Source: Peptococcaceae bacterium BICA1-7
GTDB lineage: Bacteria > Bacillota > Desulfotomaculia > Desulfotomaculales > Desulfocucumaceae
Direction: 5' to 3'
DNA length: 64,000 nt
Assembly (NCBI GenBank): GCA_000802095.1
Contig: JUEB01000026.1
Coordinates: 620,001-684,000 of the forward strand
Below the pieces are notes generated by a model. It worked only from the letters and a program-made list of their open reading frames with translations, was not told the origin of the DNA and did no database searches. Below, one piece after another: positions 1 to 64,000 of the stretch. Positions within the stretch are counted from its first letter, which is position 1, and each line of letters opens with the position of its first letter. Made by a program: the position numbers and the translations under genes.

Positions 1-877
1 CATGACTGTCCAGGTCAAACATTTCCATATAAACAGCAATCTCCCTCTGGGCAATGGTGGAGGACTGCAGGTCCGCACCCTGCTTAACAAGTATGTACTT
101 TTCCAGTATTTCTTCCTCTGCCGCCACCCAGCCTATCCTGTAGCCCGGGCAAAAGGTTTTTGAAAAGGTGCCCAAGAATATCACCAGCCCCTTTGTATCC
201 AGCGACTTCAGCGATTTTAGGCTTTGCCCCTCAAACCTCAGCTCTCCATAGGGATTGTCCTCGATAACAGGTATTTCATAGCGCCCTATTATTTCCATAA
301 ACTTTTCCCGGCGGTCCGCCGACCAGGTTCTTCCGGTGGGATTTTGGAAATCCGGTATTACATAGGCCATTTTAATCCTTTCGGTTTTTTCAATAATTCT
401 TTCCAGCTCTTCTGTAATCATGCCCCGGTCATCTGTGGGCACCTCGACAAACCTTGGCCCATAGGACATAAAGGCGTTAATGGCGCCCAGATAGGTGGGG
501 CTTTCACACAACACAACGTCTCCCTCGTTGAGCAGTATTTTTCCGGAAAAATCCAACCCCTGCTGAGATCCGCTGGTTATAAGCACTTTTTGATGAGTAA
601 CGGCAGTGCCAAATTTAGCATTCATTCTCTGGGCAATTTTTTGCCTTAAGGGCGTGAATCCTTCTGTAGTGGTATACTGCAGTGCCTGCCTGCCTGCCTC
701 CTCCAGCACTTTCCGGGCTACCACCTTCATCTCCTCCACCGGGAATAATTCAGGGGCGGGCAGCCCCCCCGCAAAGGATATAATATTGGGCTGCTCTGTT
801 ATTTTAAGTATTTCACGTATCTCAGAAGCCTTAATGCTGCTGATACGTCCGGCAAATGTAATGGCTATAGCAAACAC
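1..877 (-). CDS. PLP-dependent aminotransferase, 2-aminoadipate aminotransferase-like (3' end outside window)
   Basis: Fold-type I class I/II aminotransferase, cut by the left edge, so the C-terminal third is missing. Read on the minus strand it shows the family landmarks in order: FAGGLPAPELFP near the N-terminus, TSGSQQGLDF, VIPDFQNPTG, EDNPYGELRF and the PLP-lysine motif LGTFSKTFCPGYRIGW. It has no N-terminal winged helix, so it is a plain enzyme of the LysN/2-aminoadipate aminotransferase type, not a MocR. The start is placed at GTG 877 because the usual N-terminus (SSIKASEIREIL) follows it and no better in-frame start lies upstream; its ribosome binding site (GGGGG) is abnormally close. 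It diverges from a MocR regulator of the same superfamily across about 110 bp, so it is a plausible regulatory target. The substrate cannot be read from sequence. Confidence 0.88.
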   Translation of the reverse strand, partial: MFAIAITFAGRISSIKASEIREILKITEQPNIISFAGGLPAPELFPVEEMKVVARKVLEEAGRQALQYTTTEGFTPLRQKIAQRMNAKFGTAVTHQKVLITSGSQQGLDFSGKILLNEGDVVLCESPTYLGAINAFMSYGPRFVEVPTDDRGMITEELERIIEKTERIKMAYVIPDFQNPTGRTWSADRREKFMEIIGRYEIPVIEDNPYGELRFEGQSLKSLKSLDTKGLVIFLGTFSKTFCPGYRIGWVAAEEEILEKYILVKQGADLQSSTIAQREIAVYMEMFDLDSH

Positions 878-889
878 CCCCCGACTATT

Positions 890-972
890 GACAATAATTA
901 TTTTAAATAATATCCAGCAGGAAAAACATTGTAAATATCCAATTAATTATTATTGTCTATTAATTGGATATT
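890..972. promoter_or_regulatory. Divergent intergenic operator: 14-bp perfect inverted repeat plus outer TTATTGTC/GACAATAA pair
   Basis: Positions 934-947 (AATATCCAATTAAT) and 959-972 (ATTAATTGGATATT) are an exact 14-bp inverted repeat with an 11-nt spacer. A second inverted pair is GACAATAA at 890-897 and TTATTGTC at 950-957. The block lies between the divergent aminotransferase and MocR genes and ends just before the MocR ribosome binding site. Inference: binding sites for the adjacent MocR, which would autoregulate and control the aminotransferase. Confidence 0.6.
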
Positions 973-990
973 ACAGGAGTGTTTGCAATA

Positions 991-2496
991 ATGGATATAG
1001 CCAAATATTTCACCGGTATCAGGCTCAATAATTCACCAGGGAGTCCCCTGTACCAACAAATCGCGGAAATAGTCACTCAAAAAATAAAAAGCCGGGAGCT
1101 CCCGCCGGGGACAAGGCTTCTACCGGAGAGAGATCTGGCGGTACTCTTTGGGGTGAGCCGGACCACCGCCATCAACGCCTACCGCCTGCTGGAGCAGGAG
1201 GGGCTGGTCAGAACCAGGGTGGGCAGCGGCACTTACGTGGCCGATCAGCCTGCTGAGGAAAAGGAGGTTCCCTGGGCCCAGCTTTTTAAATCCTATAATC
1301 AGTCCTATGCCTCTTCTGTACTGAGAGAAATGGTTTCCGCCAGCTCCTCCCGGGCCGGGATTATTTCCTTTGCCACAGGGTCGCCGGACCCTCATTTTTT
1401 CCCTGTCCAGACCCTGGCCGATCTTTTCAGCAACCACATCAGCTCCGCCAGCAAGGCTGATTTTGGCTATATTCCCACTGACGGCTATGGCCCTTTGCGC
1501 TGGTCCATATGTGAAATGCTTAAGGGAAAAGGGATCACCTCCCGGCAGGAAGAGGTGATGGTGGTTTCCGGGTCCCAGCAGGGCCTGTATTTATTAAGCA
1601 AGGCCTTATTGGAGCCGGGCGACTACGTGGTGATGGAATCGCCCACCTTTCTGGGAGCAATTCAGGCCTTTCAGGCGGCAGGCGCCAAAATACTGGGCAT
1701 TGACCCATCGGATACCCACTATCTCTCACTTCTGGAGGACTATATAATTCGCTACCGGCCAAAATTTCTGTATATAATGCCCACCTTCCATAACCCCACG
1801 GGCAGTATGCTGCCGCTAAAAGATAGGCAGGACCTTCTGGCGCTGGCCGCCCGTCACCGCCTGGTGATAGTTGAGGACGACCCCTACGGAGACCTGTATT
1901 TCGAGAAGGCCCCTCCCCCTTCGCTAAAAGCCCTGGACTCATACGGAGGGGTGGTTTACCTGGGCACCTTTTCCAAGATACTCATTCCGGGGCTTAAAAT
2001 TGGCTATCTGGCCGCTCCGGCGATATTGATAAAAAAAATGTCCTTTGACAAGCAGTATGTGGACTTAAATTCTAACAATTTCACCCAGTGGCTGCTGCAC
2101 AGGTACCTGGAAGAGGGCTGGCTGGGCGGACACCTGGACATTGTCCGCAAGGAATACAAAAAACGCCGTGACGCAATGGCCAGGGCGCTCAGACGTTTTT
2201 GCGAGGGTGTGGAGTTTGATTTTCCCGGGGGAGGCTATTATATCTGGTGCAGATTAAAGGAAGAGGGGACGGTCAGCAGGCTTTTGCACGAGGCAGTTAA
2301 AAATGGCATCTCCTTTGTGCCGGGAGACGCTTTTTACGCCTCGGCGGCACTGGATAAAGAGTTCCGCCTCTGCTTCGCCACCCATGATGAGGCTGTTATC
2401 ACAGAAGGGGTGCGTCGCCTGGGCAAGGCCCTGTCCGCTGTCAAAAAAGAAGAAAAAGAATCCCCCCGGCCCTTGCCGGCCCCTCCTATCGTTTGA
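991..2496 (+). CDS. MocR-family transcriptional regulator (GntR winged helix fused to aminotransferase domain)
   Basis: About 501 aa. Residues 10-85 are a GntR-type winged helix-turn-helix (GSPLYQQIAEIV, LLPERDLAVLFGVSRTTAINAYRLLEQEGLV, GSGTYV), followed by a full fold-type I aminotransferase domain with TDGYGPLRW, VSGSQQGLYLL, MPTFHNPTG, EDDPYGDLYF and the PLP-lysine motif YLGTFSKILIPGLKIGYL. MocR proteins are PLP-sensing regulators. ATG 991 is preferred (AGGAG at 974-978, 12 nt upstream); an upstream TTG at 964 would lie inside the inverted-repeat operator. It is divergent from an aminotransferase and convergent with a YczE-type membrane protein, a partner often found beside MocR genes in Firmicutes. 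The effector is unknown. Confidence 0.93.
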   Translation: MDIAKYFTGIRLNNSPGSPLYQQIAEIVTQKIKSRELPPGTRLLPERDLAVLFGVSRTTAINAYRLLEQEGLVRTRVGSGTYVADQPAEEKEVPWAQLFKSYNQSYASSVLREMVSASSSRAGIISFATGSPDPHFFPVQTLADLFSNHISSASKADFGYIPTDGYGPLRWSICEMLKGKGITSRQEEVMVVSGSQQGLYLLSKALLEPGDYVVMESPTFLGAIQAFQAAGAKILGIDPSDTHYLSLLEDYIIRYRPKFLYIMPTFHNPTGSMLPLKDRQDLLALAARHRLVIVEDDPYGDLYFEKAPPPSLKALDSYGGVVYLGTFSKILIPGLKIGYLAAPAILIKKMSFDKQYVDLNSNNFTQWLLHRYLEEGWLGGHLDIVRKEYKKRRDAMARALRRFCEGVEFDFPGGGYYIWCRLKEEGTVSRLLHEAVKNGISFVPGDAFYASAALDKEFRLCFATHDEAVITEGVRRLGKALSAVKKEEKESPRPLPAPPIV

Positions 2497-2505
2497 GCTG
2501 ACTGA

Positions 2506-3198
2506 CTAGTTTTTATTTACCGCGCCCTGCCCCACATCCGGATTAAGACTGGCTGCGCTGGCGATAAACCACTCCTGCAGACCACACCGGCAAAAAAGGC
2601 TTAAAAACAATTCTGAAGAAAACCCTATGGTCAGTGAAAAGGCCACGGTGCCCAGGCCAACCGGCCCACCCAGGAGAAAGCCCAGCAGTGTTACCGCAAC
2701 TTCAATTATTGTTCGCACCACCCCAATCCGCCAGCCGGTTATGTGGTGCAGACCCATCATCAGGCTGTCCCTGGGGCCGGTGCCCATATTGGCAGTGATA
2801 TAGACGCCGGTGGCCAGGCCGCAGGATAGAACCCCCACCACCAGATACAAAGAGCGCGCAAGGTAGTCATCAGCCTCAGGAATCCATCCCCCGGCAATTA
2901 TGAGATCGGTGAAAACCCCTATAAAAATCATATTCAGAATAGTTCCAGACCGGGGTCTTACGCCCATGGGCAAAGATATAGCGATACAAAGAAACCCTGC
3001 CCCGATCATTATCTGGCCAAAGGTAAAGGGCAGGTAATTGGCAGCGCCAAGGTGAAAAACATCCCAGGGGCTGACACCCAGTCCGGCCTTTACCACCAAA
3101 ACTATGGACAGTCCGTAAATAAAAAACCCCAGCATTAGCCAGGACAGCTGCAGCGTATAAAAAAGAATTTTTTTGATGCCAACAACCCCATTTCGCAT
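2506..3198 (-). CDS. YczE/YyaS/YitT-type integral membrane protein
   Basis: About 230 aa with five or six hydrophobic helices. It carries the YczE-like signatures KAGLGVSPWDVFHLG after the first helix and ANMGTGPRDSLMMGLHHITG in the middle. The family is found next to MocR/GntR regulators in many Firmicutes (B. subtilis yczE-ycxD is the known case), and here the neighbour at 991-2496 is exactly such a regulator, arranged tail to tail. Function in this family is poorly defined; transport is inferred from topology. Two starts are possible, GTG 3204 and ATG 3198; neither has a clear ribosome binding site and ATG is chosen. The 9-bp gap to the MocR stop shows no obvious terminator. Confidence 0.8.
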   Translation of the reverse strand: MRNGVVGIKKILFYTLQLSWLMLGFFIYGLSIVLVVKAGLGVSPWDVFHLGAANYLPFTFGQIMIGAGFLCIAISLPMGVRPRSGTILNMIFIGVFTDLIIAGGWIPEADDYLARSLYLVVGVLSCGLATGVYITANMGTGPRDSLMMGLHHITGWRIGVVRTIIEVAVTLLGFLLGGPVGLGTVAFSLTIGFSSELFLSLFCRCGLQEWFIASAASLNPDVGQGAVNKN

Positions 3199-3331
3199 AA
3201 TCACAAGTTATATTTTAATATAGAACCGCCCTTAAAAAAAGTAATAGCCTTTTATTTTTTTGTAACCTTTTGCCTTCACCAACAGTCTAACCAACAGTCT
3301 AACCGAAAGATAAAAAAAGGAGGCTGATCAC

Positions 3332-3766
3332 ATGAAAACAGCAGCTGATATTGCTATGGTGGGGCCCTGCGGAATTTATTGCGGCGACTGCGAGTGCCAC
3401 AAGGCCAAGGATAACCCCAATTTACTGGAGTACCTGGTCACTAAAGGAATCAAAAGAGAAAAATTACCCTGTCCCGGCTGCAGATCACTGAAAGGGAATT
3501 GCCCGGCCCTCGGCTCTACCTGTGAAACATACACCTGCGCCTCAGACCGTGGCATTGACTTCTGCTTCCAATGTCCGGAATTTCCCTGCGCCAGATTAAA
3601 CCCTGCGGCTGACAGGGCCAGTGTTCTGCCCCACAACATCAAAGTATTCAACCTGTGCTGCATCCAGCAGCAGGGCCTTGACAAATGGCTGGAAAAAGCG
3701 CCGGAAATAAAGCAAAAATACTTCCGCGGCAAAATGATCATTGGCAAAGGACCTCAGCTGGAATAG
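3332..3766 (+). CDS. DUF3795 cysteine-rich protein
   Basis: 144 aa with a typical DUF3795 pattern: N-terminal GPCGIYCGDCECHKA, then PCPGCRS, C-x6-C-x3-C-x3-C spacings and DFCFQCPEFPCARL. About a dozen cysteines in CxxC-like pairs suggest metal or FeS binding, but no activity is established for the family. The start ATG is supported by AAAGGAGG about 8 nt upstream. It stands alone: the YczE gene diverges upstream and a decayed gene lies downstream on the other strand. Not recognised beyond the domain family. Confidence 0.85.
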   Translation: MKTAADIAMVGPCGIYCGDCECHKAKDNPNLLEYLVTKGIKREKLPCPGCRSLKGNCPALGSTCETYTCASDRGIDFCFQCPEFPCARLNPAADRASVLPHNIKVFNLCCIQQQGLDKWLEKAPEIKQKYFRGKMIIGKGPQLE

Positions 3767-3805
3767 CCTCCTGGCCCATTTTACCCCTTAGCTTCCCGGT
3801 GCCAA

Positions 3806-4046
3806 TTATACCCCATAATTGTTTTCAGTTCCCTTTTTGACTACCTTTCCAGGGACGTTTTTAAGCAGGCTTCCAACGAATTGCACTGATTTAGGGGCTT
3901 TCATCCTGGCCATGTCTGTTTGCAGTATTCAATCAGCTCGGCCTGGGTCAAGCCCTCCCCTTCCTTACAAGTCATTTTTCCTGTCCATAATATAATAAGC
4001 CACTCTTCATCAGTCTTTTCCATGTCCCGGTGTACAATCACCTGTC
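3806..4046 (-). pseudogene. Decayed acyl-CoA synthetase (AMP-binding) C-terminal remnant
   Basis: On the minus strand, in three shifting frames, one can read LYTG-DMEKTDEE, AYYIMDRKNDL, KEGEGLTQAELIEYCKQ and ARMKAPKSVQFVGSLLKNV followed by PGKVVKK. These are the C-terminal motifs of fatty-acyl-CoA/AMP-dependent ligases in the correct order. The stretch between the DRKND loop and KEGEGLT (normally about 50 residues with the GG-N-YP motif) is deleted, and single-base indels break the frame at least twice. No upstream part of the gene is present, so this is a relic. It fills most of the gap between the DUF3795 and NptA genes. Confidence 0.75.
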
Positions 4047-4232
4047 AACATTCTTTTCTTTAGACATAAATGCACATCCTCCCATGAACAAAGAGCCATA
4101 GTGTTTAAAAGTATAAGGAAATGCCCGTAATTTTGGATTCTCACTGATGACTTCTGAATTCAAACCACTAAGTATTTCCATATTTACTATTTATAGAGCA
4201 GAGGAAGGGAATACCTTTAAATATTATGGTAG

Positions 4233-4299
4233 TGTTAAAGATTTTAATTATTTGTTAAGCTAATGTTAAATAGCTGAATAAAAAAATTGAATTTGTTAA
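4233..4299 (+). promoter_or_regulatory. Candidate PhoP box: four TGTTAA repeats upstream of the Na/Pi cotransporter
   Basis: TGTTAA occurs at 4233, 4253, 4264 and 4294; the middle pair is exactly 11 bp apart. In Bacillus the PhoP response regulator binds TTAACA-like direct repeats at 11-bp spacing, of which TGTTAA is the complement. The downstream gene is a phosphate cotransporter, so phosphate control is a natural reading. The outer two copies are off the strict 11-bp register (20 and 30 bp). Confidence 0.5.
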
Positions 4300-4336
4300 A
4301 ATAGATTAGGAGTTTAAACACATTGGAGGATGTACA

Positions 4337-6076
4337 ATGTCGCTTTCCATGGAGCAGATGCTCTTTTATGCTTTTGGTGGCCTGGGAATATTCCTTTTCG
4401 GTATCAGGTACATGTCTGAAGGACTCCAGAATACAGCTGGAGACCGAATGAGAAGCTTTTTGGAAAAGGGTACCAAGACACCTCTGCGGGGCGTAATTAC
4501 AGGTGCGCTTGTTACTGCTCTTATCCAAAGCAGTAGTGGCACCACTGTTCTTACGGTAGGTCTGGTGAACGCCGGCCTTCTTTCTTTGCGCCAGGCCATC
4601 GGCGTTATTATGGGGGCCAATATCGGGACCACAATGACAGCATATTTAATTGGTTTTAAGCTGGAGGAATATGCACTGCCCATTATTGCCCTGGGCGTTT
4701 TAATGCTGTTCTTCATAAAGAATAAAAAAATTGCCAATATAGGTCAAATAATATTTGGGTTCGGAATGCTCTTTTACGGCATGGATATAATGGGAACAGG
4801 CTTAAAACCCTTAAAAGAACTGGATGTCTTTTTAAATCTAATGACCAGCGTTGAAAGCAATCCCTTGCTGGGTGTGGCCATTGGAACTATTTTTACCCTG
4901 ATAGTCCAGAGCAGCAGCGCTACCATTGGGGTGCTGCAGGAGCTTGCGGATCAGGGTGCGGTAATGTACCACCAGGCTGTGCCCATTTTATTCGGAGATA
5001 ACATCGGCACTACTGTAACCGCCCTGTTGGCCGCCATCGGCACCTCGGTGGCTGCCAGGCGGGCCGCCCTGACTCATACTCTTTTTAATATAAGCGGCAC
5101 CATCATCTTTTTGCCACTATTTCTGCTGGGAATATTCCCGGAGATCATACGGCTGACCACAAATTATGTATTTGTTCTTATACCTGGGTTTGAAGGCACC
5201 TGGGAAACATTGAACATTAAAATGCAAATAGCCCAGACCCACGGAATGTTCAATATTACCAACACCCTGATACAGCTCCCCTTTGTTTCTTATCTGGCCT
5301 GGGCCGTAACCAAACTGGTTCCCGGCCAGGATGCCCAGTTTAACATGGAGCCGCGGTTTTTGGAACCCAGACTGCTCAGTAACCCATCGGTGGCCCTGGG
5401 ACAGGCTTTACAGGAAACATTGCGAATGGGCAGACATTCCAGGGAGTTTTTTGGCCAGTCGGTGCAATTTTTCTTTAATCCGGGCGGCAAGGATTTAAAC
5501 CCCATGTACCTGGAGCAGAAGGAGGAATTGATTGACCGTCTTGATGGAAGAATTACTGACTATATAGTAAAGCTTTCTGCAGATAAAAAAATGTCGGAGG
5601 AGCAGTCCAATTACGCATCTATTCTCCTTCAGGCGGTGGGCGACCTGGAGAGGATTGGTGACCATGCGGACAATATTGTTGAATTGGCAGTTTACGGTAA
5701 AGAAAACAACCTAAACTTTTCCGATGAGGCCCAGGCCAGTATCCGGTCATTGGCCGAACTCACCGAGCAAACACTTAACATGGCACTGACCGCCCTGGAG
5801 AACCGTGATTATACCCTGGCCCGAAAGGTTATAAAAAATGAGGTCATTATTGATAATCTTGAAAGGGAATTTCGCTATGGCCATATTATGAGACTCAATG
5901 AAGGGATCTGTTCCGGTGCTGAAGGTCCGGTATTTTTGGACATACTCAGCAATATGGAGCGGGTTGGAGACCATGCCGTAAATATAGCGGAGTACGTCCT
6001 TGGAGATATGGGGGCAATAGAGAGGCAAAAAGTAAAGGCAGCCAGCAAAGCAATGGCAGTGGATGATAATTTATAG
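4337..6076 (+). CDS. Na/Pi cotransporter family protein (NptA/PhoU fusion)
   Basis: 579 aa. Residues 10-330 form the Na/Pi-cotransporter (SLC34-like) membrane domain, with two inverted halves each holding the QSSS motif (LIQSSSGTTVLTVG and LIVQSSSATIGVL) and matching GANIGTTMTA and GDNIGTTVTA loops. Residues 370-560 form a cytoplasmic PhoU-like helical domain (LLQAVGDLERIGDHADNIVE, LSNMERVGDHAVNIAEYVL). The family takes up phosphate with sodium; the PhoU part is thought to regulate it. The start follows GGAGG at a good distance. It is monocistronic: TGTTAA repeats upstream suggest phosphate control and a hairpin terminator follows directly. Confidence 0.95.
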   Translation: MSLSMEQMLFYAFGGLGIFLFGIRYMSEGLQNTAGDRMRSFLEKGTKTPLRGVITGALVTALIQSSSGTTVLTVGLVNAGLLSLRQAIGVIMGANIGTTMTAYLIGFKLEEYALPIIALGVLMLFFIKNKKIANIGQIIFGFGMLFYGMDIMGTGLKPLKELDVFLNLMTSVESNPLLGVAIGTIFTLIVQSSSATIGVLQELADQGAVMYHQAVPILFGDNIGTTVTALLAAIGTSVAARRAALTHTLFNISGTIIFLPLFLLGIFPEIIRLTTNYVFVLIPGFEGTWETLNIKMQIAQTHGMFNITNTLIQLPFVSYLAWAVTKLVPGQDAQFNMEPRFLEPRLLSNPSVALGQALQETLRMGRHSREFFGQSVQFFFNPGGKDLNPMYLEQKEELIDRLDGRITDYIVKLSADKKMSEEQSNYASILLQAVGDLERIGDHADNIVELAVYGKENNLNFSDEAQASIRSLAELTEQTLNMALTALENRDYTLARKVIKNEVIIDNLEREFRYGHIMRLNEGICSGAEGPVFLDILSNMERVGDHAVNIAEYVLGDMGAIERQKVKAASKAMAVDDNL

Positions 6077-6094
6077 GAAGTCATTTCATTTCTT

Positions 6095-6130
6095 AGGCTT
6101 GGAATAACTTTACCCCCAAGCCTGTTTTTC
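6095..6130 (+). terminator. Intrinsic terminator after the Na/Pi cotransporter
   Basis: Stem AGGCTTGG (6095-6102) pairs with CCAAGCCT (6116-6123), followed by GTTTTTC. It starts 18 bp after the stop codon. Confidence 0.8.
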
Positions 6131-6289
6131 GGGCCCACCAAGGTAATGTGCCCTGTCACGGGGATGGCAGTTAGATTCCCGTATACCTTTTATCCACGAT
6201 ACTCAGGCACTTTATCTGGGCTCCCAGAAACACATCCCCGGTATCCACCGGCCCTCCTTCCACGCACATGAACTGCACCCTTCCTTGAC

Positions 6290-6320
6290 TGACGATAATA
6301 TAGTCACTATACTATCGTCA
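6290..6320. other. 31-bp near-perfect palindrome
   Basis: TGACGATA at 6290-6297 and TATCGTCA at 6313-6320 enclose ATATAGTCACTATAC. Every base pair around the centre at 6305 matches except one. There is no T-tract, so it is not a terminator. It lies about 115 bp upstream of the TTG-start gene at 6436. The flanking 6131-6289 also reads open on the minus strand without a recognisable product. It could be a dimeric operator, a cruciform or an element end. Confidence 0.6.
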
Positions 6321-6435
6321 ACAACCCTGGACGGCATGTCTAATGTAAAGGGCTGGCCCCACTTTGGGGCACTAATGAGAACCCCGCATCTTTGACAATA
6401 TTATTTTCCCGTTGCATTAGAAAGGAGTTCCTTGA

Positions 6436-6921
6436 TTGAAGATATTCACCAGATCAAAGCACATGACCTGTGATAAAACAGCGGATAACCTGCTGGAGGC
6501 CAGGTCAGGTCTCATAGACACCATTCACGAAATAGAGCTGCTGATAATTCTGGACCTTGAGAAAAGGGAAATACTGAAAGCTTCTGCCGTCCTTTTAAGG
6601 GCTCCCTACAGCTTCTGCTCCGAAACGGCCAAGCGGGCAGCAAATCTGGCCGGACTTAAAATTGACCAGAAAAAAATAAGCTCTGCCATAAATGAGCTGG
6701 TTGGTGGGCCCCAGGGCTGCTCCCATCTTTATGACCTTTCCATGGAAGCAGTTAAAGCTATAAGGCAAAGCCTTAAAGCCTTCACCCCGGGAAATAAGGA
6801 GGAACGAATTGATTATTTTGACAGCTTACACCACGGCACCTGCCATGCCCACAGCCACTCACTGGAAGAAAAAAAGAAAGTGTACATGCTCCCCAATATT
6901 ATTATAGACAGAAGAAACTGA
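6436..6921 (+). CDS. DUF2889-like protein
   Basis: 161 aa, cytoplasmic. The central and C-terminal part has the pattern of DUF2889: a variable helical region, then VGGPQGCSHLYDLSMEAV (family core G-P-x-GC-x-HL-x-EL) and a C-terminal His-rich segment (HHGTCHAHSHS). The function of the family is unknown. The TTG start is chosen because AAAGGAG (6421-6427) sits 8 nt upstream; no ATG occurs before residue 10. A 31-bp palindrome lies about 115 bp upstream. It is convergent with the gene at 6949-8556, with a shared hairpin between them. Confidence 0.7.
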   Translation: MKIFTRSKHMTCDKTADNLLEARSGLIDTIHEIELLIILDLEKREILKASAVLLRAPYSFCSETAKRAANLAGLKIDQKKISSAINELVGGPQGCSHLYDLSMEAVKAIRQSLKAFTPGNKEERIDYFDSLHHGTCHAHSHSLEEKKKVYMLPNIIIDRRN

Positions 6922-6922
6922 C

Positions 6923-6948
6923 CTGCCGGTATATTAAAATACCGGCAG
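6923..6948. terminator. Hairpin between convergent genes
   Basis: CTGCCGGTAT (6923-6932) and ATACCGGCAG (6939-6948) form a perfect 10-bp stem with a 6-nt loop. It lies exactly between the stop codons of the two convergent genes. T-tracts are weak on both sides, so the call as a bidirectional terminator is inferred from position. Confidence 0.6.
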
Positions 6949-8556
6949 TTATCTCCATATAAGGGTACTTTTGTATTTGGGCGTTTGAAGCACATCAAAA
7001 CCAATTATCACCAGCATCCTATTATTCAGCAATGCCTCATTGGCCAGCTTAAGAGGAGCATCCCCATTTGCAACCGGAACAGGTTGAGTCTTTATATTTG
7101 CCAGTTGGTGCTGTAAAATATCTTCTTTTGTCACCCAGTTTCCCATATTTTGTGATGTCGCGTTAACCCACCGGGTTACTTTTGGCAGCAGATCAATAAT
7201 ATCCAGCACCGGTGTTTCTTTTGGATAGTAAATGCAAACAATGTTAGCTGTATAATTGCCGGGGCGAGGCTCCGTCCGGTATAAGCGAATTGAGTTAACG
7301 CCCTGGGAGTTCTTAATAGAAGTAAAGTCACTCTCCTTTAACTCTGAAACTTCACTCACACCAAGGTCGTTGAGGTTCTTATCCGGAGGTCCCCATAAGA
7401 AATTTTGTTTTTCAGCTGATAATGCTCCAATCACATCCAGAAAACCCAAGGTTTCTCCCGTACCGTCCAAATCAGCATGTTCCGCTCCGGGATAGAGACT
7501 AAATCCGCCCTCGCCCTCAATATAGAAATTCTCAAATTTACTTATTAATATTTTTTCCATAAGTTTTCTGGCGCTGTCTTTGTTTTCGGGAGAAGCGCCG
7601 CTCCACAAATATCTTGTCAGCAGTCTTGTGCCCCGGTTCATTACCAGTGTCCATTCATGCAGTTCATCCAAATCTTCCGGCATGGGCCCGGAAAGTCTGT
7701 GAAGCGTTGACGCGAATATCTCATCTTTATACCGAAAAGGAAACTCAGGGTGGCGATTATTGCCTTGCCTATCTGCAAACAGCTTGATGATCTTTTCAGT
7801 AGCTACTAAATCTCCTGAGTTCAACAGTTCTCCGCTGCTTCTCAATTTGGGACCCCAATAGCCCGTTTTGCTGTCCTGATTGTCGTAAAACCACTGTAGC
7901 AGAGCTTTTTTCCACTCCGGAGAAAAATTGTATAAACCAAGGCGTTCCATGTCCCCGGGATAATAGATTGATGCAGCTAGTTCAGCCGCCTCAACATATG
8001 GAGACCTGAAGTTTGCGCCTATTCTTCCCACCGTTGATAAATCATCCAAGAATGCTTTGAGTTTTTCCGGAGTGTTGATCTCGTCTAAAAACTTCAACGG
8101 GTATTTCAGGCGGAGAGGTTCGCCAACCTCCTGGGACAGCAGTTCAATATAAGAAATTACGTTCAAGGTACCGCCGATGTATGCGAAAAGAGGATAATTG
8201 TCGTCCATGAAGGCGCCTGTTTTGGGATTTTGCCGACTTAAGTAAAATTCCAGCTTCTCTTTTTTATTGGCAAATTTAGGCTCCTTAATCAGGCCTTCTC
8301 TGGACTTTAACTGTTTATGTATTTGGTTAATCCGGGAAAATGCCGTAATATATTGGCCTTTATCAAGATAATAGGCGCATCCCAGCATTTTAAACTCAAA
8401 TTCGGCCATATAGTAACCTTCAAGCTTAAGCTCTTCGTTTAATTTAAAAATCTCCCGTACTTGCGTATTAACGGCATTTTTGACATATAACCCCGTTCCA
8501 GTTAAGATAATCGCCACAATTACAGTTATGACAGCAATTAGTCGCTTTCTTCTCAT
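6949..8556 (-). CDS. Membrane-anchored protein of unknown function, possible alpha/alpha-toroid fold
   Basis: 535 aa. The start is ATG 8556, because AAGGAGGT lies just upstream; a longer frame into the dedA gene has no support. Residues 4-27 are one transmembrane anchor after a basic MRRKR, so the rest should be extracytoplasmic. The body contains repeats resembling those of prenyltransferase/terpene-cyclase-like toroids (RQNPKTGAFMDD near 110, NQDSKTGYWGP near 240), but no catalytic motif that I recognise. There are few cysteines and no lipobox. It is the last gene of a run behind a phospholipid-methyltransferase-like protein and DedA, so a role at the membrane or envelope is plausible. I do not recognise the family. 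Confidence 0.75.
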   Translation of the reverse strand: MRRKRLIAVITVIVAIILTGTGLYVKNAVNTQVREIFKLNEELKLEGYYMAEFEFKMLGCAYYLDKGQYITAFSRINQIHKQLKSREGLIKEPKFANKKEKLEFYLSRQNPKTGAFMDDNYPLFAYIGGTLNVISYIELLSQEVGEPLRLKYPLKFLDEINTPEKLKAFLDDLSTVGRIGANFRSPYVEAAELAASIYYPGDMERLGLYNFSPEWKKALLQWFYDNQDSKTGYWGPKLRSSGELLNSGDLVATEKIIKLFADRQGNNRHPEFPFRYKDEIFASTLHRLSGPMPEDLDELHEWTLVMNRGTRLLTRYLWSGASPENKDSARKLMEKILISKFENFYIEGEGGFSLYPGAEHADLDGTGETLGFLDVIGALSAEKQNFLWGPPDKNLNDLGVSEVSELKESDFTSIKNSQGVNSIRLYRTEPRPGNYTANIVCIYYPKETPVLDIIDLLPKVTRWVNATSQNMGNWVTKEDILQHQLANIKTQPVPVANGDAPLKLANEALLNNRMLVIIGFDVLQTPKYKSTLIWR

Positions 8557-8582
8557 AATAACCTCCTTATTGATTGGACTCT

Positions 8583-9173
8583 CTAATTTCGGCAAAACCG
8601 TTGTATCAACCGTATCCCAAAGCATAATGGTAGTAGTACAATAAGCACATACATACCAAGGGAATTTACAACTCCTCCGATTTTTTCTATATACATGCCA
8701 AAGAAACGTCCCACGCTAAAAAACAAAAGTGTCCAAACCAACCCGGTAGTATATGAAAGCAGAATATACCGTCTATATGACATTCTGCTAATCCCCACTA
8801 AATATGGAACAAGATGGCGTATGACAGGGAAAAAATAGCTGATGCAAAGGGCGTAGGGCCCATATCTGTCTAACAGACCATAAGACCTGGACAGGTACTT
8901 ATTCACATTCTTATTCATCAACAATCGATCCAGTATAGGGGCACCCATCTTTAACCCCAGGACATAGCCGAGGGTCAGCCCGGAAACCACACCCAGGTAT
9001 GTCACAAGGAAAGCCGGGACAGGTTTGAGCAAGTGAAGGGAAGAGACCAGTCCCCCTGTCATTACAATCACCTCATCCGGGATTGGCATTCCCACGATAC
9101 CGAGCCACAAGCAAAAAAAGAGTGCCCCGTACCCATACTGTGCAACCAGTGTAATTAAACCCTCAACATTCAT
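8583..9173 (-). CDS. DedA/SNARE-associated (VTT) family membrane protein
   Basis: 196 aa, with four or five membrane segments and two re-entrant hydrophobic stretches. Family marks are LGIVGMPIPDEVIVMTGG near the N-terminus and YFFPVIRHLVPYLVGISRMS (the conserved F-x-R-x-x-x-P region) in the middle. DedA proteins act in the cytoplasmic membrane; recent work links members to undecaprenyl-phosphate or phospholipid recycling and to proton-motive-force maintenance. ATG start with GGGAGG upstream. It lies between a lipid-methyltransferase-like gene (24 bp upstream) and an anchored unknown protein, which fits a lipid or envelope operon. Confidence 0.92.
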   Translation of the reverse strand: MNVEGLITLVAQYGYGALFFCLWLGIVGMPIPDEVIVMTGGLVSSLHLLKPVPAFLVTYLGVVSGLTLGYVLGLKMGAPILDRLLMNKNVNKYLSRSYGLLDRYGPYALCISYFFPVIRHLVPYLVGISRMSYRRYILLSYTTGLVWTLLFFSVGRFFGMYIEKIGGVVNSLGMYVLIVLLPLCFGIRLIQRFCRN

Positions 9174-9196
9174 AAGAGCCTCCCGGGTCCAATTCT

Positions 9197-9832
9197 TTAT
9201 TTATAACAGTAATAAACGAACGCTGGCGGGATATTGAGGGGAACAAACCCCAGATCGATTTTTGCAAATCGTTCATGAAATTGATTTTTCATTTGAAGGG
9301 AATACTGATACTGTATAAATAGGCCGCCCGGCTTTAAAGAACGGGCCACTCCGTCTAAAATCCGATCACGTAAAGACTGGGGAAAATTCGCAAATGGCAA
9401 TCCGGATAATATACAATCCACTTCAGAGAGGCCTAGTTGCTGTAAAACAGGATAAAGATCCTCCGCCCGGGAACGATAGTGAAGACCACGATATAATTTC
9501 ATAAGACGATTGGCCATCTCTTCATCTTGTTCAAATATAATTCCCTTACAGTAAGGATGCTTCAGCTGCTCAATATATTTTGTAAATATCCCCGTGCCAG
9601 CCCCTAACTCAACAATTGATCTGATATTTTCCCAATCAATTGGTTTAATCATTGCTTTAGCCAAGAAAATTGAACTAGGCGTTAAACTACCTATTTTTTT
9701 TGAGCACTTTATAAATTTGTACAAAAATAAAACCTTGTCCGAAATAGTCTTCTTTAACTCCTGTAATAGCAATTCCCTTTCAGACCCCAAACCTAAAGCA
9801 TTTATTTTTACCTCTTTCAATTTAGACCTCAC
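9197..9832 (-). CDS. Class I SAM-dependent methyltransferase, phospholipid N-methyltransferase-like
   Basis: 211 aa. SAM-binding motif I is IVELGAGTGIFTKYI; motif II acidic residue in GIIFEQDEEMANRL; motif IV in VDCILSGLPFANFP. The preceding KKIGSLTPSSIFLAKAMI is the typical lead-in of the phospholipid/PmtA-like and rRNA-adenine-dimethylase-like branch. The SGLPFANFP element fits bacterial phosphatidylethanolamine methyltransferases better than KsgA, which has NLPY. Substrate is therefore inferred as a phospholipid. GTG start; the ribosome binding site is weak. It is the first gene of an operon with dedA (24 bp downstream). Confidence 0.8.
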   Translation of the reverse strand: MRSKLKEVKINALGLGSERELLLQELKKTISDKVLFLYKFIKCSKKIGSLTPSSIFLAKAMIKPIDWENIRSIVELGAGTGIFTKYIEQLKHPYCKGIIFEQDEEMANRLMKLYRGLHYRSRAEDLYPVLQQLGLSEVDCILSGLPFANFPQSLRDRILDGVARSLKPGGLFIQYQYSLQMKNQFHERFAKIDLGFVPLNIPPAFVYYCYK

Positions 9833-9981
9833 ATACCCTTTCTACCCGTTGGCCCGCACCTCGCCGGCACTAACCTGATCTCCCCCGGCGGCTGACATTT
9901 TCACTCTGCGGCCGATCAACCGTCTTTGTCTGTTCATCCGTCTGCGCCGGCAAGACCGGTACTGTTTTTCTCCTGTTCACA

Positions 9982-10020
9982 AATAAAAACCCCCTCACCT
10001 TAATACTAAGGATGAGGGGG
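9982..10020 (-). terminator. Intrinsic terminator after the response regulator gene
   Basis: CCCCCTCA-CCTT (9990-10001) pairs with AAGG-TGAGGGGG (10008-10020, one bulged A). On the minus strand the stem is followed by GTTTTTATTT. It closes the two-component operon. Confidence 0.85.
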
Positions 10021-10058
10021 GTGCTGCACATCATACTTGAGATATAGTTTTCTCTAAC

Positions 10059-10715
10059 TCAAGTCATGCTTTTTGTAGCAAGGATAGCCAGTTGTGTTCT
10101 GTCCCTGGCCCCAAGTTTGGACAACAGACTGCTTACATGACTTTTCACTGTCCCTTCGACAATGAACAGCGCAGAGGCTATTTCTGTGTTGGACAAACCC
10201 CTGCCAATCAATCTTAATACTTCCTTCTCCCGGCCTGTCAGTTGATCAAAAGTGTTTCCGGGCAGATTTTCAACGGCAGTCTCCGCTCCCCGGGCTGAAA
10301 TCCTTTCAATAATTTTTTGCGTCACATCAGGATGAAGACAAACTCCTCCGGCATGAACCACCCTGATAATCTTACACAGTTCGCCAGGCTGCGTATCTTT
10401 AAGTAAAAACCCTTTAGCGCCGTTTTGTAAACCTTCAAAAATAAGCATTTCCTCATTAAAAGTGGTAAGAATCAGCACCTTTATATCGGGAAACAGCCTG
10501 CTGATTTCTTTAGTCGCCGCAATACCATCTATTACAGGCATCCGTGCGTCCATCAACACTATATCAGGTTTCGCCTGCTCACAAAAGTCCAGAGCCTCTT
10601 GCCCATTGTGACAAACACCCGTAATTTCAAAATCTTCTTCAAGTTGAAGAATGGCGTTTAAACCTTCGCAGACAATTGGCTGATCGTCCACAATGAGAAT
10701 TCTTATCTTATTCAT
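10059..10715 (-). CDS. NarL/FixJ-family response regulator
   Basis: 218 aa from ATG 10715. Residues 4-120 are a receiver domain: acidic pair in ILIVDDQP, phosphoacceptor Asp in VLMDARMPVIDG, switch Thr in LILTTFNEE, Lys in FLLKDTQPGEL. Residues 150-215 are a LuxR-type helix-turn-helix (LTGREKEVLRLIGRGLSNTEIA, EGTVKSHVSSLLSKLGARDRTQ). The start ATG overlaps the kinase stop codon (ATGAATAA), indicating translational coupling; a GTG 15 nt upstream is also possible. It pairs with the sensor kinase directly upstream. Targets are not evident. Confidence 0.95.
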   Translation of the reverse strand: MNKIRILIVDDQPIVCEGLNAILQLEEDFEITGVCHNGQEALDFCEQAKPDIVLMDARMPVIDGIAATKEISRLFPDIKVLILTTFNEEMLIFEGLQNGAKGFLLKDTQPGELCKIIRVVHAGGVCLHPDVTQKIIERISARGAETAVENLPGNTFDQLTGREKEVLRLIGRGLSNTEIASALFIVEGTVKSHVSSLLSKLGARDRTQLAILATKSMT

Positions 10716-11853
10716 TACTCTTTCCCCCACGCCTATCTACGCACCCTTCAATTTTAAAGCCGCTGCCGGCCTGGGACTGAAAATAAATGGCGCCGCCAAG
10801 ATCGGAGATTCTGTCTTTCATTCCCTTTAAGCCGTTTCCTGCTTCAATCCGATTTGTTCCGGAACCATTATCCCAATAGGAGAAAGATAACAACTCCCTG
10901 TCGCCTGAAATAGAAATACGAGCACAGCCGGCATTGGCGTGGCGCAAGGTGTTGGTAATGGCTTCCTGAAAAATACGGTATATATTGAACTGTTCTTTGC
11001 CCGAAAGATCAGTATCCCCGGTTTTAATGTCAAGGTCAATCTGCAAGCCGGTTAAAGCCTGGACCTCCCGGACCATTTCCATTAGACGGGAAATTAATTC
11101 AAATTGGAAATTTGATTCCTTTTTTACCGAAACCACTTCCCGCACAGAATTAAGGGCCGTCCGGGAAATCTGAAGAGCTTTATCCCAGTAGGTTTTTCCG
11201 GCTTCCACATCACGGATCGTCAGCTTTTTTCCAGCTTCGAGGGTCAAAATCAAACCGGTAAGATCGTAGCCGAGGCTGTCATGGATTTCGCCTACTATTC
11301 GTCTGCGCTCCGCTTCGGAGGCCAAACCTTCACTCAGGGCCATACTCTCCTTCAGCTGAAGGTTAACGTATCTAAGTTCTTTTGTCAGCCTTTCATAGGC
11401 AATCCTTTGTTCCCGCTGCATTCTTTCACTTAAAACCAGAACAAATGCAAATCCATAAAGCATTATTTCTGCAAATCCAGGTATTTGCATCTGCCCGCTT
11501 TCCCATAGGTATAATAGTGCGGTAGATCCCACACTGACCGCCGTGGTAATTATTGCGTAAGCAATAAAAAGGGGTTTTGGTAATATAGCTGTCCCTTCTA
11601 TCAGGTAAATCATAAAAAGCTTACTGCCATCATTCGAAAGCAAGGAGAAAAGGACGGCCAAAATTAAGTCCAGAAACAAGGTGATTATATTCACTTTGCT
11701 ACTGGTATATTTGTAAAAATTACGCCAAAAACCGCTGACCAACAGGACAAGCACAATTAAAACCAGTGTGATGCTTATCGGGCTTTTTTGTAATGCCTTA
11801 ATAAAAACCCAGGAATATAAAATTATTTTTAATCCGATTAACCATATAAACAT
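10708..11853 (-). CDS. NarL-type sensor histidine kinase
   Basis: 381 aa. Residues 1-150 hold about five hydrophobic helices with short loops and no extracellular sensor domain, so the input is probably in the membrane or cytoplasm. Residues 155-190 are coiled coil; then the HisKA_3 H-box RRRIVGEIHDSLGYDLTG with the phosphoacceptor His; then HATPase_c with N-box IFQEAITNTLRHANAGCA and G-box SYWDNGSGTNRIEAGNGLKGM. The start is ATG 11853, with GAGG 7 nt upstream; the adjacent TTG 11856 is less likely. The gene overlaps the response regulator by 8 bp. Confidence 0.93.
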   Translation of the reverse strand: MFIWLIGLKIILYSWVFIKALQKSPISITLVLIVLVLLVSGFWRNFYKYTSSKVNIITLFLDLILAVLFSLLSNDGSKLFMIYLIEGTAILPKPLFIAYAIITTAVSVGSTALLYLWESGQMQIPGFAEIMLYGFAFVLVLSERMQREQRIAYERLTKELRYVNLQLKESMALSEGLASEAERRRIVGEIHDSLGYDLTGLILTLEAGKKLTIRDVEAGKTYWDKALQISRTALNSVREVVSVKKESNFQFELISRLMEMVREVQALTGLQIDLDIKTGDTDLSGKEQFNIYRIFQEAITNTLRHANAGCARISISGDRELLSFSYWDNGSGTNRIEAGNGLKGMKDRISDLGGAIYFQSQAGSGFKIEGCVDRRGGKSNE

Positions 11854-12002
11854 CAAATAACCTCGAGGATTTTTCTATACTCCCATTTTCTTCTTTCAAT
11901 AATGGTTTAATAAACCCTGCATCATAAGTTAATTAATATACCGCTCCGGCTACTTTTGCGCTTTTTAGCTGTATCACATGATGTGCCAGCGCCCCACTTG
12001 CC

Positions 12003-12039
12003 CAAAAATTACACCTCCTGTCATTCCAACAGAAGGTGT
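12003..12039 (-). terminator. Intrinsic terminator after the diguanylate cyclase
   Basis: ACACCTCCTGT (12011-12021) pairs imperfectly with ACAGAAGGTGT (12029-12039). On the minus strand it is followed by AATTTTTGG. It lies 55 bp beyond the stop at 12095. Confidence 0.7.
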
Positions 12040-12094
12040 CTACTCATTCACAATAAGTTAATATTTAAGAGCCAGGCCCTATTTTTCCATTTAG

Positions 12095-13267
12095 CTACTC
12101 ACCAACAAACCTGTTCCGGCCAGCATGTTTTGCCTGATATAGTGCATCATCTGCAGCAGTGATGAGGGATTTAGGCAATTCTCCGTTATTGGGTCTTCGG
12201 CAAGCTAAACCAATACTGAGCGTCAACTGGTTATAGGACGAGTAGGGATGTATAATATTTAGATTTCTTATAGCATTGCACAGGCTGTCGGCAACATGGC
12301 GGGCACCAATTAAGTTAGTGTCGGGCAGTATGGCGGCAAACTCTTCTCCACCGTAACGAGTCACTATGTCACCGGGCCTCTTTAAAGTATTTTCCAATGT
12401 TTTAGCTATTTTTTTTAAACAATTATCCCCTGCCAGGTGCCCAAAATTATCATTGTAATTTTTAAAATAATCTATATCGATCATCAATAGAGCCAATTCC
12501 TTTTTATCCCGAACAGCCCGGTTCCATTCCCGGTTTAGCGCTTTATCAAAATATCTCCTGTTTGGAATGTTTGTTAGAGCATCCATATATGATAGATTGT
12601 ATAGCATTTTATTTGCCGTAATTAAATCTTTTTTTTGCTGCTCGATCTTTCTTTGTTTTAGAAAAAACTGAATACGCATAACATAAATCATTCTTGATAT
12701 TATTATGGACAGAACAGTCACAAAAGTCATATTTATTGAGTTAGCTAAAGCGATGGAGTTTGGCAGTAAACACCAGCCATAAATAATTAATATAAGAGAA
12801 GTTACACCATATATAAGAATACTTTTATACAAGGTTATGTACAAAAAGGTAGCTGAGCAAAACATAGCTATTATTATACCCATTACTGGCGTAAGGAATT
12901 TGACTGGAATAAAGTCTGCCATGAATAATACTGTATTGATTATGTATATTAAAAGGATAAAAGGAAACATAAAATTATCATAAAATTTATGGCGCCTGGT
13001 AATCCCCTCCGGTGAGACAGGTAGACTGGAAGTAGCCAGAAAAAAAAGTAAAACCCCTATTAAAATTATGCAGTAGTAAGACATACTTTTAGGTATTAAA
13101 GGAATTATTAATAGTTGGGTTATTATTAATGGCCAAGTGACCAGCCGTATTCTATGCAAGTTGCTATAGATAATAGTGTTACTAAATATCTTCCTGGCAT
13201 CCTCCGGAACTACAGGAACACAGTTAAATTTTCTGCCAATATTTTTTATTAGTTCATAATTATTCAT
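12095..13267 (-). CDS. Membrane diguanylate cyclase (GGDEF)
   Basis: About 390 aa. Five or six membrane helices occupy residues 35-200, then a short coiled segment (QRKIEQQKKDLITANKML) and a GGDEF domain: NIPNRRYFDKAL, MIDIDYFKNYNDNFGHLAGD, and the active-site variant RYGGEEFAAILPD. All metal- and GTP-binding residues look intact, so cyclic-di-GMP synthesis is expected. I see no RxxD inhibitory site before GGEEF. The start is uncertain: ATG 13267 has AAGG 12 nt upstream, whereas ATG 13303 has nothing. The gene is AT-rich relative to neighbours. It is single and has its own terminator. Confidence 0.9.
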   Translation of the reverse strand: MNNYELIKNIGRKFNCVPVVPEDARKIFSNTIIYSNLHRIRLVTWPLIITQLLIIPLIPKSMSYYCIILIGVLLFFLATSSLPVSPEGITRRHKFYDNFMFPFILLIYIINTVLFMADFIPVKFLTPVMGIIIAMFCSATFLYITLYKSILIYGVTSLILIIYGWCLLPNSIALANSINMTFVTVLSIIISRMIYVMRIQFFLKQRKIEQQKKDLITANKMLYNLSYMDALTNIPNRRYFDKALNREWNRAVRDKKELALLMIDIDYFKNYNDNFGHLAGDNCLKKIAKTLENTLKRPGDIVTRYGGEEFAAILPDTNLIGARHVADSLCNAIRNLNIIHPYSSYNQLTLSIGLACRRPNNGELPKSLITAADDALYQAKHAGRNRFVGE

Positions 13268-13396
13268 ACTTATACATTGCCTTATCAAAATTATTATTTT
13301 CATGTAATTGCTATTTTTTATATTGTATAGTAATATTTTAAAATTGTCACTGATTTATTTAGACAGTTTTATTTAGTTACATTAATGTTGCATAAA

Positions 13397-13512
13397 TTAA
13401 AAAAGGGCCAGTTTGATCGGTTCAATAAGTTTTTTCAAAGACTTTCCCTTCCCCCATAAAGTCCAGGTATCTGATACAGCCGTAATATCTGTGAACCCTT
13501 CTTTTTTCAGAA
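13397..13512 (-). pseudogene. C-terminal gene remnant, possibly a methyltransferase
   Basis: The minus strand reads open for about 38 codons ending in a stop: LKKEGFTDITAVSDTWTLWG, then KGKSLKKLIEPIKLALF. The pattern (LKKAGF-x-D-I at the start of the last strand) resembles the C-terminus of class I SAM methyltransferases. There is no start codon or ribosome binding site, and a hairpin (13530-13550) lies directly upstream. Confidence 0.35.
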
Positions 13513-13529
13513 GTTAAAAACATAAGAAA

Positions 13530-13550
13530 GCGGCAGTTGTTTTCTGCCGC
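13530..13550. terminator. Perfect hairpin GCGGCAG-CTGCCGC
   Basis: GCGGCAG (13530-13536) and CTGCCGC (13544-13550) with a 7-nt loop. On the minus strand it is followed by TTTCTTATGTTTTT. No intact gene ends here, so its original role is unclear. Confidence 0.4.
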
Positions 13551-13583
13551 AAATATATTACTTATCATGCATTATGTCAAGTA

Positions 13584-13918
13584 TTCAGGCCTGACCCACT
13601 TTGTTTCTGAATCTAATAGAAAACAATATTTTGATTTTGCCGGGGCTGTTTTTTACTTGCTGTACCGTGAACCTGATAGAATATGGGATCAGACTTTCAG
13701 TTATGCATCTAACCGTGCAGTTACTTTTTCAGTATTTGTCGCCCCTTGCCTGTTTCTGCATTAGAGGACATCCTTGATATAACCGGGATATCTCCGCCTA
13801 TTACCGACTGCAGCTCTGTCAGTGAATATCCTGATTTCTTCGCTATTGCTATCAAAACCCCTCGGGCAATCCTTAGCTCCTCACTCCGTTTGAGGGACCT
13901 CAGGGGGTCAGGCCTGAA
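13584..13918. mobile_element. 335-bp remnant bounded by 14-bp inverted repeats, with transposase fragment
   Basis: TTCAGGCCTGACCC at 13584-13597 has an exact inverted copy, GGGTCAGGCCTGAA, at 13905-13918. Between them lies the C-terminal end of a transposase-like reading frame on the minus strand. The inverted ends plus a residual gene suggest an internally deleted transposable element or a repeat mobilised by a Y1/REP-type transposase. Confidence 0.5.
13721..13916 (-). pseudogene. Transposase C-terminal fragment (REP-associated Y1-like)
   Basis: The minus strand is open for about 65 codons ending in a stop at 13721. It reads LKRSEELRIARGVLIAIAKK, SGYSLTELQSVIGGDIPVIS and RMSSNAETGKGRQILKK. 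This resembles the DnaA-like helix-turn-helix tail seen on REP-associated tyrosine transposases. The catalytic HUH and Tyr part is absent and the frame runs into the right inverted repeat, so it is truncated. Confidence 0.45.
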
Positions 13919-14054
13919 AACTTTTAGACCTTTTTCCTACCATATTTGGGAATAAATTATTTTTAGCAATGGTAATTGTTTGCATCATTATTTTCTAATG
14001 CATGTGACATTCCTGTAACATTTAAATGTTATATTTATTAGAGGAGGTGAAAAA

Positions 14055-14285
14055 ATGAAAAGGATTGTTTTACTAATAGTTGCCTGTCTGATGTTACTGG
14101 CTGCTGTACCTGCCGTTGCAGCCCCTTCTGAAAATGCTAATCTACAAGCCCTACAGGCTCAATCCTTGAAGATTTGCAGAGAGATGATGAAAGATGCCGT
14201 TAAGGCTGGGGATATGACTAATGACCAGTTAAAAACCTGTTTAGAAATGATGAAAACATCACCTTGCACCGGTATGGTAAATTAA
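14055..14285 (+). CDS. Small secreted protein with three cysteines
   Basis: 76 aa. A clear Sec signal peptide (basic MKR, hydrophobic core to about residue 20, cleavage near AVAA-PS) leaves a mature helical chain of roughly 53 aa with cysteines at about 41, 62 and 72. ATG start preceded by GAGGAGGTG 8-9 nt upstream, an excellent ribosome binding site, so it is a real gene despite its size. A hairpin follows. The family is not recognised; there is no lipobox. It is isolated between remnants. Confidence 0.75.
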   Translation: MKRIVLLIVACLMLLAAVPAVAAPSENANLQALQAQSLKICREMMKDAVKAGDMTNDQLKTCLEMMKTSPCTGMVN

Positions 14286-14337
14286 TCAACCAATATGCCA
14301 ACGATACCAAGCATCTCTATATCTAAAAGAATACAAC

Positions 14338-14363
14338 GCCGCAGTGATTCACCATACTGCGGC
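14338..14363 (+). terminator. Hairpin after the small secreted protein
   Basis: GCCGCAGT (14338-14345) pairs with ACTGCGGC (14356-14363); followed by ATTGTTAATTT, a weak T-tract. Confidence 0.6.
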
Positions 14364-14447
14364 ATTGTTAATTTGACTACCAGCACCTGTAGCCGTTATT
14401 CTACAGTTTTTGGAGAAATAGCAGGCATCTTAATCTGGTCAAATAGA

Positions 14448-14594
14448 CTATACCTTCTTGAAAAGACCCATAAAGATCATGCCGTCGGCAAAGCCCTGTA
14501 TATAGGCGTTGTCTGCGTCAAAGGCGGCCAGGGCCTCGCCGGTAAAGTCAAATTCCAAACTCGTACAGCATATATTCTCCAGACTAAATAAGTT
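14448..14594 (-). pseudogene. Short C-terminal gene remnant
   Basis: The minus strand is open to a stop at 14448 and reads LEFDFTGEALAAFDADNAYI followed by QGFADGMIFMGLFKKV. The AF-x(n)-GF-x-x-G-x-x-x-x pattern recalls short Firmicutes proteins of the DUF6809 kind, but I cannot assign it. No start or ribosome binding site is seen; it abuts the RDD gene stop. Confidence 0.3.
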
Positions 14595-14599
14595 GATGA

Positions 14600-15097
14600 T
14601 TAAGCTTGTGCAGGAATTTTTGTATACTTCCCTTTCCTGACAAGGTAACATCTAGCTATAATATCATGGAGAGCTTGTTTTTTAGGTGTGAATCCTGCCA
14701 TAAAAAAACCAATCAAAAGAATAACAGCAGATATAAGCTTGCTGAAGAACCTTATTGAGGCTGTTTTAAACGAAATCCTCTGCCCGTTAAGGTCTGTAAC
14801 AACTATTCCAAAAAACATTTTTCCGAGTGTTCCCTGTGTACTTGAGCTCTCCATTTTTGCAAAGTAAAGCCAGTAAACAATGATACTGACCGCAATTAAG
14901 GCATAATCAGCATAATAAAAGATATACTCCATATTTGCCCCCAGGCCAACGGAAACAAATATTAGATAATAAAACCTTTCAACCAGGGCAAAACAGACTC
15001 TTATTACAATAAAGTCTATCAAAAGGGCCACTGCCCTTATCCAGAACCCGGCATAGATTTCATTTTGGGATTTGAGATTTTCGGTTATAAAAGTAAT
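14600..15097 (-). CDS. RDD-family membrane protein (probable ATT start)
   Basis: About 165 aa if started at ATT 15097, 143 aa from GTG 15031. RDD proteins are small membrane proteins with a conserved N-terminal Arg and Asp in helix 1; here YAGFWIRAVALLIDFIVIR provides both, and most of it lies upstream of the GTG. A further family mark is GTLGKMFFGIVVTDLNGQRI, and the end KKQALHDIIARCYLV is typical. GAGGAG at 15107-15112 is 9 nt from ATT 15097. An ATG nearer the ribosome binding site is in another frame and stops after five codons. So either a rare ATT start is used or the 5' end has a one-base frameshift. Function unknown. Confidence 0.75.
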   Translation of the reverse strand: MTFITENLKSQNEIYAGFWIRAVALLIDFIVIRVCFALVERFYYLIFVSVGLGANMEYIFYYADYALIAVSIIVYWLYFAKMESSSTQGTLGKMFFGIVVTDLNGQRISFKTASIRFFSKLISAVILLIGFFMAGFTPKKQALHDIIARCYLVRKGKYTKIPAQA

Positions 15098-15206
15098 GTC
15101 ATATCACTCCTCTATAGCTATCCTTCTATCGGGGGGTTATAAAGCCCCCCATTGTCAAGACACGGAAAATAATATGTAAGTTATCCTCCTTTCCGTGTTT
15201 GTATGT

Positions 15207-15521
15207 TCAAGCAACTTCTTGATGATGCTTGCCATCATATACTTGGGCCGGGCATTGGCCTCCAATGGAAGATTGAGGACGATCGGTATTGTACTCATGA
15301 ATATATTGGTTCAAAGCAATCCTCAGCTCCCGGGGGCTATTGAATTCGATGTAGACGCAGTCATATTTTAGAGTCCGGAAAAACCTCTCTGTTCTAACAT
15401 TATCCAGGGCTTGTCCCTTGCCATCCATAGAGATTTTAACCGTATAGGACTCTAACAGATTAAGATAATCAGTACGTGACAGGGGACAGTTCTTTGGCAC
15501 ACTGCTCTTGTAAAGATGCAT
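15207..15521 (-). pseudogene. IS3-family transposase, C-terminal fragment
   Basis: About 100 codons from the end of an IS3/IS150-type OrfB integrase core: YTVKISMDGKGQALDNVRTE (the catalytic Glu region follows), RFFRTLKYDCVYI and YIHEYNTDRPQSSIGGQCPA. The DD part of the DDE triad is missing, as is OrfA. A GGGAGGGGA precedes the first ATG but the frame lacks the catalytic core, so it cannot be active. No matching inverted ends were found around it. Confidence 0.85.
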
Positions 15522-15527
15522 TCCCCT

Positions 15528-15554
15528 CCCTTCGAAAAAACAATATTCTACAAT
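15528..15554. repeat. 27-bp sequence repeated at 23773-23798
   Basis: CCCTTCGAAAAAACAATATT continues CTACAAT; the second copy near hsdM reads CCCTGCGAAAAACAATATTC then AACAAT. The two copies are in the same orientation, one beside the IS3 fragment and the other about 70 bp upstream of hsdM. They bracket the caspase-like/restriction segment. Confidence 0.55.
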
Positions 15555-15617
15555 TTGACGGATACTGAAGATATTGGGATGGCAAGCCCTTAAACAGATT
15601 TTAATACTATTTTCATT

Positions 15618-16421
15618 TTATATTAACCCAAACCCTCTTTCAACTAGTTCTGTAAGTGTAGATAGTGCCCTAACCGCAGGAGCACCATCAATAACATCAT
15701 GATCAACTGATACTGTTACATAAAGGTACTCCCTTATCTCTATTCTATCGTCTTTTACACCAGGTTTTTTGATTATCGAGCCAATTGCAAAAGAAAGTGG
15801 ATGAACACTCACCGGTATAACCCAACCATTAATTTTACCCATCATACCCACAGATGTTATAATAACTGTTCCCATATTTTGCTTTGTTAAAAAAGGATTT
15901 TGAATTATATATCCCCATATCATTCTTCTGATAAAACCAGGCATAGAATAATAAATTTTCATTAAATATTCATTTTTCTTCTCACCTAAAACATAGTTGC
16001 CTTCATCATTTATTGACTGACTCTGTCCAGCTTTTATTTCATCGAAAATATCTGAAATACTTTTTTCATTTGTTTTTCGAATCACATATGGCAATGGAAC
16101 CTTTTCCCCTTGTATTTCCCTTTCTATCATAATTGATATATCAATATCGTCAAATATAACTATTCTACTCTTTCCTTTTCTAATTCCATGAATATCTTTA
16201 AACTCCTCAACTGCTTTACTGATACATTTAATTAACCAGGAGTTAAACGAAATATTTTTAATTTCCTTCCTTTTTTCATAAATCATTTTACGCGCTTCTG
16301 TAACATCCAGTTCTATTAAAGCTTTTATATGATGTTTCATTTTACTGGCAACACCAATGTCAATAGTAGCCAATCTACTTGTTGGAAAAGCCTCTGTACG
16401 GTATTCACCTATATGTTCCAT
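15618..16421 (-). CDS. Stand-alone 2-oxoacid dehydrogenase E2-type acyltransferase
   Basis: 267 aa corresponding only to the E2 catalytic (CAT-like) domain. The active-site motif is intact near the C-terminus: VTVSVDHDVIDGAPAVRAL (H-x3-D-G). Substrate-channel elements such as FNSWLIKCISKAVEEF are also present. There is no lipoyl domain, no peripheral-subunit-binding domain and no E1/E3 neighbour, so it is unlikely to work in a normal dehydrogenase complex. Single-domain relatives occur in many Clostridia with unknown acyl donor and acceptor. ATG start near 16421; GAGGA lies just upstream. AT-rich, between an IS3 fragment and a CTCTGTG repeat. Confidence 0.82.
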   Translation of the reverse strand: MEHIGEYRTEAFPTSRLATIDIGVASKMKHHIKALIELDVTEARKMIYEKRKEIKNISFNSWLIKCISKAVEEFKDIHGIRKGKSRIVIFDDIDISIMIEREIQGEKVPLPYVIRKTNEKSISDIFDEIKAGQSQSINDEGNYVLGEKKNEYLMKIYYSMPGFIRRMIWGYIIQNPFLTKQNMGTVIITSVGMMGKINGWVIPVSVHPLSFAIGSIIKKPGVKDDRIEIREYLYVTVSVDHDVIDGAPAVRALSTLTELVERGFGLI

Positions 16422-16507
16422 GAACTATCCTCCGAATAATTTAAAAAAATTTTTATTTTATTGGAAATTATGCTTTGTGGATAACTTAAAAGCCATCTAT
16501 GTCATTC

Positions 16508-16604
16508 AGGCAGGGCTAAAACCTCTGTGTCCTCTGTGTGCTCTGTGGTTTATTAGGACATTCATCAATAGCATGCAAAAATATTTTCATTCCTCTGTGG
16601 TGCC
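16508..16604. repeat. CTCTGTG-type 9-mer repeat element, copy A1 (partial)
   Basis: CAGGCAGGGCTAAAACCTCT starts a block whose core 16522-16549 is three 9-mers of the type CTCTGTGTC/CTCTGTGTG/CTCTGTGGT. It continues to TTCATTCCTCTGTGGTGCC at 16586-16604. The same core with the same left flank occurs near 40.1, 50.65 and 63.8 kb. The rest of the gap 16605-16962 holds no gene that I can support. Confidence 0.75.
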
Positions 16605-16962
16605 GAAATTGTATAACGAATGGGTGTCTATGAATGTCGCTAAGAGGGCGATCAGGTTGTTGACAAAGTTGAAGCTTTGCGATTTATTCAAAGTGAACAA
16701 TAATAAGCCGCTCAAGGGCCGGTCTGGAATACCAACCCCATGCCAACTGGTGCTCCGGCTGACGGTACCTGGTGCTGCTATGCAATGAATTGGGAACTGG
16801 AGTAGTCTTGAAAGGGAGAACGATTGGCGCTGACACGGTATCTTAATCAGCCCGCCTCTACCAAAGCACTAGTCCAGGGCTGATTTTATTATTTCCTTGA
16901 GCCGCCAAAAATGCCCGTATTTTTCAGCTATTCTTTTTTGCAGACAAAAGATATTAGATGTG

Positions 16963-17556
16963 TCATGGGGACGGCAAACTGTGTGACATGTCAATTACCT
17001 TGAATTTCGTCCTGTTGCAAATTGATTTATGTTCTTTTAGAAACTTTTCAACAGCATCACTGGCATTATTATTATCGCTTAGACAATCAATGAAAATCAT
17101 CTCAAGAGCAAGTGACTCTATAAAATCAACTTCATCCTCAAAACCAGTTACACAGGACGCACCGGTTAGCTTTATAAATTTTTTAATCTGACTTTTAGTA
17201 CCTTTGATGATTGAGCACGAATCGAAATGGATTAGATGACCAGAATATAGCTTTTCTCCAATTTCCGTAGAAATCTCTGCAAGTTGCTCTATACTTAACG
17301 AATCATCACCCAAATGAATTACACCTGGCTTTCCATGACCACAAATAAATAACCCGCAAAAATCATCATTAGTTTTGCTTATTTGTTTAAATTTCTTTAG
17401 GCAATATTTAAATTCTGCAGTGGTATTGGCAGTTCTAAATATATATTTTATCTTTGAAGGATAAATACCGCTAATACATTGCAACATAGGTAAAATTGAA
17501 CTTTGCTTTTTGGCAGATCCTTCCCAATCGGCTTCTATACAAAACAACAATTTCAA
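16963..17556 (-). CDS. Caspase-like/CHAT-like cysteine protease-fold protein (DUF6642-like)
   Basis: 197 aa, cytoplasmic. The layout is that of a caspase-hemoglobinase fold: strand then GLFICGHGKPGVIHLG with the candidate catalytic His74, and, 40 residues on, GHLIHFDSCSIIKG with candidate nucleophile Cys114, then TGASCVTGFEDEVDFIES. The spacing and the small residues around both positions fit a His-Cys dyad. I believe the family is annotated as DUF6642, but this is from memory. It lies downstream of hsdR on the same strand and shares its AT-rich composition. Caspase-like enzymes occur in many prokaryotic immune systems, so a defence role is inferred; no substrate or partner is shown. Confidence 0.65.
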   Translation of the reverse strand: MKLLFCIEADWEGSAKKQSSILPMLQCISGIYPSKIKYIFRTANTTAEFKYCLKKFKQISKTNDDFCGLFICGHGKPGVIHLGDDSLSIEQLAEISTEIGEKLYSGHLIHFDSCSIIKGTKSQIKKFIKLTGASCVTGFEDEVDFIESLALEMIFIDCLSDNNNASDAVEKFLKEHKSICNRTKFKVIDMSHSLPSP

Positions 17557-17604
17557 TTTACATTAACTCCCATCCCTGTTCGTGTTTAATGAATGACTAA
17601 AGCC

Positions 17605-17685
17605 TTACACAAAAATATATTTAAGCACTTTATTCATACCAATTTCTGATGCATCACTAACCGATATCTCAGCCCCAAGTTTCAA
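17605..17685 (-). other. Possible 26-codon small ORF between hsdR and the caspase-like gene
   Basis: TTG 17685 with GAGGA 4 nt upstream opens a frame reading LKLGAEISVSDASEIGMNKV then LKYIFV and stop. The frame is open 12 codons further upstream (YDLEDSVEEY). It could be a real small gene, or the tail of a lost one. Confidence 0.25.
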
Positions 17686-17724
17686 GTATTCCTCAACAGA
17701 ATCTTCAAGGTCATAAAGTTACTT

Positions 17725-20700
17725 TCAACCAACTATCTTAACAGCATTATATTTTATCTGGGCAACCAACTCTACAATCCGCTTTTGTTTCGAACCATCA
17801 AACAGCTTGATAAAACTCTGTGGTTTATCAAAGGGTGGCTTCATCAGTTCGGAAACATTTTCGATATAGCCGTTTTGTACAACATAATCAATGATCTTTT
17901 TTACAAAAATAATTTGCGCCTGGCTGAGGGACTGGTCATTAATAAATTCGGAGAACGCGACACAGGCCGCCTCATATTCAAGCTTGGCAATTTTACGCAC
18001 TAAGAGGCCGAAGGGCGTGTCCTGGAATTCCCGCTTATAATCCTCTGCTGTACCAAGTTCCCCGGTCATGATGTACTCCAGGGTCTGGTAGTCCACAGCA
18101 GTCAGCGGAATATTGTTGCGCAGCTTATATATGGCAAGTTGCTCGCGGTTTCTCTCAATATAGCGGTTTACCTTCAGCTTATAGTCTTCAAAGTCATAGG
18201 GAGCGTCCAGACCTTCCCCTTCTTTGACCATGAGAACCTGATCAGAGAGGTTGGTATATACCAGGCTTCCACGACCCTCGTCAATGATAAATTTGATAAG
18301 GCTGCGCAGCTCTATACGAACCTTCTCAAAGTCCAATATGTCGGAGCTCTGCCAAAAATCATCCGTACCGATGATGTTAATAAGCTCCAACTTTTCTTTA
18401 ACCTGGGGGATAGTAGCACGCCTGGCGAGATCGGCACAGACGTTTATAAGCTGCTTTTTGCCTTTTTTATACTGTGGCATTCCCTCAATCTGGGCCAGCA
18501 TAATGCCGTACATAAAATTATCAAACCGTTTGGCAAATTCATCGGTATCATCCATGTAAACAATGGGTGCAAGGAAAGCAACCAGGTTATGTTTATCCAT
18601 ATCAGAAATGAAGACAAAAGCATCCGCACTTTTATACTTTTCAACGTATTGCAGCTGCAGTTTCACCGATACCAGATCGGTATTCAGGGCGTTTATCTGC
18701 TGTACTACAGTTTCTATAAGGCCTGAACGAATTTTCTGATACGGCTCATCGATAAAGGCAGAATGCTGCAGGTGGTGAATCAGCCTAACCCTCTTGGCAA
18801 AGATGGCCTCGGAAAGACTTAGAGTCTCGCTGCCCTGCAAGCCCTCCTTGTTTTGCCGGAAGAACTCGAAGTTCCCAAGATAGTCGAAGATGACAAAGTG
18901 GGTTTTATCCTGTCCCTCTCCAAATAGATCTGGGCAAAGCCTGGTGCCGCGACCAATCATCTGCCAGAATTTTGTTTTGGAGCGAACACGCTTGAAAAAC
19001 ACCAGATTGACAAGCTCGGGCACATCAATGCCTGTGTCCAGCATATCCACCGATACGGCAATATGGGGATTTTTTTCGGCAACCTTAAAGTCGTCAATAA
19101 GGGTTTGCGCATAGCTGTCGTCACAAATTACACGCCTGGCAAAGCTGCCGTGATATTGAGGATACAGCTTGTCAAAACGATCGATTATATATTGGGCATG
19201 TTTTTTATTCTGGGCAAAGATGATTGTTTTCCCCAATCTGTCACCGCCTGCAACCTTAACGCCTTTAATCATTAAATCTTCCAGAACCATGTCAACGGTG
19301 GCCTGGTTAAAAATAAATTCATTCAGGGCTGGGGAGGGGATAAACTCCGGCATTTCACCGTCTTCATCGGTAAAGTCCTCTTCATAGCGGGCTTTATCTT
19401 CCTCGGAAAGCTCCTCGTAGGCAATGCCCTCCTCCAGGAACTTTGTTTTCACCTCAATGTTATGGTAAGGCACTAAAACATGGTCTTCCCCCACAGCGGT
19501 TTCATAGTCATAGGCATAGGTTGGAACGCCTTTCTCCATCTCAAAGAAATCGTAGGTATTGCGGTCAACCTCGGTCTTTGGAGTAGCTGTCAAACCTACC
19601 AGCAGGCCGTCAAAGTATTCAAAAATAGCGCGGTATCTTTTAAATATGCTCCTGTGTGCCTCATCCACCACAATCAAGTCAAAATGGGCCGGGGTAAAAA
19701 GCCTCTTGCCGTCATCGCTCTTGGCAGTGTCAATAGAGTTAAGCATGGTCGGGTAAGTTGAAAATACAATGCGGGCGTTTTTGTCATCCTTATTGCTTAA
19801 AAGATTGCAGAGGGACATATCCGGCAGGTGGTTCTTAAAGGCATCCTTGGCCTGTCTTACCAGGGCGGTTCTGTCCGCCAAAAACAGTGTATTGGTCACA
19901 TAGCCCCCACGGGACAATACATCGGTCAAGCTGGAGGCCGTTCTTGTTTTGCCCGTGCCGGTGGACATAACCAGCAGTGCTTTTCTATGGCCTGTTTCAA
20001 TGGTTTCACACACCGCACGGATGGCTTCTTTCTGGTAGTACCTGTCGGTAATTTTATCGTCAATAGGGATTTCAGCTAAAACCCTGCGCTCACTCCGGCG
20101 GTTCATCAGCTTTTCCAGGTCGGCTTTTGAGAATACGCCGCTCACCTTGCGCTGTGGAGAGACTACATCATCCCACAGATAGGTTTCAAAGCCGTTGGTG
20201 GTAAACATCATTGGCCGACTGCCTGTCATTCTCTCCAGGCAGTCGGCATAAAGCTTTGCCTGATGGGTGCCAATCTTCGGGTCTTTAGATGTCCGCTTAG
20301 CCTCAATAATGGCAAGGGGCAGCCTGTCTTTACCGTACAGCACATAATCGGCAAAGCCCTTTTCCTCGTTATTGGGCATGCCGAAAAGCTCCACCTCTTC
20401 CCGGACATCGTCGCCGAATACCCAGCCCAGGAGCTTTAAGTCCACATCTATATATTTTTTGCGGGTGAGAAATTCGGATATATCCTCAGGGGTGAACTGC
20501 CGCTCTTCCTTGTGCTGTTCCTTCTCCGCGGTCAGCCGGTCGCTCATGGCCGCGATTTTGGCCCGAAGCGCCTCAATCTCCGAGTCCTTCTGCCGGATCA
20601 GGCTGTCTTTCTCTTTGATCTTTGTCTCATCAATAATGACCTTTTCTTTAGGGATGTTTTCTTCATCAAAATGGCGTTCTTCATAATTAGAGCCATAGCA

Positions 20701-21072
20701 GTAGTCAATCCACTGCACGAACTCAAACAGGGAGGAAAGGGACAGCATGGCGTCACTGCGGCTGATGGCCTTATCGGTATGCACCGCCAGGTTGCCCAGC
20801 TTTATGATATAGGGTAGCTTGCCCCAGGTGCGGCTGTCCATGGCGAATTTGAAGGATGGCTCGTGAATCAACGACTGCAAATTATCCTTATAGGGCATGG
20901 AGATGGTGTTGTCGGCGGAATACACCCATTTCACCGCCAGCTCAAAGGCCTTCCGGCTACCGATAGCGGCCATGGCCGGGGAGTTGGACAGCACTCGCTC
21001 AGCTTCGATGCATGCTGTGGCAAACAAGGCATATTCCGTTTGTCCCTGTAAGAAATCAAAGTTTGCAGGCAT
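17725..21072 (-). CDS. hsdR: Type I restriction endonuclease, R (motor/nuclease) subunit
   Basis: About 1115 aa. Residues 1-135 are a DUF4145-like helical domain (FELAVKWVYSADN, LGNLAVHTDKAISRSDA), followed by a coiled coil (about 145-195). The nuclease domain of the PD-(D/E)XK type reads KGFADYVLYGKDRLPLAIIE followed by AKR. The SF2 motor has Walker A LLVMSTGTGKTRTASSL, DEAH-box LIVVDEAHRSIFKRY, VGLTATP and the late motif WQMIGRGTRLCPDLFG. ATG 21072 follows GGGGTGAT; GTG 21081 is an alternative. It cleaves DNA after ATP-driven translocation with HsdM/HsdS. It is the last gene of the hsdM-hsdS-hsdR operon, 20 bp after hsdS. All key motifs are intact, so it is likely active. Confidence 0.96.
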   Translation of the reverse strand: MPANFDFLQGQTEYALFATACIEAERVLSNSPAMAAIGSRKAFELAVKWVYSADNTISMPYKDNLQSLIHEPSFKFAMDSRTWGKLPYIIKLGNLAVHTDKAISRSDAMLSLSSLFEFVQWIDYCYGSNYEERHFDEENIPKEKVIIDETKIKEKDSLIRQKDSEIEALRAKIAAMSDRLTAEKEQHKEERQFTPEDISEFLTRKKYIDVDLKLLGWVFGDDVREEVELFGMPNNEEKGFADYVLYGKDRLPLAIIEAKRTSKDPKIGTHQAKLYADCLERMTGSRPMMFTTNGFETYLWDDVVSPQRKVSGVFSKADLEKLMNRRSERRVLAEIPIDDKITDRYYQKEAIRAVCETIETGHRKALLVMSTGTGKTRTASSLTDVLSRGGYVTNTLFLADRTALVRQAKDAFKNHLPDMSLCNLLSNKDDKNARIVFSTYPTMLNSIDTAKSDDGKRLFTPAHFDLIVVDEAHRSIFKRYRAIFEYFDGLLVGLTATPKTEVDRNTYDFFEMEKGVPTYAYDYETAVGEDHVLVPYHNIEVKTKFLEEGIAYEELSEEDKARYEEDFTDEDGEMPEFIPSPALNEFIFNQATVDMVLEDLMIKGVKVAGGDRLGKTIIFAQNKKHAQYIIDRFDKLYPQYHGSFARRVICDDSYAQTLIDDFKVAEKNPHIAVSVDMLDTGIDVPELVNLVFFKRVRSKTKFWQMIGRGTRLCPDLFGEGQDKTHFVIFDYLGNFEFFRQNKEGLQGSETLSLSEAIFAKRVRLIHHLQHSAFIDEPYQKIRSGLIETVVQQINALNTDLVSVKLQLQYVEKYKSADAFVFISDMDKHNLVAFLAPIVYMDDTDEFAKRFDNFMYGIMLAQIEGMPQYKKGKKQLINVCADLARRATIPQVKEKLELINIIGTDDFWQSSDILDFEKVRIELRSLIKFIIDEGRGSLVYTNLSDQVLMVKEGEGLDAPYDFEDYKLKVNRYIERNREQLAIYKLRNNIPLTAVDYQTLEYIMTGELGTAEDYKREFQDTPFGLLVRKIAKLEYEAACVAFSEFINDQSLSQAQIIFVKKIIDYVVQNGYIENVSELMKPPFDKPQSFIKLFDGSKQKRIVELVAQIKYNAVKIVG

Positions 21073-21092
21073 TGATATCACCCCGGATCAGG

Positions 21093-22238
21093 TCAATCAA
21101 AGTATTGGCTCATTAAGCTATCAAACAGGTATTGTGTTTCGGATATTGCATTTTTTACAAGAACTTTTTGTTCTTCAATTTTTGTGACTATTTGGGCGAA
21201 TTGGCTTTGTAATTTTATTGGTGGGACAATAACATCTAAGTCATTTAATATTCTCAAGTTGATGTTTTTTTGTGCAGATTCTGGTGCCTGTGCTTCAATT
21301 ATTTTCTGAAAAAATCCAAACCAAGAAAAAATAAATATATTATTTGTTTGTTCATTTGCAGTAAAGCCTACTACACTATCAGGGAAACATGCATCAAAAC
21401 CCATAATAGCTGTCTTGGCAATATTAGCAGCTATTGTTATACAAAGTGTCCCAGCAAGCCACTTTTTACTTTGTTTTAGTCCTAAATCTGAATAAGTTTG
21501 CTTATATTCACGAATAATGAAATCTGCATTAGCCACATCCCCCGTTTGAATAAGCGGGTGTGCTCCACCTAAAAGTGCTGGGTCATTTCTTGGTCGGTGT
21601 TTTGAAATACCTCTGTTGATGTTACCAATTTCTGAAAGCTTTCTAATCTTCCATCCTTTTTCATTCGTCACAGGGTCGCCGAACATATCATAAAAGGTGG
21701 ATTTGATAAGGTTGTCCAGCTCTGCAAGCTGCTTTTTGCGCAGGGCAAGTAGCTCTGCAGTGGTGTCTAAGGTTTTGGCGATTTGCATCTGGGTTTCTAA
21801 AGGCGGGAGAGGAATTGGATACTCTTTAACCTGTTTCGGTTGCACCCTTATAAGAGAACCACCTATCCCTGTAACATTGGCCGTCAATAAATTACGAAAT
21901 GGCTTAGATCTTAAGCACCATACTAAATATTTTGAGGATATATTATTGTTTCTTATAACAATCCATTCCGATGACGCAATCAAAGGGTGTTCAGTGTGTC
22001 TCTTGACGTACCAAACACGATTTATCCTCGGATTTATTTTGCAAAGCAAAACGTCATCCTTTTGTACTGCCTGTTTTGTAGAGCCTATTTCAGCGCCTGT
22101 TACAATCTCAGGATAATCATTGTCAAAACTTGGCACACTATATAATTCAAACATACAATCAGGTTTTTTCATGGGATCAACAGATTTACTTTGATAACAA
22201 TTTATACTACCAAGCTTGACCATTTCCCACTTACTCAC
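21093..22238 (-). CDS. hsdS: Type I restriction-modification specificity subunit S
   Basis: 381 aa with two target-recognition domains, each followed by a conserved helix: first TRD about 1-140 ending PLPPLETQMQIAKTLDTTAE, second TRD about 190-335 ending VIVPPIKLQSQFAQIVTKIE. The helices form the HsdS dimer-like spacer that contacts HsdM. The two TRDs read the two halves of a bipartite recognition site, which cannot be predicted here. The start overlaps the hsdM stop by 8-11 bp (GTG 22238 or TTG 22241, after AAGGGGG), so translation is coupled. No sign of internal inversion repeats. Confidence 0.95.
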   Translation of the reverse strand: MSKWEMVKLGSINCYQSKSVDPMKKPDCMFELYSVPSFDNDYPEIVTGAEIGSTKQAVQKDDVLLCKINPRINRVWYVKRHTEHPLIASSEWIVIRNNNISSKYLVWCLRSKPFRNLLTANVTGIGGSLIRVQPKQVKEYPIPLPPLETQMQIAKTLDTTAELLALRKKQLAELDNLIKSTFYDMFGDPVTNEKGWKIRKLSEIGNINRGISKHRPRNDPALLGGAHPLIQTGDVANADFIIREYKQTYSDLGLKQSKKWLAGTLCITIAANIAKTAIMGFDACFPDSVVGFTANEQTNNIFIFSWFGFFQKIIEAQAPESAQKNINLRILNDLDVIVPPIKLQSQFAQIVTKIEEQKVLVKNAISETQYLFDSLMSQYFD

Positions 22239-23700
22239 CAATAAGCCCCCTTAATTCCTCCATCTTTGAGGCAATCTCAAGGGTTAGCTCATCAAGGCGG
22301 GTCATTATCTCCATGGGAGAATCATACTGCACCTTTTCATAAACAACCTCTTTATAGCGGTTGATGGATAGATCGTAGTCATTGGCCTCAATGGCGGACT
22401 TGTCCACAAAAAAGCTCTGATCGGTGGGTTTGCGGTCAGCTTCGCCTTCAGGGTTATGGAAGCGGGCAATAATATCAGGAATATCACTGGCTCCGTTGGG
22501 AGTGCGTTTATCGTCAAGGGAAAACCCGTCAGACTTCATATCATAAAACCAGACCTTATCGGTGCCACCTGCGCCTGTCTTGGTAAACACCAGTACGGCG
22601 GTGCTGACACCCGCATAAGGTTTAAATACCCCGCTGGGCATAGATATTAACGCCTGCAGCTGGTGGTTTTCCACCATTTCTTTGCGCAGGGCCTTGTGTG
22701 CCTTGGTGGTTCCAAACAAAACACCGTCCGGAACAATGCAGGAGCATCGCCCGCCCTTGCGCAGCATCCTCAAAAAGAGCGCCACAAACAAAAGCTCAGT
22801 CTTTTTAGTGTTGCAGACCGCCTTCAGATTGTCGTTAATGCTCTCGGCATCTATCGTACCGGTAAAGGGTGGATTGGCAAGGACAATATCATAAGCGGAA
22901 GAAATGCTGTTCTGCTTGGAAACGCTGTCCACATAGTCAATACGGGGCTGGGTGATGGAGTGGAGCATCAGGTTCATGGCGGAAAGGCGCAGCATGGTTC
23001 TGTCGGTGTCAAAGCCCGTGAACATACCGCCCTCAAAATGCTTCCATTGTTCACCTGTCATTTCGGCCTCGTAGCGCTCACGGATATACTCTGCGGAGGA
23101 TACCAGAAAACCCGCAGTGCCGCAGGCGGGATCACAGATTTTATCATCTGGAGTTGGGGCAAGTAGCCGCACCATCATATCCCGGATATGCTTCGGCGTT
23201 CTGAATTGGCCATTTTGCCCTGCGGTGGCCAGCTTGCCAAGCATATATTCATAAAGATCGCCCTGCATGTCCAGGTCTTTGATATCGTGTTCATAAAGGT
23301 CGTCCAGGCCGGTAATAACCTTCTGCAATACCTGGGGGGTTGGAATAAAAAACATGGCATCCTGCATATAGCGGGAAAAGGCTGAAGAATTCTTCCCGTT
23401 CATTTCCTTGATAAAGGGAAATACCTTTGTGCTGACTATATCATAAATCATACGGGGGTCTTTGTTTTTAAACTTGCTCCAGCGCATGTTCTGCCCATCT
23501 TCATCCTGCGGGAAAATTCTAGTTACATTCTGACCGCCCAATGCCTCCAGGCTCTCGTTTTCCAGTTCCTTTTCATCCAGGGAGCGGATAAACATCAAAT
23601 ATGTAAGCTGCTCTATAACGGTTAAGGGATTGGTAATACCTCCAGCCCAGATATCTGTCCATATTTTATCAACCTTGTTGCGAATCTCTCCTGTCAGCAT
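22231..23700 (-). CDS. hsdM: Type I restriction-modification DNA methyltransferase subunit M
   Basis: 489 aa. N-terminal helical HsdM_N domain (KIWTDIWAGGITNPLTVIEQ), then an N6-adenine methyltransferase domain with SAM motif I ICDPACGTAGFLVSSAEYI and catalytic motif IV YDIVLANPPFTGTID. It methylates adenine in the HsdS-specified site and is needed with HsdR for cleavage. ATG 23700 is preceded by AGGAG at 10 nt. First gene of the operon. A 27-bp repeat lies about 70 bp upstream and shares sequence with the region beside the IS3 remnant. Confidence 0.96.
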   Translation of the reverse strand: MLTGEIRNKVDKIWTDIWAGGITNPLTVIEQLTYLMFIRSLDEKELENESLEALGGQNVTRIFPQDEDGQNMRWSKFKNKDPRMIYDIVSTKVFPFIKEMNGKNSSAFSRYMQDAMFFIPTPQVLQKVITGLDDLYEHDIKDLDMQGDLYEYMLGKLATAGQNGQFRTPKHIRDMMVRLLAPTPDDKICDPACGTAGFLVSSAEYIRERYEAEMTGEQWKHFEGGMFTGFDTDRTMLRLSAMNLMLHSITQPRIDYVDSVSKQNSISSAYDIVLANPPFTGTIDAESINDNLKAVCNTKKTELLFVALFLRMLRKGGRCSCIVPDGVLFGTTKAHKALRKEMVENHQLQALISMPSGVFKPYAGVSTAVLVFTKTGAGGTDKVWFYDMKSDGFSLDDKRTPNGASDIPDIIARFHNPEGEADRKPTDQSFFVDKSAIEANDYDLSINRYKEVVYEKVQYDSPMEIMTRLDELTLEIASKMEELRGLIGE

Positions 23701-23772
23701 CTTTTCTGCTCCTGTCTGCTTTTAAATAAGTCCTCTTACTCCAATAGTGTGCTTTGCCTTATATAAACTCTT

Positions 23773-23798
23773 CCCTGCGAAAAACAATATTCAACAAT
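23773..23798. repeat. Second copy of the 15528-15554 repeat
   Basis: Same orientation and about 85 percent identical to the first copy. It lies in the presumed promoter region of hsdM and could mark a duplicated target or insertion boundary of the restriction island. Confidence 0.5.
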
Positions 23799-23876
23799 AT
23801 GATATTTCTTCTACTTTCAAGCAAGAATACCTTCACAGTACTATGGCCCTAATTCGACATCTACTCATCAAAATAC

Positions 23877-24270
23877 TTGCGTTCTTTGTACCAGGACAGG
23901 CAAGTCGGGGCGGTTCTTGCCTTGCCTAAGCATTCATCTCAGGATATCTTCCTGTTAGGAGTACAGTACATTGAATTATTGTATCGAAAAGGAGAAGGCA
24001 TCAATCGAGCGATATGCCGGAGTCAGTTACTGCCTTTTAACGAAGGAACCGTCAAGGATGACGATTTGGCGTACACACGCCGCCAAAAGCCCGAGAGGAG
24101 CAGGACGCGACTTTCGAGGGCGGTCGTCAGCCTCGGCGAGGAGTTTAAAGGCAGTTCTGACGCAGGTCTCAATCGTGAGTGCGATGTCTTCTCCGATACG
24201 CCCCAAAGCTTCTATGGTATTTGTAGTCAAACATTGATATACTTAAGCTCTTTAAACGACATATGCTTTC
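23877..24270. other. Unassigned GC-richer stretch between hsdM and tRNA-Gly
   Basis: About 400 bp that reads open on both strands. Plus 23877-24278 gives 133 codons (ALPKHSSQDIFLLGVQYIEL and on). Minus 24027-24230 gives 67 codons (TNTIEALGRIGEDIALTIET and on). Neither has a convincing ribosome binding site, and I recognise neither. Composition differs from the hsd genes. A decayed mobile-element fragment beside a tRNA is the likeliest explanation. Confidence 0.3.
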
Positions 24271-24275
24271 CTAAC

Positions 24276-24323
24276 TAAAAAGGGAAGCATAAGTCTGCCG
24301 CCCCGGCATACCTATGCTTCCCT
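24276..24323 (-). terminator. Intrinsic terminator after tRNA-Gly
   Basis: AGGGAAGCATA (24281-24291) pairs with TATGCTTCCCT (24313-24323), with an inner TGCCG/CGGCA stem. On the minus strand it is followed by TTTTTAG. Confidence 0.85.
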
Positions 24324-24331
24324 AAAATAAA

Positions 24332-24405
24332 TGGAGCGGGTGATCAGAATCGAACTGACGTAATCGGCTTGGAAGGCCGACGCTCTACCATTGAGCTACA
24401 CCCGC
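24332..24405 (-). tRNA. tRNA-Gly (anticodon TCC), CCA encoded
   Basis: The minus strand folds as a cloverleaf: acceptor GCGGGTG/CACCCGC, D-stem GCTC/GAGC, anticodon stem TCGGC/GCCGA with loop CTTCCAA, so the anticodon is TCC. The T-loop is TTCGATT, the discriminator T and the CCA end is encoded. It borders the restriction island, a common integration side. Confidence 0.95.
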
Positions 24406-24515
24406 ATTTATATGCTATTCTTTTTGCTGACAAAAAATATTATAGCACAGAAACGGCCGGATAGTCAAAGGATGTTTTATGGCAATTACAGGGGGGGAGG
24501 CCAGGATATGCCGGT

Positions 24516-25013
24516 CTAAAGGCTCATTATGTGGGGTTTTACCACCCCGTCAGTAATCTCCAGCAGGCCGAAGCTGTATTCGTCGCCGTCCCTGGGCTTG
24601 GAGACGCTGCCGGGGTTGATCATTAACAGGCCCCCGGGGCAGGGGCAGGATGGTGACGGGGTGTAGGTATAGCCGGCTATGTGGGTGTGTCCGTACACCA
24701 CCACCGAGGCCCGCAGCTCGGCGGCCCTGTTGTACAGGCCGAAGAGAGACATTTTTACGTTATATTTATGCCCGTGGGTGATATAGATTCTGACTCCATC
24801 CAGCTCCAGTATTTTTTCCCCTGGGCCGTCCATGCGTGAGTCACAGTTGCCCACCACGGCATGAGTAAGAACATCCAGCCGTGCCGCTATAGTTGTGGCG
24901 TCGTGGTAGTGGTCCCCGGCGTGGATTAAGAGGTCTAACGGGCCCATCATTTCCAGCGCCTTAAAGGCCGGCTCCAGTATTCCGTGGGTATCGCTTAAAA
25001 GACCAATCTTCAC
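24516..25013 (-). CDS. YfcE/MJ0936-type metallophosphoesterase
   Basis: 165 aa, full length for this family. Metal-binding motifs in order: LLSDTHG (D, H), LLIHAGDHYHD (GD), VVGNCDS (GN-D/C variant of GNHD), ITHGH and VVYGHTH. These are calcineurin-like phosphodiesterases that hydrolyse phosphodiesters with two metals; the physiological substrate is uncertain. GTG 25013 start with AGGTGAT upstream. It is third in the rph-rdgB run, with 110 bp between it and rdgB, a conserved neighbourhood in Clostridia. Confidence 0.93.
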   Translation of the reverse strand: MKIGLLSDTHGILEPAFKALEMMGPLDLLIHAGDHYHDATTIAARLDVLTHAVVGNCDSRMDGPGEKILELDGVRIYITHGHKYNVKMSLFGLYNRAAELRASVVVYGHTHIAGYTYTPSPSCPCPGGLLMINPGSVSKPRDGDEYSFGLLEITDGVVKPHIMSL

Positions 25014-25123
25014 CTAATCACCTGCTCGCTTGCCCTGCCCAAAGGTACTTGTTAATACCATTTGACCTGAATCTCATTAAGAATTATATGTCCCACTCTC
25101 TGGAACAGTCAATTATTACTGTT

Positions 25124-25720
25124 TTATTCTGCAGTCAGCCCGCTGATTATCTTCCTGGCCCGGGCAAAGGCCTTTCCCCGGTGGCTGATGGAGTTCTTGG
25201 TGTCCAGATCCAGCTGGGCAAAGGTTTTGCCCAGCTCCGGGATTATAAAAAGAGGGTCATAGCCGAAGCCTTCCTCTCCCCGTGGAGCTGTGCCGATCAC
25301 TCCCTCACAGGCCCCCTCGGCTGTATATATGCGGTCTCCCGGCACCGCCAGGGCCACCACGCACTTAAACCTGGCCGTCCTCTTCTCCGGGGGTACTCCC
25401 TCCAGCAGGGCCAGGAGCTTTTCATTATTGGCCCGGTCATCCTTATGCTCTCCGGCAAAGCGGGCCGAGTAAACACCCGGTGCGCCGCCCAGGTGGTCAA
25501 CCTCCAGGCCGGAGTCATCGGCAAGGGCTATTTCACCGGTGGCCCGGGACACCTCCACCGCCTTTTTAGCCGCGTTTTCGGCAAAGGTTGACCCGTCCTC
25601 CACCACCTCCGGGAGGTCCGGAAAGTCTTTCATGGACTTTATTTCCACCCCCAGGGGGCCCAGCAGGCTCTGCAGCTCGGTGAGCTTCCCCCGGTTACCG
25701 GTGGCCACCACTATAAGCAA
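25124..25720 (-). CDS. rdgB: XTP/dITP diphosphatase (RdgB/HAM1)
   Basis: 198 aa. It hydrolyses non-canonical purine triphosphates (ITP, dITP, XTP) to monophosphate and pyrophosphate, keeping them out of DNA and RNA. Signature elements: VVATGNRGKLTEL (substrate loop), EDGSTFAENAAKKA, ADDSGLEVDHLGGAPGVYSA and the C-terminal GFGYDPLFIIPE and SHRGKAF. All catalytic positions are present. It begins 7 bp after the rph stop, so the two are co-transcribed. Confidence 0.97.
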   Translation of the reverse strand: MLIVVATGNRGKLTELQSLLGPLGVEIKSMKDFPDLPEVVEDGSTFAENAAKKAVEVSRATGEIALADDSGLEVDHLGGAPGVYSARFAGEHKDDRANNEKLLALLEGVPPEKRTARFKCVVALAVPGDRIYTAEGACEGVIGTAPRGEEGFGYDPLFIIPELGKTFAQLDLDTKNSISHRGKAFARARKIISGLTAE

Positions 25721-25727
25721 TATTAAA

Positions 25728-26471
25728 TCACCCGCCTATCTTTCCGGCAATGTCGCCCAGCACTTCCCTCTGGTAGTCGATCAAAAGACTTATACCTCCC
25801 GAGGCCAGGTCAATCATGCTGTTCATCTGGTCCCTGGCAAAGGACGCCTCTTCCCCTGTGCCCTGCACCTCCACAAACCTGCCGGACCCGGTCATCACTA
25901 TATTCATATCCACCTCGGCGGCGGAGTCCTCGGCATAGCAGAGGTCGGCCACCGCCTGGCCGTTTACTATACCAACACTGGTGGCAGCAAGGAAATCCTT
26001 TAGGGGAAGCCTTGCCAGCTGGCCATTTTCCACCAGCTTTTGAAGTGCGTCGGCCACCGCTATAAAGGCCCCGGTGATGGACGCTGTTCTGGTGCCCCCG
26101 TCGGCCTGGATCACATCACAGTCTATCAGTACGGTCCTTTCCCCCAGCGCCTCCATGTCAACCACCGCCCTCAGGCTGCGGCCGATGAGCCTTTGTATCT
26201 CGTAAGTACGGCCCCCTATCTTGCCCCTGGCCGACTCCCTGGCGGTGCGCACTCCGGTTGCCCTGGGCAGCATGGCGTATTCCGCGGTAACCCAGCCCCC
26301 GCTTTCCTCCAGCCTGCGAAAGGCGGGCACCCTGTCCTCCACCGAGGCTGTGCAGATAACCCTGGTGTCGCCCACCTCTATGAGCACCGATCCCTCGGCG
26401 TACTTGTTGAAGCCCCTGGTTATTTTAACCGGCCTCAGCTGTCCCGGCATTCTCCCGTCAACTCTGGTCAC
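25728..26471 (-). CDS. rph: Ribonuclease PH
   Basis: 247 aa from GTG 26471, the normal RNase PH length. GGAGG lies 8 nt upstream; a longer frame to 26510 is not needed. Phosphorolytic 3' exonuclease that trims tRNA precursors. Family marks: [34 protein letters not shown], the phosphate-binding [17 protein letters not shown], and [19 protein letters not shown]. First of the rph-rdgB-phosphodiesterase operon. Confidence 0.97.
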
Positions 26472-26592
26472 ATTAGTACCTCCCACTTCTTTTCGGCATG
26501 AAAACACCATTTAATATATTTTACATAGCAACTCCTATTTAAACCTTGTTAAAAGAATGGGGATTGGGATTTCTATTTCCTATCACATTCCC

Positions 26593-27372
26593 CTAATACA
26601 CAAAGTAAGTGTCCCCCTCCACGGCTAACTCCACCTTATCGCCGTAGCCCTCGGCAGCCTGGGCCCTCAGCTTCTCCAGGTCGTATTCAGGCCAGAAGTG
26701 GGTTATAATAAGCTCCTTGGCCCTGGCCTTTCTGGCCACTTCCCCGGCCTGGCGGGCCGTCATGTGCGCATCTTTTAGATAGTCTGCGTCACTGTCCAGC
26801 CCACTGGCCTCACAGAGTAAAATATCCGCCCGCTCGGCAAACCGTGCCAGATTTTCAGTGGGCGCGGTATCTCCCGAGTAGACTAAATAGCCCGATCCCT
26901 CCACTCCCACCGCGTACGAGGGAAGGGAGTGGCTGGTGGGCAGCAGCAGATATCGTACCGGGCCCACGTTAAAGACCCTGGCCTCCACTCCCGGCGGCAC
27001 TTCTTCCAGGGGAAGGTCTTCTATATATATTCTCTCAAAGGCCTTCTGGCTGCTTCCGCATAAGGTCTCAGACACTTCCCGGGGCTCCCTGGGCAGCAGC
27101 AGGGGAACGGGACCCTGCCTGTGTGAGCCGTCCCGCATGGCCCCCTCCAGGGCGTGCCTCAGGCACTCCACGTCCGCATAGTGGTCGGGGTGCAGGTGGG
27201 TCAGCACCACCGCCCTTACTGTCCTGAAGTCAAAAAGCTTGCACAGGCTGCCAAAAGAGCCGTTCCCCATGTCCAATATCACGTTGGCGGCCCCGTCCTG
27301 CACCAGGTACCCCGAGCAGGCCCCCCCTGCCCTCGGATACGGTGCCCAGCAGCCCAAAACAGTAATCCTCAT
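26593..27372 (-). CDS. MBL-fold metal-dependent hydrolase, RNase Z-like
   Basis: 259 aa. Metallo-beta-lactamase motifs: VVLTHLHPDHYADV (HxHxDH), later His in LLPTSHSLPSYAVG, Asp in LVYSGDTAPTENL and the last His in IITHFWPEYD. The closest branch is the small RNase Z/beta-lactamase-like hydrolases next to rph in Firmicutes; an exosite like that of true RNase Z is not evident. Cytoplasmic. ATG 27372 with GGAGGG upstream. It is upstream of rph on the same strand with about 120 bp between. Confidence 0.9.
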   Translation of the reverse strand: MRITVLGCWAPYPRAGGACSGYLVQDGAANVILDMGNGSFGSLCKLFDFRTVRAVVLTHLHPDHYADVECLRHALEGAMRDGSHRQGPVPLLLPREPREVSETLCGSSQKAFERIYIEDLPLEEVPPGVEARVFNVGPVRYLLLPTSHSLPSYAVGVEGSGYLVYSGDTAPTENLARFAERADILLCEASGLDSDADYLKDAHMTARQAGEVARKARAKELIITHFWPEYDLEKLRAQAAEGYGDKVELAVEGDTYFVY

Positions 27373-27400
27373 ATTTCGGCCCTCCGTCTATACTTTTTGG

Positions 27401-27511
27401 TCGGAATACAGAAGTCAGAAGTCAGAATCCAGAATAGTTTCAGCCTTTCCCTCAGCCAATGATTAAAGCTCAACCCATTCTGAATTCTGAATTCTGGGTT
27501 CTGAATTCGGA
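27401..27511. repeat. TTCTGAA-type heptamer element B1 with inverted ends
   Basis: The left arm 27401-27436 (TCGGAATACAGAAGTCAGAA and on) and right arm 27477-27511 (CATTCTGAATTCTGAATTCT and on) are heptamer arrays in opposite orientation around a 40-bp centre. It belongs to the dispersed family also seen at 40.18, 50.74, 59.08 and 63.86 kb. Confidence 0.7.
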
Positions 27512-27532
27512 CCCTGAACTCAATCCTCAAAG

Positions 27533-28510
27533 CTATTGCAGCATTTCGATAAAGGAGTCAATCCTAAGCCTGGTCCTGGCGTCGAGGCCGTTGGGCCTGT
27601 CCCCCTCCAGTGTGAGCACCGGGACGTCAAGCCTCTTCCTTATGATCATATCCTCAATCTGCCTGTAGCAGAAGCTCTGGGCATAGTGTATTATCCCGTC
27701 TATTCTCCGCCTGGCTATTTCCCCTGTGATGTCCCGGAGCCGGTAAAAAATTCCATAGGGATATGAGTATAGCCTGTACTGCTCAATAAGGTCTTCGGTG
27801 TCAAAGGGCATGGAAAACTGGCGCTGCACCTCGTTATAGACCACCCTGGCCCCTTTCTCCTCCAGATAGTCGTACAGGTCGTCCATTATGGGGGGCACTC
27901 CTATATATCCTATTCTTATTCTTTTCCGATCAGGCGCTCTGGACCCCAGGCCGGCCAGAAAACTGTCCACCTTTTCCTCAAAGGCCGCCGGATCCCCTTC
28001 CAGGTCGCTGCAGGATACCTGAAATAAATGATTTTCTTTACCTGTAACAACATTCTCCTGCCAGGTTAGCCGATCTATGAGGTGCACCTTTTTTCTTATG
28101 GCCCCCAGCTCCGCGCTGGTCTTGAGCACCCCGTCCCAGCCGGTCCCCAGTCTTTCCACCAGCTTGTCCAGCTGTAGCCCAAGCAGGTCCCTGTCACGGT
28201 CAAAGGGAAAGGCAAAGGGTATTATCTCAACACCCTCCATCTCCAGTGTTTCCATCAGGGCGTGGGTGTTGCTGCAGTCACCCTGGGTAACGGCAATTAT
28301 CTTTTTTATGCCTTCCCTGAGGGTGGCGCTGTATATTCCCTTGATCCACGCGCAGACATTGGCAGGGTACCCTGCCCTCTCGGCCTGGTCCACCATTCCC
28401 CCGGGGTCCCGGTCGGCTATAAAAATATTATTAAGGTCCACCGGAACACACCCTGCAGCATACACTATTTCCGACGGCACCGTGGTGGTAATACCTATCC
28501 TCTCCGCCAT
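27533..28510 (-). CDS. 2-hydroxyacyl-CoA dehydratase (HgdB/FldC-like) family protein
   Basis: 325 aa. The 2-hydroxyglutaryl-CoA dehydratase D superfamily pattern is visible: TVPSEIVYAAGCVPVDLNN at the N-terminus (cysteine ligand), NVCAWIKGIYSATL, VTQGDCSNTHALMETLE, RIGYIGVPP and the C-terminal YAQSFCYRQIEDMI and TLEGDRP. These proteins carry [4Fe-4S] clusters. This short single-gene type lacks an adjacent activator (HgdC ATPase) or partner subunit, so the substrate is unknown. ATG 28510. It diverges from the ferritin-like gene. Confidence 0.88.
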   Translation of the reverse strand: MAERIGITTTVPSEIVYAAGCVPVDLNNIFIADRDPGGMVDQAERAGYPANVCAWIKGIYSATLREGIKKIIAVTQGDCSNTHALMETLEMEGVEIIPFAFPFDRDRDLLGLQLDKLVERLGTGWDGVLKTSAELGAIRKKVHLIDRLTWQENVVTGKENHLFQVSCSDLEGDPAAFEEKVDSFLAGLGSRAPDRKRIRIGYIGVPPIMDDLYDYLEEKGARVVYNEVQRQFSMPFDTEDLIEQYRLYSYPYGIFYRLRDITGEIARRRIDGIIHYAQSFCYRQIEDMIIRKRLDVPVLTLEGDRPNGLDARTRLRIDSFIEMLQ

Positions 28511-28672
28511 TATGCTATCCTCCCCAGTAAGTCCGCTCTCTTTATCCCCGGAAGCCGGGAGATGTTTCCTTTTAGATTATAACGGTTTGAGGAAGTGATT
28601 CCAAGACGACAGTCATTTAGAATACTTCAATATCTATAAAAAAGTAAGCTTTATGTAATATATTTTTAAGAT

Positions 28673-28702
28673 TTGTTCTCTATATTTAAATGTAGCTATA
28701 TT
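28673..28702 (+). promoter_or_regulatory. Candidate promoter for the ferritin-like/rubrerythrin operon
   Basis: TTGTTC (28673-28678) and TATATT (28697-28702) with 18-bp spacing, 25 bp before the start codon. The flanks ATTTAAAT...TATTAAAT are weakly palindromic and could be a peroxide-regulator site, but the match is poor. Confidence 0.4.
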
Positions 28703-28726
28703 AAATCAATTCTGGGAGGAGATAAT

Positions 28727-29029
28727 ATGCCTGAATTTGGAACAGCCTTTTCCGGTTTTTCTGCTGGCCGCAAACTTACCGAAGAAGAGCTGCTGCGCGC
28801 CATCAGATTTATGATCGCCGCCGAGTACGAGGCCATTCAGCTTTATATGCAGCTTGCCGAGTCAACCAATAACCAGCTGGCCGCCAGGGTCCTTAGGGAT
28901 ATAGCCGATGAGGAGAGAGTCCATGCGGGGGAATTTCTAAGGTTACTGAAGGAACTGGACCCGGATGAAGAAAAGTTTTATGCCGAGGGCGCGGAAGAAG
29001 TGGAAGAAATGATAGGTAAAACTGATTAA
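28727..29029 (+). CDS. Ferritin-like/rubrerythrin-domain diiron protein
   Basis: 100 aa from ATG 28727, with GGGAGGAG 8 nt upstream. A single short ferritin-like four-helix unit with two ExxH-type half-sites: IAAEYEAIQLYMQLAE and IADEERVHAGEFLRLL, ending in an acidic tail (EEKFYAEGAEEVEEM). This half-size type resembles the ferritin-like domain associated with encapsulin in some anaerobes and is often auto-annotated as demethoxyubiquinone hydroxylase-like; iron storage or peroxide handling is the likely role. No encapsulin gene is in the window. It is 29 bp upstream of rubrerythrin in one operon. Confidence 0.85.
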   Translation: MPEFGTAFSGFSAGRKLTEEELLRAIRFMIAAEYEAIQLYMQLAESTNNQLAARVLRDIADEERVHAGEFLRLLKELDPDEEKFYAEGAEEVEEMIGKTD

Positions 29030-29058
29030 AAATACTATTAAAATTGGAGGTGCTTATT

Positions 29059-29562
29059 TTGAACGGAAAAACACAGGAAAATTTAATGGCGGCATTTGCC
29101 GGTGAGTCCCAGGCCAACAGGAAGTACCTGGCCTTCGCCCAGAAGGCGGAAAAAGAGGGCAAGGACAAAATAGCCCGGCTGTTTAAGGCAGTGGCCGGGG
29201 CCGAAACCATCCACGCTTTAAAACACCTGGACACGGCTGCCAAAGTGGGCACAACCCTGGAAAATGTTAAGGCTGCTGTTGAAGGGGAAACCTATGAGTA
29301 TACAAAAATGTACCCCGGCTTTATTGAGCAGGCCGAGGAAGAGGGCCATACCGCTGCGGCCAGAAGTTTTAAGCTGGCCAACTCGGCGGAGAAGGAGCAT
29401 GCCCAGCTGTACCAAAAAGCCCTTGAGGCTATTGAGGCCGGGGGCGATCTTGAGGCAGATTCCTTCCACCTGTGCCCGGTGTGCGGATATGTGGCCTTAA
29501 ATGAGCCGCCTGACCGCTGCCCCATATGCAATGCGGCCGGCAAGTCCTTCAAGCCTTACTAA
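29059..29562 (+). CDS. rbr: Rubrerythrin
   Basis: 167 aa. N-terminal diiron four-helix bundle with the E-x2-H ligand sets (FAGESQANRKY, AGAETIHALKHL, GFIEQAEEEGH, SAEKEHAQLYQ), then a C-terminal rubredoxin-like Fe(SCys)4 domain: CPVCGY and CPICNA. It reduces hydrogen peroxide in the cytoplasm of anaerobes. The TTG start at 29059 is chosen because TTGGAGG ends 8 nt before it; the frame extends upstream only through that ribosome binding site. Same operon as the ferritin-like gene; a strong terminator follows. Confidence 0.96.
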   Translation: MNGKTQENLMAAFAGESQANRKYLAFAQKAEKEGKDKIARLFKAVAGAETIHALKHLDTAAKVGTTLENVKAAVEGETYEYTKMYPGFIEQAEEEGHTAAARSFKLANSAEKEHAQLYQKALEAIEAGGDLEADSFHLCPVCGYVALNEPPDRCPICNAAGKSFKPY

Positions 29563-29585
29563 TGAAGCACCACGCATAGAAGAGA

Positions 29586-29625
29586 GGACAGGCTGCTTCT
29601 CAAAAGCAGCCTGTCCCCTTTTTTA
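29586..29625 (+). terminator. Intrinsic terminator after rubrerythrin
   Basis: GGACAGGCTGCTT (29586-29598) pairs with AAGCAGCCTGTCC (29604-29616), followed by CCTTTTTTA. Confidence 0.92.
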
Positions 29626-29638
29626 TTCCGTGATGTAA

Positions 29639-31723
29639 TCAGTTACCCTTAAAATATCCTGCTATTCCATCAGCTATGGAGTTTGCCGCCTTCAGGCGGA
29701 AGGATTCGTTTCCTAAAAGCTTTACCTCTTCCTGGTTGGAGAGGTAAGCCACTTCGACCAGGGCCGCCGGCACCGCTGACTTTACCAGCACCACAAAGTT
29801 TGCCTGCATAACACCCTTGTCCTGCCTCCCCAGACTTTTTACCAGGCTGTTTTGTATACTCCTGGCCAGGCTAATGCCCTCGGCCTTTATTTCTTCCATG
29901 CCCTCCTCCGGCTCCCGCACATGATAGGTGCTGGTGCCGGCAGTGGCCCGGTTGGTAGTGGAGTTGGAGTGTATACTGACAAACAGATCGGCATCATTAC
30001 GGTTGGCTATTTCAGGACGCTCATATAGATCCACGTATGAGTCCCCGGTCCTGGTCATTATAACCGTGGCCCCCTTGTCCCTCAGTATCTGGGCAGTCTT
30101 TAAGGCGATGTCCAGGTTTACCGTCTTTTCATAAAGCCCGTTGGGGCCTATGGCTCCGGGGTCGCTACCTCCGTGACCGGGGTCCAGCACTATTTTTGAG
30201 CCCGCCACCGTCATTGCCCCTCTGGGCATTAGCACCAGCTCCAATTTGTCTTCCCTGGAGGAAAGATTCTTCTGGTAAGAGACTCTGGACTTCAAGTCAA
30301 GCACCACCCTGGTCACGGCAGGATTACTCTCATACAGGCCTATCCTTATCTTGCTCACCAGCTTTGAGTTAAGGGTTATGCTTTCCGGGCACTTACCCGG
30401 CTCAAGCCCCTGAATATCCAGCACCAGCCTGTTGCTCAGGGAGGAAATAATACTATACTTGATGGGTGTCCCGTCAGACTTTATGGTAATAATTGAATTA
30501 TCTCCCTGAGACCGACCGGAAACCTGTTTTAAAACCCCATCGCTTACTATTTCAGCGGGCTTGTCCTGATCAGAAGGCTTGTCCTGCTCAACGGGCTTCT
30601 CCTCATCAGCAGGCTTACTCTGATCAGCAGAGCGCGGCGGAGGCACGTACTGACCGCCCTGGCTCCCTGCCCCCCCTGATGTGTTTTGGGGCGGCTGAGT
30701 TCCGCTGCTGCCCGGCACCAAGACGCTGTCTGAGGGAACCGCCGGGTTATTTTGCTCCTCCAGAAGCCAGGCCACCATCCACCCGGTATTTCCATCAGGC
30801 AGTTTTACCTTGTACCAGTCGGAGGATTTTTCCACAACGGTGAGCCTGTCGCCCTGCATTGCCCTGGATACCACATTGAAGCCGGTACCCGGGCCGCTCC
30901 TTATGTTTGCCTCATTTCCGCTAACCACGGCCTGGGTGGAACTGCCGGCGGCACTGTTTGCAGGAGCCTGTGTTGTTGGGCTGGAAATCCTGGTAAGCGG
31001 TTCGTATATCCAGCCTGAAGCCAGCTTGTACCAGTTGCCGGACTTGTCCAGGACACTGTATTTGCTTCCCTTTGCTGCCTTACTGACTACATTGAACCCG
31101 GTCCCTGGACCGCTCCTTATATTCACTAATTCACCGGTAACCACTATCTGGCTGCCGCCGGCAGACGCCGGAGCTACCGCTCCTCCAGTCTGAACGGTCT
31201 GGGAGGGCGCTGCCTGCCTGATATCCACCAGCCAGCCGGCCACCCAGCAGGTCAGGTTTCCTTTCCTTACCTGGTACCAGTCACCGCTTTTGGCCAGCAC
31301 TGGCAGCTTTTCCCCCTGCAGAGCCTTTCCAACTATGCGGCTTCCGGTGCCCGCTCCCCCTCTGAGGTTGACAAAATCCCCCTTAACTACCGCCTGGCTG
31401 GAGCCACCAGCCCGGGAAATTTCCTCGGAGGAACCGCTTAAGGTCACCAGCCAGCCGGCCACCCAACAGGTCAGGCTCCCTTTTCTAACCTGGTACCAGT
31501 CGCCGCTTTTAGTCAGTACCTCCAGCTTTTCTCCCCGGGCAGCCTTTCCCACAATACTGTTTCCTGTAGAAGGCCCGGCCCTCAGGTTGACGGTGGATTC
31601 TTTCACTGAAGCCTGCTGCGCGGCAAGCGCTGAGGCAGGGGCCAGAAGCCACAATGCCATCACCGCTGCGAATAGGAACACTATTAAGTTGTAGATTGGC
31701 AATCGGAACTTTCTTTCGGCCAT
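29639..31723 (-). CDS. N-acetylmuramoyl-L-alanine amidase with four SH3b domains and AMIN domain
   Basis: 694 aa secreted cell-wall hydrolase. Signal peptide residues 1-35 (cleavage near ALAA). Four bacterial SH3 repeats follow at about 37-95, 110-168, 195-245 and 265-325, each with VNLRAGPSTG-like starts and GDWYQVR cores. A charged low-complexity linker (about 330-395: KPADEEKPVEQDKPSDQDKP) leads to an AMIN domain (400-490) and an Amidase_3 catalytic domain (505-690): IVLDPGHGGSDPGAIG, YEKTVNLDIAL, FVSIHSNS, VEVAYLSNQEE, which hold the zinc ligands (H, E, H) and catalytic Glu. It cleaves the amide between MurNAc and L-Ala. SH3 repeats 1 and 2 are nearly identical, as if recently duplicated. 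Confidence 0.95.
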   Translation of the reverse strand: MAERKFRLPIYNLIVFLFAAVMALWLLAPASALAAQQASVKESTVNLRAGPSTGNSIVGKAARGEKLEVLTKSGDWYQVRKGSLTCWVAGWLVTLSGSSEEISRAGGSSQAVVKGDFVNLRGGAGTGSRIVGKALQGEKLPVLAKSGDWYQVRKGNLTCWVAGWLVDIRQAAPSQTVQTGGAVAPASAGGSQIVVTGELVNIRSGPGTGFNVVSKAAKGSKYSVLDKSGNWYKLASGWIYEPLTRISSPTTQAPANSAAGSSTQAVVSGNEANIRSGPGTGFNVVSRAMQGDRLTVVEKSSDWYKVKLPDGNTGWMVAWLLEEQNNPAVPSDSVLVPGSSGTQPPQNTSGGAGSQGGQYVPPPRSADQSKPADEEKPVEQDKPSDQDKPAEIVSDGVLKQVSGRSQGDNSIITIKSDGTPIKYSIISSLSNRLVLDIQGLEPGKCPESITLNSKLVSKIRIGLYESNPAVTRVVLDLKSRVSYQKNLSSREDKLELVLMPRGAMTVAGSKIVLDPGHGGSDPGAIGPNGLYEKTVNLDIALKTAQILRDKGATVIMTRTGDSYVDLYERPEIANRNDADLFVSIHSNSTTNRATAGTSTYHVREPEEGMEEIKAEGISLARSIQNSLVKSLGRQDKGVMQANFVVLVKSAVPAALVEVAYLSNQEEVKLLGNESFRLKAANSIADGIAGYFKGN

Positions 31724-31939
31724 CAGACACTGTACCCCTTTTAGTCAACTATATATTATGACTGACAGAAGTGACCTAAAGTTCCAAAAAAACAATTTTT
31801 TTCTACTCAAAATGACAAATAGGTCTTTTCTCCCAACCGGTGACCGGAAGTAAAAGGTAAATGAAATGTCTGCATAAAGGTCTTTTCCTGCAGGGGATAA
31901 TTATAAGTAATGTATTCAGGCTGCGGAGGGAGATATATT

Positions 31940-32887
31940 TTGCAAGCATACAAAAGAACTGTTTTTTATGCCGCTATCATGTGTTTATTCTTCTTTTCCC
32001 CCGATGAGTCACTGGCTCACAGCTCCAGGGAAATAATCTGTCCTCTCAACTGTGATCAGTCCAGGGAGCTTTTCCTCAAAAACCCCCCTTTTAAAGGCGA
32101 GGATGTTATAAGCCTTCAGGCATCACTTAAGGATTTGGGCTTTTACAGCAGTCAGGGCAGCGGAGTATTCGACTCTGAGACAGAAAAGGCGGTCTCAACA
32201 TTTCAGAAAAAGTTCGGGCTGGAGGCAAACGGGAGGGTACGGGACGATACCTGGGATATATTGGTCAGGGCGGTGGAAAAGCCGGAGCCCGCCGCCAATA
32301 GTCCCCCCCCCAAGGGTAAAAAAGTAATTCTAATAGATACCGGTAGGTGCACCCTGACACTTATGATTAACGGGGAGCCCTACAAGCAGTTCCCGGTAGG
32401 CCTGGGCAAGTCCGAAACACCCACCCCCATTGGAACATGGAAAGTAGTAAGAAAGGCCACCAACTGGGGGACGGGCTTCGGCACGCGCTGGATGGGCCTT
32501 AATGTGGACTGGGGAATCTATGGCATACACGGCACCAACAAGCCTTACTCCATTGGCGGGTACCAGAGCCACGGCTGCATAAGAATGCACAACCGGCACG
32601 TGGAGCAGCTTTACCCGTGGATTGATGTGGGAACTCAAGTCTTAATTGTAGGAAACCCTTTTCTTTACATGGACCCGTCCTTCAAGCTGATGCGCAAGGG
32701 GGATGTGGGGGCCACAGTAACAGAGGTACAGTCAGCCTTAAAAAGGCTGGGCTATGACATTGAGGTGGACGGTATCTGGGGTGAGGGCATGGAAAAAGTG
32801 ATTATAAAGTACCGCAAGGATGTCGGCCTGCCCTTTGACAACGCCGTAGACCGGGCGGTATACACTTCCCTGGGGTTTAAAGGGTAG
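31940..32887 (+). CDS. L,D-transpeptidase (YkuD) flanked by two peptidoglycan-binding domains
   Basis: 315 aa from TTG 31940; GGAGGG lies 9 nt upstream, whereas ATG 31910 has none. Signal peptide at the N-terminus (cleavage near SLAHS). Peptidoglycan_binding_1 domain at about 50-110 (VISLQASLKDLGFYSSQGSG), YkuD catalytic domain 125-240 with YGIHGTN and the active-site SHGCIRMHN (Cys nucleophile, His), then a second binding domain at 250-315 (GDVGATVTEVQSALKRLGY). The enzyme forms 3-3 cross-links or attaches proteins to peptidoglycan. It diverges from the amidase gene, giving a small wall-remodelling pair. Confidence 0.94.
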   Translation: MQAYKRTVFYAAIMCLFFFSPDESLAHSSREIICPLNCDQSRELFLKNPPFKGEDVISLQASLKDLGFYSSQGSGVFDSETEKAVSTFQKKFGLEANGRVRDDTWDILVRAVEKPEPAANSPPPKGKKVILIDTGRCTLTLMINGEPYKQFPVGLGKSETPTPIGTWKVVRKATNWGTGFGTRWMGLNVDWGIYGIHGTNKPYSIGGYQSHGCIRMHNRHVEQLYPWIDVGTQVLIVGNPFLYMDPSFKLMRKGDVGATVTEVQSALKRLGYDIEVDGIWGEGMEKVIIKYRKDVGLPFDNAVDRAVYTSLGFKG

Positions 32888-33015
32888 TAGGGCCGAAGAT
32901 GCATTTCCGTTTGGTCGGAGGGGCCAGGGGGGCATTCCCTGATGGTCGGAGACAGAAGCTTTAAAGCATTACTTACGGCTATTATACGGTCTAAAAATCT
33001 CTGTGGCTCTGAGGC

Positions 33016-33040
33016 TAAAAAGGACCGCTTTTGGCGGTCC
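33016..33040 (-). terminator. Intrinsic terminator after the APC permease
   Basis: GGACCGC (33022-33028) pairs with GCGGTCC (33034-33040), loop TTTTG. On the minus strand TTTTTAGCC follows. The GTCTCCT repeat lies between it and the permease stop. Confidence 0.7.
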
Positions 33041-33042
33041 GG

Positions 33043-33079
33043 CTGTCTGTCTCCTGTCTCCTGTCTCCGGTCTCCCGAC
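33043..33079. repeat. GTCTCCT heptamer array C1
   Basis: Four and a half units of CTGTCTC-type heptamers ending in CCCGAC: CTGTCTGTCTCCTGTCTCCT then GTCTCCGGTCTCCCGAC. It is related to arrays at 49.86-49.92 and 50.05-50.09 kb and shares the CCGAC end with the TTCTGAA family. Confidence 0.7.
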
Positions 33080-33096
33080 AGCAGTTTACTTCAGAA

Positions 33097-34443
33097 TTAG
33101 CTGTCTTTGTCATCGGGCCTCGGCCTCCTGCGGGACGCGGGCCTGCTGGCTCTGTGCTTTTCTTTTAAAACAGGCACCACCCTGTTTACATACCACCATA
33201 GAATTCCCAGTCCCACGGCAACCCACAGGGCCGCGTAATAGTCCTGGATAAAAACGCCCACCGCCAGCAGGGCGAAAACAATTGTGGTAAGCACCGGAAT
33301 AACAGGACCCATTGGTATGGTAAACTGCCTTTCCCGGTACGCCATTTTTTTTCTTAATATAAGCACTGCAATACCGGCCAGTGAATAAACAATACACTCC
33401 GCAGCAGCGGCCATATTCACCAGCACCAGATATTTGCCGGTAAAGAGAATCAGCACTGAAAGGGTTAGCCCCACCACAAATACGGCCAGTATGGATACCC
33501 AGGGTGTCAGATAGCGCATGCTCACCTTGCTGAACACTGCAGGAAGGGCATGCTCCCGGGCAGCGGCGTAAAAGAACCTGGATACGCTTAAAAGTCCGGC
33601 GTTAAAGGTGGTTATTGAGGCTGCCAGGCTGATCACCACTATCCAGACCACCCCGGCCTCCCCCATTACACTCCTGGCGAATAAAAGCTGCGGAATGGGC
33701 GATCCGGCCAGTTCCGACCTAGGCACGGTGGCGGCCATAACCACTGTAAATAGCGAGTATATGATACTCAAGAGCCCCACCGCTATAAACATACCCTTTG
33801 AAATAACACGGGAGTCGGTTACCTCCTCGGCCAGTGGGGTAACCCACTCAAAGCCCACAAAAAGAAAAACCCCCACCGCCACGGCGCTGAACAGCCCCGC
33901 TGTCCCCCCGGTTACCAGAGGGGCCTCGATGTGGTAATTTAATTTATCCAGGCCAATAAAGGAAAGAACCATTACAGAGACCATCAGCCCGTAGGTGATA
34001 ATATCCTGGAAGGCGCCGGCTATCCTTATCCCCCTTATGTTCATAAGGGTTACAGCCACCAGCATGACCACTATCCAGACCAATGAGTCCACGGCGGGCA
34101 CTACATAGTTCAGTATGCTGGCCAGTATAAAGCTTTCTGCCCCCACCACTCCCATGATCACAAGCATATACAACAGAGAGACCGTCAGGGCAAATCTATC
34201 CCCGAAGGCCCTGCCGAAATACAGCCTTATCCCGGCAGCCGAAGGCAGTATGTCATTCAGCTCGGAGAAGCACATCCCCGCCCCCAGGCACAGAACCCCG
34301 GCAATAAGTATGGCCAGCCAGGCACTATCCCCGGCCAAAAATGAGGCCACCTGCACAGCCGCCACAAAAGTAGCACTGGCCAGGGTAAGGCCAGCGCTGG
34401 TCGCCACAACGGTGCGCAGGGTAAGCACCTTTTTAAATTTCAA
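33097..34443 (-). CDS. APC-superfamily amino acid permease
   Basis: 448 aa with twelve predicted membrane helices. The APC helix-1 break motif is LRTVVATSAGLTLASATFVA, with GFEWVTPLAEEV in helix 6 and AASITTFNAGLLSVSRFFYA in helix 8, typical of the cationic/neutral amino-acid transporter branch (YfnA/AdiC-like). Substrate not determinable. The basic, Arg-rich cytoplasmic tail (ASRPASRRRPRPDDKDS) is unusual in composition. Its start lies 1 bp after the stop of the SCP2-domain gene; the three genes 35744-33097 form one operon. Confidence 0.9.
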   Translation of the reverse strand: MKFKKVLTLRTVVATSAGLTLASATFVAAVQVASFLAGDSAWLAILIAGVLCLGAGMCFSELNDILPSAAGIRLYFGRAFGDRFALTVSLLYMLVIMGVVGAESFILASILNYVVPAVDSLVWIVVMLVAVTLMNIRGIRIAGAFQDIITYGLMVSVMVLSFIGLDKLNYHIEAPLVTGGTAGLFSAVAVGVFLFVGFEWVTPLAEEVTDSRVISKGMFIAVGLLSIIYSLFTVVMAATVPRSELAGSPIPQLLFARSVMGEAGVVWIVVISLAASITTFNAGLLSVSRFFYAAAREHALPAVFSKVSMRYLTPWVSILAVFVVGLTLSVLILFTGKYLVLVNMAAAAECIVYSLAGIAVLILRKKMAYRERQFTIPMGPVIPVLTTIVFALLAVGVFIQDYYAALWVAVGLGILWWYVNRVVPVLKEKHRASRPASRRRPRPDDKDS

Positions 34444-34444
34444 T

Positions 34445-34798
34445 CTATTCCCCCCAAATTAACAATGAAATAAAATCAAGTCTTAATATATCGTCCTCCG
34501 ACCCTATAATGCGCAAAGTTCCGTTCATATAGGGCTCCGTAGGGGTAATGTCCCCGAAAAACATGTCTGCCAGTATATCGCTGTTGGATATTACCGTCAG
34601 GTCAGGATCTGCTGTTTTCCCCTGGCTGAAGGAAAGATCCCCGTCCTTAAGCACCATGGTGTGCACAGATTCTATATCCTCGGCAAGAATAAGCACATTT
34701 CTGTCCCAGTCACGGTTCATCACCTTAAGCCTGGCATTTTCAGAATAAGCCCTGGCAAAGCTCTCCAGGCTCTCTGTTATCTCCTCATGTGTGGCCAT
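34445..34798 (-). CDS. SCP2 sterol-binding-domain protein
   Basis: 117 aa, a single SCP2-like hydrophobic-pocket domain: LKVMNRDWDRNVLILAEDI, then VLKDGDLSFSQGKTADPDLT with the typical D-L-T-V turn, ISNSDILADMFFGDITPTE and YMNGTLRIIGSEDDILRL. The family binds lipids or acyl chains. Cytoplasmic, no signal. Middle gene between a quinate-dehydrogenase-type protein and an APC permease (1-bp gap), so it may serve the same pathway. ATG start with GAGGGTG upstream. Confidence 0.8.
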   Translation of the reverse strand: MATHEEITESLESFARAYSENARLKVMNRDWDRNVLILAEDIESVHTMVLKDGDLSFSQGKTADPDLTVISNSDILADMFFGDITPTEPYMNGTLRIIGSEDDILRLDFISLLIWGE

Positions 34799-34832
34799 CC
34801 TTCACCCTCCGTTGCACGTGTCATCAAGCATT

Positions 34833-35744
34833 CTACAGTTGCTGGATTGCCGGCTTCATACCAAGGCGTTCCAGCAGCTCAAGATAGTCACCGGGAGTTA
34901 TATCCTCCCATTTTTTGTCCAGTAAAACCAGCAGGGCGGCCTCCATTACATTGGTGCCGAAGGACCTTCCCTCCAGCTCCGGTGTGGTGGTCACCAAACA
35001 GCCCACACCCTTCTCCCTTAAAAAGGTTATATCAGCCCTGGTGGTGGTGTTGGTTATCACCAGCTGGCCCGTAAGATTTTCCGGCATGTAGCGCCTTACC
35101 AGATGGTAGTCCCCTGCTATTACCTCTGCCTCATGGTAATAGTGGCCGTATTTGGCAACTTTTTTATCATCCTGGGTATCCTGCTTTTCACCGGTGGGAT
35201 ACAGCATGTGGAAGGGCAGCCTGACCATTTCCGGCAGTGTCTTGCCTGCTATTTCCTCCAGTTCCTCAACGCTTTTAATGGGGTAAGGTATCCCGGCGGA
35301 AAAAATAAGATCCCCGAAGGTCATATCACAGCCCATCTCACTCAGCGCCTCGGCCATCCCGAACCTGTCCACCGCGCTGACCATAAGCACCTTGCAGCCG
35401 GGCGGCAGCAGATTTGTGTTATTCCTCAGGTAGTACACTGTTTCCCTCTCCAGTGTATTTTTCAGCCCGCTCCCGTCAACCACCGGGGTCCTCTTAACGG
35501 CATCCAGAAGCTTCTGGCCGTCACTTACGGTATACCGCGTTGTACCGGCATACAAATATAAATCGATGCCTCCCAGGCCTATGGCATCGACGTTTCCGTC
35601 AAGCTCCCTTAATAGTGCAAGGGCTTTATCAAAATTTCCATCTGTTCCCCTGCGGCTTATTTCAAAATCCACACCAAGCATATTTGTACGAACATGGTGG
35701 TCTCTTTTTGACGATCCCAGGCTCACACTAACAATTTTTTTCAA
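34833..35744 (-). CDS. Quinate 5-dehydrogenase-type protein (uncharacterised Firmicutes family)
   Basis: 303 aa from TTG 35744; AGGAGG ends 8 nt upstream, and the longer frame to 35792 has none. It contains KIVSVSLGSSKRDHHVRTNM, DAIGLGGIDLYLYAGTTRYT, VVDGSGLKNTLERETVYYL and SAVDRFGMAEALSEMGCDMT. It resembles the family named quinate 5-dehydrogenase in Firmicutes databases, but no classical shikimate/quinate dehydrogenase motif is obvious and the name is probably unsupported by experiment. The GSSKRDH loop and GxGGxD suggest a nucleotide or phosphate site. First gene of an operon with the SCP2 protein and permease. Confidence 0.75.
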   Translation of the reverse strand: MKKIVSVSLGSSKRDHHVRTNMLGVDFEISRRGTDGNFDKALALLRELDGNVDAIGLGGIDLYLYAGTTRYTVSDGQKLLDAVKRTPVVDGSGLKNTLERETVYYLRNNTNLLPPGCKVLMVSAVDRFGMAEALSEMGCDMTFGDLIFSAGIPYPIKSVEELEEIAGKTLPEMVRLPFHMLYPTGEKQDTQDDKKVAKYGHYYHEAEVIAGDYHLVRRYMPENLTGQLVITNTTTRADITFLREKGVGCLVTTTPELEGRSFGTNVMEAALLVLLDKKWEDITPGDYLELLERLGMKPAIQQL

Positions 35745-35800
35745 AAATGCAACCTCCTGGATAAAAGGCAAATCTCTTAACATTTTAACCAAATTAGGCT

Positions 35801-35858
35801 AAAAAAACAAGCTCCACCCTGGTAAGCCTATTAGAATGCTGCTTCCCGGGGTGAGCTT
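35801..35858 (-). terminator. Intrinsic terminator after the Gly-rich protein
   Basis: AAGCTCCACCCTGG (35809-35822) pairs with CCCGGGGTGAGCTT (35845-35858) with small internal mismatches. On the minus strand GTTTTTTTAGCC follows. Confidence 0.8.
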
Positions 35859-35885
35859 TAATTTTAAAAGTCTATCCAAAATGTA

Positions 35886-36236
35886 TTACACGCTACCGCC
35901 GTACCTCTCCAGTATGTCCCTGACCTGCCCCTCACTTCCCTCGTCGGTAACCACGGTAACAAGAAAAGAGTCTCCTCCGGCGCCCGCTGCGCCCTCTGCC
36001 CCGTTCGGGCCTCCATACAGGGAATCCCCGCCTCCGGAGGAAAAAATGGTCATCCCGGTAATTTCCCCGCCCCCGGTGTACACGCTTCCGGAATCTGCTG
36101 GGCCACCGTAGTGCGATATGCGCTCCACCTGCACCGTGTGATATCCCGCCGACCTTAATTCTCCAGCCGCCTTCCCTGCGCCCTCACCGGGAGGGAAGCG
36201 GGCCAGCACAGACCTCTCACCGGAATAGCTTTCCAC
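35886..36236 (-). CDS. Small Gly-rich protein of unknown function
   Basis: 116 aa from GTG 36236, preceded by AAAGGAGG at 7 nt. The N-terminal third (YSGERSVLARFPPGEGAGKA then AGELRSAGYHTVQVERIS) looks like a small alpha/beta fold of the kind seen in general-stress or BON-like proteins. The centre is Gly/Ser-rich (SVYTGGGEITGMTIFSSGGG), and the end SFLVTVVTDEGSEGQVRDIL resembles a second half of the same fold. So the protein may be a ferredoxin-like ACT-type sandwich with a flexible loop. No signal peptide or membrane helix. Stand-alone, with its own terminator. Not recognised. Confidence 0.7.
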   Translation of the reverse strand: MESYSGERSVLARFPPGEGAGKAAGELRSAGYHTVQVERISHYGGPADSGSVYTGGGEITGMTIFSSGGGDSLYGGPNGAEGAAGAGGDSFLVTVVTDEGSEGQVRDILERYGGSV

Positions 36237-36353
36237 AGGCACCCCTCCTTTGGGTTTATCATTCACCGGACAGGGCCATAATAATCCAGGCAGCACCTAA
36301 AAACCTCCCTGCAGGCCGTGCTATTCTTACAAGCGGCGGAATTCATGCACCCA

Positions 36354-36599
36354 GGCCGCCTAAAGAAGCCACCAAGGAAGATGGAAATTGGGTTCTTTTT
36401 AAACCACAGAGCACACAGAGGACACAGAGGTTTTTAAGCCCTGCTTGAATGTTTTAAAAGGTTTATATTAAATGGGTTGGGCAAAAAAACTTCTCTTATT
36501 AACTACATTGGTTTCAGACCTGAAAGTAATGCCTGAGAGCAAATTCTCAGTGATCTCTGTGTCCTCTGTGGTTTAAAAAAAACATTCATCACTTTCAGG
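36354..36599. repeat. CTCTGTG-type MITE-like element, full copy A2
   Basis: About 246 bp. Inner ends are inverted 9-mer arrays: ACCACAGAGCACACAGAGGA (from 36402) and ATCTCTGTGTCCTCTGTGGT (to 36572). It matches 39922-40172 in inverted orientation over its whole length, including the outer flanks (GGCCGCC...CCACCAAGGAAGATG and ACTTTCAG). A weaker fragment, TTCACTGTGGCCTCTGTGGC, follows at 36668-36687. It fills the 500-bp gap before the ABC transporter. Confidence 0.85.
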
Positions 36600-36798
36600 G
36601 TGGAATGTGAAGGCATTCCTGCGAAACCACGTGGATGCATTAAATATTACTATTAATTTCTATGTGTTCACTGTGGCCTCTGTGGCTGAAGGGGAACCAG
36701 GTTTCAGGTTTTTTCCGGTGTTAAAAAAGACTTGACTGTGAGCGCCTGCAGGGGCTATGTTTTACTTCAAAGCAACCATTCCGGTCTGGGAGGGAGCC

Positions 36799-37767
36799 AT
36801 GAACATTATAGAGGTAAACCACCTGCACAAGAAATACAAGGCCATCACGGCGGTGGAGGATGTATCCCTGGTGGTTGGCCAAAAAGAAATATTCGGCTTT
36901 CTGGGCCCTAACGGCGCAGGGAAATCCACCACCATAAAGATGCTGGCAACCCTGGTAAGCCCCACGGCGGGCACCGCACTAATAGGGGGCTTTGATATAG
37001 TAAAGCAGCCCAACCAGGTCAGACAGACCATTGGGCTGGTTTTCCAGGAGACCACTCTGGACGAGAGGCTAACCGCCTCGGAAAACCTTTTTTTTCACGG
37101 AATGCTCTATAATGTAGGCAGGCAGACCCTCTCCCGAAGGATGGGCGAGGTGCTGGAAATGGTGGATCTGGGAGACCGGAAGAATGATCTGGTAAAGACC
37201 TTTTCCGGTGGCATGAAGAGGAGGCTGGAGATTGCCCGGGGGCTCTTACACTACCCCGGGGTGCTTTTTCTGGATGAGCCCACTGTAGGGCTGGACCCAC
37301 AGACCAGGAACCGTATATGGACTTTTATTCACCAGTTGCGTCAGAGAGAAAATATAACCATATTCATGACCACCCACTATATGGACGAGGCCGAGCACTG
37401 TGACCGCATAGCCATAATCGACCACGGCCGCATAGTAACACTGGACACCCCGGAAAACCTGAAAAAAATGGTAGGAGGAGATATAATAACCCTATCAGTA
37501 ACAGACCGGGAAAGGGTAAAAAGCCATATTATAGAAAAATTCGGCCTGCCGGTAAAGGAGTCCGGCCAGCACCTGCAGGTGGAGGTGCCCGGCGGGGAAA
37601 CCTTCATACCGACCCTGGCCGTGGACCTGGGGGAGAGACTGCGGTCCATTTCCATGCACAGGCCCACCCTTGATGATGTTTTTCTAAAGCTTACCGGAAA
37701 GGCCATAAGGGAGGAGTCCGCCGGGGCCTGGAGCGGAATGAGAGTTCACATGAGAGGAAGGCGTTAG
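36799..37767 (+). CDS. ABC transporter ATP-binding protein (DrrA-like)
   Basis: 322 aa from ATG 36799 (GGGAGGGAG just upstream). Walker A FLGPNGAGKSTTIKML, Q-loop GLVFQETTLDERL, signature FSGGMKRRLEIARGLL, Walker B VLFLDEPTVGLD, H-loop FMTTHYMDEAE. The C-terminal 80 residues after the ATPase core are the DrrA-type regulatory extension. It powers a type-2 ABC exporter with the permease 4 bp downstream; substrates of this class are drugs, polysaccharides or lipids. The pair plus the HNH gene is bracketed by inverted repeat copies A2 and A3. Confidence 0.94.
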   Translation: MNIIEVNHLHKKYKAITAVEDVSLVVGQKEIFGFLGPNGAGKSTTIKMLATLVSPTAGTALIGGFDIVKQPNQVRQTIGLVFQETTLDERLTASENLFFHGMLYNVGRQTLSRRMGEVLEMVDLGDRKNDLVKTFSGGMKRRLEIARGLLHYPGVLFLDEPTVGLDPQTRNRIWTFIHQLRQRENITIFMTTHYMDEAEHCDRIAIIDHGRIVTLDTPENLKKMVGGDIITLSVTDRERVKSHIIEKFGLPVKESGQHLQVEVPGGETFIPTLAVDLGERLRSISMHRPTLDDVFLKLTGKAIREESAGAWSGMRVHMRGRR

Positions 37768-37771
37768 CACT

Positions 37772-38551
37772 ATGAGGGCGCTGAAGGCTATATACACCAT
37801 CTGGCTCAGGGATGTAATACGCTTTTACAGGGAAAAAACCCGCATAGTGGGCATGCTGGGCCAGCCTCTTTTGTACCTGCTGATAGTGGGGACCGGGCTC
37901 TCGGCCTCCTTCAGGATGTCTTTCGCCCCCCAGGGCTTCAGCTACCTTGAATTTATGTATCCCGGCATAATAGGTATGACCGTGCTGTTCACCTCGGTAT
38001 TTTCAGCCATATCAATAGTGTGGGACAGGGAGTTCGGCTTTCTGAAGGAGGTGCTGGTGGCCCCGGTGCCCCGCTGGTCCGTGGCCATAGGCAAGGCCCT
38101 GGGGGGAAGCACCATAGCCATGCTCCAGGCCTCCATACTGCTCCTCCTGGCCCCGGTGATAGGAATAAAGCTGGGACCGCTGATGATCTTAAAAATGGTG
38201 GGCATGCTCTTTCTAATAGCCTTTTCCCTCACCTCCCTGGGCATAACCATAGCCTCCAGGATGGAAACCATGGAGGGCTTTCAGATGATCATGAACTTTT
38301 TAATAATGCCTCTTTTTTTCCTCAGCGGGGCCATGTTCCCCATGAATAGCGTGCCTCCCTGGATGGCTACCCTCATGAAGTTAGACCCGCTCACCTATGG
38401 AGTGGACGCACTGCGCAACATTGTTTTCGCCGGCTCCCCGGCCAGGGAATTTCTGATACAGTTTTCCATGGGCACGGACCTGGCAGTGGTGGCAGCCATG
38501 TCTGTGGTATTTATTACAGCAGGCACTCTGGCCTTTAATAAGATTGAGTGA
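37772..38551 (+). CDS. ABC-2 type transporter permease (DrrB-like)
   Basis: 259 aa, six membrane helices. ABC-2 motifs: IWLRDVIRFYREKTRIVGML at the cytoplasmic N-terminus, FLKEVLVAPVPRWSVAIGKA (the coupling-helix EExxxP-type region) and MPLFFLSGAMFPMNSVPPWM before the last helices, ending LTYGVDALRNIVF. It dimerises to form the export channel used by the ATPase encoded 4 bp upstream. ATG start with GGAAGG upstream. No recognisable terminator before the HNH gene. Confidence 0.93.
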   Translation: MRALKAIYTIWLRDVIRFYREKTRIVGMLGQPLLYLLIVGTGLSASFRMSFAPQGFSYLEFMYPGIIGMTVLFTSVFSAISIVWDREFGFLKEVLVAPVPRWSVAIGKALGGSTIAMLQASILLLLAPVIGIKLGPLMILKMVGMLFLIAFSLTSLGITIASRMETMEGFQMIMNFLIMPLFFLSGAMFPMNSVPPWMATLMKLDPLTYGVDALRNIVFAGSPAREFLIQFSMGTDLAVVAAMSVVFITAGTLAFNKIE

Positions 38552-38838
38552 ACATACCTGCTATACTTATCATCTACACTGTTTTCAGTATCTCACTGAT
38601 CATTTCCTCCGGAACCGGGTCCGGCCTGTACTTCTTTATACTGCGCCTTCTTTCAATGGCCTCTTTTACTCTTCCACAGCCTAACCTCCTTTTTTGATCT
38701 CCATAAGCAATGTCCACTGTACTATTGTGTCTAAAACTCATAAAAAACACATTGTCCTGTTATTGTCCAATATACTGCCATGACAAGATGAACATGATAT
38801 AATAGCTTATGTATATTCTCTTGCGTGGGGGGTAAGGC

Positions 38839-39882
38839 GTGCAAAAGCAGGAGTTTCTCTCCAGGTGGATTGAAATAATAAAAAGGTCCTCTGCGGCCAT
38901 GGTTTACAAACAAAATTTTGTAAATGCAGTCCTGAGGGCGGTGAGAAGCTGCTCCACCAGGCATACCTACGACACCGCCTGGGCGAGGGCCGTGGTGGAC
39001 GAGGTGGCAGGGCAAAACATCGCCCCGGACAAGGGTGAAATAGCCATTGACCTTAAGTCCACTGCCAGAAAAATGGCCGGTTATTATTGGGACCAGACAG
39101 CGTATTTTGGCCTCAGACAGGGCCCCAACCCCATGCGCCAGCCCAGGCTACTGCGGGAGATAGAAGCTCTATTAAGGGAGTACTGCAGGAAAGGCTCCCT
39201 AAGTTCACCCACGCCCTTCCGTGAGGCGGTATTAAGCCCCCGATTGAATGAAATGCTGGATCAGGTGGTGGATACCTCTCTTGAAATCATAAAGGGGGAA
39301 ATAATACCCCGTTTCCAGCGCAATGGGCAGGAGAAAGAGCCCTTCATAAATTACCTGATGGGGGATAATGTACTGTATATCCCCCAGAACGCCGCCCTGG
39401 CCATAGCGGAAAACCGCCTTCTGCTGGTGGAGGCTGTCTATTACAGATGGGCTCAGCTGCTGGAGATGTATAATACTTCCCCCCGCCTCAATAAAAAAGT
39501 GCGGATAATTGACACAGAGGACCTGAGGGACCGTCCTCTCAACCGCTATGAAAAATACCTGGATATGGAAAATCCCGGGAGACTGTGTTTCTACTGCGGG
39601 CAGCCCGTTGACGGGGGCCCGCCGGCCATAGACCACGTGCTCCCCTGGTCCTACCTGTGCTCCGACGATGTGTGGAACCTGGTCTATGCTCATCAGGGCT
39701 GCAGGCCTGGTGAATACGGCCGGGTGCTTCCGCAATTCTTCATGGCCCGCCTGGAGAAAAGAAACAGCGCCCTTATGGATCAGCTGGCCGCCTATGTTGA
39801 AAAAGACATGGTGGCGGGAGCCCTTAAGGACGCTATAAACCATGGAATTGTCCGGAAATACTGGACCCTGTGCCAGGGCTAG
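38839..39882 (+). CDS. HNH-nuclease-domain protein
   Basis: 347 aa. The N-terminal 230 residues are helical and unrecognised (RAVRSCSTRHTYDTAWARAV, EPFINYLMGDNVLYIPQNAA). Residues 250-295 carry an HNH/zinc motif: LCFYCGQPV, PAIDHVLPWSYLCSDDVWNL and a later AHQGC, so the metal-binding Cys pairs and catalytic DH are in place. It probably cleaves or nicks nucleic acid. Proteins with this arrangement occur sporadically and may belong to defence or mobile elements. GTG start after GGGGGTAAGG. It stands directly inside repeat copy A3. The 287-bp gap upstream shows nothing else. Confidence 0.8.
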   Translation: MQKQEFLSRWIEIIKRSSAAMVYKQNFVNAVLRAVRSCSTRHTYDTAWARAVVDEVAGQNIAPDKGEIAIDLKSTARKMAGYYWDQTAYFGLRQGPNPMRQPRLLREIEALLREYCRKGSLSSPTPFREAVLSPRLNEMLDQVVDTSLEIIKGEIIPRFQRNGQEKEPFINYLMGDNVLYIPQNAALAIAENRLLLVEAVYYRWAQLLEMYNTSPRLNKKVRIIDTEDLRDRPLNRYEKYLDMENPGRLCFYCGQPVDGGPPAIDHVLPWSYLCSDDVWNLVYAHQGCRPGEYGRVLPQFFMARLEKRNSALMDQLAAYVEKDMVAGALKDAINHGIVRKYWTLCQG

Positions 39883-39921
39883 CCAGACTAACAGGCCCCA
39901 AAAGTAAATGCATACTCATTC

Positions 39922-40172
39922 TACACTGAAAGTGATGAATGTCTTTTTTATGAACCACAGAGGACACAGAGATCACAGAGAATTTGCTCTCAGGCATTAC
40001 TCTCAGGTCTGAAACCTATGTAGTTAATAAGAGAAGTTTTTTTTGCCCAACCCATTTTAATAAAAACCTTTAAAACATTCAAGCAGGGCTTAAAAACCTC
40101 TGTGTCCTCTGTGTGCTCTGTGGTTTTAAAAAACCCCAATTTCATCTTCCTTGGTGGCCGTTTTAGGCGGCC
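39922..40172. repeat. CTCTGTG-type MITE-like element, full copy A3 (inverted relative to A2)
   Basis: About 251 bp and the reverse complement of 36354-36599 along its length. Left 9-mer array AACCACAGAGGACACAGAGA (from 39953), right array ACCTCTGTGTCCTCTGTGTG (to about 40122). A TTCTGAA heptamer array follows 6 bp later. Confidence 0.85.
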
Positions 40173-40178
40173 CGGGGG

Positions 40179-40236
40179 TCTGAATTCTGAATTCTGGATT
40201 CTGTATTCCGACAGAATAAAAGTCTCAGTATAAGTT
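40179..40236. repeat. TTCTGAA-type heptamer array B2
   Basis: TCTGAATTCTGAATTCTGGA, then TTCTGTATTCCGAC, then the shared tail CAGAATAAAAGTCTCAGTAT. The tail also follows copy B5 at 63.89 kb. Confidence 0.7.
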
Positions 40237-40243
40237 TATATAA

Positions 40244-40684
40244 TCATTTCCTCACTGACGTTCCCTTAATATGGTCAGTCATGCTTATTCTCCCGGCGCA
40301 CAGCATATCCCTTACCTCATGCTGGAACTCAGCAGGATCTATGGGAGTGTGGGTACCCATCACAAGTTTTATTTCCGGGTAGGCCTCCTGTATAACCTTG
40401 ACATACTTTTCCCTGAAGGGGCAAAGGGCCGTCATGCAGTAGGAGAAATGAAGGGCCTCCACCCTGAATTCCGCCAGGGACTTGACCCGCCGCAGTATTT
40501 TTTTTGGCGCGGACACGGTGGGACACCCGGCACAGCTTATTATCCCCACCAGGTCAAGCCTTTCCTCCGGGGGGTAGTCTTTAAAAAAGCCCTTTCTTTT
40601 GCGCATGTCCGCCAGACACACCACCGAGGAGCAGTCCAGTTCCCCGGTGCAGTTGGAGCAGGTGATAATACCTATTCTGGCCAT
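40244..40684 (-). CDS. CGGC-domain cysteine-rich protein
   Basis: 146 aa from ATG 40684 (GGAGGGCGG upstream). The CGGC domain pattern is present: IGIITCSNCTGELDCSSVVC at the start, GIISCAGCPT and ALHFSYCMTALCPFREKYV. Several cysteines sit in positions typical for metal binding. The family is widespread in anaerobes and has no demonstrated function; metal sensing or sequestration is a guess. It is the last gene before repeats A3/B2 and lies downstream of the FeS oxidoreductase gene on the same strand, but a terminator separates them. Confidence 0.85.
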   Translation of the reverse strand: MARIGIITCSNCTGELDCSSVVCLADMRKRKGFFKDYPPEERLDLVGIISCAGCPTVSAPKKILRRVKSLAEFRVEALHFSYCMTALCPFREKYVKVIQEAYPEIKLVMGTHTPIDPAEFQHEVRDMLCAGRISMTDHIKGTSVRK

Positions 40685-40785
40685 AGCCGCCCTCCTATCA
40701 GATATAGGGTATTTTAAACACACTTTCCACCTTTTCCGGGTATTTCCTCCAGGCGCTTTTTAAAATTATCTGATAGCAATCAGCT

Positions 40786-40826
40786 AAAAAATTACCCGGA
40801 AGTTCAACTCCCGGGTAATTTTTTTA
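40786..40826. terminator. Terminator after the FeS oxidoreductase gene
   Basis: AATTACCCGG (40790-40799) pairs with CCGGGTAATT (40811-40820) with T-rich tails on both strands. It ends just before the stop codon region at 40828 and closes the minus-strand gene. Confidence 0.85.
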
Positions 40827-40827
40827 A

Positions 40828-42861
40828 TCAAGAAACCAGCTCTTCCCCATCTTCCTCCTCAGGTATTTCAACCACGGTGTACTCCACCGACCTGGCCACT
40901 ATCTCGGCCACATCCAGGGTAGGTACAGGCGCTTCCAATCCCAGAGCTTTTATGCCGTCCTCCAGCATGGTCAGACAGAAAGGACAATTTACTCCAAGCG
41001 CCTCGGGGCCGCCCTCCATAAGCTGCTCCACCCTCATGCCGTTAATCCGGCGGCCTCCCTGCTCCTCCATCCACATGCGCCCTCCACCGGCGCCGCAGCA
41101 AAAACTCTTCTTCCTGCTTCTTCTGGCCTCCACTACAGTAACCCCCGGCACCGACCGCAGTATTTTCCTGGGAGTATCGTAAAGGCCATTGTACCTTCCA
41201 AGATAGCAGGAGTCATGGTAGGCCACCCTCAGGCTCTCCAGGTCCCCTCTGAATTTCAGCCTGCCCCGGGCGATAAGGTCTGCCAGCAGCTCGGTGTGAT
41301 GTATCACCTCAAAATTCCCCCCGAAGGACGGGTATTCATTTTTCAGTGTATTGAAGCAGTGGGGGCAGTGGGTGACTATCCTGGTAACTCCCAGCTCATT
41401 GAGAAGTTCCACATTTTCTGCGGCCAGGGTCTGGAACAGGTACTCGTTGCCCAGTCGGCGGGCAGAGTCCCCACAGCACTTCTCCTCGGACCCCAGGATC
41501 GAGAAGTTGACCCCGGCCTCCTTCATAATTTTTACCATGGATTGGGCAATATTTTTGCTCCTGTCGTCATAGGACCCTGCACAGCCCACCCAGTACAGGT
41601 AGTCCCCCGCAGACTGGTCCACCCCGGCCAGGGGGGCCCCGCTGGCCACTGCCCAGTCCCCCCTGGAATACCAGCCCAGCCCCCAGGGATTGTAATTCTT
41701 CTCTATGTTCCGGCAGGCCTGCATGGCCTCTGCAGGCAGCTCTCCCCGGTCCAGCACCAGGCTGCGGCGCATGTCCACAATCTTATTGACATGTTCATTC
41801 ATTACCGGACACTGCTCCTGGCAGGAATAGCAGGTGGTGCACGCCCAGATCTCCTCCTCGGCAACAATCTGCCCGATAAGCCCGGCGTCCGGCATTTCCC
41901 CGGACCCGTCCCGGCGGGCAATGGCCAGGGAATCTCCCCTCTCTATAAGGTGATCTTTCATCTTCTGCAGTAGCTTTTTGGGGGAGAGTGCCTTGCCGCT
42001 CAGGTGGGCCGGGCAGCTGTCCTGGCATCTACCGCACTGGGCGCAGGAATACAGGTCTAAAAGCTGCTTTCTGGTAAAGGCCTCTATTCGGCCCGCCCCA
42101 AACTCCTCGGCCTCCTCGTTCTCCAGGTCCACAGCATTTATTTGCCCCCCCCGGGGCTTTAAGCTTCTAAAAAATATGTTTACCGGCGCCGCCAGCATGT
42201 GCAGGTGTTTGGAATAGGGTATATAGGCCATAAAACCCAGCAGCAGGGTTACATGAGTCCACCACAGCGCCTTATGCCCCAGCGCCGGGTTAAATCCGCT
42301 GCCCGGCATCACAGCCGAGGCTATCAGCCGGTAGGCCGGGGCCATTTCCTTTACAGGGTCCGGCTTTGCTGCCAGGGCGAGGCCACCGGAGGCCAGCTCG
42401 GTTATGATAAGCCCGGCTATCATGGACAGTATCACAGCTGACTCAAGGTTTACATCAAGCCTCTCGGGCTTTATCACAAACCTCCTGAAGGCCGCCGCCG
42501 CTAATGCCGCCAGCACCATTACACTGAAAATATCCTTCACCAGGTAGAAATAGGGGCTTGTCCCCAAAAGGGGTATTTTAAAGCCTTCCTTAAGGCCCTC
42601 TCCTACAAACTGAAGGGTTCCCAGTGATATTATGATAAATCCCCAGAAAATTATAAAGTGCACCAGTCCAAATTTTTCCTTAAAGAGCTTTTTTTGCCCC
42701 AGCACCAGTACAATGAATTCTGCTATTCTGCGTCCTGAGGAGTCCGTTCTTTTTTCAGGCCTGCCCATCATCAGGTGGCCCACCCTTCTCTTCAGGGCGT
42801 ATCCGAATACAGCCAGGGCCGCTGCCAGCTCAGCAATAAATAAGGTCACGGTATAGTCCAT
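40828..42861 (-). CDS. Membrane FeS oxidoreductase, DUF224/HdrD-like (ETF:menaquinone oxidoreductase type)
   Basis: 677 aa. Residues 1-230 form a NarI/HdrE-like cytochrome-b-type membrane domain (five helices, His residues such as FGLVHFIIFWGF and LWWTHVTLLLG). Residues 270-360 carry two [4Fe-4S] motifs, CAQCGRCQDSCP and CTTCYSCQEQCP. Residues 420-650 hold two CCG domains (EEKCCGDSARR and KKSFCCGAGGGRMW), which bind non-cubane clusters in HdrB/HdrD. Relatives in syntrophic bacteria pass electrons between EtfAB/acyl-CoA dehydrogenases and menaquinone. No etf gene is in the window. ATG start; upstream AAAGG is weak. Confidence 0.9.
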   Translation of the reverse strand: MDYTVTLFIAELAAALAVFGYALKRRVGHLMMGRPEKRTDSSGRRIAEFIVLVLGQKKLFKEKFGLVHFIIFWGFIIISLGTLQFVGEGLKEGFKIPLLGTSPYFYLVKDIFSVMVLAALAAAAFRRFVIKPERLDVNLESAVILSMIAGLIITELASGGLALAAKPDPVKEMAPAYRLIASAVMPGSGFNPALGHKALWWTHVTLLLGFMAYIPYSKHLHMLAAPVNIFFRSLKPRGGQINAVDLENEEAEEFGAGRIEAFTRKQLLDLYSCAQCGRCQDSCPAHLSGKALSPKKLLQKMKDHLIERGDSLAIARRDGSGEMPDAGLIGQIVAEEEIWACTTCYSCQEQCPVMNEHVNKIVDMRRSLVLDRGELPAEAMQACRNIEKNYNPWGLGWYSRGDWAVASGAPLAGVDQSAGDYLYWVGCAGSYDDRSKNIAQSMVKIMKEAGVNFSILGSEEKCCGDSARRLGNEYLFQTLAAENVELLNELGVTRIVTHCPHCFNTLKNEYPSFGGNFEVIHHTELLADLIARGRLKFRGDLESLRVAYHDSCYLGRYNGLYDTPRKILRSVPGVTVVEARRSRKKSFCCGAGGGRMWMEEQGGRRINGMRVEQLMEGGPEALGVNCPFCLTMLEDGIKALGLEAPVPTLDVAEIVARSVEYTVVEIPEEEDGEELVS

Positions 42862-42896
42862 TATAAGTCACTGCCTTTCTCTTAAATCTGGACATA

Positions 42897-42933
42897 GAAA
42901 AGCCCCGGCAAGCACCTGTTTCGCATACCGGGG
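42897..42933 (-). terminator. Intrinsic terminator after the 63-aa protein gene
   Basis: CCCCGG (42903-42908) and CCGGGG (42928-42933) with additional pairing GCAAGC/GCATAC; minus-strand tail CTTTTC. Confidence 0.65.
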
Positions 42934-42975
42934 ACTGCCTTTCAGGCTTAACCAGCAAATTGCCGGGAAAGTATA

Positions 42976-43167
42976 TTATGCCACAGCTACATTACTTTTA
43001 GAATTCCCTTCAGCAATTTCTGCTAAAACCCTCAGATTGTCTACAATATCGATAACATCGAGAAGATCTATATGATCCGTATACTTCTCAATAATGTCGG
43101 TAATCTCAGAGATAGCCTTGTGTAGAGCGCCTTCAGGATTAATCTGTTTTGCTGTTGTTTTACTCAC
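42976..43167 (-). CDS. Small helical protein of unknown function
   Basis: 63 aa from GTG 43167, preceded by AAAGGAG at 8 nt. Mostly helical with Ile/Leu/Asp heptads (EGALHKAISEITDIIEKYTD and LLDVIDIVDNLRVLAEIAEG). No cysteines, membrane segment or signal. Not recognised. The strong ribosome binding site and its own terminator argue that it is real. It lies upstream of the membrane FeS oxidoreductase gene on the same strand. Confidence 0.65.
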   Translation of the reverse strand: MSKTTAKQINPEGALHKAISEITDIIEKYTDHIDLLDVIDIVDNLRVLAEIAEGNSKSNVAVA

Positions 43168-43392
43168 GACAATCACTCCTTTTTTAATATCTATAGATTT
43201 TCACAATAATATAAGCTCATACCGATAAAATGTTTTATGATAGTGATCTTTCCTGATTGAAATCATTTTACCACTGTCTATCTGAAATGTTAAATTGCCC
43301 TTTATTATCTTTTAAATAAGTATCCCTTATAGTTACCCCTGTCCGGGCGTTATTTTTCTCTCAGTGGGAAATCACCCGTACCGAGCGGTAAT

Positions 43393-43422
43393 AAAACGAC
43401 AGTAAAAATATTGTCGTTTTTT
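43393..43422. terminator. Symmetric hairpin AAAACGAC/GTCGTTTT
   Basis: 8-bp stem (43393-43400 and 43413-43420) with 12-nt loop and TT tail. No gene ends here. The surrounding gap 43168-43594 otherwise shows only GCTATCAG/CTGATAGC repeats near 43535-43595 and no supported gene. Confidence 0.45.
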
Positions 43423-43594
43423 GCGAACGGCATTATATCCAGCTATACGGGGATAATGGCGGGTATTAACCTGTCCTGTCCTCCGGTCAGACCCTGCATT
43501 TTACGGTTGGCCAGCCCTCTTCCGGGAGACTATCCGTCAGCTATCAGTAGTCTGCAGATGAAATTTTTTTCTAGATGGCTGATAGCTGACAGCT

Positions 43595-43626
43595 AAAAAA
43601 AACGCGGGCTGCATAAAGCATCCCGC
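43595..43626 (-). terminator. Intrinsic terminator after the PDGLE gene
   Basis: GCGGGCTGC (43604-43612) pairs with GCATCCCGC (43618-43626); minus-strand tail GTTTTTTTTAGC. Confidence 0.85.
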
Positions 43627-43639
43627 ATATCTGTATTTT

Positions 43640-43933
43640 TTAGCTTAATGATCTATCCTTCTTTTTTAACAGCCTGGCCAGCCCGTACATGGCCGCAAAG
43701 GTCAGGGCCGTGCCGGCTACCCCGGCCATAGCAGTAGCCACCGCTTCGTTTTCGATGCCGGGAAATGCATAGTCAGGAACCGGTGACTCCATCACCTGGC
43801 TGCCCTCACCTTTTTCAATAAAGCCCAGGTCGGTGGCCACTCTCTCCAGCCCGTCGGGAGCGGCTGACGCGAAGGGGGAAAGCAGGGCTGCGACAATAAT
43901 GGCGGCCAGGAGAACTTTATAAAAGGGTTTCAT
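43640..43933 (-). CDS. PDGLE-domain protein (CbiN/CbiM-associated)
   Basis: 97 aa, a PDGLE domain: N-terminal signal/anchor helix, SPFASAAPDGLERVATDLGF, a short extracytoplasmic loop and a second helix ending in KKKDR. PDGLE proteins accompany or are fused to CbiM in cobalt/nickel energy-coupling-factor transporters, in place of CbiN. The ATG overlaps the CbiM stop by 4 bp (ATGA), so the two are coupled. The usual CbiQ and CbiO genes are not downstream; instead a terminator follows. Confidence 0.92.
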   Translation of the reverse strand: MKPFYKVLLAAIIVAALLSPFASAAPDGLERVATDLGFIEKGEGSQVMESPVPDYAFPGIENEAVATAMAGVAGTALTFAAMYGLARLLKKKDRSLS

Positions 43934-44592
43934 GAGCGGCTCACCCCCTCTCCGGCGCCCTTACCGCCTGCAAAGCCTATCTTATCCATAAAGTTTACCA
44001 CCGCCACGGTGATAAGCCCCTCACCAATCCCAATGAGAGCGTGAACTCCCAGCATGCCCTTTAAAATAAAGCTCAGGCTGACCTGGTGCACGCTGTGGGA
44101 AAGCCCCAGCTCCAGCGAGGCCAGCAGGGCAGACGCCATTACCGAAAACCATGCGGTCACAAAAACTGAAACGTTTCGCCCCATAGGGCCGGGCAGTAAT
44201 CTGGACAGCAGGCTGTAGAGCAGGTAGGCTGTCAGCACACCGATCACCGCCATGTTGAACATGTTGGCCCCCAGCGCAGTAATCCCTCCGTCGCCAAAGA
44301 AAAGCATCTGTATGGCCAGCACAGTTGAAATGACTATGCAGGCGCTCCACGGGCCCAGCATTATGGCAGCCAGGGCGGCCCCCAGAAGATGTCCTGAGGC
44401 CACTCCGGCAATAACCGGGAAGTTCACCATCTGGGCGGCAAATATAAATGCCGCCATAACCCCCAGCCGTGGCACCTGCCTTTCGCTGAGCTCCTCCCTG
44501 GACTTTTTGATGCTGTAGCCTATCGCCCCCGCGCTGAGCAGATAGGCAGGCGCCCATGTCTGGGCATTGAGAAAACCGTCAGGTATATGCAT
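43930..44592 (-). CDS. cbiM: Energy-coupling factor transporter substrate-specific component CbiM
   Basis: About 220 aa from ATG 44592 (AAAAGGAGG upstream). MHIPDGFLNAQTW at the very N-terminus supplies the metal-binding His2 motif, with six to seven helices and MVNFPVIAGVASGHLLGAAL in the middle. CbiM binds Co2+ or Ni2+ for uptake; the N-terminal Met-His is part of the site, which fixes the start. It lies 200 bp downstream of znuB, behind a terminator-like hairpin, and has no T and A components (CbiQ/CbiO) nearby, so it must borrow them or work alone with PDGLE. No cobalamin riboswitch is visible upstream. Confidence 0.95.
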   Translation of the reverse strand: MHIPDGFLNAQTWAPAYLLSAGAIGYSIKKSREELSERQVPRLGVMAAFIFAAQMVNFPVIAGVASGHLLGAALAAIMLGPWSACIVISTVLAIQMLFFGDGGITALGANMFNMAVIGVLTAYLLYSLLSRLLPGPMGRNVSVFVTAWFSVMASALLASLELGLSHSVHQVSLSFILKGMLGVHALIGIGEGLITVAVVNFMDKIGFAGGKGAGEGVSRS

Positions 44593-44646
44593 ACTAAGGC
44601 TATTCCTCCTTTTACTATGTAGTACTACGATTCTTCCATTGGCCAA

Positions 44647-44698
44647 CAAAAAAACCATGAAGCTGGAAACCGTTTCTACGGTCCAATACCTTCATGGT
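44647..44698 (-). terminator. Terminator between znuB and cbiM
   Basis: ACCATGAAG (44654-44662) pairs with CTTCATGGT (44690-44698), with inner AAACCG/CGGTTT-like pairing. On the minus strand TTTTTTTG follows. It may separate cbiM from the zinc operon or attenuate read-through. Confidence 0.8.
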
Positions 44699-44794
44699 AT
44701 TATGGCGGTTTTTTTATTTACCCCTGTTTAGTTCTACCCGACCGGCTCCGACCGGTCATTATCAGCTTTACTTTAACACATAAGGGGAGTGGTT

Positions 44795-45625
44795 TCAAGA
44801 GGAAATTGTTTGCCCCGTACTGGAGGAGGCCCTCAGTGCCCCGTACAGCATGGACAGGGCAAGTATCACCACTGCTGTCATGATGACCACCCCGCCCGGG
44901 GCCAGGTTGAAATAAAAGGAGGCAAAAAGTCCCGACACCACAGCCAGCTCACCCGCCGCCACCGAAAGAAAAAGGGCGCCCCTGAAGCTCCCGGCCAGCT
45001 TTAGCGCTGCTGCCACGGGTAGTATCATCAGCGAGGAAACCAGTAAAATACCAACTATCTTAATGGATACGGCTATGGTAAGGGCGGTCATGGCTGTAAA
45101 GCCAACAGAAATATACTTTACCGGCAGACCGGCCACGGCAGCCGCCTCCTCATCAAAGGTAATGGTAAACAGCTCCTTGAAAAAAAGCTTTACCAGCACC
45201 AGTATAACTGCCACCGCCCCGGAGATGATCAGCACATCGGAGCCGTTAACCGTTACTATGCTGCCAAAAAGGTAGCTCATAAAGTTGGCGTTAAGACCCT
45301 TGCCCAGCCCCAGCATTATTGCCCCCCCGGCGGCGCCGGTGGAGAGTATTATGGCTATGGCCAGCTCTGGATAGGTTTTATACCTCATTCTTATGGCCTC
45401 TATTAAAAAGGCTCCGGACAATGAGAAAATCGAGGCGGTAAGCACAGGCTGTGTTCCCAGTAAGAGCCCCGCCGCAACACCCGAGAGACACACATGAGAT
45501 AAGGAATCTGCAATCAGGGAAAGCCTCTTAAGGGTTACAAACAGCCCCACCACCGGGCAGACGACACCCACCAGCATTCCTGTTATAAAGGCGTTTCTCA
45601 TGAATTCATAGTGGAATATTTCCAT
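44795..45625 (-). CDS. znuB: Metal (zinc-type) ABC transporter permease ZnuB
   Basis: 276 aa, eight or nine helices, ABC-3 family. Motifs: GVVCPVVGLFVTLKRLSLIA and the coupling segment SLSHVCLSGVAAG; later VKIVGILL-type helix (SIKIVGILLVSSLMILPVAA). It forms the channel with ZnuC. ATG 45625 has GGGAGG upstream and follows the znuC stop by 14 bp. Third of zur-znuA-znuC-znuB. Confidence 0.94.
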   Translation of the reverse strand: MEIFHYEFMRNAFITGMLVGVVCPVVGLFVTLKRLSLIADSLSHVCLSGVAAGLLLGTQPVLTASIFSLSGAFLIEAIRMRYKTYPELAIAIILSTGAAGGAIMLGLGKGLNANFMSYLFGSIVTVNGSDVLIISGAVAVILVLVKLFFKELFTITFDEEAAAVAGLPVKYISVGFTAMTALTIAVSIKIVGILLVSSLMILPVAAALKLAGSFRGALFLSVAAGELAVVSGLFASFYFNLAPGGVVIMTAVVILALSMLYGALRASSSTGQTISS

Positions 45626-45639
45626 TTATACCTCCCTAT

Positions 45640-46392
45640 TTAAAAGCGGCTGTCTGAATATACCGGGAAAAGGCCCCCGCAGTTATCTGTGACAATGCTG
45701 CCCGGCGTGGTACTCCAGCTATTGCAGGTACAAAGCTGCAAATTAAGGCAGACCTGGCGGGTACAAAACCCCGCCACCCCCTCTATGTCATGGGATACTA
45801 TAACCAGTGTCATATTCATTTCCCTGTTTAAGCTTTTCAGCAAGGAGTATAGTTTTTTCTTGGTGAACTTATCGACACCCACCGTAGGCTCATCCATAAT
45901 CAAAAGGTCAGGATCCGCAGCCAGTGCCCTGGCTATCATGACCCTCTGCTGCTGCCCCCCGGAAAGCCGTGTAATGAGCGTATTTTTATAGCTGCTCATC
46001 TCCACTGTCTCCAGTGCCCTTTCAGCAGCCTGGTAATCATCAGGACCATATCCCCTGAACAGTCCTATGCGGGCCGCGCGCCCCGAAAGGGCCACCTCCA
46101 GCACCGAGGCAGGGAAGGCCTGATTAAACTGGGCAGCCTTTTGCGAAACATACCCCAGCCTCTGTCTCCATTTCCCACTGGAAACACCCATTCCAAAAAT
46201 TTTAATCTCCCCGTCCTGGGGGTGCAGCCTTCCCAGCAGAAGGTTGATAAGCGTGGTCTTGCCGGCCCCGTTGGGCCCTGTTATCCCCACTGCCTCTCCG
46301 CTCATAATGGTCAGGCTGACTTCTTTTAAAACAGGGTGGCACCCGTATGTAAAAGACAGATTATTTATTTCTACCGCCGGAAAGCTGTTCAT
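45640..46392 (-). CDS. znuC: Metal ABC transporter ATP-binding protein ZnuC
   Basis: 250 aa. Walker A ITGPNGAGKTTLINLLLG, Q-loop GYVSQKAA, signature RLSGGQQQRVMIARAL, Walker B LLIMDEPTVGVD, H-loop IVSHDIEGV. The C-terminal tail (NSWSTTPGSIVTDNCGGLFP) is unlike the usual short ending of family members and contains three extra cysteines with CLNLQLCTC just before it, perhaps a metal-sensing tail or sequence drift. Starts 4 bp after znuA. Confidence 0.94.
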   Translation of the reverse strand: MNSFPAVEINNLSFTYGCHPVLKEVSLTIMSGEAVGITGPNGAGKTTLINLLLGRLHPQDGEIKIFGMGVSSGKWRQRLGYVSQKAAQFNQAFPASVLEVALSGRAARIGLFRGYGPDDYQAAERALETVEMSSYKNTLITRLSGGQQQRVMIARALAADPDLLIMDEPTVGVDKFTKKKLYSLLKSLNREMNMTLVIVSHDIEGVAGFCTRQVCLNLQLCTCNSWSTTPGSIVTDNCGGLFPVYSDSRF

Positions 46393-46396
46393 TTTT

Positions 46397-47386
46397 TTAT
46401 CTGACCTCGCAAGCTATTTTTAAATTACCCAGGTTTTCCTCCATTATGGAAAGGTAGCTCTTGCCTTCGGCTATCTCTTTTTCAGACAGGCCGCCAATGG
46501 GGTTGAGCACCATAGTTCTTACTCCTGCCTCCCTGGCAATGGCCTCAGATACCGCGGGACTTATCAAAGTTTCAGAAAAAATATATTTAATCCGGTACTC
46601 TCTGACCAGGCCCACTATTTCAGCCATTCTGGCCGGACTGGGCTCAGCATCGGCTGACAGCTCCCGTATTGAAAGCTGCTCCAGTCCATAACGGTGTGCC
46701 ATATAGCCGAAGGCATCATGGGAAACAACAAAGCGCTTTTGCCCGGCCCCGGCCAGGGCGGCCCTGTAGCGTCCATCCAGATCCTCCAGGCTGGCCCTGT
46801 ATTTTTGGGCGTTTGCCGTGTAGTAATCCTTTCCGGCCGGGTCGGCCTGGACCAGCCCCTCCAGAATATTGTCCACCATTATACCGGCATTTGCCGGGTC
46901 CAGCCAGATATGAGGGTCGACAGCACCGTGATCGTGATCCTCTTCCTGATCAACACCGCTGTCCTCCACCTCTTCGCCTGGGCTTCCATCATGGCTGTCG
47001 CCGCCGCCCTCCAGCAGTTGCGCCCCTTTACTGGCGTCCACCACCGTAAGCTTGCTGCGGTCAGTATTTCTCAGCACGCTTTCGACCCATGGCTCCAGAC
47101 CGGCTCCACAGTAGGCAAACAGCCTGGCTTCACTAACTCTGATCAAGTCTCCGGGGTTTGGCTCCCAGTGGTGGGGCTCCGCTCCGGGAGGAAGAAGGTT
47201 ATATACCTCCACCCTGTCTCCCCCTATGTTCCTGGCAAAGTCATAGACAGGGAAAATGGTGGTGACCAATTTTATTTTCTCACTGCCGGGATCCTCTCTC
47301 CCAGTGCTGCGCCTGTCCCCGGAACAGCCGCTCACCAATATAAAGGCTGTTAAAATAAACAGCAGCAACCTTAAAGTTTTTATCAA
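46397..47386 (-). CDS. znuA: Zinc-type ABC transporter substrate-binding lipoprotein ZnuA
   Basis: 329 aa. Lipoprotein signal with lipobox LVSGC near residue 21. Cluster A-I binding protein with metal ligands in PPGAEPHHWEPNP, in DPHIWLDPANAG after a His/acidic loop (DQEEDHDHGAVDPH), in VVSHDAFGYMAHRYGL and FSETLISP. The His-rich loop is characteristic of zinc rather than manganese proteins. It captures metal outside the membrane for ZnuBC. It begins 1 bp after the zur stop. Confidence 0.95.
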   Translation of the reverse strand: MIKTLRLLLFILTAFILVSGCSGDRRSTGREDPGSEKIKLVTTIFPVYDFARNIGGDRVEVYNLLPPGAEPHHWEPNPGDLIRVSEARLFAYCGAGLEPWVESVLRNTDRSKLTVVDASKGAQLLEGGGDSHDGSPGEEVEDSGVDQEEDHDHGAVDPHIWLDPANAGIMVDNILEGLVQADPAGKDYYTANAQKYRASLEDLDGRYRAALAGAGQKRFVVSHDAFGYMAHRYGLEQLSIRELSADAEPSPARMAEIVGLVREYRIKYIFSETLISPAVSEAIAREAGVRTMVLNPIGGLSEKEIAEGKSYLSIMEENLGNLKIACEVR

Positions 47387-47387
47387 T

Positions 47388-47837
47388 TTATTTAACCTCC
47401 CGCTTTGAGCCGGTACAGCTTGAGCAGTACCCGTACAACTCGAAGCTGTGCCTTTCCACAGTAAACTTTTTATCTCTTAAAAGACTGCTGTCAAGAAACT
47501 TCAGAGGGCAAAAATCCAGCTCCTCAGACATTCCGCACCTGATGCAGATAAGATGGTGATGGTGACTGTTTTCACCGGCCAGCTCATAGCGGCACTTGCC
47601 GTCTTCAAAATTCAAAGCCTCAATAATACCAAGCTCTCTCATAGTGTTAAGATTACGATAGACGGTATCAAGACTTACATTGGGGAATTTGTTTTTTATC
47701 TCCTGGTGGATTTCTTCCGCACTGTAATGTTTACCCCCGGAACCAAAGCAATTTATAATTTCCTGCCGCTGGGGAGTAATTCTGTAACCTCCTTTTTTTA
47801 ACCGCTCCACCAGACAAACACTGCTCAAAAGCTTCAC
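47388..47837 (-). CDS. Fur-family regulator, probably Zur
   Basis: 149 aa. N-terminal winged helix (YRITPQRQEIINCF, SAEEIHQEIKNKFPNVSLDT then VYRNLNTMRELGI), C-terminal dimerisation/metal domain with NSHHHHLICIRCGM and YCSSC, giving the structural Cys4 zinc site. It is the first gene of the znu operon, so zinc responsiveness is inferred from context. GTG start with GGGG upstream. A consensus-like promoter and an A/T-rich palindrome precede it, consistent with autoregulation. Confidence 0.92.
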   Translation of the reverse strand: MKLLSSVCLVERLKKGGYRITPQRQEIINCFGSGGKHYSAEEIHQEIKNKFPNVSLDTVYRNLNTMRELGIIEALNFEDGKCRYELAGENSHHHHLICIRCGMSEELDFCPLKFLDSSLLRDKKFTVERHSFELYGYCSSCTGSKREVK

Positions 47838-47853
47838 CCCCCATACCTCTGAC

Positions 47854-47907
47854 TAATAAGAATTATTCCTATCTAAATATTATTACTATATAATCAAAAT
47901 ATGTCAA
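47854..47907 (-). promoter_or_regulatory. Promoter and candidate Fur/Zur box of the znu operon
   Basis: Minus strand: -35 TTGACA (47902-47907), 16-bp spacer, -10 TAATAA (47880-47885). Just downstream, 47854-47868 contains GAATAATTCTTATTA, an imperfect palindrome in the style of Fur-family boxes. Position downstream of the start site would fit repression. Confidence 0.5.
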
Positions 47908-48055
47908 TCAGTTTAAGTATATTTTCTGCGGGACTCTTTATAATAAAAAAGCATATGGTGAATGCCCTTCTTGAATGCCATCAGAGGAAGCTTTTTTGAA
48001 ACGCTCTTAACGGAAAGTGGAAAACAAAGGAGAACTATACTTTCCTAAGCGTTAT

Positions 48056-48093
48056 AAGAAAAAAGGCCGGTACCATCTTTTTACCGGCCTTTT
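48056..48093 (-). terminator. Intrinsic terminator of the SPFH-RHH operon
   Basis: AAAAGGCCGGTA (48061-48072) pairs perfectly with TACCGGCCTTTT (48082-48093); minus-strand tail TTTTTTC. The stem touches the stop codon of the RHH gene. Confidence 0.92.
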
Positions 48094-48292
48094 ACTTTTC
48101 TTTTTTCTCATTTCTGTCACTGCTGCCGGAGCTCCCTTTATCGGCGGGCAGCCGCCCCGCCTTCCGGGCGGCCTCTCTGAGCAGAAACTCAATATGACCG
48201 TTTGTGCTGCGCAGCTCATCGGCAGCCCATTTTTCCAGCACACCGTATAGCCCGGGATCAATTCTCAGGGGAAAATTTTTCCTGGCAGTCAT
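48092..48292 (-). CDS. Ribbon-helix-helix (Arc-like) DNA-binding protein
   Basis: 66 aa from ATG 48292. [20 protein letters not shown] followed by [20 protein letters not shown] is a ribbon-helix-helix fold: a beta strand with alternating residues, then two helices; the short acidic/basic tail is disordered. It starts 13 bp after the SPFH gene stop and shares its terminator, so the two are co-transcribed. Small RHH proteins of this kind are regularly found next to this SPFH type in Firmicutes; the target is probably the operon itself. It is missed easily because of its size. Confidence 0.75.
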
Positions 48293-48305
48293 AGGAACCA
48301 CCAGC

Positions 48306-49148
48306 CTAGTATAGCGATCCGGTGTTGATTACCGGCTGGGCTGCCCGTTCGGAGACTATGGCCACCATCAGATTGTTGATCATGGCCACCTTGCGCTCCT
48401 GATCAAGCTCAACTATGCCTTCCTCCTCCAACTTGGCGATAGCCATCTGGGCCATCCCCACCGCTCCCTCCACAATCTTTGACCGGGCGGCAACAATGGC
48501 CGAGGCCTGCTGTCGCTGGAGCATGGCGCTGGCTATCTCGGTGGCATAGGCCAGGTGAGTCAGGCGGGCCTCGATTACCTCCACGCCTGCTGCCGAAAGT
48601 CTGACCTGCAGCTCCCTGGCCAGCTCCGCCGCCACCTCCTCGGCATTTCCCCGGAGGGAGTAGCCTGTCTCCTCAAAGGTATCGTAGGGGTATTTGGTAG
48701 CAACATGGCGCAGGGCGGTCTCACTCTGTATTTCCACGAAGCCCTCATAGTTATCCACGTCAAAGAGGGCCTTGGCCGAGTCCACCACCTTGAAAACAAC
48801 CACCGCGGCAATCTCCACAGGGTTTCCCTCCACATCATTAACCTTCAGCCTGGCGCTGTTGAAGTTACGCACCCTTAAGGACACCTTTTTGCGGGCCGTC
48901 AGGGGGGCGGTCATCCACAGGCCGCTTTCCAGAATACTCCCCATGTAGCGCCCAAAGAAGGTAACAGCTGCAGCCTGATTGGGCTGCACCACGGTAATGC
49001 CGCTGAAGATAAGCACCACAGCAGTAACGGCTATCACTCCGAATGCTTCACTACCCCCCATAAACAGAATTACCGAGCCCGCTGTCAGACCCAGAGCCGC
49101 CAAAACCGCCAGAAAACCGTTTACTTTAAAGGCTTTTTGTTCAATCAT
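48306..49148 (-). CDS. SPFH-domain (stomatin/prohibitin-like) membrane protein
   Basis: 280 aa from ATG 49148, with GGGAGGGT upstream. Two hydrophobic segments (about 8-30 and 33-52) form a hairpin anchor; residues 55-230 are the SPFH/band-7 domain ([40 protein letters not shown] and [20 protein letters not shown]), followed by a helical region rich in Ala/Gln. SPFH proteins oligomerise at membranes as scaffolds, often with proteases. Here the partner is only a small RHH protein, an unusual coupling. Confidence 0.92.
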
Positions 49149-49308
49149 TGCTGACCCTCCCATATTGTTTTGATATATATATGATATCACATTGATATAG
49201 ATAATTCAATAGCTGCAGCGATTAGCTTTTTACTGATCTGTAAACTATAACCGGGCTTGACTGCCTGCCTGAATTGTTCTAACATTAATTATCCGGAGGT
49301 GTATTTTT

Positions 49309-49827
49309 ATGACAGCAGCCAGAAAGCTCCTGGACTGGATTATAGTATTGGTTATGGCGGTAGGGTTCTCCCTGGTGTTCCGCATATATGTGGCCGAGGG
49401 CAGGTGGATTCCCTCCGAGTCCATGGTTCCCACCCTTCAGGTGGGGGACCGGCTCATAGTAGAAAAGGTTACCCCCAGGCTTACCGGGATTCAAAGGGGG
49501 GACATAATTGTGTTCAGGCCTCCCGCCTCTATCTCCCAGAAGGATGATTTGATTAAAAGGGTTATAGGGCTCCCCGGGGATACCCTCTCCATAAAGAAAG
49601 GGATTGTCTATATCAACGGCGAGGCGCTGAGCGAGCCCTATGAGGCCGAAAAGCCGTTTGCCGACTTTAAGCCCTACAAGGTCCCGGAAAAAAGCTACTT
49701 TGTTATGGGGGACAACAGGAATGACAGCTACGACAGCAGATTCTGGGGGCCGGTGCCGGAGGATCAGATAATAGGTAAAGCCCTGGTGCGCTATTTTCCT
49801 GTTGACAGTATGCATATGTTCAATTGA
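49309..49827 (+). CDS. lepB: Signal peptidase I
   Basis: 172 aa, the size of Gram-positive SipS-type enzymes with a single N-terminal transmembrane helix (about 8-28). Catalytic Ser in IPSESMVPTLQVGD, general-base Lys in LIKRVIGLPGD, and conserved boxes YFVMGDNRNDSYDSR and FWGPVPE. It removes signal peptides outside the membrane. ATG start with CGGAGG upstream. Single gene, divergent from the SPFH operon; a repeat and a terminator follow. Confidence 0.96.
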   Translation: MTAARKLLDWIIVLVMAVGFSLVFRIYVAEGRWIPSESMVPTLQVGDRLIVEKVTPRLTGIQRGDIIVFRPPASISQKDDLIKRVIGLPGDTLSIKKGIVYINGEALSEPYEAEKPFADFKPYKVPEKSYFVMGDNRNDSYDSRFWGPVPEDQIIGKALVRYFPVDSMHMFN

Positions 49828-49861
49828 GATCCGCCTTGCAGGCGGTCCCGTCTTCCAGACG

Positions 49862-49923
49862 GCGGGGAGACAGGAGACTGCTTAGAGGTAATACCTCTGG
49901 TCGGGAGACAGGAGACAGAATAG
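49862..49923. repeat. GTCTCCT heptamer element C2 with palindrome
   Basis: GGAGACAGGAGAC (twice, 49873-49919 region) flanks the perfect 15-bp palindrome AGAGGTAATACCTCT (49885-49899). A near copy of the palindrome arm occurs at 63759-63773 beside repeat A5. Confidence 0.6.
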
Positions 49924-49956
49924 ACGGGCGTCCAATTTTGAGTTAGAAGTCGGATT

Positions 49957-49993
49957 AAAAAAGGACCGGCAACCGCACTGCCGGTCCTTTTTT
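49957..49993 (+). terminator. Intrinsic terminator after lepB (bidirectional)
   Basis: AAAAAAGGACCGGCA (49957-49971) pairs perfectly with TGCCGGTCCTTTTTT (49979-49993). It is separated from the lepB stop by repeat C2. It could also serve the converging gene at 50090-50437. Confidence 0.9.
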
Positions 49994-50052
49994 CACATGA
50001 CCACAGGGGACAGAGAAGGTTTTATATATACCGCAAAAACTGCCAAAGTCAA

Positions 50053-50089
50053 CTCCCGTCTCCTGTCTCCTATCTCCTATCCCCTGTCC
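50053..50089. repeat. GTCTCCT heptamer array C3
   Basis: ACTCCCGTCTCCTGTCTCCT then ATCTCCTATCCCCTGTC: five degenerate heptamers that run up to the stop codon of the following minus-strand gene. Confidence 0.65.
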
Positions 50090-50437
50090 TCAATTATCCA
50101 TCTGAACCGCCACTGCTGTCCTGTACCCGGCCTCCGACGCCGCCTTTACAGACAGGGTGTCTTCCTTTTCACCCCAGGTCAGCCTTACATTAAGGCCCCG
50201 GGCAAGGTCCAGACCGCTTAAGTCCACCTTGGCCTGCCTCATCCAGTCCTCGGTCAGATGAACAAAGATAAGCTCAAATTTATTATTTCTGACCAGCCTG
50301 AAGCGCGACTCTCCAATCAGCCTGTATAGTATGGGGGCCTCCCTGACATTTCCGTCCAGGGCAGGGCTGCCGCTTTCCACTGTAAACTCTGCCTCACCGG
50401 CAGCCTCCTCCTGAATAAGATCGCCTATATCAGACAA
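50090..50437 (-). CDS. Small acidic protein of unknown function
   Basis: 115 aa from TTG 50437, preceded by GGAGGAGG at 8-9 nt; a frame from 50458 would include that ribosome binding site. Acidic N-terminus (SDIGDLIQEEAAGEAEFTVE), then a predicted alpha/beta body (ILYRLIGESRFRLVRNNKFE, HLTEDWMRQAKVDLSGLDLA and RLTWGEKEDTLSVKAASEAG). No signal, no cysteines. Not recognised. It is sandwiched between repeats C3 and A4. Confidence 0.6.
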   Translation of the reverse strand: MSDIGDLIQEEAAGEAEFTVESGSPALDGNVREAPILYRLIGESRFRLVRNNKFELIFVHLTEDWMRQAKVDLSGLDLARGLNVRLTWGEKEDTLSVKAASEAGYRTAVAVQMDN

Positions 50438-50480
50438 TTCGCCAACCTCCTCCATCAAGACCTAAAGCGCCTATGCAGAT

Positions 50481-50721
50481 TTTTTTAACCACAGAGGCCA
50501 CAGAGATCACAGAGAAAATGCTAGCAAGTAATCCTATCCGGTCTGTAGCCGGAATTAAATAATTCGAGAAGTAATGCCAACTGTTCTCCAGAAATTTTAA
50601 AAAAATATTATTCAACATTAAGGCAGGCTAAAAAATCTCTGTGCCCTCTGTGTGCTCTGTGGTTTAAATATGACTTACAAGGACGACCTGCACAAGGTTA
50701 TTTTCATTCCTCTGTGGTGCC
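50481..50721. repeat. CTCTGTG-type MITE-like element, copy A4
   Basis: Left inverted end AACCACAGAGGCCACAGAGA (from 50487), right end TCTCTGTGCCCTCTGTGTGC to about 50666, 120-bp centre different from A2/A3. It continues to the TTCATTCCTCTGTGGTGCC tail (50703-50721) also found in A1. A heptamer array (B3) follows 20 bp later. Confidence 0.8.
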
Positions 50722-50740
50722 TTTTTATAAGGCATGCAAA

Positions 50741-50774
50741 TCTGAATTCTGACTCCTGACTCCTGTATTCCGAC
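50741..50774. repeat. TTCTGAA/CTGACTC heptamer array B3
   Basis: TCTGAATTCTGACTCCTGAC, then TCCTGTATTCCGAC. Mixed units link the TTCTGAA and GTCTCCT families. Confidence 0.7.
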
Positions 50775-50801
50775 GGTTAAGTAGTACCTGTGTGAGCAAA
50801 G

Positions 50802-51314
50802 TTACCCCAGCTTTTTGATTATCTCCCGGCAAAAATCCGGCAGATCGTCGGGGACTCTTGAGGTGATCAGGTTTCCGTCCACCACTACGGCCTGGTCTAT
50901 AAACTCTGCCCCGGCATTAACCAGATCGTCTTTGATCATTGCGCAGGCGGTGGCCTTTTTGCCTTTAATTATTCCAGCCGACACCAGCACCCAGCCGGCA
51001 TGGCAGATGGCGGCCACTACCCTGCCGCTGCTGTGCAGCTCGCGGACAATTCTCAGCATGCCCTGGTCAATCCTCATTTTGTCAGGGGCGTAGCCGCCCG
51101 GGATAATAACTGCCGCAAACTCCCCGGCATTTACCTGGTCCGAAGTCAGGTCAGCCTTTACAGGAACACCGAATTTACTGTTAAAAACAGCCTGTCTTCC
51201 GGTCCCCACCACCACCACCTCGTAGCCTTCCTCAATAAGACGGTAGTAAGGAACCCAAAACTCCAGGTCATTATACATGTCTTCAGTAAATAGAGCTATC
51301 TTTCCTTTTGACAT
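50802..51314 (-). CDS. DJ-1/PfpI-family protein
   Basis: 170 aa from ATG 51314 (GGAGG 9 nt upstream). Class I glutamine-amidotransferase-like fold: conserved Glu in FTEDMYNDLEFWVPYYRL, VIIPGGYAPDKMR, nucleophile elbow VVAAICHAGWVLVSAG with Cys-His, and a late Glu/Asp. PfpI-like members are proposed proteases, deglycases or glyoxalases; the exact reaction is unsettled. Cytoplasmic, single gene, oriented away from sbcDC. Confidence 0.92.
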   Translation of the reverse strand: MSKGKIALFTEDMYNDLEFWVPYYRLIEEGYEVVVVGTGRQAVFNSKFGVPVKADLTSDQVNAGEFAAVIIPGGYAPDKMRIDQGMLRIVRELHSSGRVVAAICHAGWVLVSAGIIKGKKATACAMIKDDLVNAGAEFIDQAVVVDGNLITSRVPDDLPDFCREIIKKLG

Positions 51315-51536
51315 CCACTTCACCCTCCATTCATGTCTTTAATGGTAATTTTTTCTCACGCCCTACTAAAATATACCACCTCCAGAGCCTCTTGGACAAC
51401 CGGTTTTCCACCATCAGAACAGTCCATATGCCTGGAGGATACTGCCGGGCCTGTATAGAAATGTATAATATAGAAAGAGATAAATTCTATCTTAGTATAA
51501 AGAGCAGTTATACTACGTCATACTGGAGGTTTATTG

Positions 51537-52796
51537 ATGCGTTTTCTGCATACCTCTGACTGGCACCTGGGGCGGACCCTTGAGGGGAGAAGCAGGCAGG
51601 CGGAGCAGGAGGAGTTTATAGATGAGATATGCCGCCTGGCCGATGAGGAAAAAATTGACTCGGTGCTGCTGGCCGGAGATATTTTTGACTCCTTTAACCC
51701 TCCGGCATCAGCTGAAGAGCTTTTTTATGACGGGCTGGACAGGCTTTCAGGGGGAGGTAAAAGGGCTGTTATAGTGATTGCAGGCAACCACGACAGCCCT
51801 GAACGTCTGGCAGCCTCCTCTCCCCTGGCCGCCCGGCAGGGAATAGTTCTTTTGGGGCTGCCTGAAGACAGCCCTCCTATTATGCCCTCCCCTGATAGCC
51901 GCCAGGCCGGCGTCCTGGCCGGGGGTCCTTCCTGGCTGGAGCTGGCCGCTCCCGGCTGTGAGCATACCGCCATTATACTGGCCCTTCCCTATCCCTCGGA
52001 ATCCAGGCTAAAAGAACTTCTACACGGCACACTGGATGATCAGGCCGGTGTCCAGAGGGCTTACACCTCAAAGATTGGAAGACTTTTTGCCGGGCTGGCC
52101 CAAAACTACCGCCCGGACACCGCCAACCTGGCCATAAGTCATATTTACGCCCAGGGGGGTCTGACCTCGGACTCGGAGCGCCCTATTTTTTCAATAGGCG
52201 GAGCCAGCAGCGTGCTTCCTGAAGATCTTCCCCCGGGCGCCCAGTATGTAGCCCTGGGTCACCTGCACAGGCCCCAGTCGGTAAGGGGAGGAGGGGTCCC
52301 CTGCCGCTATTCCGGTTCTCCCCTGGCCTACAGCTTTTCCGAGGCCGGACAGGCCAAGTCGGTGGTAGTGGCCGACATTCTTCCGGGCCAGCCGGCGGAG
52401 CAAAAAGAAATACACCTCTCCGGGGGCTGCCCTCTGGTCCGCTGGAAGGCCGGCCAGGGCCTGGACCAGGTATACGCCTGGCTTGGGGAAGGACGTGACC
52501 CCCGGGCCTGGATTGACCTGGAGGTGACCGTGGGCTCCCCCCTTACCCTCCAGGAGGTGCACCAGCTGCGCAGGGCCTGCAGCCGCTTTATTGATATTAG
52601 GGCCTTATACCCCCAACTGGAGCCTGAGGAAGCTGTTCACTCCAGAGCAGGCCTTCCGATTGACCAGCTGTTTGCCTTATTCTATCAAAGAAAATATGGG
52701 GTCAGCCCCGATGTTCAGACTGTTTCCCTCTTTCTGGACATTCTGGAGGGCAGGGATGAGGAGCGGACGGAGATTAAAGGGGGTGACCGCCTGTGA
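51537..52796 (+). CDS. sbcD: Exonuclease SbcCD subunit D (Mre11-like nuclease)
   Basis: 419 aa. Metallophosphoesterase motifs: LHTSDWHLGRTL, VLLAGDIFDS, VIAGNHDSPE, ISHIYAQ, YVALGHLHRPQ. The C-terminal capping domain (VTVGSPLTLQEVHQLRRACS) is present. With SbcC it forms the Mre11-Rad50-like complex that cleaves DNA hairpins and ends. ATG 51537 has CTGGAGG 7 nt upstream. It overlaps sbcC by 4 bp. Confidence 0.96.
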   Translation: MRFLHTSDWHLGRTLEGRSRQAEQEEFIDEICRLADEEKIDSVLLAGDIFDSFNPPASAEELFYDGLDRLSGGGKRAVIVIAGNHDSPERLAASSPLAARQGIVLLGLPEDSPPIMPSPDSRQAGVLAGGPSWLELAAPGCEHTAIILALPYPSESRLKELLHGTLDDQAGVQRAYTSKIGRLFAGLAQNYRPDTANLAISHIYAQGGLTSDSERPIFSIGGASSVLPEDLPPGAQYVALGHLHRPQSVRGGGVPCRYSGSPLAYSFSEAGQAKSVVVADILPGQPAEQKEIHLSGGCPLVRWKAGQGLDQVYAWLGEGRDPRAWIDLEVTVGSPLTLQEVHQLRRACSRFIDIRALYPQLEPEEAVHSRAGLPIDQLFALFYQRKYGVSPDVQTVSLFLDILEGRDEERTEIKGGDRL

Positions 52797-55700
52797 GGCC
52801 AATAAGTCTTAAGCTGGCAGGCCTGCAAAGCTTCCGTGAGCCCCAGGTGGTAGACTTTGAAAAGCTCTGCCAGGCCGGCCTCTTTGGCATCTTCGGTCCC
52901 ACCGGAAGCGGCAAGTCAACGGTGCTGGACGCCATTACCCTGGCCCTGTACGATAAGGTGGAGCGCGCCCCCCACGGAAAGCAGGGCATTATAAACCACG
53001 CCGAGGACCGCATTCTGGTAGAGTTCACCTTCGAGATAAACCATCCCGAAGGAAGAAGGCGCTACCGGGTGGAGCGCCTTTACCGCCGCAGCGGCGAAAA
53101 CACTGTAAACAGCAAGAGTGCAAGGCTGATAGAGATTGCTGACGGTGGTGAAAAGCCTCTGGCGTCGGAGAAAAAAAGGGTCGATGAAGAGATTGAGGCC
53201 CTGCTGGGGCTCACCGCAGATGATTTTACCCGGGCGGTGGTGCTTCCCCAGGGCAAATTCGATGAATTTCTGAAGAAAATAAAGCCCTTAGAGAGACGCC
53301 GTATGCTGGAGCGCCTTTTCGGGCTTACTGAATATGGCGACCGGCTCAGGCAAAAGGTGGACTCCCGGCTGGGCAGCGCCGTAAACCTTCTGGCCTCCCT
53401 CCAGGGAGAGCTGGACGGGCTGGGAGACGCCTCGGACCAGGCCCTGGAGACCTCACGAAAAAAGCTGGAGGAATTGGCCCTGCTGGCTGACACCGCCAGC
53501 GCGCTCATGCGGCAGGCGGAACAAGATAGCAGGGAAATGGAGCAGATCTGGAGCTGGCAGGAGGATAAGGAAAAAGTGGACCGCTTACTGCAAAATCTCC
53601 AGGAGCGGGAACCGGAAATTGAGGCCCTGAGGGTAAAGCTGGATGCCGCCCAGCGGGCCGGGAAATTGCTGCCCTACCTGCGGGAGACTGATGAGGCCGA
53701 AAAGAGCTATGTAGATGCCAGGTTAAATCATACCGGAATTACTGAAAGACTTGGCCTGGCAGCCCAGGCGGCCGAAGCCGCCGAGAGCGCCTATAATGCC
53801 GCACGCCTGCAAAGGCAGTCCGAAGAGCCCGGGCTGCTTGAAAAGAAAGCCTGGCTGGCCAGGGCACTGGAGCTTGAAAAGCAGGCCGGGGAGCTAAAAG
53901 ATGAGGTGTCCCGGGCTGCCGGGGATTTGATTGTACTGGAAGGTGATAAAGAAAACAGTGCAGCCTCCCTATTGAAGCTCCAGTCCAATAGAATTGGCCT
54001 TGAACAGGATATTTTGAGGCTGAAGGGAGAAATAGAACGGTCCCGGGTAGACCCGGCCAGGAGAAAAAGGGCTCACCTCTCCCTTCTGGCCCTGCAGAAA
54101 TGGCAGGGCGCAGATAAGGAAAGGCAGCTTGCCAGCTCCGGCCGGCAGATAAAGGAAGAACTTTTAGCTCAAAAAAGAATAGAGCTGGCCGGAGCCCAGG
54201 CCGCCCTGCAGAAAGATCTTGCTGTTATGGAAGAGGAACAGGCCCGGGAAAGGCGGCAAATGGAAATCTGCCCCACAGACGGGGCCACCCTGCAGAGGTC
54301 TTTAAGGGAACTGGACAGCCTGCGCTTTCAGACCGTCGCCATAGCCACCCTGCATAAGGCCATAGAGGAGGCCTCTGCCCTTTCAATAAACAGAAACGAC
54401 CTTTTTGAAGCTGCCCGGGAGGCTGCCTCCAGGACCGGGGAGTCTCTTGCAGAGGCGGTAAAATTACGCGCTGAGGCCCGGGAAATGGTTCAGGCCCTGG
54501 AGGAAAGGATTGACGGCCAGCGCCTCCGGAATATGGCCTTCCATCTGGCCAGGTCACTGGAATCCGGGGCTGCCTGCCCGGTATGCGGTTCAAAGGACCA
54601 CCCGGCCCCTGCGGCCACAGGAGGAGCGGAAGATCTGCATGTATTGGAGAAAGATCTCGGCAATGCCCTGGCCGGGGCTGAAAAGACCCAGCAGGTACTG
54701 GAAAGAATACAGCGGGAGGAATCTGCCGGGACCGAAAAGCTAAACTCTGCCCGTTCGTCAGCCCGGGAGGCCCTGGACCGCCTGGATACACTAAAGGCTG
54801 AAATGGACTCCGCCCGGGGAAAACTACCCGCCGAGCTTATAGGCCTCCCCCCGGAAGATCTGGCCAGAGAGCTGGCCAACCGTGAGTCTGATCTAATCAA
54901 CCTCCGCCGGGGACTTGAGGAATGGCAAAAAAAGCTGCAGGAAATACGCCTGTCCATAAAGGCCTCTGAAAGCGCCTGCAACAGCGCAGAAGTGGCCCTG
55001 GCCGGCGCCCGCAGCGCCTGTCTGGGAGCAGAGTCGGCCTGGCGTGAGGCCTGTGACAGAGAGCAGTCCGCAGGGGCCGGGGCAGGCAAATACCTTGCTG
55101 ACCTGAACAGCGCCCGGAGAGATTTACCGGTCGACATGATCGAGGAGGAGCAGAGACAGATTGACCTTCTTGACGGCCAGCGTTCCGGTCTGGAAAAAGA
55201 GCTGGCCAGTCTGGAGGAAAGGGTTCTTAAGGCCGGCCTGGAGGCAGACACTCTGACCGCCCGGGACAGTGACCTGTCTGTCCGTATATATAAAAAACAG
55301 TCCGACCTCACCTCCCTGCAGGTACAGCTGCAGCAAAAGGAAGGCGAGATTATAGCAATTACCGGGGGACAGCCCGCCGGGGACCTGCTGGTGAGAGCAG
55401 AGTCCAGCTTAAGAGAGCTTCTGGTATCCGAAGAGCAGGCCATAGAGAAAAAGAAAGCTGCCTCCGAAGCTAAAGGACTGCTGGAACAGGCCCTGGCCGC
55501 CGCCGACAACGCCTTAAGCACTGCCCAAAAAAGGCTCGATACCGGGCTGTCCCGGCTGAATGAAAGCCTGGACAAACTGCGCTTTGTCACCCGCCGGGAG
55601 GCCGGTGAGGCTATTCTTGGCGATCACGAGCAACTGGGAATGAGGCATTGCGTGGAGGACCACCTCAGGGAAGGTGCCCGGCTGGCAGGAATAAGCCGAA

Positions 55701-56410
55701 GCCTGGAGGAAAAGCTGGCCGGAAGAAATACGACTCCAGAGGAATGGCAGAGTTGCCGGGAAAGGCTGGATATCGCCCGCCAGGAGCAGGATAAAGCCCT
55801 GACCGCCAGGGGGGCGGCGGCGGCAGAGTATGATAAGCTTATCGGGAATAACTCCCGGTGGCGTGATTTAAACCTCCGGGCCGCTGAGGAAGGTAGTCTT
55901 AAGGAAAGGCTGGGTATATTAAGAGACCTGCTGCGGGGGAACGCCTTTGTAGATTTTTTGGCCGAGGAGCAGCTCATGAGGGTGGCCGGCGACGCATCGG
56001 CCCGCCTGGGGCAGCTCACCAAGCACCGCTACGCACTGGAAGTGGACTCCGAGGGGGGCTTCATCATCCGGGATGAGGCCAACGGAGGGGTAAGGCGGCC
56101 GGTCAGCACCCTTTCCGGAGGAGAGACCTTTGTTGCCTCCCTGGCCCTGGCCCTGGCGCTGTCGGCCCAGATACAGCTAAAAGGCCGCTACCCGCTGGAA
56201 TTTTTCTTCCTGGACGAGGGCTTCGGCACCCTGGACCCGGACCTTCTGGAAGTGGTGGTCTCCACCCTGGAGAGGCTGCGCCTTGAGCACCTAAACATTG
56301 GTATAATCAGCCATGTGCCTGATCTAAAAAACAGGCTTCCCAGAAGACTGGTGATTGAGCCTGCCGGAGCCTCGGGGACCGGCAGCAAACTAACGCTGGA
56401 GATGGCCTGA
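52793..56410 (+). CDS. sbcC: Exonuclease SbcCD subunit C (Rad50-like SMC ATPase)
   Basis: 1205 aa. N-terminal half of the ATPase: Walker A GIFGPTGSGKSTVLDAITLA. Long antiparallel coiled coils run from about 180 to 1010, with the zinc hook at about 593 (AACPVCGSKDHPAP, C-x2-C) at the apex. C-terminal half: signature VSTLSGGETFVASLALALAL and Walker B FFLDEGFGTLDPDLLEV. GTG start overlapping the sbcD stop (GTGA), so coupled. It tethers DNA ends for SbcD. The coding strand gives long open shadows on the minus strand because of its biased codon use. Confidence 0.97.
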   Translation: MRPISLKLAGLQSFREPQVVDFEKLCQAGLFGIFGPTGSGKSTVLDAITLALYDKVERAPHGKQGIINHAEDRILVEFTFEINHPEGRRRYRVERLYRRSGENTVNSKSARLIEIADGGEKPLASEKKRVDEEIEALLGLTADDFTRAVVLPQGKFDEFLKKIKPLERRRMLERLFGLTEYGDRLRQKVDSRLGSAVNLLASLQGELDGLGDASDQALETSRKKLEELALLADTASALMRQAEQDSREMEQIWSWQEDKEKVDRLLQNLQEREPEIEALRVKLDAAQRAGKLLPYLRETDEAEKSYVDARLNHTGITERLGLAAQAAEAAESAYNAARLQRQSEEPGLLEKKAWLARALELEKQAGELKDEVSRAAGDLIVLEGDKENSAASLLKLQSNRIGLEQDILRLKGEIERSRVDPARRKRAHLSLLALQKWQGADKERQLASSGRQIKEELLAQKRIELAGAQAALQKDLAVMEEEQARERRQMEICPTDGATLQRSLRELDSLRFQTVAIATLHKAIEEASALSINRNDLFEAAREAASRTGESLAEAVKLRAEAREMVQALEERIDGQRLRNMAFHLARSLESGAACPVCGSKDHPAPAATGGAEDLHVLEKDLGNALAGAEKTQQVLERIQREESAGTEKLNSARSSAREALDRLDTLKAEMDSARGKLPAELIGLPPEDLARELANRESDLINLRRGLEEWQKKLQEIRLSIKASESACNSAEVALAGARSACLGAESAWREACDREQSAGAGAGKYLADLNSARRDLPVDMIEEEQRQIDLLDGQRSGLEKELASLEERVLKAGLEADTLTARDSDLSVRIYKKQSDLTSLQVQLQQKEGEIIAITGGQPAGDLLVRAESSLRELLVSEEQAIEKKKAASEAKGLLEQALAAADNALSTAQKRLDTGLSRLNESLDKLRFVTRREAGEAILGDHEQLGMRHCVEDHLREGARLAGISRSLEEKLAGRNTTPEEWQSCRERLDIARQEQDKALTARGAAAAEYDKLIGNNSRWRDLNLRAAEEGSLKERLGILRDLLRGNAFVDFLAEEQLMRVAGDASARLGQLTKHRYALEVDSEGGFIIRDEANGGVRRPVSTLSGGETFVASLALALALSAQIQLKGRYPLEFFFLDEGFGTLDPDLLEVVVSTLERLRLEHLNIGIISHVPDLKNRLPRRLVIEPAGASGTGSKLTLEMA

Positions 56411-56435
56411 GCCCCCTGCCGGCTGCTGGACTCAT

Positions 56436-57452
56436 CTACTTAACTTTTGCATTGGATATCCTGTTGGCAATTAAAAGGCTTAGAGGTATACCTATCTGTA
56501 TTGGGATGGCATAAAGAGGGTAAATTTTAAAGACAAATAAAAATTTTTCCACACTATTGTCAAGTCCTGAATTTGACAAGCCTATGATAAGTACTGATAT
56601 CGGCAGCACAATCTTTTGATAGTCCAGATTGAAGGCCTCCCCCAGCTGGCTGGACACAATATAATGAAGGACCGCCAGCTTGAAGAATGTGGTCTGCACC
56701 CAAACCACCACAGTAACAGCCTCCATCATATAGCCTGAGGGTATAGATTTAATTACCACAAAGGTGGGGGAATAGATGTTTTTAATATGCCCCGGGGGCA
56801 GCACAAGCACGATTAACAGAATAATCAAAAATATCAGGGTGCCGCCGAGCAGTACCCCGCCAACCAGGGCTTTACGCCGGTTTTGTACCATTTTCAATAT
56901 TGGCAGAAAAACCACCAGCTCAAAGAAAGGAAAAGAGATAATGGGTATTGCGTCTTTTATTATAACCCCCGGGCTGTGGTTTAAAATCGGCTGCAAATGC
57001 TGAAAATCCATTTCAGAGGCAGACATAATAATTAGTAATACACCTACAACAAAAGAAACAGTCAGGAATAATCCGGCTAAACGGAAGATAGTTTCTATTC
57101 CCAAAAAAACCGCATAGGCCGCTATAAGAACCATGACAATGTTGATTACCATTCCTGGAGTGTCGGGCAAGGCGCTTTGGGTAAGTATATCGGATATGTT
57201 GCCGGTCACCAGGGATGCCAGGTGTAATGAGTAAATGCTCAGAATGATCCTTGCCAGGGGGTGATGACCTTGCACTTTACACAGACTCAGAAAAAAAGCG
57301 TATCCCACTCCACTGGCTACTCCTATAATACCGGCCACCCACATATCCTGCTCGCTGTAACCTAAAACAGGAATTATTATAACTGAAGTTCCCAGCAAGA
57401 AAACCGCCACCGCCAGAGCAAACTCAAAAGTGCTTATTTTATAGGTATTCAT
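56436..57452 (-). CDS. GerAB/YndE-type spore germination permease, orphan
   Basis: 338 aa, ten membrane helices, APC-like fold. It starts with YKISTFEFALAVAVFLLGTS (germinant-receptor B-subunit N-terminus) and contains GYSEQDMWVAGIIGVASGVG, FPFFELVVFLPILKMV and VVVWVQTTFFKLAVLHYIVS. GerAB subunits sense amino acids and similar germinants in the spore inner membrane together with GerAA and GerAC. Neither partner is adjacent: the gene is flanked by sbcC (tail to tail, 25 bp) and, divergently, by the tryptophanase promoter. It is slightly short for the family (usual 360-370). Confidence 0.9.
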   Translation of the reverse strand: MNTYKISTFEFALAVAVFLLGTSVIIIPVLGYSEQDMWVAGIIGVASGVGYAFFLSLCKVQGHHPLARIILSIYSLHLASLVTGNISDILTQSALPDTPGMVINIVMVLIAAYAVFLGIETIFRLAGLFLTVSFVVGVLLIIMSASEMDFQHLQPILNHSPGVIIKDAIPIISFPFFELVVFLPILKMVQNRRKALVGGVLLGGTLIFLIILLIVLVLPPGHIKNIYSPTFVVIKSIPSGYMMEAVTVVVWVQTTFFKLAVLHYIVSSQLGEAFNLDYQKIVLPISVLIIGLSNSGLDNSVEKFLFVFKIYPLYAIPIQIGIPLSLLIANRISNAKVK

Positions 57453-57555
57453 TTATTGCACCCCGATTATAACTTGTGTAACGCCTTACTATTTTGCCAA
57501 ATATTTTCTTTGTTATGATAACCCCAGTGCCGCCGCAACGCCCCTGCTCCGTATA

Positions 57556-57585
57556 TTGACACAGTGCCTGTCCCTACGCTATAAT
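57556..57585 (+). promoter_or_regulatory. Promoter of the tryptophanase-HutP unit
   Basis: -35 TTGACA (57556-57561) and -10 TATAAT (57580-57585), both exact consensus, 18-bp spacing. Transcription should start near 57592, about 100 nt before the tryptophanase ATG. Confidence 0.75.
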
Positions 57586-57593
57586 TGTTTTTG

Positions 57594-57660
57594 GAGCCTA
57601 TAGAAAATTAGGTATTTAGGAGGCTGCGCCATATTTTTGTGCGCGCCTCCTTTTTATTTT
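57594..57660 (+). promoter_or_regulatory. Transcription attenuator: spaced NAG triplets followed by an intrinsic terminator
   Basis: UAG triplets at 57601, 57609 and 57617 have an exact 8-nt period, with GAG at 57594 seven nt before the first. The third UAG leads directly into the stem GGAGGC-U-GCGC (57619-57629), which pairs with GCGCGCCTCC (57641-57650) and is followed by TTTTTATTTT. AGCCT at 57595-57599 can alternatively pair with AGGCT at 57621-57625, disrupting the stem. No plus-strand gene ends upstream, so this terminator can only act on the tryptophanase transcript. HutP of B. subtilis binds NAG triplets to prevent such termination. Confidence 0.7.
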
Positions 57661-57692
57661 GCCCAAAAATAATATAACAGGGGGTAGATCAA

Positions 57693-59075
57693 ATGCGGCC
57701 CAGGGATACATATGCGGAGCCCTATAAGATAAAAATGGTGGAGCCCATCCGGCTCATCAGCCCCGGGGAGAGGAAGCAGGCTATTACTGAAGCGGGCTAC
57801 AATGTTTTTAATCTTAAATCCGAGGATGTGTATATAGACCTTCTTACCGACAGCGGAACCTCGGCTATGAGCGAATACCAGTGGGCCGGTATTATGTCCG
57901 GGGATGAGTCCTATGCCGGCAGCAAAAACTTCTACCACCTGCAACAGGTAATTGAGGATATTACCGGCTGTAAATTTGTTGTTCCCACCCACCAGGGCAG
58001 GGCGGCCGAACATATACTGATGAGGGTGCTGGTAAAGCCCGGGGACCGCATCCCCGGCAATATGCACTTCGACACCACCGAGGGTCACATACGTCTAAGC
58101 GGTGCTGAGCCGGTCAACTGCCTTACCGACCAGGGCTACATCCCCGGTGAAAAACTGCCCTTTAAGGGTAATATTGACATAAATAAGCTGGAAAAAGAAT
58201 TGCTTGCCCACGGCCGAGAAAAAATACCCTTTATACTAATCACTGCCACCTGCAATAACAACGGGGGCCAGCCGGTTTCCCTGGAAAACTTTAAGGCGGT
58301 GCGCCGTCTGGCTGACAGATTCGGAGTGCCGGTTTTCCTTGACGCGGCCAGATTTGCCGAAAACGCCTATTTTATCCAGCAGAGAGAGCCAGGCTACCGG
58401 AATAAAACACTTAAGGAAATAGTCGGGGAGATGTTCTCCTGCGCCGACGGTTGCACAATGAGCGCCAAAAAGGATGCCCTGGTGAACATAGGAGGTTTTC
58501 TGGCGCTTAAGAGCGAAGAGCTATACCAGCAGGCAGTGGAGTGGCAAATTCCCTTTGAGGGCTTCCGTACATACGGCGGCCTGGCCGGCAGGGATATAGA
58601 GGCCATGGCCCGGGGGCTGGAAGAGGTTCTCGACGAACAGTATCTGGAGAACCGCATCGGCCAGGTGCAATGCCTGGGTGAAAAACTTATTGGCGCCGGT
58701 ATTCCCATTGTGCAGCCGCCGGGCGGCCACGGCATATATATTGACGCCGGGAGCCTTTTGGGACACCTTCCCCATAGCCAGTTCCCCGCCCAGGCCCTGG
58801 TTGTGGAGCTCTATCTGGAGGGAGGCATCCGCTCGGTGGAACTGGGGGCCTGCGCCTTTGGACATCGTGACGGAACCACAGGGGAAATGATTTATCCGGC
58901 GCTGGAGCTGGTGCGGCTGACTATACCCAGGCGTGTATACACTGACCGTCACATGGACTTTGTGGCCAGGGCGGCTGAGGCGGTGGCGGACAGGAAAAAC
59001 AGCATCCGGGGGCTGCAGCTTGTTTATGAGGCCCCTGTGCTGAGGCACTTTACCGCCCGCTTTGCCAGGCTGTAA
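57693..59075 (+). CDS. tnaA: Tryptophanase (beta-eliminating lyase)
   Basis: 460 aa PLP enzyme. The PLP lysine lies in CTMSAKKDALVNIGGFL (Lys260); PTHQGRAAEHIL, LDAARFAENAYFI and the C-terminal LTIPRRVYTDRHMDF are family motifs. Tryptophanase and tyrosine phenol-lyase are close. Here HFDTTEGH (Asp127), RSVELGA (no Arg where tyrosine phenol-lyase binds the phenol) and LRHFTARF (His452, as E. coli His463) favour tryptophanase. Reaction: L-tryptophan to indole, pyruvate and ammonia. ATG start with AGGGGGT upstream. Expression is probably attenuated by the leader hairpin; hutP follows. No tryptophan permease or TnaC-type leader peptide is seen. Confidence 0.9.
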   Translation: MRPRDTYAEPYKIKMVEPIRLISPGERKQAITEAGYNVFNLKSEDVYIDLLTDSGTSAMSEYQWAGIMSGDESYAGSKNFYHLQQVIEDITGCKFVVPTHQGRAAEHILMRVLVKPGDRIPGNMHFDTTEGHIRLSGAEPVNCLTDQGYIPGEKLPFKGNIDINKLEKELLAHGREKIPFILITATCNNNGGQPVSLENFKAVRRLADRFGVPVFLDAARFAENAYFIQQREPGYRNKTLKEIVGEMFSCADGCTMSAKKDALVNIGGFLALKSEELYQQAVEWQIPFEGFRTYGGLAGRDIEAMARGLEEVLDEQYLENRIGQVQCLGEKLIGAGIPIVQPPGGHGIYIDAGSLLGHLPHSQFPAQALVVELYLEGGIRSVELGACAFGHRDGTTGEMIYPALELVRLTIPRRVYTDRHMDFVARAAEAVADRKNSIRGLQLVYEAPVLRHFTARFARL

Positions 59076-59080
59076 GATGG

Positions 59081-59236
59081 CAGAATCCAGAATTCAGAAT
59101 TCAGAATTTTATGTCTGGCTCTGGGGGCAGGGCCAGGAAAAAAACCAGTTTCTGCAGTATTAGCGTACTAATCCATATTAGGAATGCTGAACCATTCTGG
59201 CTTCTGGCTTCTGGCTTCTGACTCCTGTATTCGACC
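59081..59236. repeat. TTCTGAA-type heptamer element B4 with inverted ends
   Basis: Left arm CAGAATCCAGAATTCAGAAT (from 59081) and right arm CATTCTGGCTTCTGGCTTCT (from 59193, to TATTCGACCG) in opposite orientation around an 85-bp centre. It separates tnaA from hutP. Confidence 0.7.
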
Positions 59237-59281
59237 GCATAGAATTTCAGATTAAGCGTATATAAAAGGAGACCGGCAATA

Positions 59282-59719
59282 ATGCAGACTAACCCCCTTG
59301 GCAAGATAGCCCTTAAGATGACCCTGGCTGACGACGACCAGGAAAACTCAGCCATAGCCGCCAGGGCCAGGGAGTGCGGCTACCGGGTGTGCACCGGAAA
59401 GGTGGGTTCAATGGACCTGCAGAATATAATAGGCACCATTGAAACAATGGCCCGTAAAAGCGGAGTGGTGGGCGACGGGGTGGTGGACCAGCATGCCCTT
59501 TATCACGCTGTTTACGAGTGCTGCTCCGGGTTTATGCGGGGAAACCTTATTCTGGGGGGCACCCTGCGAACTCTGGGCAGCCGCTTTGCCATCGTCCGGG
59601 GTAAGATTCCCGGAAAGGGTCAAAATGAATGGATCGCAGCTGCCATGTACGGTACTATCGGATCTCCCTCCAAGGGCTTCGAGCACGAGGCAGCGGGACT
59701 GGGTATAATCCATATATAA
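59282..59719 (+). CDS. hutP: HutP-family RNA-binding antiterminator
   Basis: 145 aa, full length and colinear with B. subtilis HutP. Shared blocks: YRVCTGKVGSMDLQNIIGTI, DQHALYHAVYECC, MRGNLILGGTLRTLGSRFAI, EWIAAAMYGTIGSPSKGFEH and GIIHI at the end. The positions known to hold the metal and L-histidine (His71, His75, Glu79, Arg86 here) are conserved. HutP hexamers bind NAG triplets in nascent mRNA and block terminator formation. ATG with AAAGGAG upstream. There are no hut genes around it; its only plausible target in view is the tnaA leader 1.7 kb upstream, in the same orientation. Confidence 0.93.
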   Translation: MQTNPLGKIALKMTLADDDQENSAIAARARECGYRVCTGKVGSMDLQNIIGTIETMARKSGVVGDGVVDQHALYHAVYECCSGFMRGNLILGGTLRTLGSRFAIVRGKIPGKGQNEWIAAAMYGTIGSPSKGFEHEAAGLGIIHI

Positions 59720-59727
59720 ACTGCAAG

Positions 59728-59759
59728 GCCCGCACAGCCTCATCAAAAGGCGGTGCGGC
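59728..59759 (+). terminator. Weak hairpin after hutP
   Basis: GCCCGCACAGCC (59728-59739) pairs imperfectly with GGCGGTGCGGC (59749-59759), followed by TTCTC. Possible terminator of the tnaA-hutP unit. Confidence 0.35.
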
Positions 59760-59792
59760 TTCTCGATACTATACCCCTCCGGTCAGACGGCC

Positions 59793-60245
59793 CTATTTCC
59801 AATTTTGTATCTCTATTATGTTTCCCTCGGGATCTCTTGCGTAAACAACGGTCAGTACACCCACACCATCTATCTCTTTTTCCACCAGCTCACCCAGTGT
59901 GCTGCCGCCGTTGGCTAATAGCCTATCAAAGTAAAACCGGACATCCTCCACTAAAAAGGCAATATGTGAAAACCCGACTTTATTTATGGCGGGCAGATCA
60001 CTGCTTTCAGCAGTCCGGCTGTACTGAAATATCTCCAGTGTCGGTCCGCCGTCGGCATAGCCCGGCAGGCGAAGGTGAATACCCCTGATGCGGACATCTT
60101 TCATACCTGTTACCCGGTCGATCCAGTCACCATTAAGATCCCTCTCCGGGTATACCGGCTGGCATCCAAATACTTCAATATAAAATTGGGCAAGCTTTTG
60201 CCAGTCTTTGCTTATTATGTTGGTGTGGGTGAATTTCACCTTCAT
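59793..60245 (-). CDS. VOC-family protein (glyoxalase/dioxygenase fold)
   Basis: 150 aa with two beta-alpha-beta-beta-beta modules: FTHTNIISKDWQKLAQFYIE then VFGCQPVYPERD, and the second at GFSHIAFLVEDVRFYFDRLL, ending VYARDPEGNIIEIQNWK. Metal ligands His6, His of GFSHIAF and the terminal Glu are present. Substrate unknown; such proteins in Clostridia act in methylmalonyl-CoA epimerisation, glyoxal detoxification or resistance, and the sequence is not close enough to choose. ATG start with GGAGGGGG upstream. Convergent with hutP. Confidence 0.88.
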   Translation of the reverse strand: MKVKFTHTNIISKDWQKLAQFYIEVFGCQPVYPERDLNGDWIDRVTGMKDVRIRGIHLRLPGYADGGPTLEIFQYSRTAESSDLPAINKVGFSHIAFLVEDVRFYFDRLLANGGSTLGELVEKEIDGVGVLTVVYARDPEGNIIEIQNWK

Positions 60246-60276
60246 CCTTTATCCCCCTCCTGCAATCATAGGCTGC

Positions 60277-61080
60277 TTATATGTTTAAAAAGCTGCTGTG
60301 CAGCAGCTCCATGCCGTCTATTAACCTGGGCCCTGGCCTGCATATGGTGTGGCAGGGTATGGGGTGCAGCCTTTTTTCCCGAACCGCCTCTATCTGCTCC
60401 CAGTCCCCGGTGAATATATCCTCAGCAGTGCGCTGGCAGGCCGGCTTACTGACATGGCAGCCCTTGCAGCGCGGGGGAGGCGTCTGCCCCCGGGCAACGC
60501 CGCAAAATAACAAAACCTCAGGGTTAAATTCTTTAATCTGATCAAAAGTAACCATTACATAGGCATTCCGGCTGTAAAAATCCATCTGACGGGCCCCGGC
60601 CAGGCGCAGCGCGTCATATTGAAAGGACCCCGGCCCCGGAGTGATCAAGGGTTCCGCGTTCATCAGCCGAAATACCCTGGGCCTCTTGCCTTCAGGCCTT
60701 GGGCTCAATCCGCGCGCCCTCTCCCCGAGAGATTTAATCAGCGGCCCGGCGGCTCTTTCGGTGCCACAGGCCCGTACTATATCGTTCATTATAAATAGTA
60801 CATCCTCCACACTGGAGGGGGAGTAGGCCAGGACCCTAATCCCGGCATTTGTAAGCTCATCTATAGCTTTTCTGTGCAGTGCCCTTTCCGCCAGCACCAG
60901 GTCCGGCCCCAGAGAAATAATTTCCTCCAGACGGGGCTGCGCGAAGGTGCCCACCTTAAACTTTTTCTTCGCCTCCTCTGGAAAGTCGCAGTGATCGGTA
61001 ACCCCCACCAACCTATCCTGCAGTCCAAGGAAGTATAGCATTTCGGTGGTCGAGGGAACCAGGGAAATTATCCTACGCAC
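60277..61080 (-). CDS. Cytosolic BtuF-like cobalamin/metal-chelate binding protein with Cys-rich insert
   Basis: 267 aa from GTG 61080 (GGAG 8 nt upstream). Helical-backbone metal receptor fold: RRIISLVPSTTEMLYFLGLQ, DRLVGVTDHCDFPEEAKKK, EEIISLGPDLVLAERALHRK. There is no signal peptide or lipobox, so unlike BtuF it should stay in the cytoplasm. A segment near 205-225, PPPRCKGCHVSKPACQ, adds a C-x2-C-x(7)-C cluster absent from BtuF, and further cysteines follow (HPIPCHTICRPG). Such soluble relatives occur in archaea and Clostridia; metal or corrinoid handling is inferred. It lies 30 bp downstream of the next gene on the same strand. Confidence 0.82.
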   Translation of the reverse strand: MRRIISLVPSTTEMLYFLGLQDRLVGVTDHCDFPEEAKKKFKVGTFAQPRLEEIISLGPDLVLAERALHRKAIDELTNAGIRVLAYSPSSVEDVLFIMNDIVRACGTERAAGPLIKSLGERARGLSPRPEGKRPRVFRLMNAEPLITPGPGSFQYDALRLAGARQMDFYSRNAYVMVTFDQIKEFNPEVLLFCGVARGQTPPPRCKGCHVSKPACQRTAEDIFTGDWEQIEAVREKRLHPIPCHTICRPGPRLIDGMELLHSSFLNI

Positions 61081-61120
61081 TGTCCTCACTCCTCTTATCC
61101 GGGGGCTGTTCCGCTGATTT

Positions 61121-61987
61121 TTAAGTGCCGGATTGCTCTATACTCTTTAGTGCCATAGATAGGGCATCTATCATATCCTGCTTGTTTTTTTCGTAATCCT
61201 TCAGCCCGCTGCTCTTCCACCTGTCTCCGGTAGTACCCCTGATAAGGTAGCAGGAAAAGCCCTCACCCCTTAAAATGGATATATTGCTTTTTTTGGAGGA
61301 ATGACTCTTAATCTGTCCGAAATTAAATTCAGGCACCTTTTTAACAAAGTAATCATAGGCACCGAAGCTGGTAAAAAGTATAAGCCTTGGCTTTTTGAAA
61401 TATATTTCCGCAAGCAGATAGGGAATACAGTTGCTGGCGCACTCTTCCATGGCCAGCTTGCTTTTATCATCTTTTCTTCTTCTGGACTGATTAAAGCTAA
61501 AGCACTTCACCAGATCGGTCAGGGCTATGCCACGCCCCACCCGCAGGCCGCAGCCGGGGATCTTTTTAAACAGCTTGTCTATCCTGTCACAGTAGTCATA
61601 GTTATAGTCCTCGAGAATTCCATACTCATTAACCATGGGTGTTTTGGTCTGCAGCAATGTCTGGCTGACACCGTGCAGGCGCTCAAAAAAGGCATCATCC
61701 AGAAAGATATCGTGATACCTCTCTTTGTTGTAAAATTTTTTCACAGCGCCATTTTCCCCTGTCTTAAAGATGCTGCGAAAAATCTCTCTTAACGCAGAGT
61801 TATAGCCAACCGCCCAGACCCTGGCCTGGTCATCCAGTCCCACCGTTCTGCCCACCGGCAGATCCAGCCCACACCTGTCACAGCGGGGCATAGCCTCGGC
61901 CAGCTCCTTAAAATCCTTTAGCTGGATCAGCTCCGCATATTTTGAGGTCATCTCGCCATTATTTGTGTCCGGGACAGTATTTCCCAT
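61121..61987 (-). CDS. Divergent uracil-DNA-glycosylase-superfamily-like protein
   Basis: 288 aa. The order of elements matches the UDG fold loosely: CDRCGLDLPVGRTV (the C-x2-C near the N-terminus of cluster-containing family 4/5 UDGs), VWAVGYNSALREIFRSIF (first active-site strand), LTDLVKCFSFNQSRRRK (family LTNVVKCRP-like), MEECASNCIPYLLAEIYFKK and PRLILFTSFGAYDYF. Four cysteines at comparable positions could hold a [4Fe-4S] cluster. The canonical GEGPG loop and C-terminal H-P-S motif are not recognisable, so glycosylase activity is doubtful. ATG start with AAGGAAGG upstream. Probably co-transcribed with the BtuF-like gene. Confidence 0.55.
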   Translation of the reverse strand: MGNTVPDTNNGEMTSKYAELIQLKDFKELAEAMPRCDRCGLDLPVGRTVGLDDQARVWAVGYNSALREIFRSIFKTGENGAVKKFYNKERYHDIFLDDAFFERLHGVSQTLLQTKTPMVNEYGILEDYNYDYCDRIDKLFKKIPGCGLRVGRGIALTDLVKCFSFNQSRRRKDDKSKLAMEECASNCIPYLLAEIYFKKPRLILFTSFGAYDYFVKKVPEFNFGQIKSHSSKKSNISILRGEGFSCYLIRGTTGDRWKSSGLKDYEKNKQDMIDALSMALKSIEQSGT

Positions 61988-62079
61988 TTTTCAGCGCTTC
62001 CTTCCTTAACCCGCCCGTCCTATTTTAAGGCATTGAGCAGGCTGCTTCTAAGAAACTTATTATCACCGAAATGCATTCT

Positions 62080-62637
62080 TTACTGGTTGCCCAAGCTTTC
62101 AGCCATTGTTCCGCCAGCGTCAAATATTGTCTTTAGCTTGTAGTCCTTATTTCTCCTGGTAACCCCTATGAAATCAAACTTTATCCCCTTTACATGGTCC
62201 ACAAACTTCTCCAGCGCAGTCAGGCAGGATATACAGCCATTCCCGGTCCCCCCGGCCGCCGCCACTGATATAACCGGCTTTCCGCCTATAAATTGGTCCT
62301 CACCCTTTAATGCCTCGCACCTTCTCAGCCTGTCTACAAAGGCTTTGACTGACTCGCTCATATCCCACCAGTAAACCGGTGTCACCAGAATAAACCCATC
62401 TATTTCTTTCAGGCCGGCATGGAGTTTTTGAAAGTCATCCTCCACCTGGCAGACATGCCTGTCCCTGCAGGTGCCCCAGCCATTATTACAGGCACGGCAC
62501 CGCCCAATATTCAGATCATTTAAACATACTGACGTCACCTCAGCCCCCGAGGCCTCAGCCCCCAGCCGCGCCTGATTCCCGCAGTCAGCTGTCAGCCCTT
62601 CCTTATTCGGGCTTCCGGTAATTACCATTATCTTCAT
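62080..62637 (-). CDS. Flavodoxin-family NAD(P)H-dependent FMN oxidoreductase
   Basis: 185 aa. FMN-phosphate loop VITGSPNKEGLT; iron-sulfur-flavoprotein-like cysteines CRACNNGWGTCRDRHVC; TPVYWWDMSESVKAFVDRL (isoalloxazine loop). The C-x2-C-x6-C pattern is the ISF signature variant, so a cluster is possible but the NADPH-FMN-reductase type with the same motif often lacks it. Cytoplasmic electron transfer or quinone/peroxide reduction. ATG with GGGAGG upstream. Single gene. Confidence 0.88.
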   Translation of the reverse strand: MKIMVITGSPNKEGLTADCGNQARLGAEASGAEVTSVCLNDLNIGRCRACNNGWGTCRDRHVCQVEDDFQKLHAGLKEIDGFILVTPVYWWDMSESVKAFVDRLRRCEALKGEDQFIGGKPVISVAAAGGTGNGCISCLTALEKFVDHVKGIKFDFIGVTRRNKDYKLKTIFDAGGTMAESLGNQ

Positions 62638-62864
62638 TATAGATTAACCTCCCTAAATGAAAGCATTCGGTCTTATCTATAATACCATAGTTTTAATACC
62701 AGTATAAAAAGGGAAAAGACTGCTTTTTCCCGTCCTGTCATCCTGCTAAATATGAAAGTACAAGAAAATTTTTCCTTTTGTTTATTTACTTTTAAAATTC
62801 TTTCCTTGTATAATGAAAAAGGATAAGTCAAAATTAGTCTCCTGCCCAAAGGAGGACGCTGCCA

Positions 62865-63395
62865 ATGCCCGACAACAGAGAGCTGATAGAAGTGCTTCGC
62901 GCAGTTATACATGAGGAAATACAATCTGTAAGGCAAGACGTCAGGGCTATTGTTCAGGAAGAATTAAGGCCGGTTAACGAACACATTGGGCATTTAGAAC
63001 AAGGACAACACCGTTTAGAGCAACGTCTGGACGGTTTAGAGCAAGGCCAGCACAGTTTAGTGCAACGTCTGGACGGCTTAGAGCAAGGCCAGTGCGGTTT
63101 AGCACAACGTCTGGACGGTTTGGAGCAAGGCCAGCACGATTTAGAGCAAGGCCAGCGCAGTTTGGAGCAAGGCCAGCACGATTTAGAACAAGGCCAGCAC
63201 CGTTTAGAACAACGTCTGGACGGTTTAGAGCAAGGCCAGCACCGTTTAGAACAAGGTCAGCGGGAAATGACTAAGGACATTAAATACCTCCAGAAAGACG
63301 TTTCCACCATTAAAAAGGAAGTCCGGGCCATCTGGGACGACATTAAAAGGCTGGACGACCGCCTTTCTGTACAGGAGAAAAAAGCTGTCCGATGA
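62865..63395 (+). CDS. Heptad-repeat coiled-coil protein with near-identical 7-residue units
   Basis: 176 aa. Residues 44-135 consist of about thirteen heptads alternating LEQGQHR/LEQGQHD and LEQRLDG, i.e. a long parallel coiled coil; the ends (LIEVLRAVIHEEIQSVRQDV and KKEVRAIWDDIKRLDDRLS) are also helical. DNA repeats of 21 and 42 bp underlie this (62995-63260), so length can change by slippage. No signal or membrane part. ATG with AAAGGAGG 9 nt upstream. Similar proteins occur in many copies in Peptococcaceae, of unknown function. Confidence 0.85.
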   Translation: MPDNRELIEVLRAVIHEEIQSVRQDVRAIVQEELRPVNEHIGHLEQGQHRLEQRLDGLEQGQHSLVQRLDGLEQGQCGLAQRLDGLEQGQHDLEQGQRSLEQGQHDLEQGQHRLEQRLDGLEQGQHRLEQGQREMTKDIKYLQKDVSTIKKEVRAIWDDIKRLDDRLSVQEKKAVR

Positions 63396-63496
63396 GTACT
63401 CAGACTGGTTGACTAGTTGATTTTTATATTCAGATTTAGCCTTTCACCTATACCCATGGTTTCAAAATGTAGTGCCTGTCGGCGTCCCCTTGCCAG

Positions 63497-63545
63497 AAAA
63501 AACAAGAACCCGCAAAGCCTTTACTATAAGCTTTGCGGGTTCTTT
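63497..63545 (-). terminator. Intrinsic terminator after tRNA-Arg
   Basis: AAGAACCCGCAAAGC (63504-63518) pairs perfectly with GCTTTGCGGGTTCTT (63530-63544). On the minus strand GTTTTTTC follows. Confidence 0.92.
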
Positions 63546-63547
63546 TA

Positions 63548-63622
63548 TGGTGCGCCCGGCAGGAATCGAACCTGCGCTTCCGGCTCCGGAGGCCGGCGCT
63601 CTATCCCCTGAGCTACGGGCGC
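63548..63622 (-). tRNA. tRNA-Arg (anticodon CCG), CCA encoded
   Basis: Minus-strand cloverleaf: acceptor GCGCCCG/CGGGCGC, D-stem GCTC/GAGC, anticodon stem CCGGC/GCCGG with loop CTCCGGA giving anticodon CCG, T-loop TTCGATT, encoded ACCA end. Confidence 0.96.
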
Positions 63623-63758
63623 GTGTCTTCACATGCTGCAAAGGATATTATATCTGAATCCAGCGCATTATGCAAGAACAAAAGCCCGGGAACGCCCTTG
63701 TAATTTCCCCCAGTCTCCGAACTACAAAGCCCGGCCTAAAAACTCCCTTCCCCTGACC

Positions 63759-63857
63759 AGAGGTATTACCCTCAAGCAATCTCTGTGTCCTCTGTGTGCT
63801 CTGTGGTTTTTAAAAAGGACGTACATTAATGGCTTGCAAAGAAAGGAATGCCTTCAT
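63759..63857. repeat. CTCTGTG-type repeat A5 with AGAGGTATTACC arm
   Basis: Core 63780-63810: TCTCTGTGTCCTCTGTGTGC then TCTGTGGTTTT. Preceded by CCAGAGGTATTACCCTC, similar to the palindrome arm in C2, and followed by the AAAGGAATGCCTTCATT tail related to A1/A4. Confidence 0.75.
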
Positions 63858-63858
63858 T

Positions 63859-63919
63859 ATTCTGAATTCTGAATTCCGACTTCTGTATTCCGACCGAATG
63901 AACACCTCAGTATAAGTGA
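63859..63919. repeat. TTCTGAA-type heptamer array B5
   Basis: ATTCTGAATTCTGAATTCCG, ACTTCTGTATTCCGAC, then the tail CGAATGAACACCTCAGTATA. The tail matches the one behind B2. Confidence 0.7.
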
Positions 63920-63922
63920 AAG

Positions 63923-64000
63923 CTAGTGCAGCACCATATTCTGCGCCTCCGTGCGGTCGGCTCCGTTTTGCCCGGCCAGGCTGAAAACATGCCCTGTATC
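63923..64000 (-). CDS. C-terminal end of an unidentified protein (truncated by window edge)
   Basis: The minus strand is open from the right edge to TAG at 63923-63925, giving 25 codons that read TGHVFSLAGQNGADRTEAQN then MVLH. GC-rich coding-like composition and the position directly after repeat B5 (repeats here sit just outside genes) suggest the end of a real gene. Too short to identify. Confidence 0.45.
   Translation of the reverse strand, partial: DTGHVFSLAGQNGADRTEAQNMVLH

Follow-up and report, generated by a model that had tools for sequence, protein, structure and literature searches.

A putative HutP-type antitermination leader upstream of a tryptophanase gene in Peptococcaceae bacterium BICA1-7

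To our knowledge, HutP has so far been known only from histidine breakdown, as a single-operon curiosity of Bacillus subtilis. The tryptophanase operon tnaCAB of Escherichia coli is regulated by attenuation, which involves a leader peptide, ribosome stalling and Rho. In the B. subtilis hut operon, HutP is activated by histidine and Mg2+, binds NAG repeats and prevents formation of the terminator, and the leader holds a second NAG cluster about 20 nt further on (PMC7430163). No published link between HutP and tryptophanase was found in the literature searched, which covered few HutP papers, nor was a HutP-type regulator for tnaA in Firmicutes found described in that limited literature.

The locus reported here lies in a 64-kb stretch of the Peptococcaceae bacterium BICA1-7 genome that was analysed as a whole (the window), and from its sequence the tryptophanase gene tnaA and the hutP gene downstream of it very probably constitute an operon under HutP-type transcription antitermination. 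The B. subtilis hut operon likewise has a homologous regulator, a cluster of three NAG triplets, a terminator in the leader and the regulator gene within the operon. In contrast to hut, the target is tnaA rather than hutH in a genome without hutH, hutP follows the enzyme gene, the spacers between the triplets are 5 nt instead of 4 nt, the leader has one NAG cluster instead of two, and the regulator carries three substitutions shared with a second HutP linked to tnaA. As in E. coli tnaCAB, tryptophanase would be controlled by premature termination of transcription, although the terminator here is intrinsic and no leader peptide is evident.

The tnaA leader is preceded by a sigma-A type promoter (57556-57585, + strand), in which the hexamers TTGACA (57556-57561) and TATAAT (57580-57585) match the consensus exactly and are separated by 18 nt. 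The tnaA gene (57693-59075, +) encodes a 460-aa tryptophanase, identified by its match to NF009709 and by residue alignment, and the hutP gene (59282-59719, +) encodes a 145-aa HutP-family antiterminator that matches PF09021 with an E-value of 6e-26 and the solved HutP chains with an E-value of 2e-36. The two genes are separated by an imperfect palindrome recognised by folding (59081-59225), a dispersed repeat that reads CAGAATTCAGAATTCAG ... CTTCTGGCTTCTGGCTTCTG and has partial copies elsewhere in the window at 27404-27508, 40179-40208 and 63859-63890; because this element sits between the genes, hutP is only presumably co-transcribed with tnaA. The nearest upstream gene, for a spore-germination permease, starts at 57452 and runs in the opposite direction, leaving no gene that ends into the leader terminator. 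The initial annotation had described this absence and the succession of promoter, three UAG triplets, terminator, tnaA and hutP, and both are borne out by the coordinates and the hexamers. Elsewhere in the window, an ORF at 62865-63395 (+) consists mostly of short tandem repeats (LEQGQHRLEQRLDG-like), as in a repetitive coiled-coil type protein.

The leader element itself (57592-57628, +) reads AGCCU-A-UAG-AAAAU-UAG-GUAUU-UAG-G-AGGCU in RNA, with both spacers of 5 nt and a stem of 5 bp. The three UAGs (57601-57603, 57609-57611 and 57617-57619) start at 57601, 57609 and 57617 in an exact 8-nt period, the first being preceded by a conserved A at 57600 and the third followed by a conserved G at 57620. 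They are enclosed by an antiterminator stem with the 5′ arm AGCCU at 57595-57599 and the 3′ arm AGGCU at 57621-57625, equivalent to the covarying stem of hut leaders. Most of the 3′ arm doubles as part of the 5′ arm of an intrinsic terminator (57618-57661, +), whose stem also includes the last two bases (AG) of the third UAG; the two stems are thus mutually exclusive. The terminator is built of the arms AGGAGGC (57618-57624) and GCCTCCT (57645-57651) followed by a T-rich run; its hairpin (57618-57651) has a folding energy of -21.8 kcal/mol and is followed by TTTTTATTTT. The UAGs and the terminator had already been noticed in the initial annotation, which missed the pairing of AGCCU with AGGCU. 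When the leader is folded, the terminator state reaches -27.2 kcal/mol and the enforced antiterminator -15.6 kcal/mol, which suggests that the default is off and that a protein is needed for read-through. A second NAG cluster was sought in 57620-57692 and none was found; several hut leaders of relatives also have a single cluster.

The same architecture is found in the hut leaders of relatives, which share the arrangement stem-A-NAG-N4/5-NAG-N4/5-NAG-G-stem with a stem of 5-8 bp and a 3′ arm that doubles as the 5′ arm of the terminator (L015-L019 and L140-L157, from the window's class and other Bacillota); unlike the window leader, these precede hutH, hutI or hutP. In many Bacillota the element lies between hutP and hutH or hutI, or before hutH. 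The spacers are mostly N4/N4, with N4/N5 and N5/N4 also found, and several genuine hut leaders (L104, L105, L143, L149, L150 and L151) contain one 5-nt spacer, which answers the worry raised by the 8-nt period here against 7 nt in Bacillus. The sequence AAAUUAGGUAU of the tnaA leader is identical in the hut leader L018. Among 20 distinct hut leaders, 94% of the stem cells pair versus 76% in shuffles, a figure overstated because the leaders were selected partly for having a stem, though not for standing before hut genes; changes on both sides occur in five of the six stem pairs. A covariance model made from 21 hut leaders only (R1) gives 29-38 bits for hutH leaders of genomes or loci on which it was not trained, and 28.4 and 24.5 bits for the hutP-hutH intergenic leaders of Cytobacillus firmus and Peptoclostridium acidaminophilum that were kept out of it. 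Likewise, strong matches of a later model (R2; 30 leaders, with the window leader and the second tnaA leader, L155, included) across 398 genomes of the phylum and 113 of the class fall almost only before hutH, hutI or hutP; many of its training leaders come from the scanned genomes, and the independent evidence is the position of untrained matches such as L220, L206, L202, L222, L247 and L225. An Rfam scan of the window and seven hutP loci found tRNAs only, the element being absent from Rfam.

The strong R2 exceptions stand before tnaA in the genome of L155 (G211), before a gene of the MttB methyltransferase family (L224) and, in two genomes (L201 and L223), before a gene with ferredoxin domains. 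The L224 leader (G406:C129:4186-4220; 34.3 bits) stands before a trimethylamine methyltransferase-like gene of the MttB family on a contig that also carries hutH leaders close to this gene, and the substrate of the encoded protein is perhaps a methylated histidine such as hercynine. The leaders L201 (G292) and L223 (G447:C58), of 36-38 bits, precede a gene whose 328-aa product carries 4Fe-4S ferredoxin domains at its C-terminus, possibly a second HutP target outside hut. Directly 5′ of hutP itself the element occurs at L018 6770-6804 and L019 7056-7090, which suggests autoregulation of hutP by antitermination. Tandem leaders 73 to 99 nt apart stand before a single hutH in L149 and L150, and also in L222/L202 (G406).

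In sequence, the tnaA leader exceeds chance expectation and belongs with the hut leaders, having three regularly spaced NAG triplets (N5/N5) and a terminator that overlaps the cluster and the antiterminator. The best R1 site across the 64 kb, both strands considered, is 57592-57628, with 19.3 bits and an E-value of 0.01 versus 13.7 bits for the runner-up, and the model had seen no tnaA leader in training. Most hut leaders score higher, the window site losing bits through its two 5-nt spacers and its stem of just 5 bp, and its score lies below the threshold of whole-genome scans; R1 and R2 scans of the window's genome gave nothing above threshold, the window's own site included, and are therefore uninformative on further targets. 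A strict motif, A-NAG-N4/5-NAG-N4/5-NAG-G enclosed by a stem of at least 5 bp, is found a single time in the window with both strands counted; 1.51 Mb of control DNA and 20,000 leaders of 240 nt simulated with a first-order Markov model contain none. An ordinary attenuator or leftover terminator, with UAGs present by chance and hutP as an unrelated passenger, would fit the fact that three UAGs are a short signal in an A+T-rich leader and that the antiterminator stem is just 5 bp; the position-by-position match to hut leaders, the rank of the site under R1, the empty control DNA and the second tnaA-hutP pair described below make such a coincidence very unlikely.

This second pair (L155) comes from a distant family of the same phylum, and its hutP lies about 50 nt 3′ of a tnaA whose product is 67% identical to that of the window. 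Directly upstream of tnaA stands the leader GGGCCC-A-UAG-GCAU-GAG-ACGU-UAG-G-GGGUUC with a terminator, which scores 30.4 bits with R1 (E-value 2.7e-5). A single HutP was found in this genome, and its hutH sits elsewhere, with no element in its upstream region. The initial annotation had proposed a comparison of tnaA neighbourhoods, and in that comparison the UAG/NAG cluster and terminator precede tnaA only where hutP is linked: the element is present in both tnaA-hutP pairs and absent from all of the roughly 100 tnaA loci to which no hutP is linked (Fisher p about 2e-4, assuming independence, which holds only in part). In 755 kb of tnaA loci without hutP the R1 maximum is 16.3 bits, and the strict motif is missing from 22 tnaA matches of the window's class. 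Flanks of up to 5 kb on each side of the 80 nearest tnaA loci in the species collection contained no hutP, and a search among relatives of the two genomes gave no tnaA-hutP pairs beyond these two. In L141 (G208), about 6 kb separate tnaA from a hutP-hutH pair, and the element is absent from the approximately 550 nt upstream that were examined. The proposal that HutP has been recruited to tnaA control thus finds support in two linked pairs and in the likeness to hut leaders.

The enzyme is a tryptophanase rather than a tyrosine phenol-lyase. TnaA scores 672 bits against the tryptophanase subfamily NF009709 (cut-off 285) and stays below the equivalog cut-offs of TIGR02617, NF053783 and TIGR02618. 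Where tyrosine phenol-lyase differs, in an alignment to solved tyrosine phenol-lyases and one tryptophanase, it is of the tryptophanase type (FDTT, VELG and RHFTA), with the D in FDTT, the H in RHFTA and no R in the segment corresponding to MERG. The TnaA tree places the window protein, with support, among sequences from Fermentithermobacillaceae and other clostridia and apart from those of its own class, so that its gene was likely acquired horizontally; the two hutP-linked tnaA are not grouped together. Both hutP and tnaA are missing from the two other genomes of the genus.

The window HutP shows homology along its whole length to the B. subtilis HutP of known structure (43% identity) and scores 91.6 bits against PF09021 (cut-off 25). 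Against PRK03065, the NCBIfam equivalog for the histidine utilization antiterminator, it scores 150.3 bits, just below the cut-off of 155, and is thus homologous without being filed as a hut equivalog. It keeps H73, H77 and H138, which from solved HutP structures we take to be metal-binding, as well as T99 and E137, presumably RNA contacts. The genome encodes a second PF09021 protein (L003 8099-8542, -), beside the chorismate mutase gene aroH and the trp operon, which has neither the metal-binding histidines nor the RNA-contact residues. That the UAGs are read by this HutP-fold protein or by a TRAP-like one, TRAP likewise being a binder of G/UAG repeats, is highly improbable, given the missing residues of the former and the need of TRAP for many repeats spaced 2-3 nt apart.

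With HutP as the reader of the leader, transcription would start about 8 nt past TATAAT, just 5′ of the 5′ arm of the antiterminator. Without activated HutP, the terminator at 57618-57661 would stop transcription ahead of tnaA. HutP, presumably activated by an amino acid and a divalent metal as in B. subtilis, would bind the three UAGs in the antiterminator loop, shift the balance towards the antiterminator and shield the third UAG; as this UAG and the 3′ arm reach into the terminator's 5′ arm, the terminator could not form, and RNA polymerase would continue into tnaA and hutP. We infer the binding of HutP to the leader RNA and the resulting read-through from this arrangement, and the inducing amino acid, histidine or tryptophan, is the least certain part of the model.

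The ligand may be tryptophan rather than histidine, since three substitutions common to both tnaA-linked HutPs (Y69V, A131S and the change of position 141 to A) occur in none of 27 others, namely B. subtilis HutP and proteins from loci of which nearly all are hut-linked. Position 69 is V in both versus Y in 27 of 27, position 131 is S versus A or G, and position 141 is A versus a large hydrophobic residue or C. In the sequence all three lie near the histidines that bind the metal and, we infer, they line the ligand pocket; smaller side chains at 69 and 141 would fit a bulkier ligand such as tryptophan. It is quite conceivable, if short of probable, that the tnaA-linked HutPs (Y69V, A131S and F/I/V141A near the metal site) are a subfamily switched from histidine to tryptophan, or indole, and controlling tryptophan catabolism. 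The two proteins are 43% identical to each other and are grouped in the HutP tree with support of 89/86; as both are long branches, a single origin is not claimed, and common descent would be an alternative explanation of the shared residues. A HutP of unchanged specificity, for which histidine is a signal of abundant amino acids that induces tnaA, is possible though somewhat doubtful. In an alignment both tnaA-linked proteins keep H73, H77, R88, R98, E137, H138 and E139, and the residues that we take from the B. subtilis structures to bind Mg2+ and histidine (H73, H77, E81, R88, R98, H138 and E139) are all retained; against histidine sensing stand the same three substitutions and the absence of hutH, the gene for histidine ammonia-lyase, from the window's genome (estimated 100% complete), so that histidine would not be degraded. 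The HutPs of relatives are nearly all beside hut genes; hutH is present in seven of eight class relatives with a hut-type HutP, the HutP of the eighth being close to the end of a contig with other hut genes next to it, and all three plasmid-borne HutP regions examined are hut-linked.

For the HutP family, these comparisons add a recognisable RNA element that is conserved across Bacillota and missing from Rfam, together with a putative target beyond histidine breakdown. The product of tryptophanase, indole, is a widespread signal. Having diverged in nature while sharing three changes near the metal site, the two tnaA-linked HutPs would offer a direct test of ligand switching in an amino-acid-sensing antiterminator.
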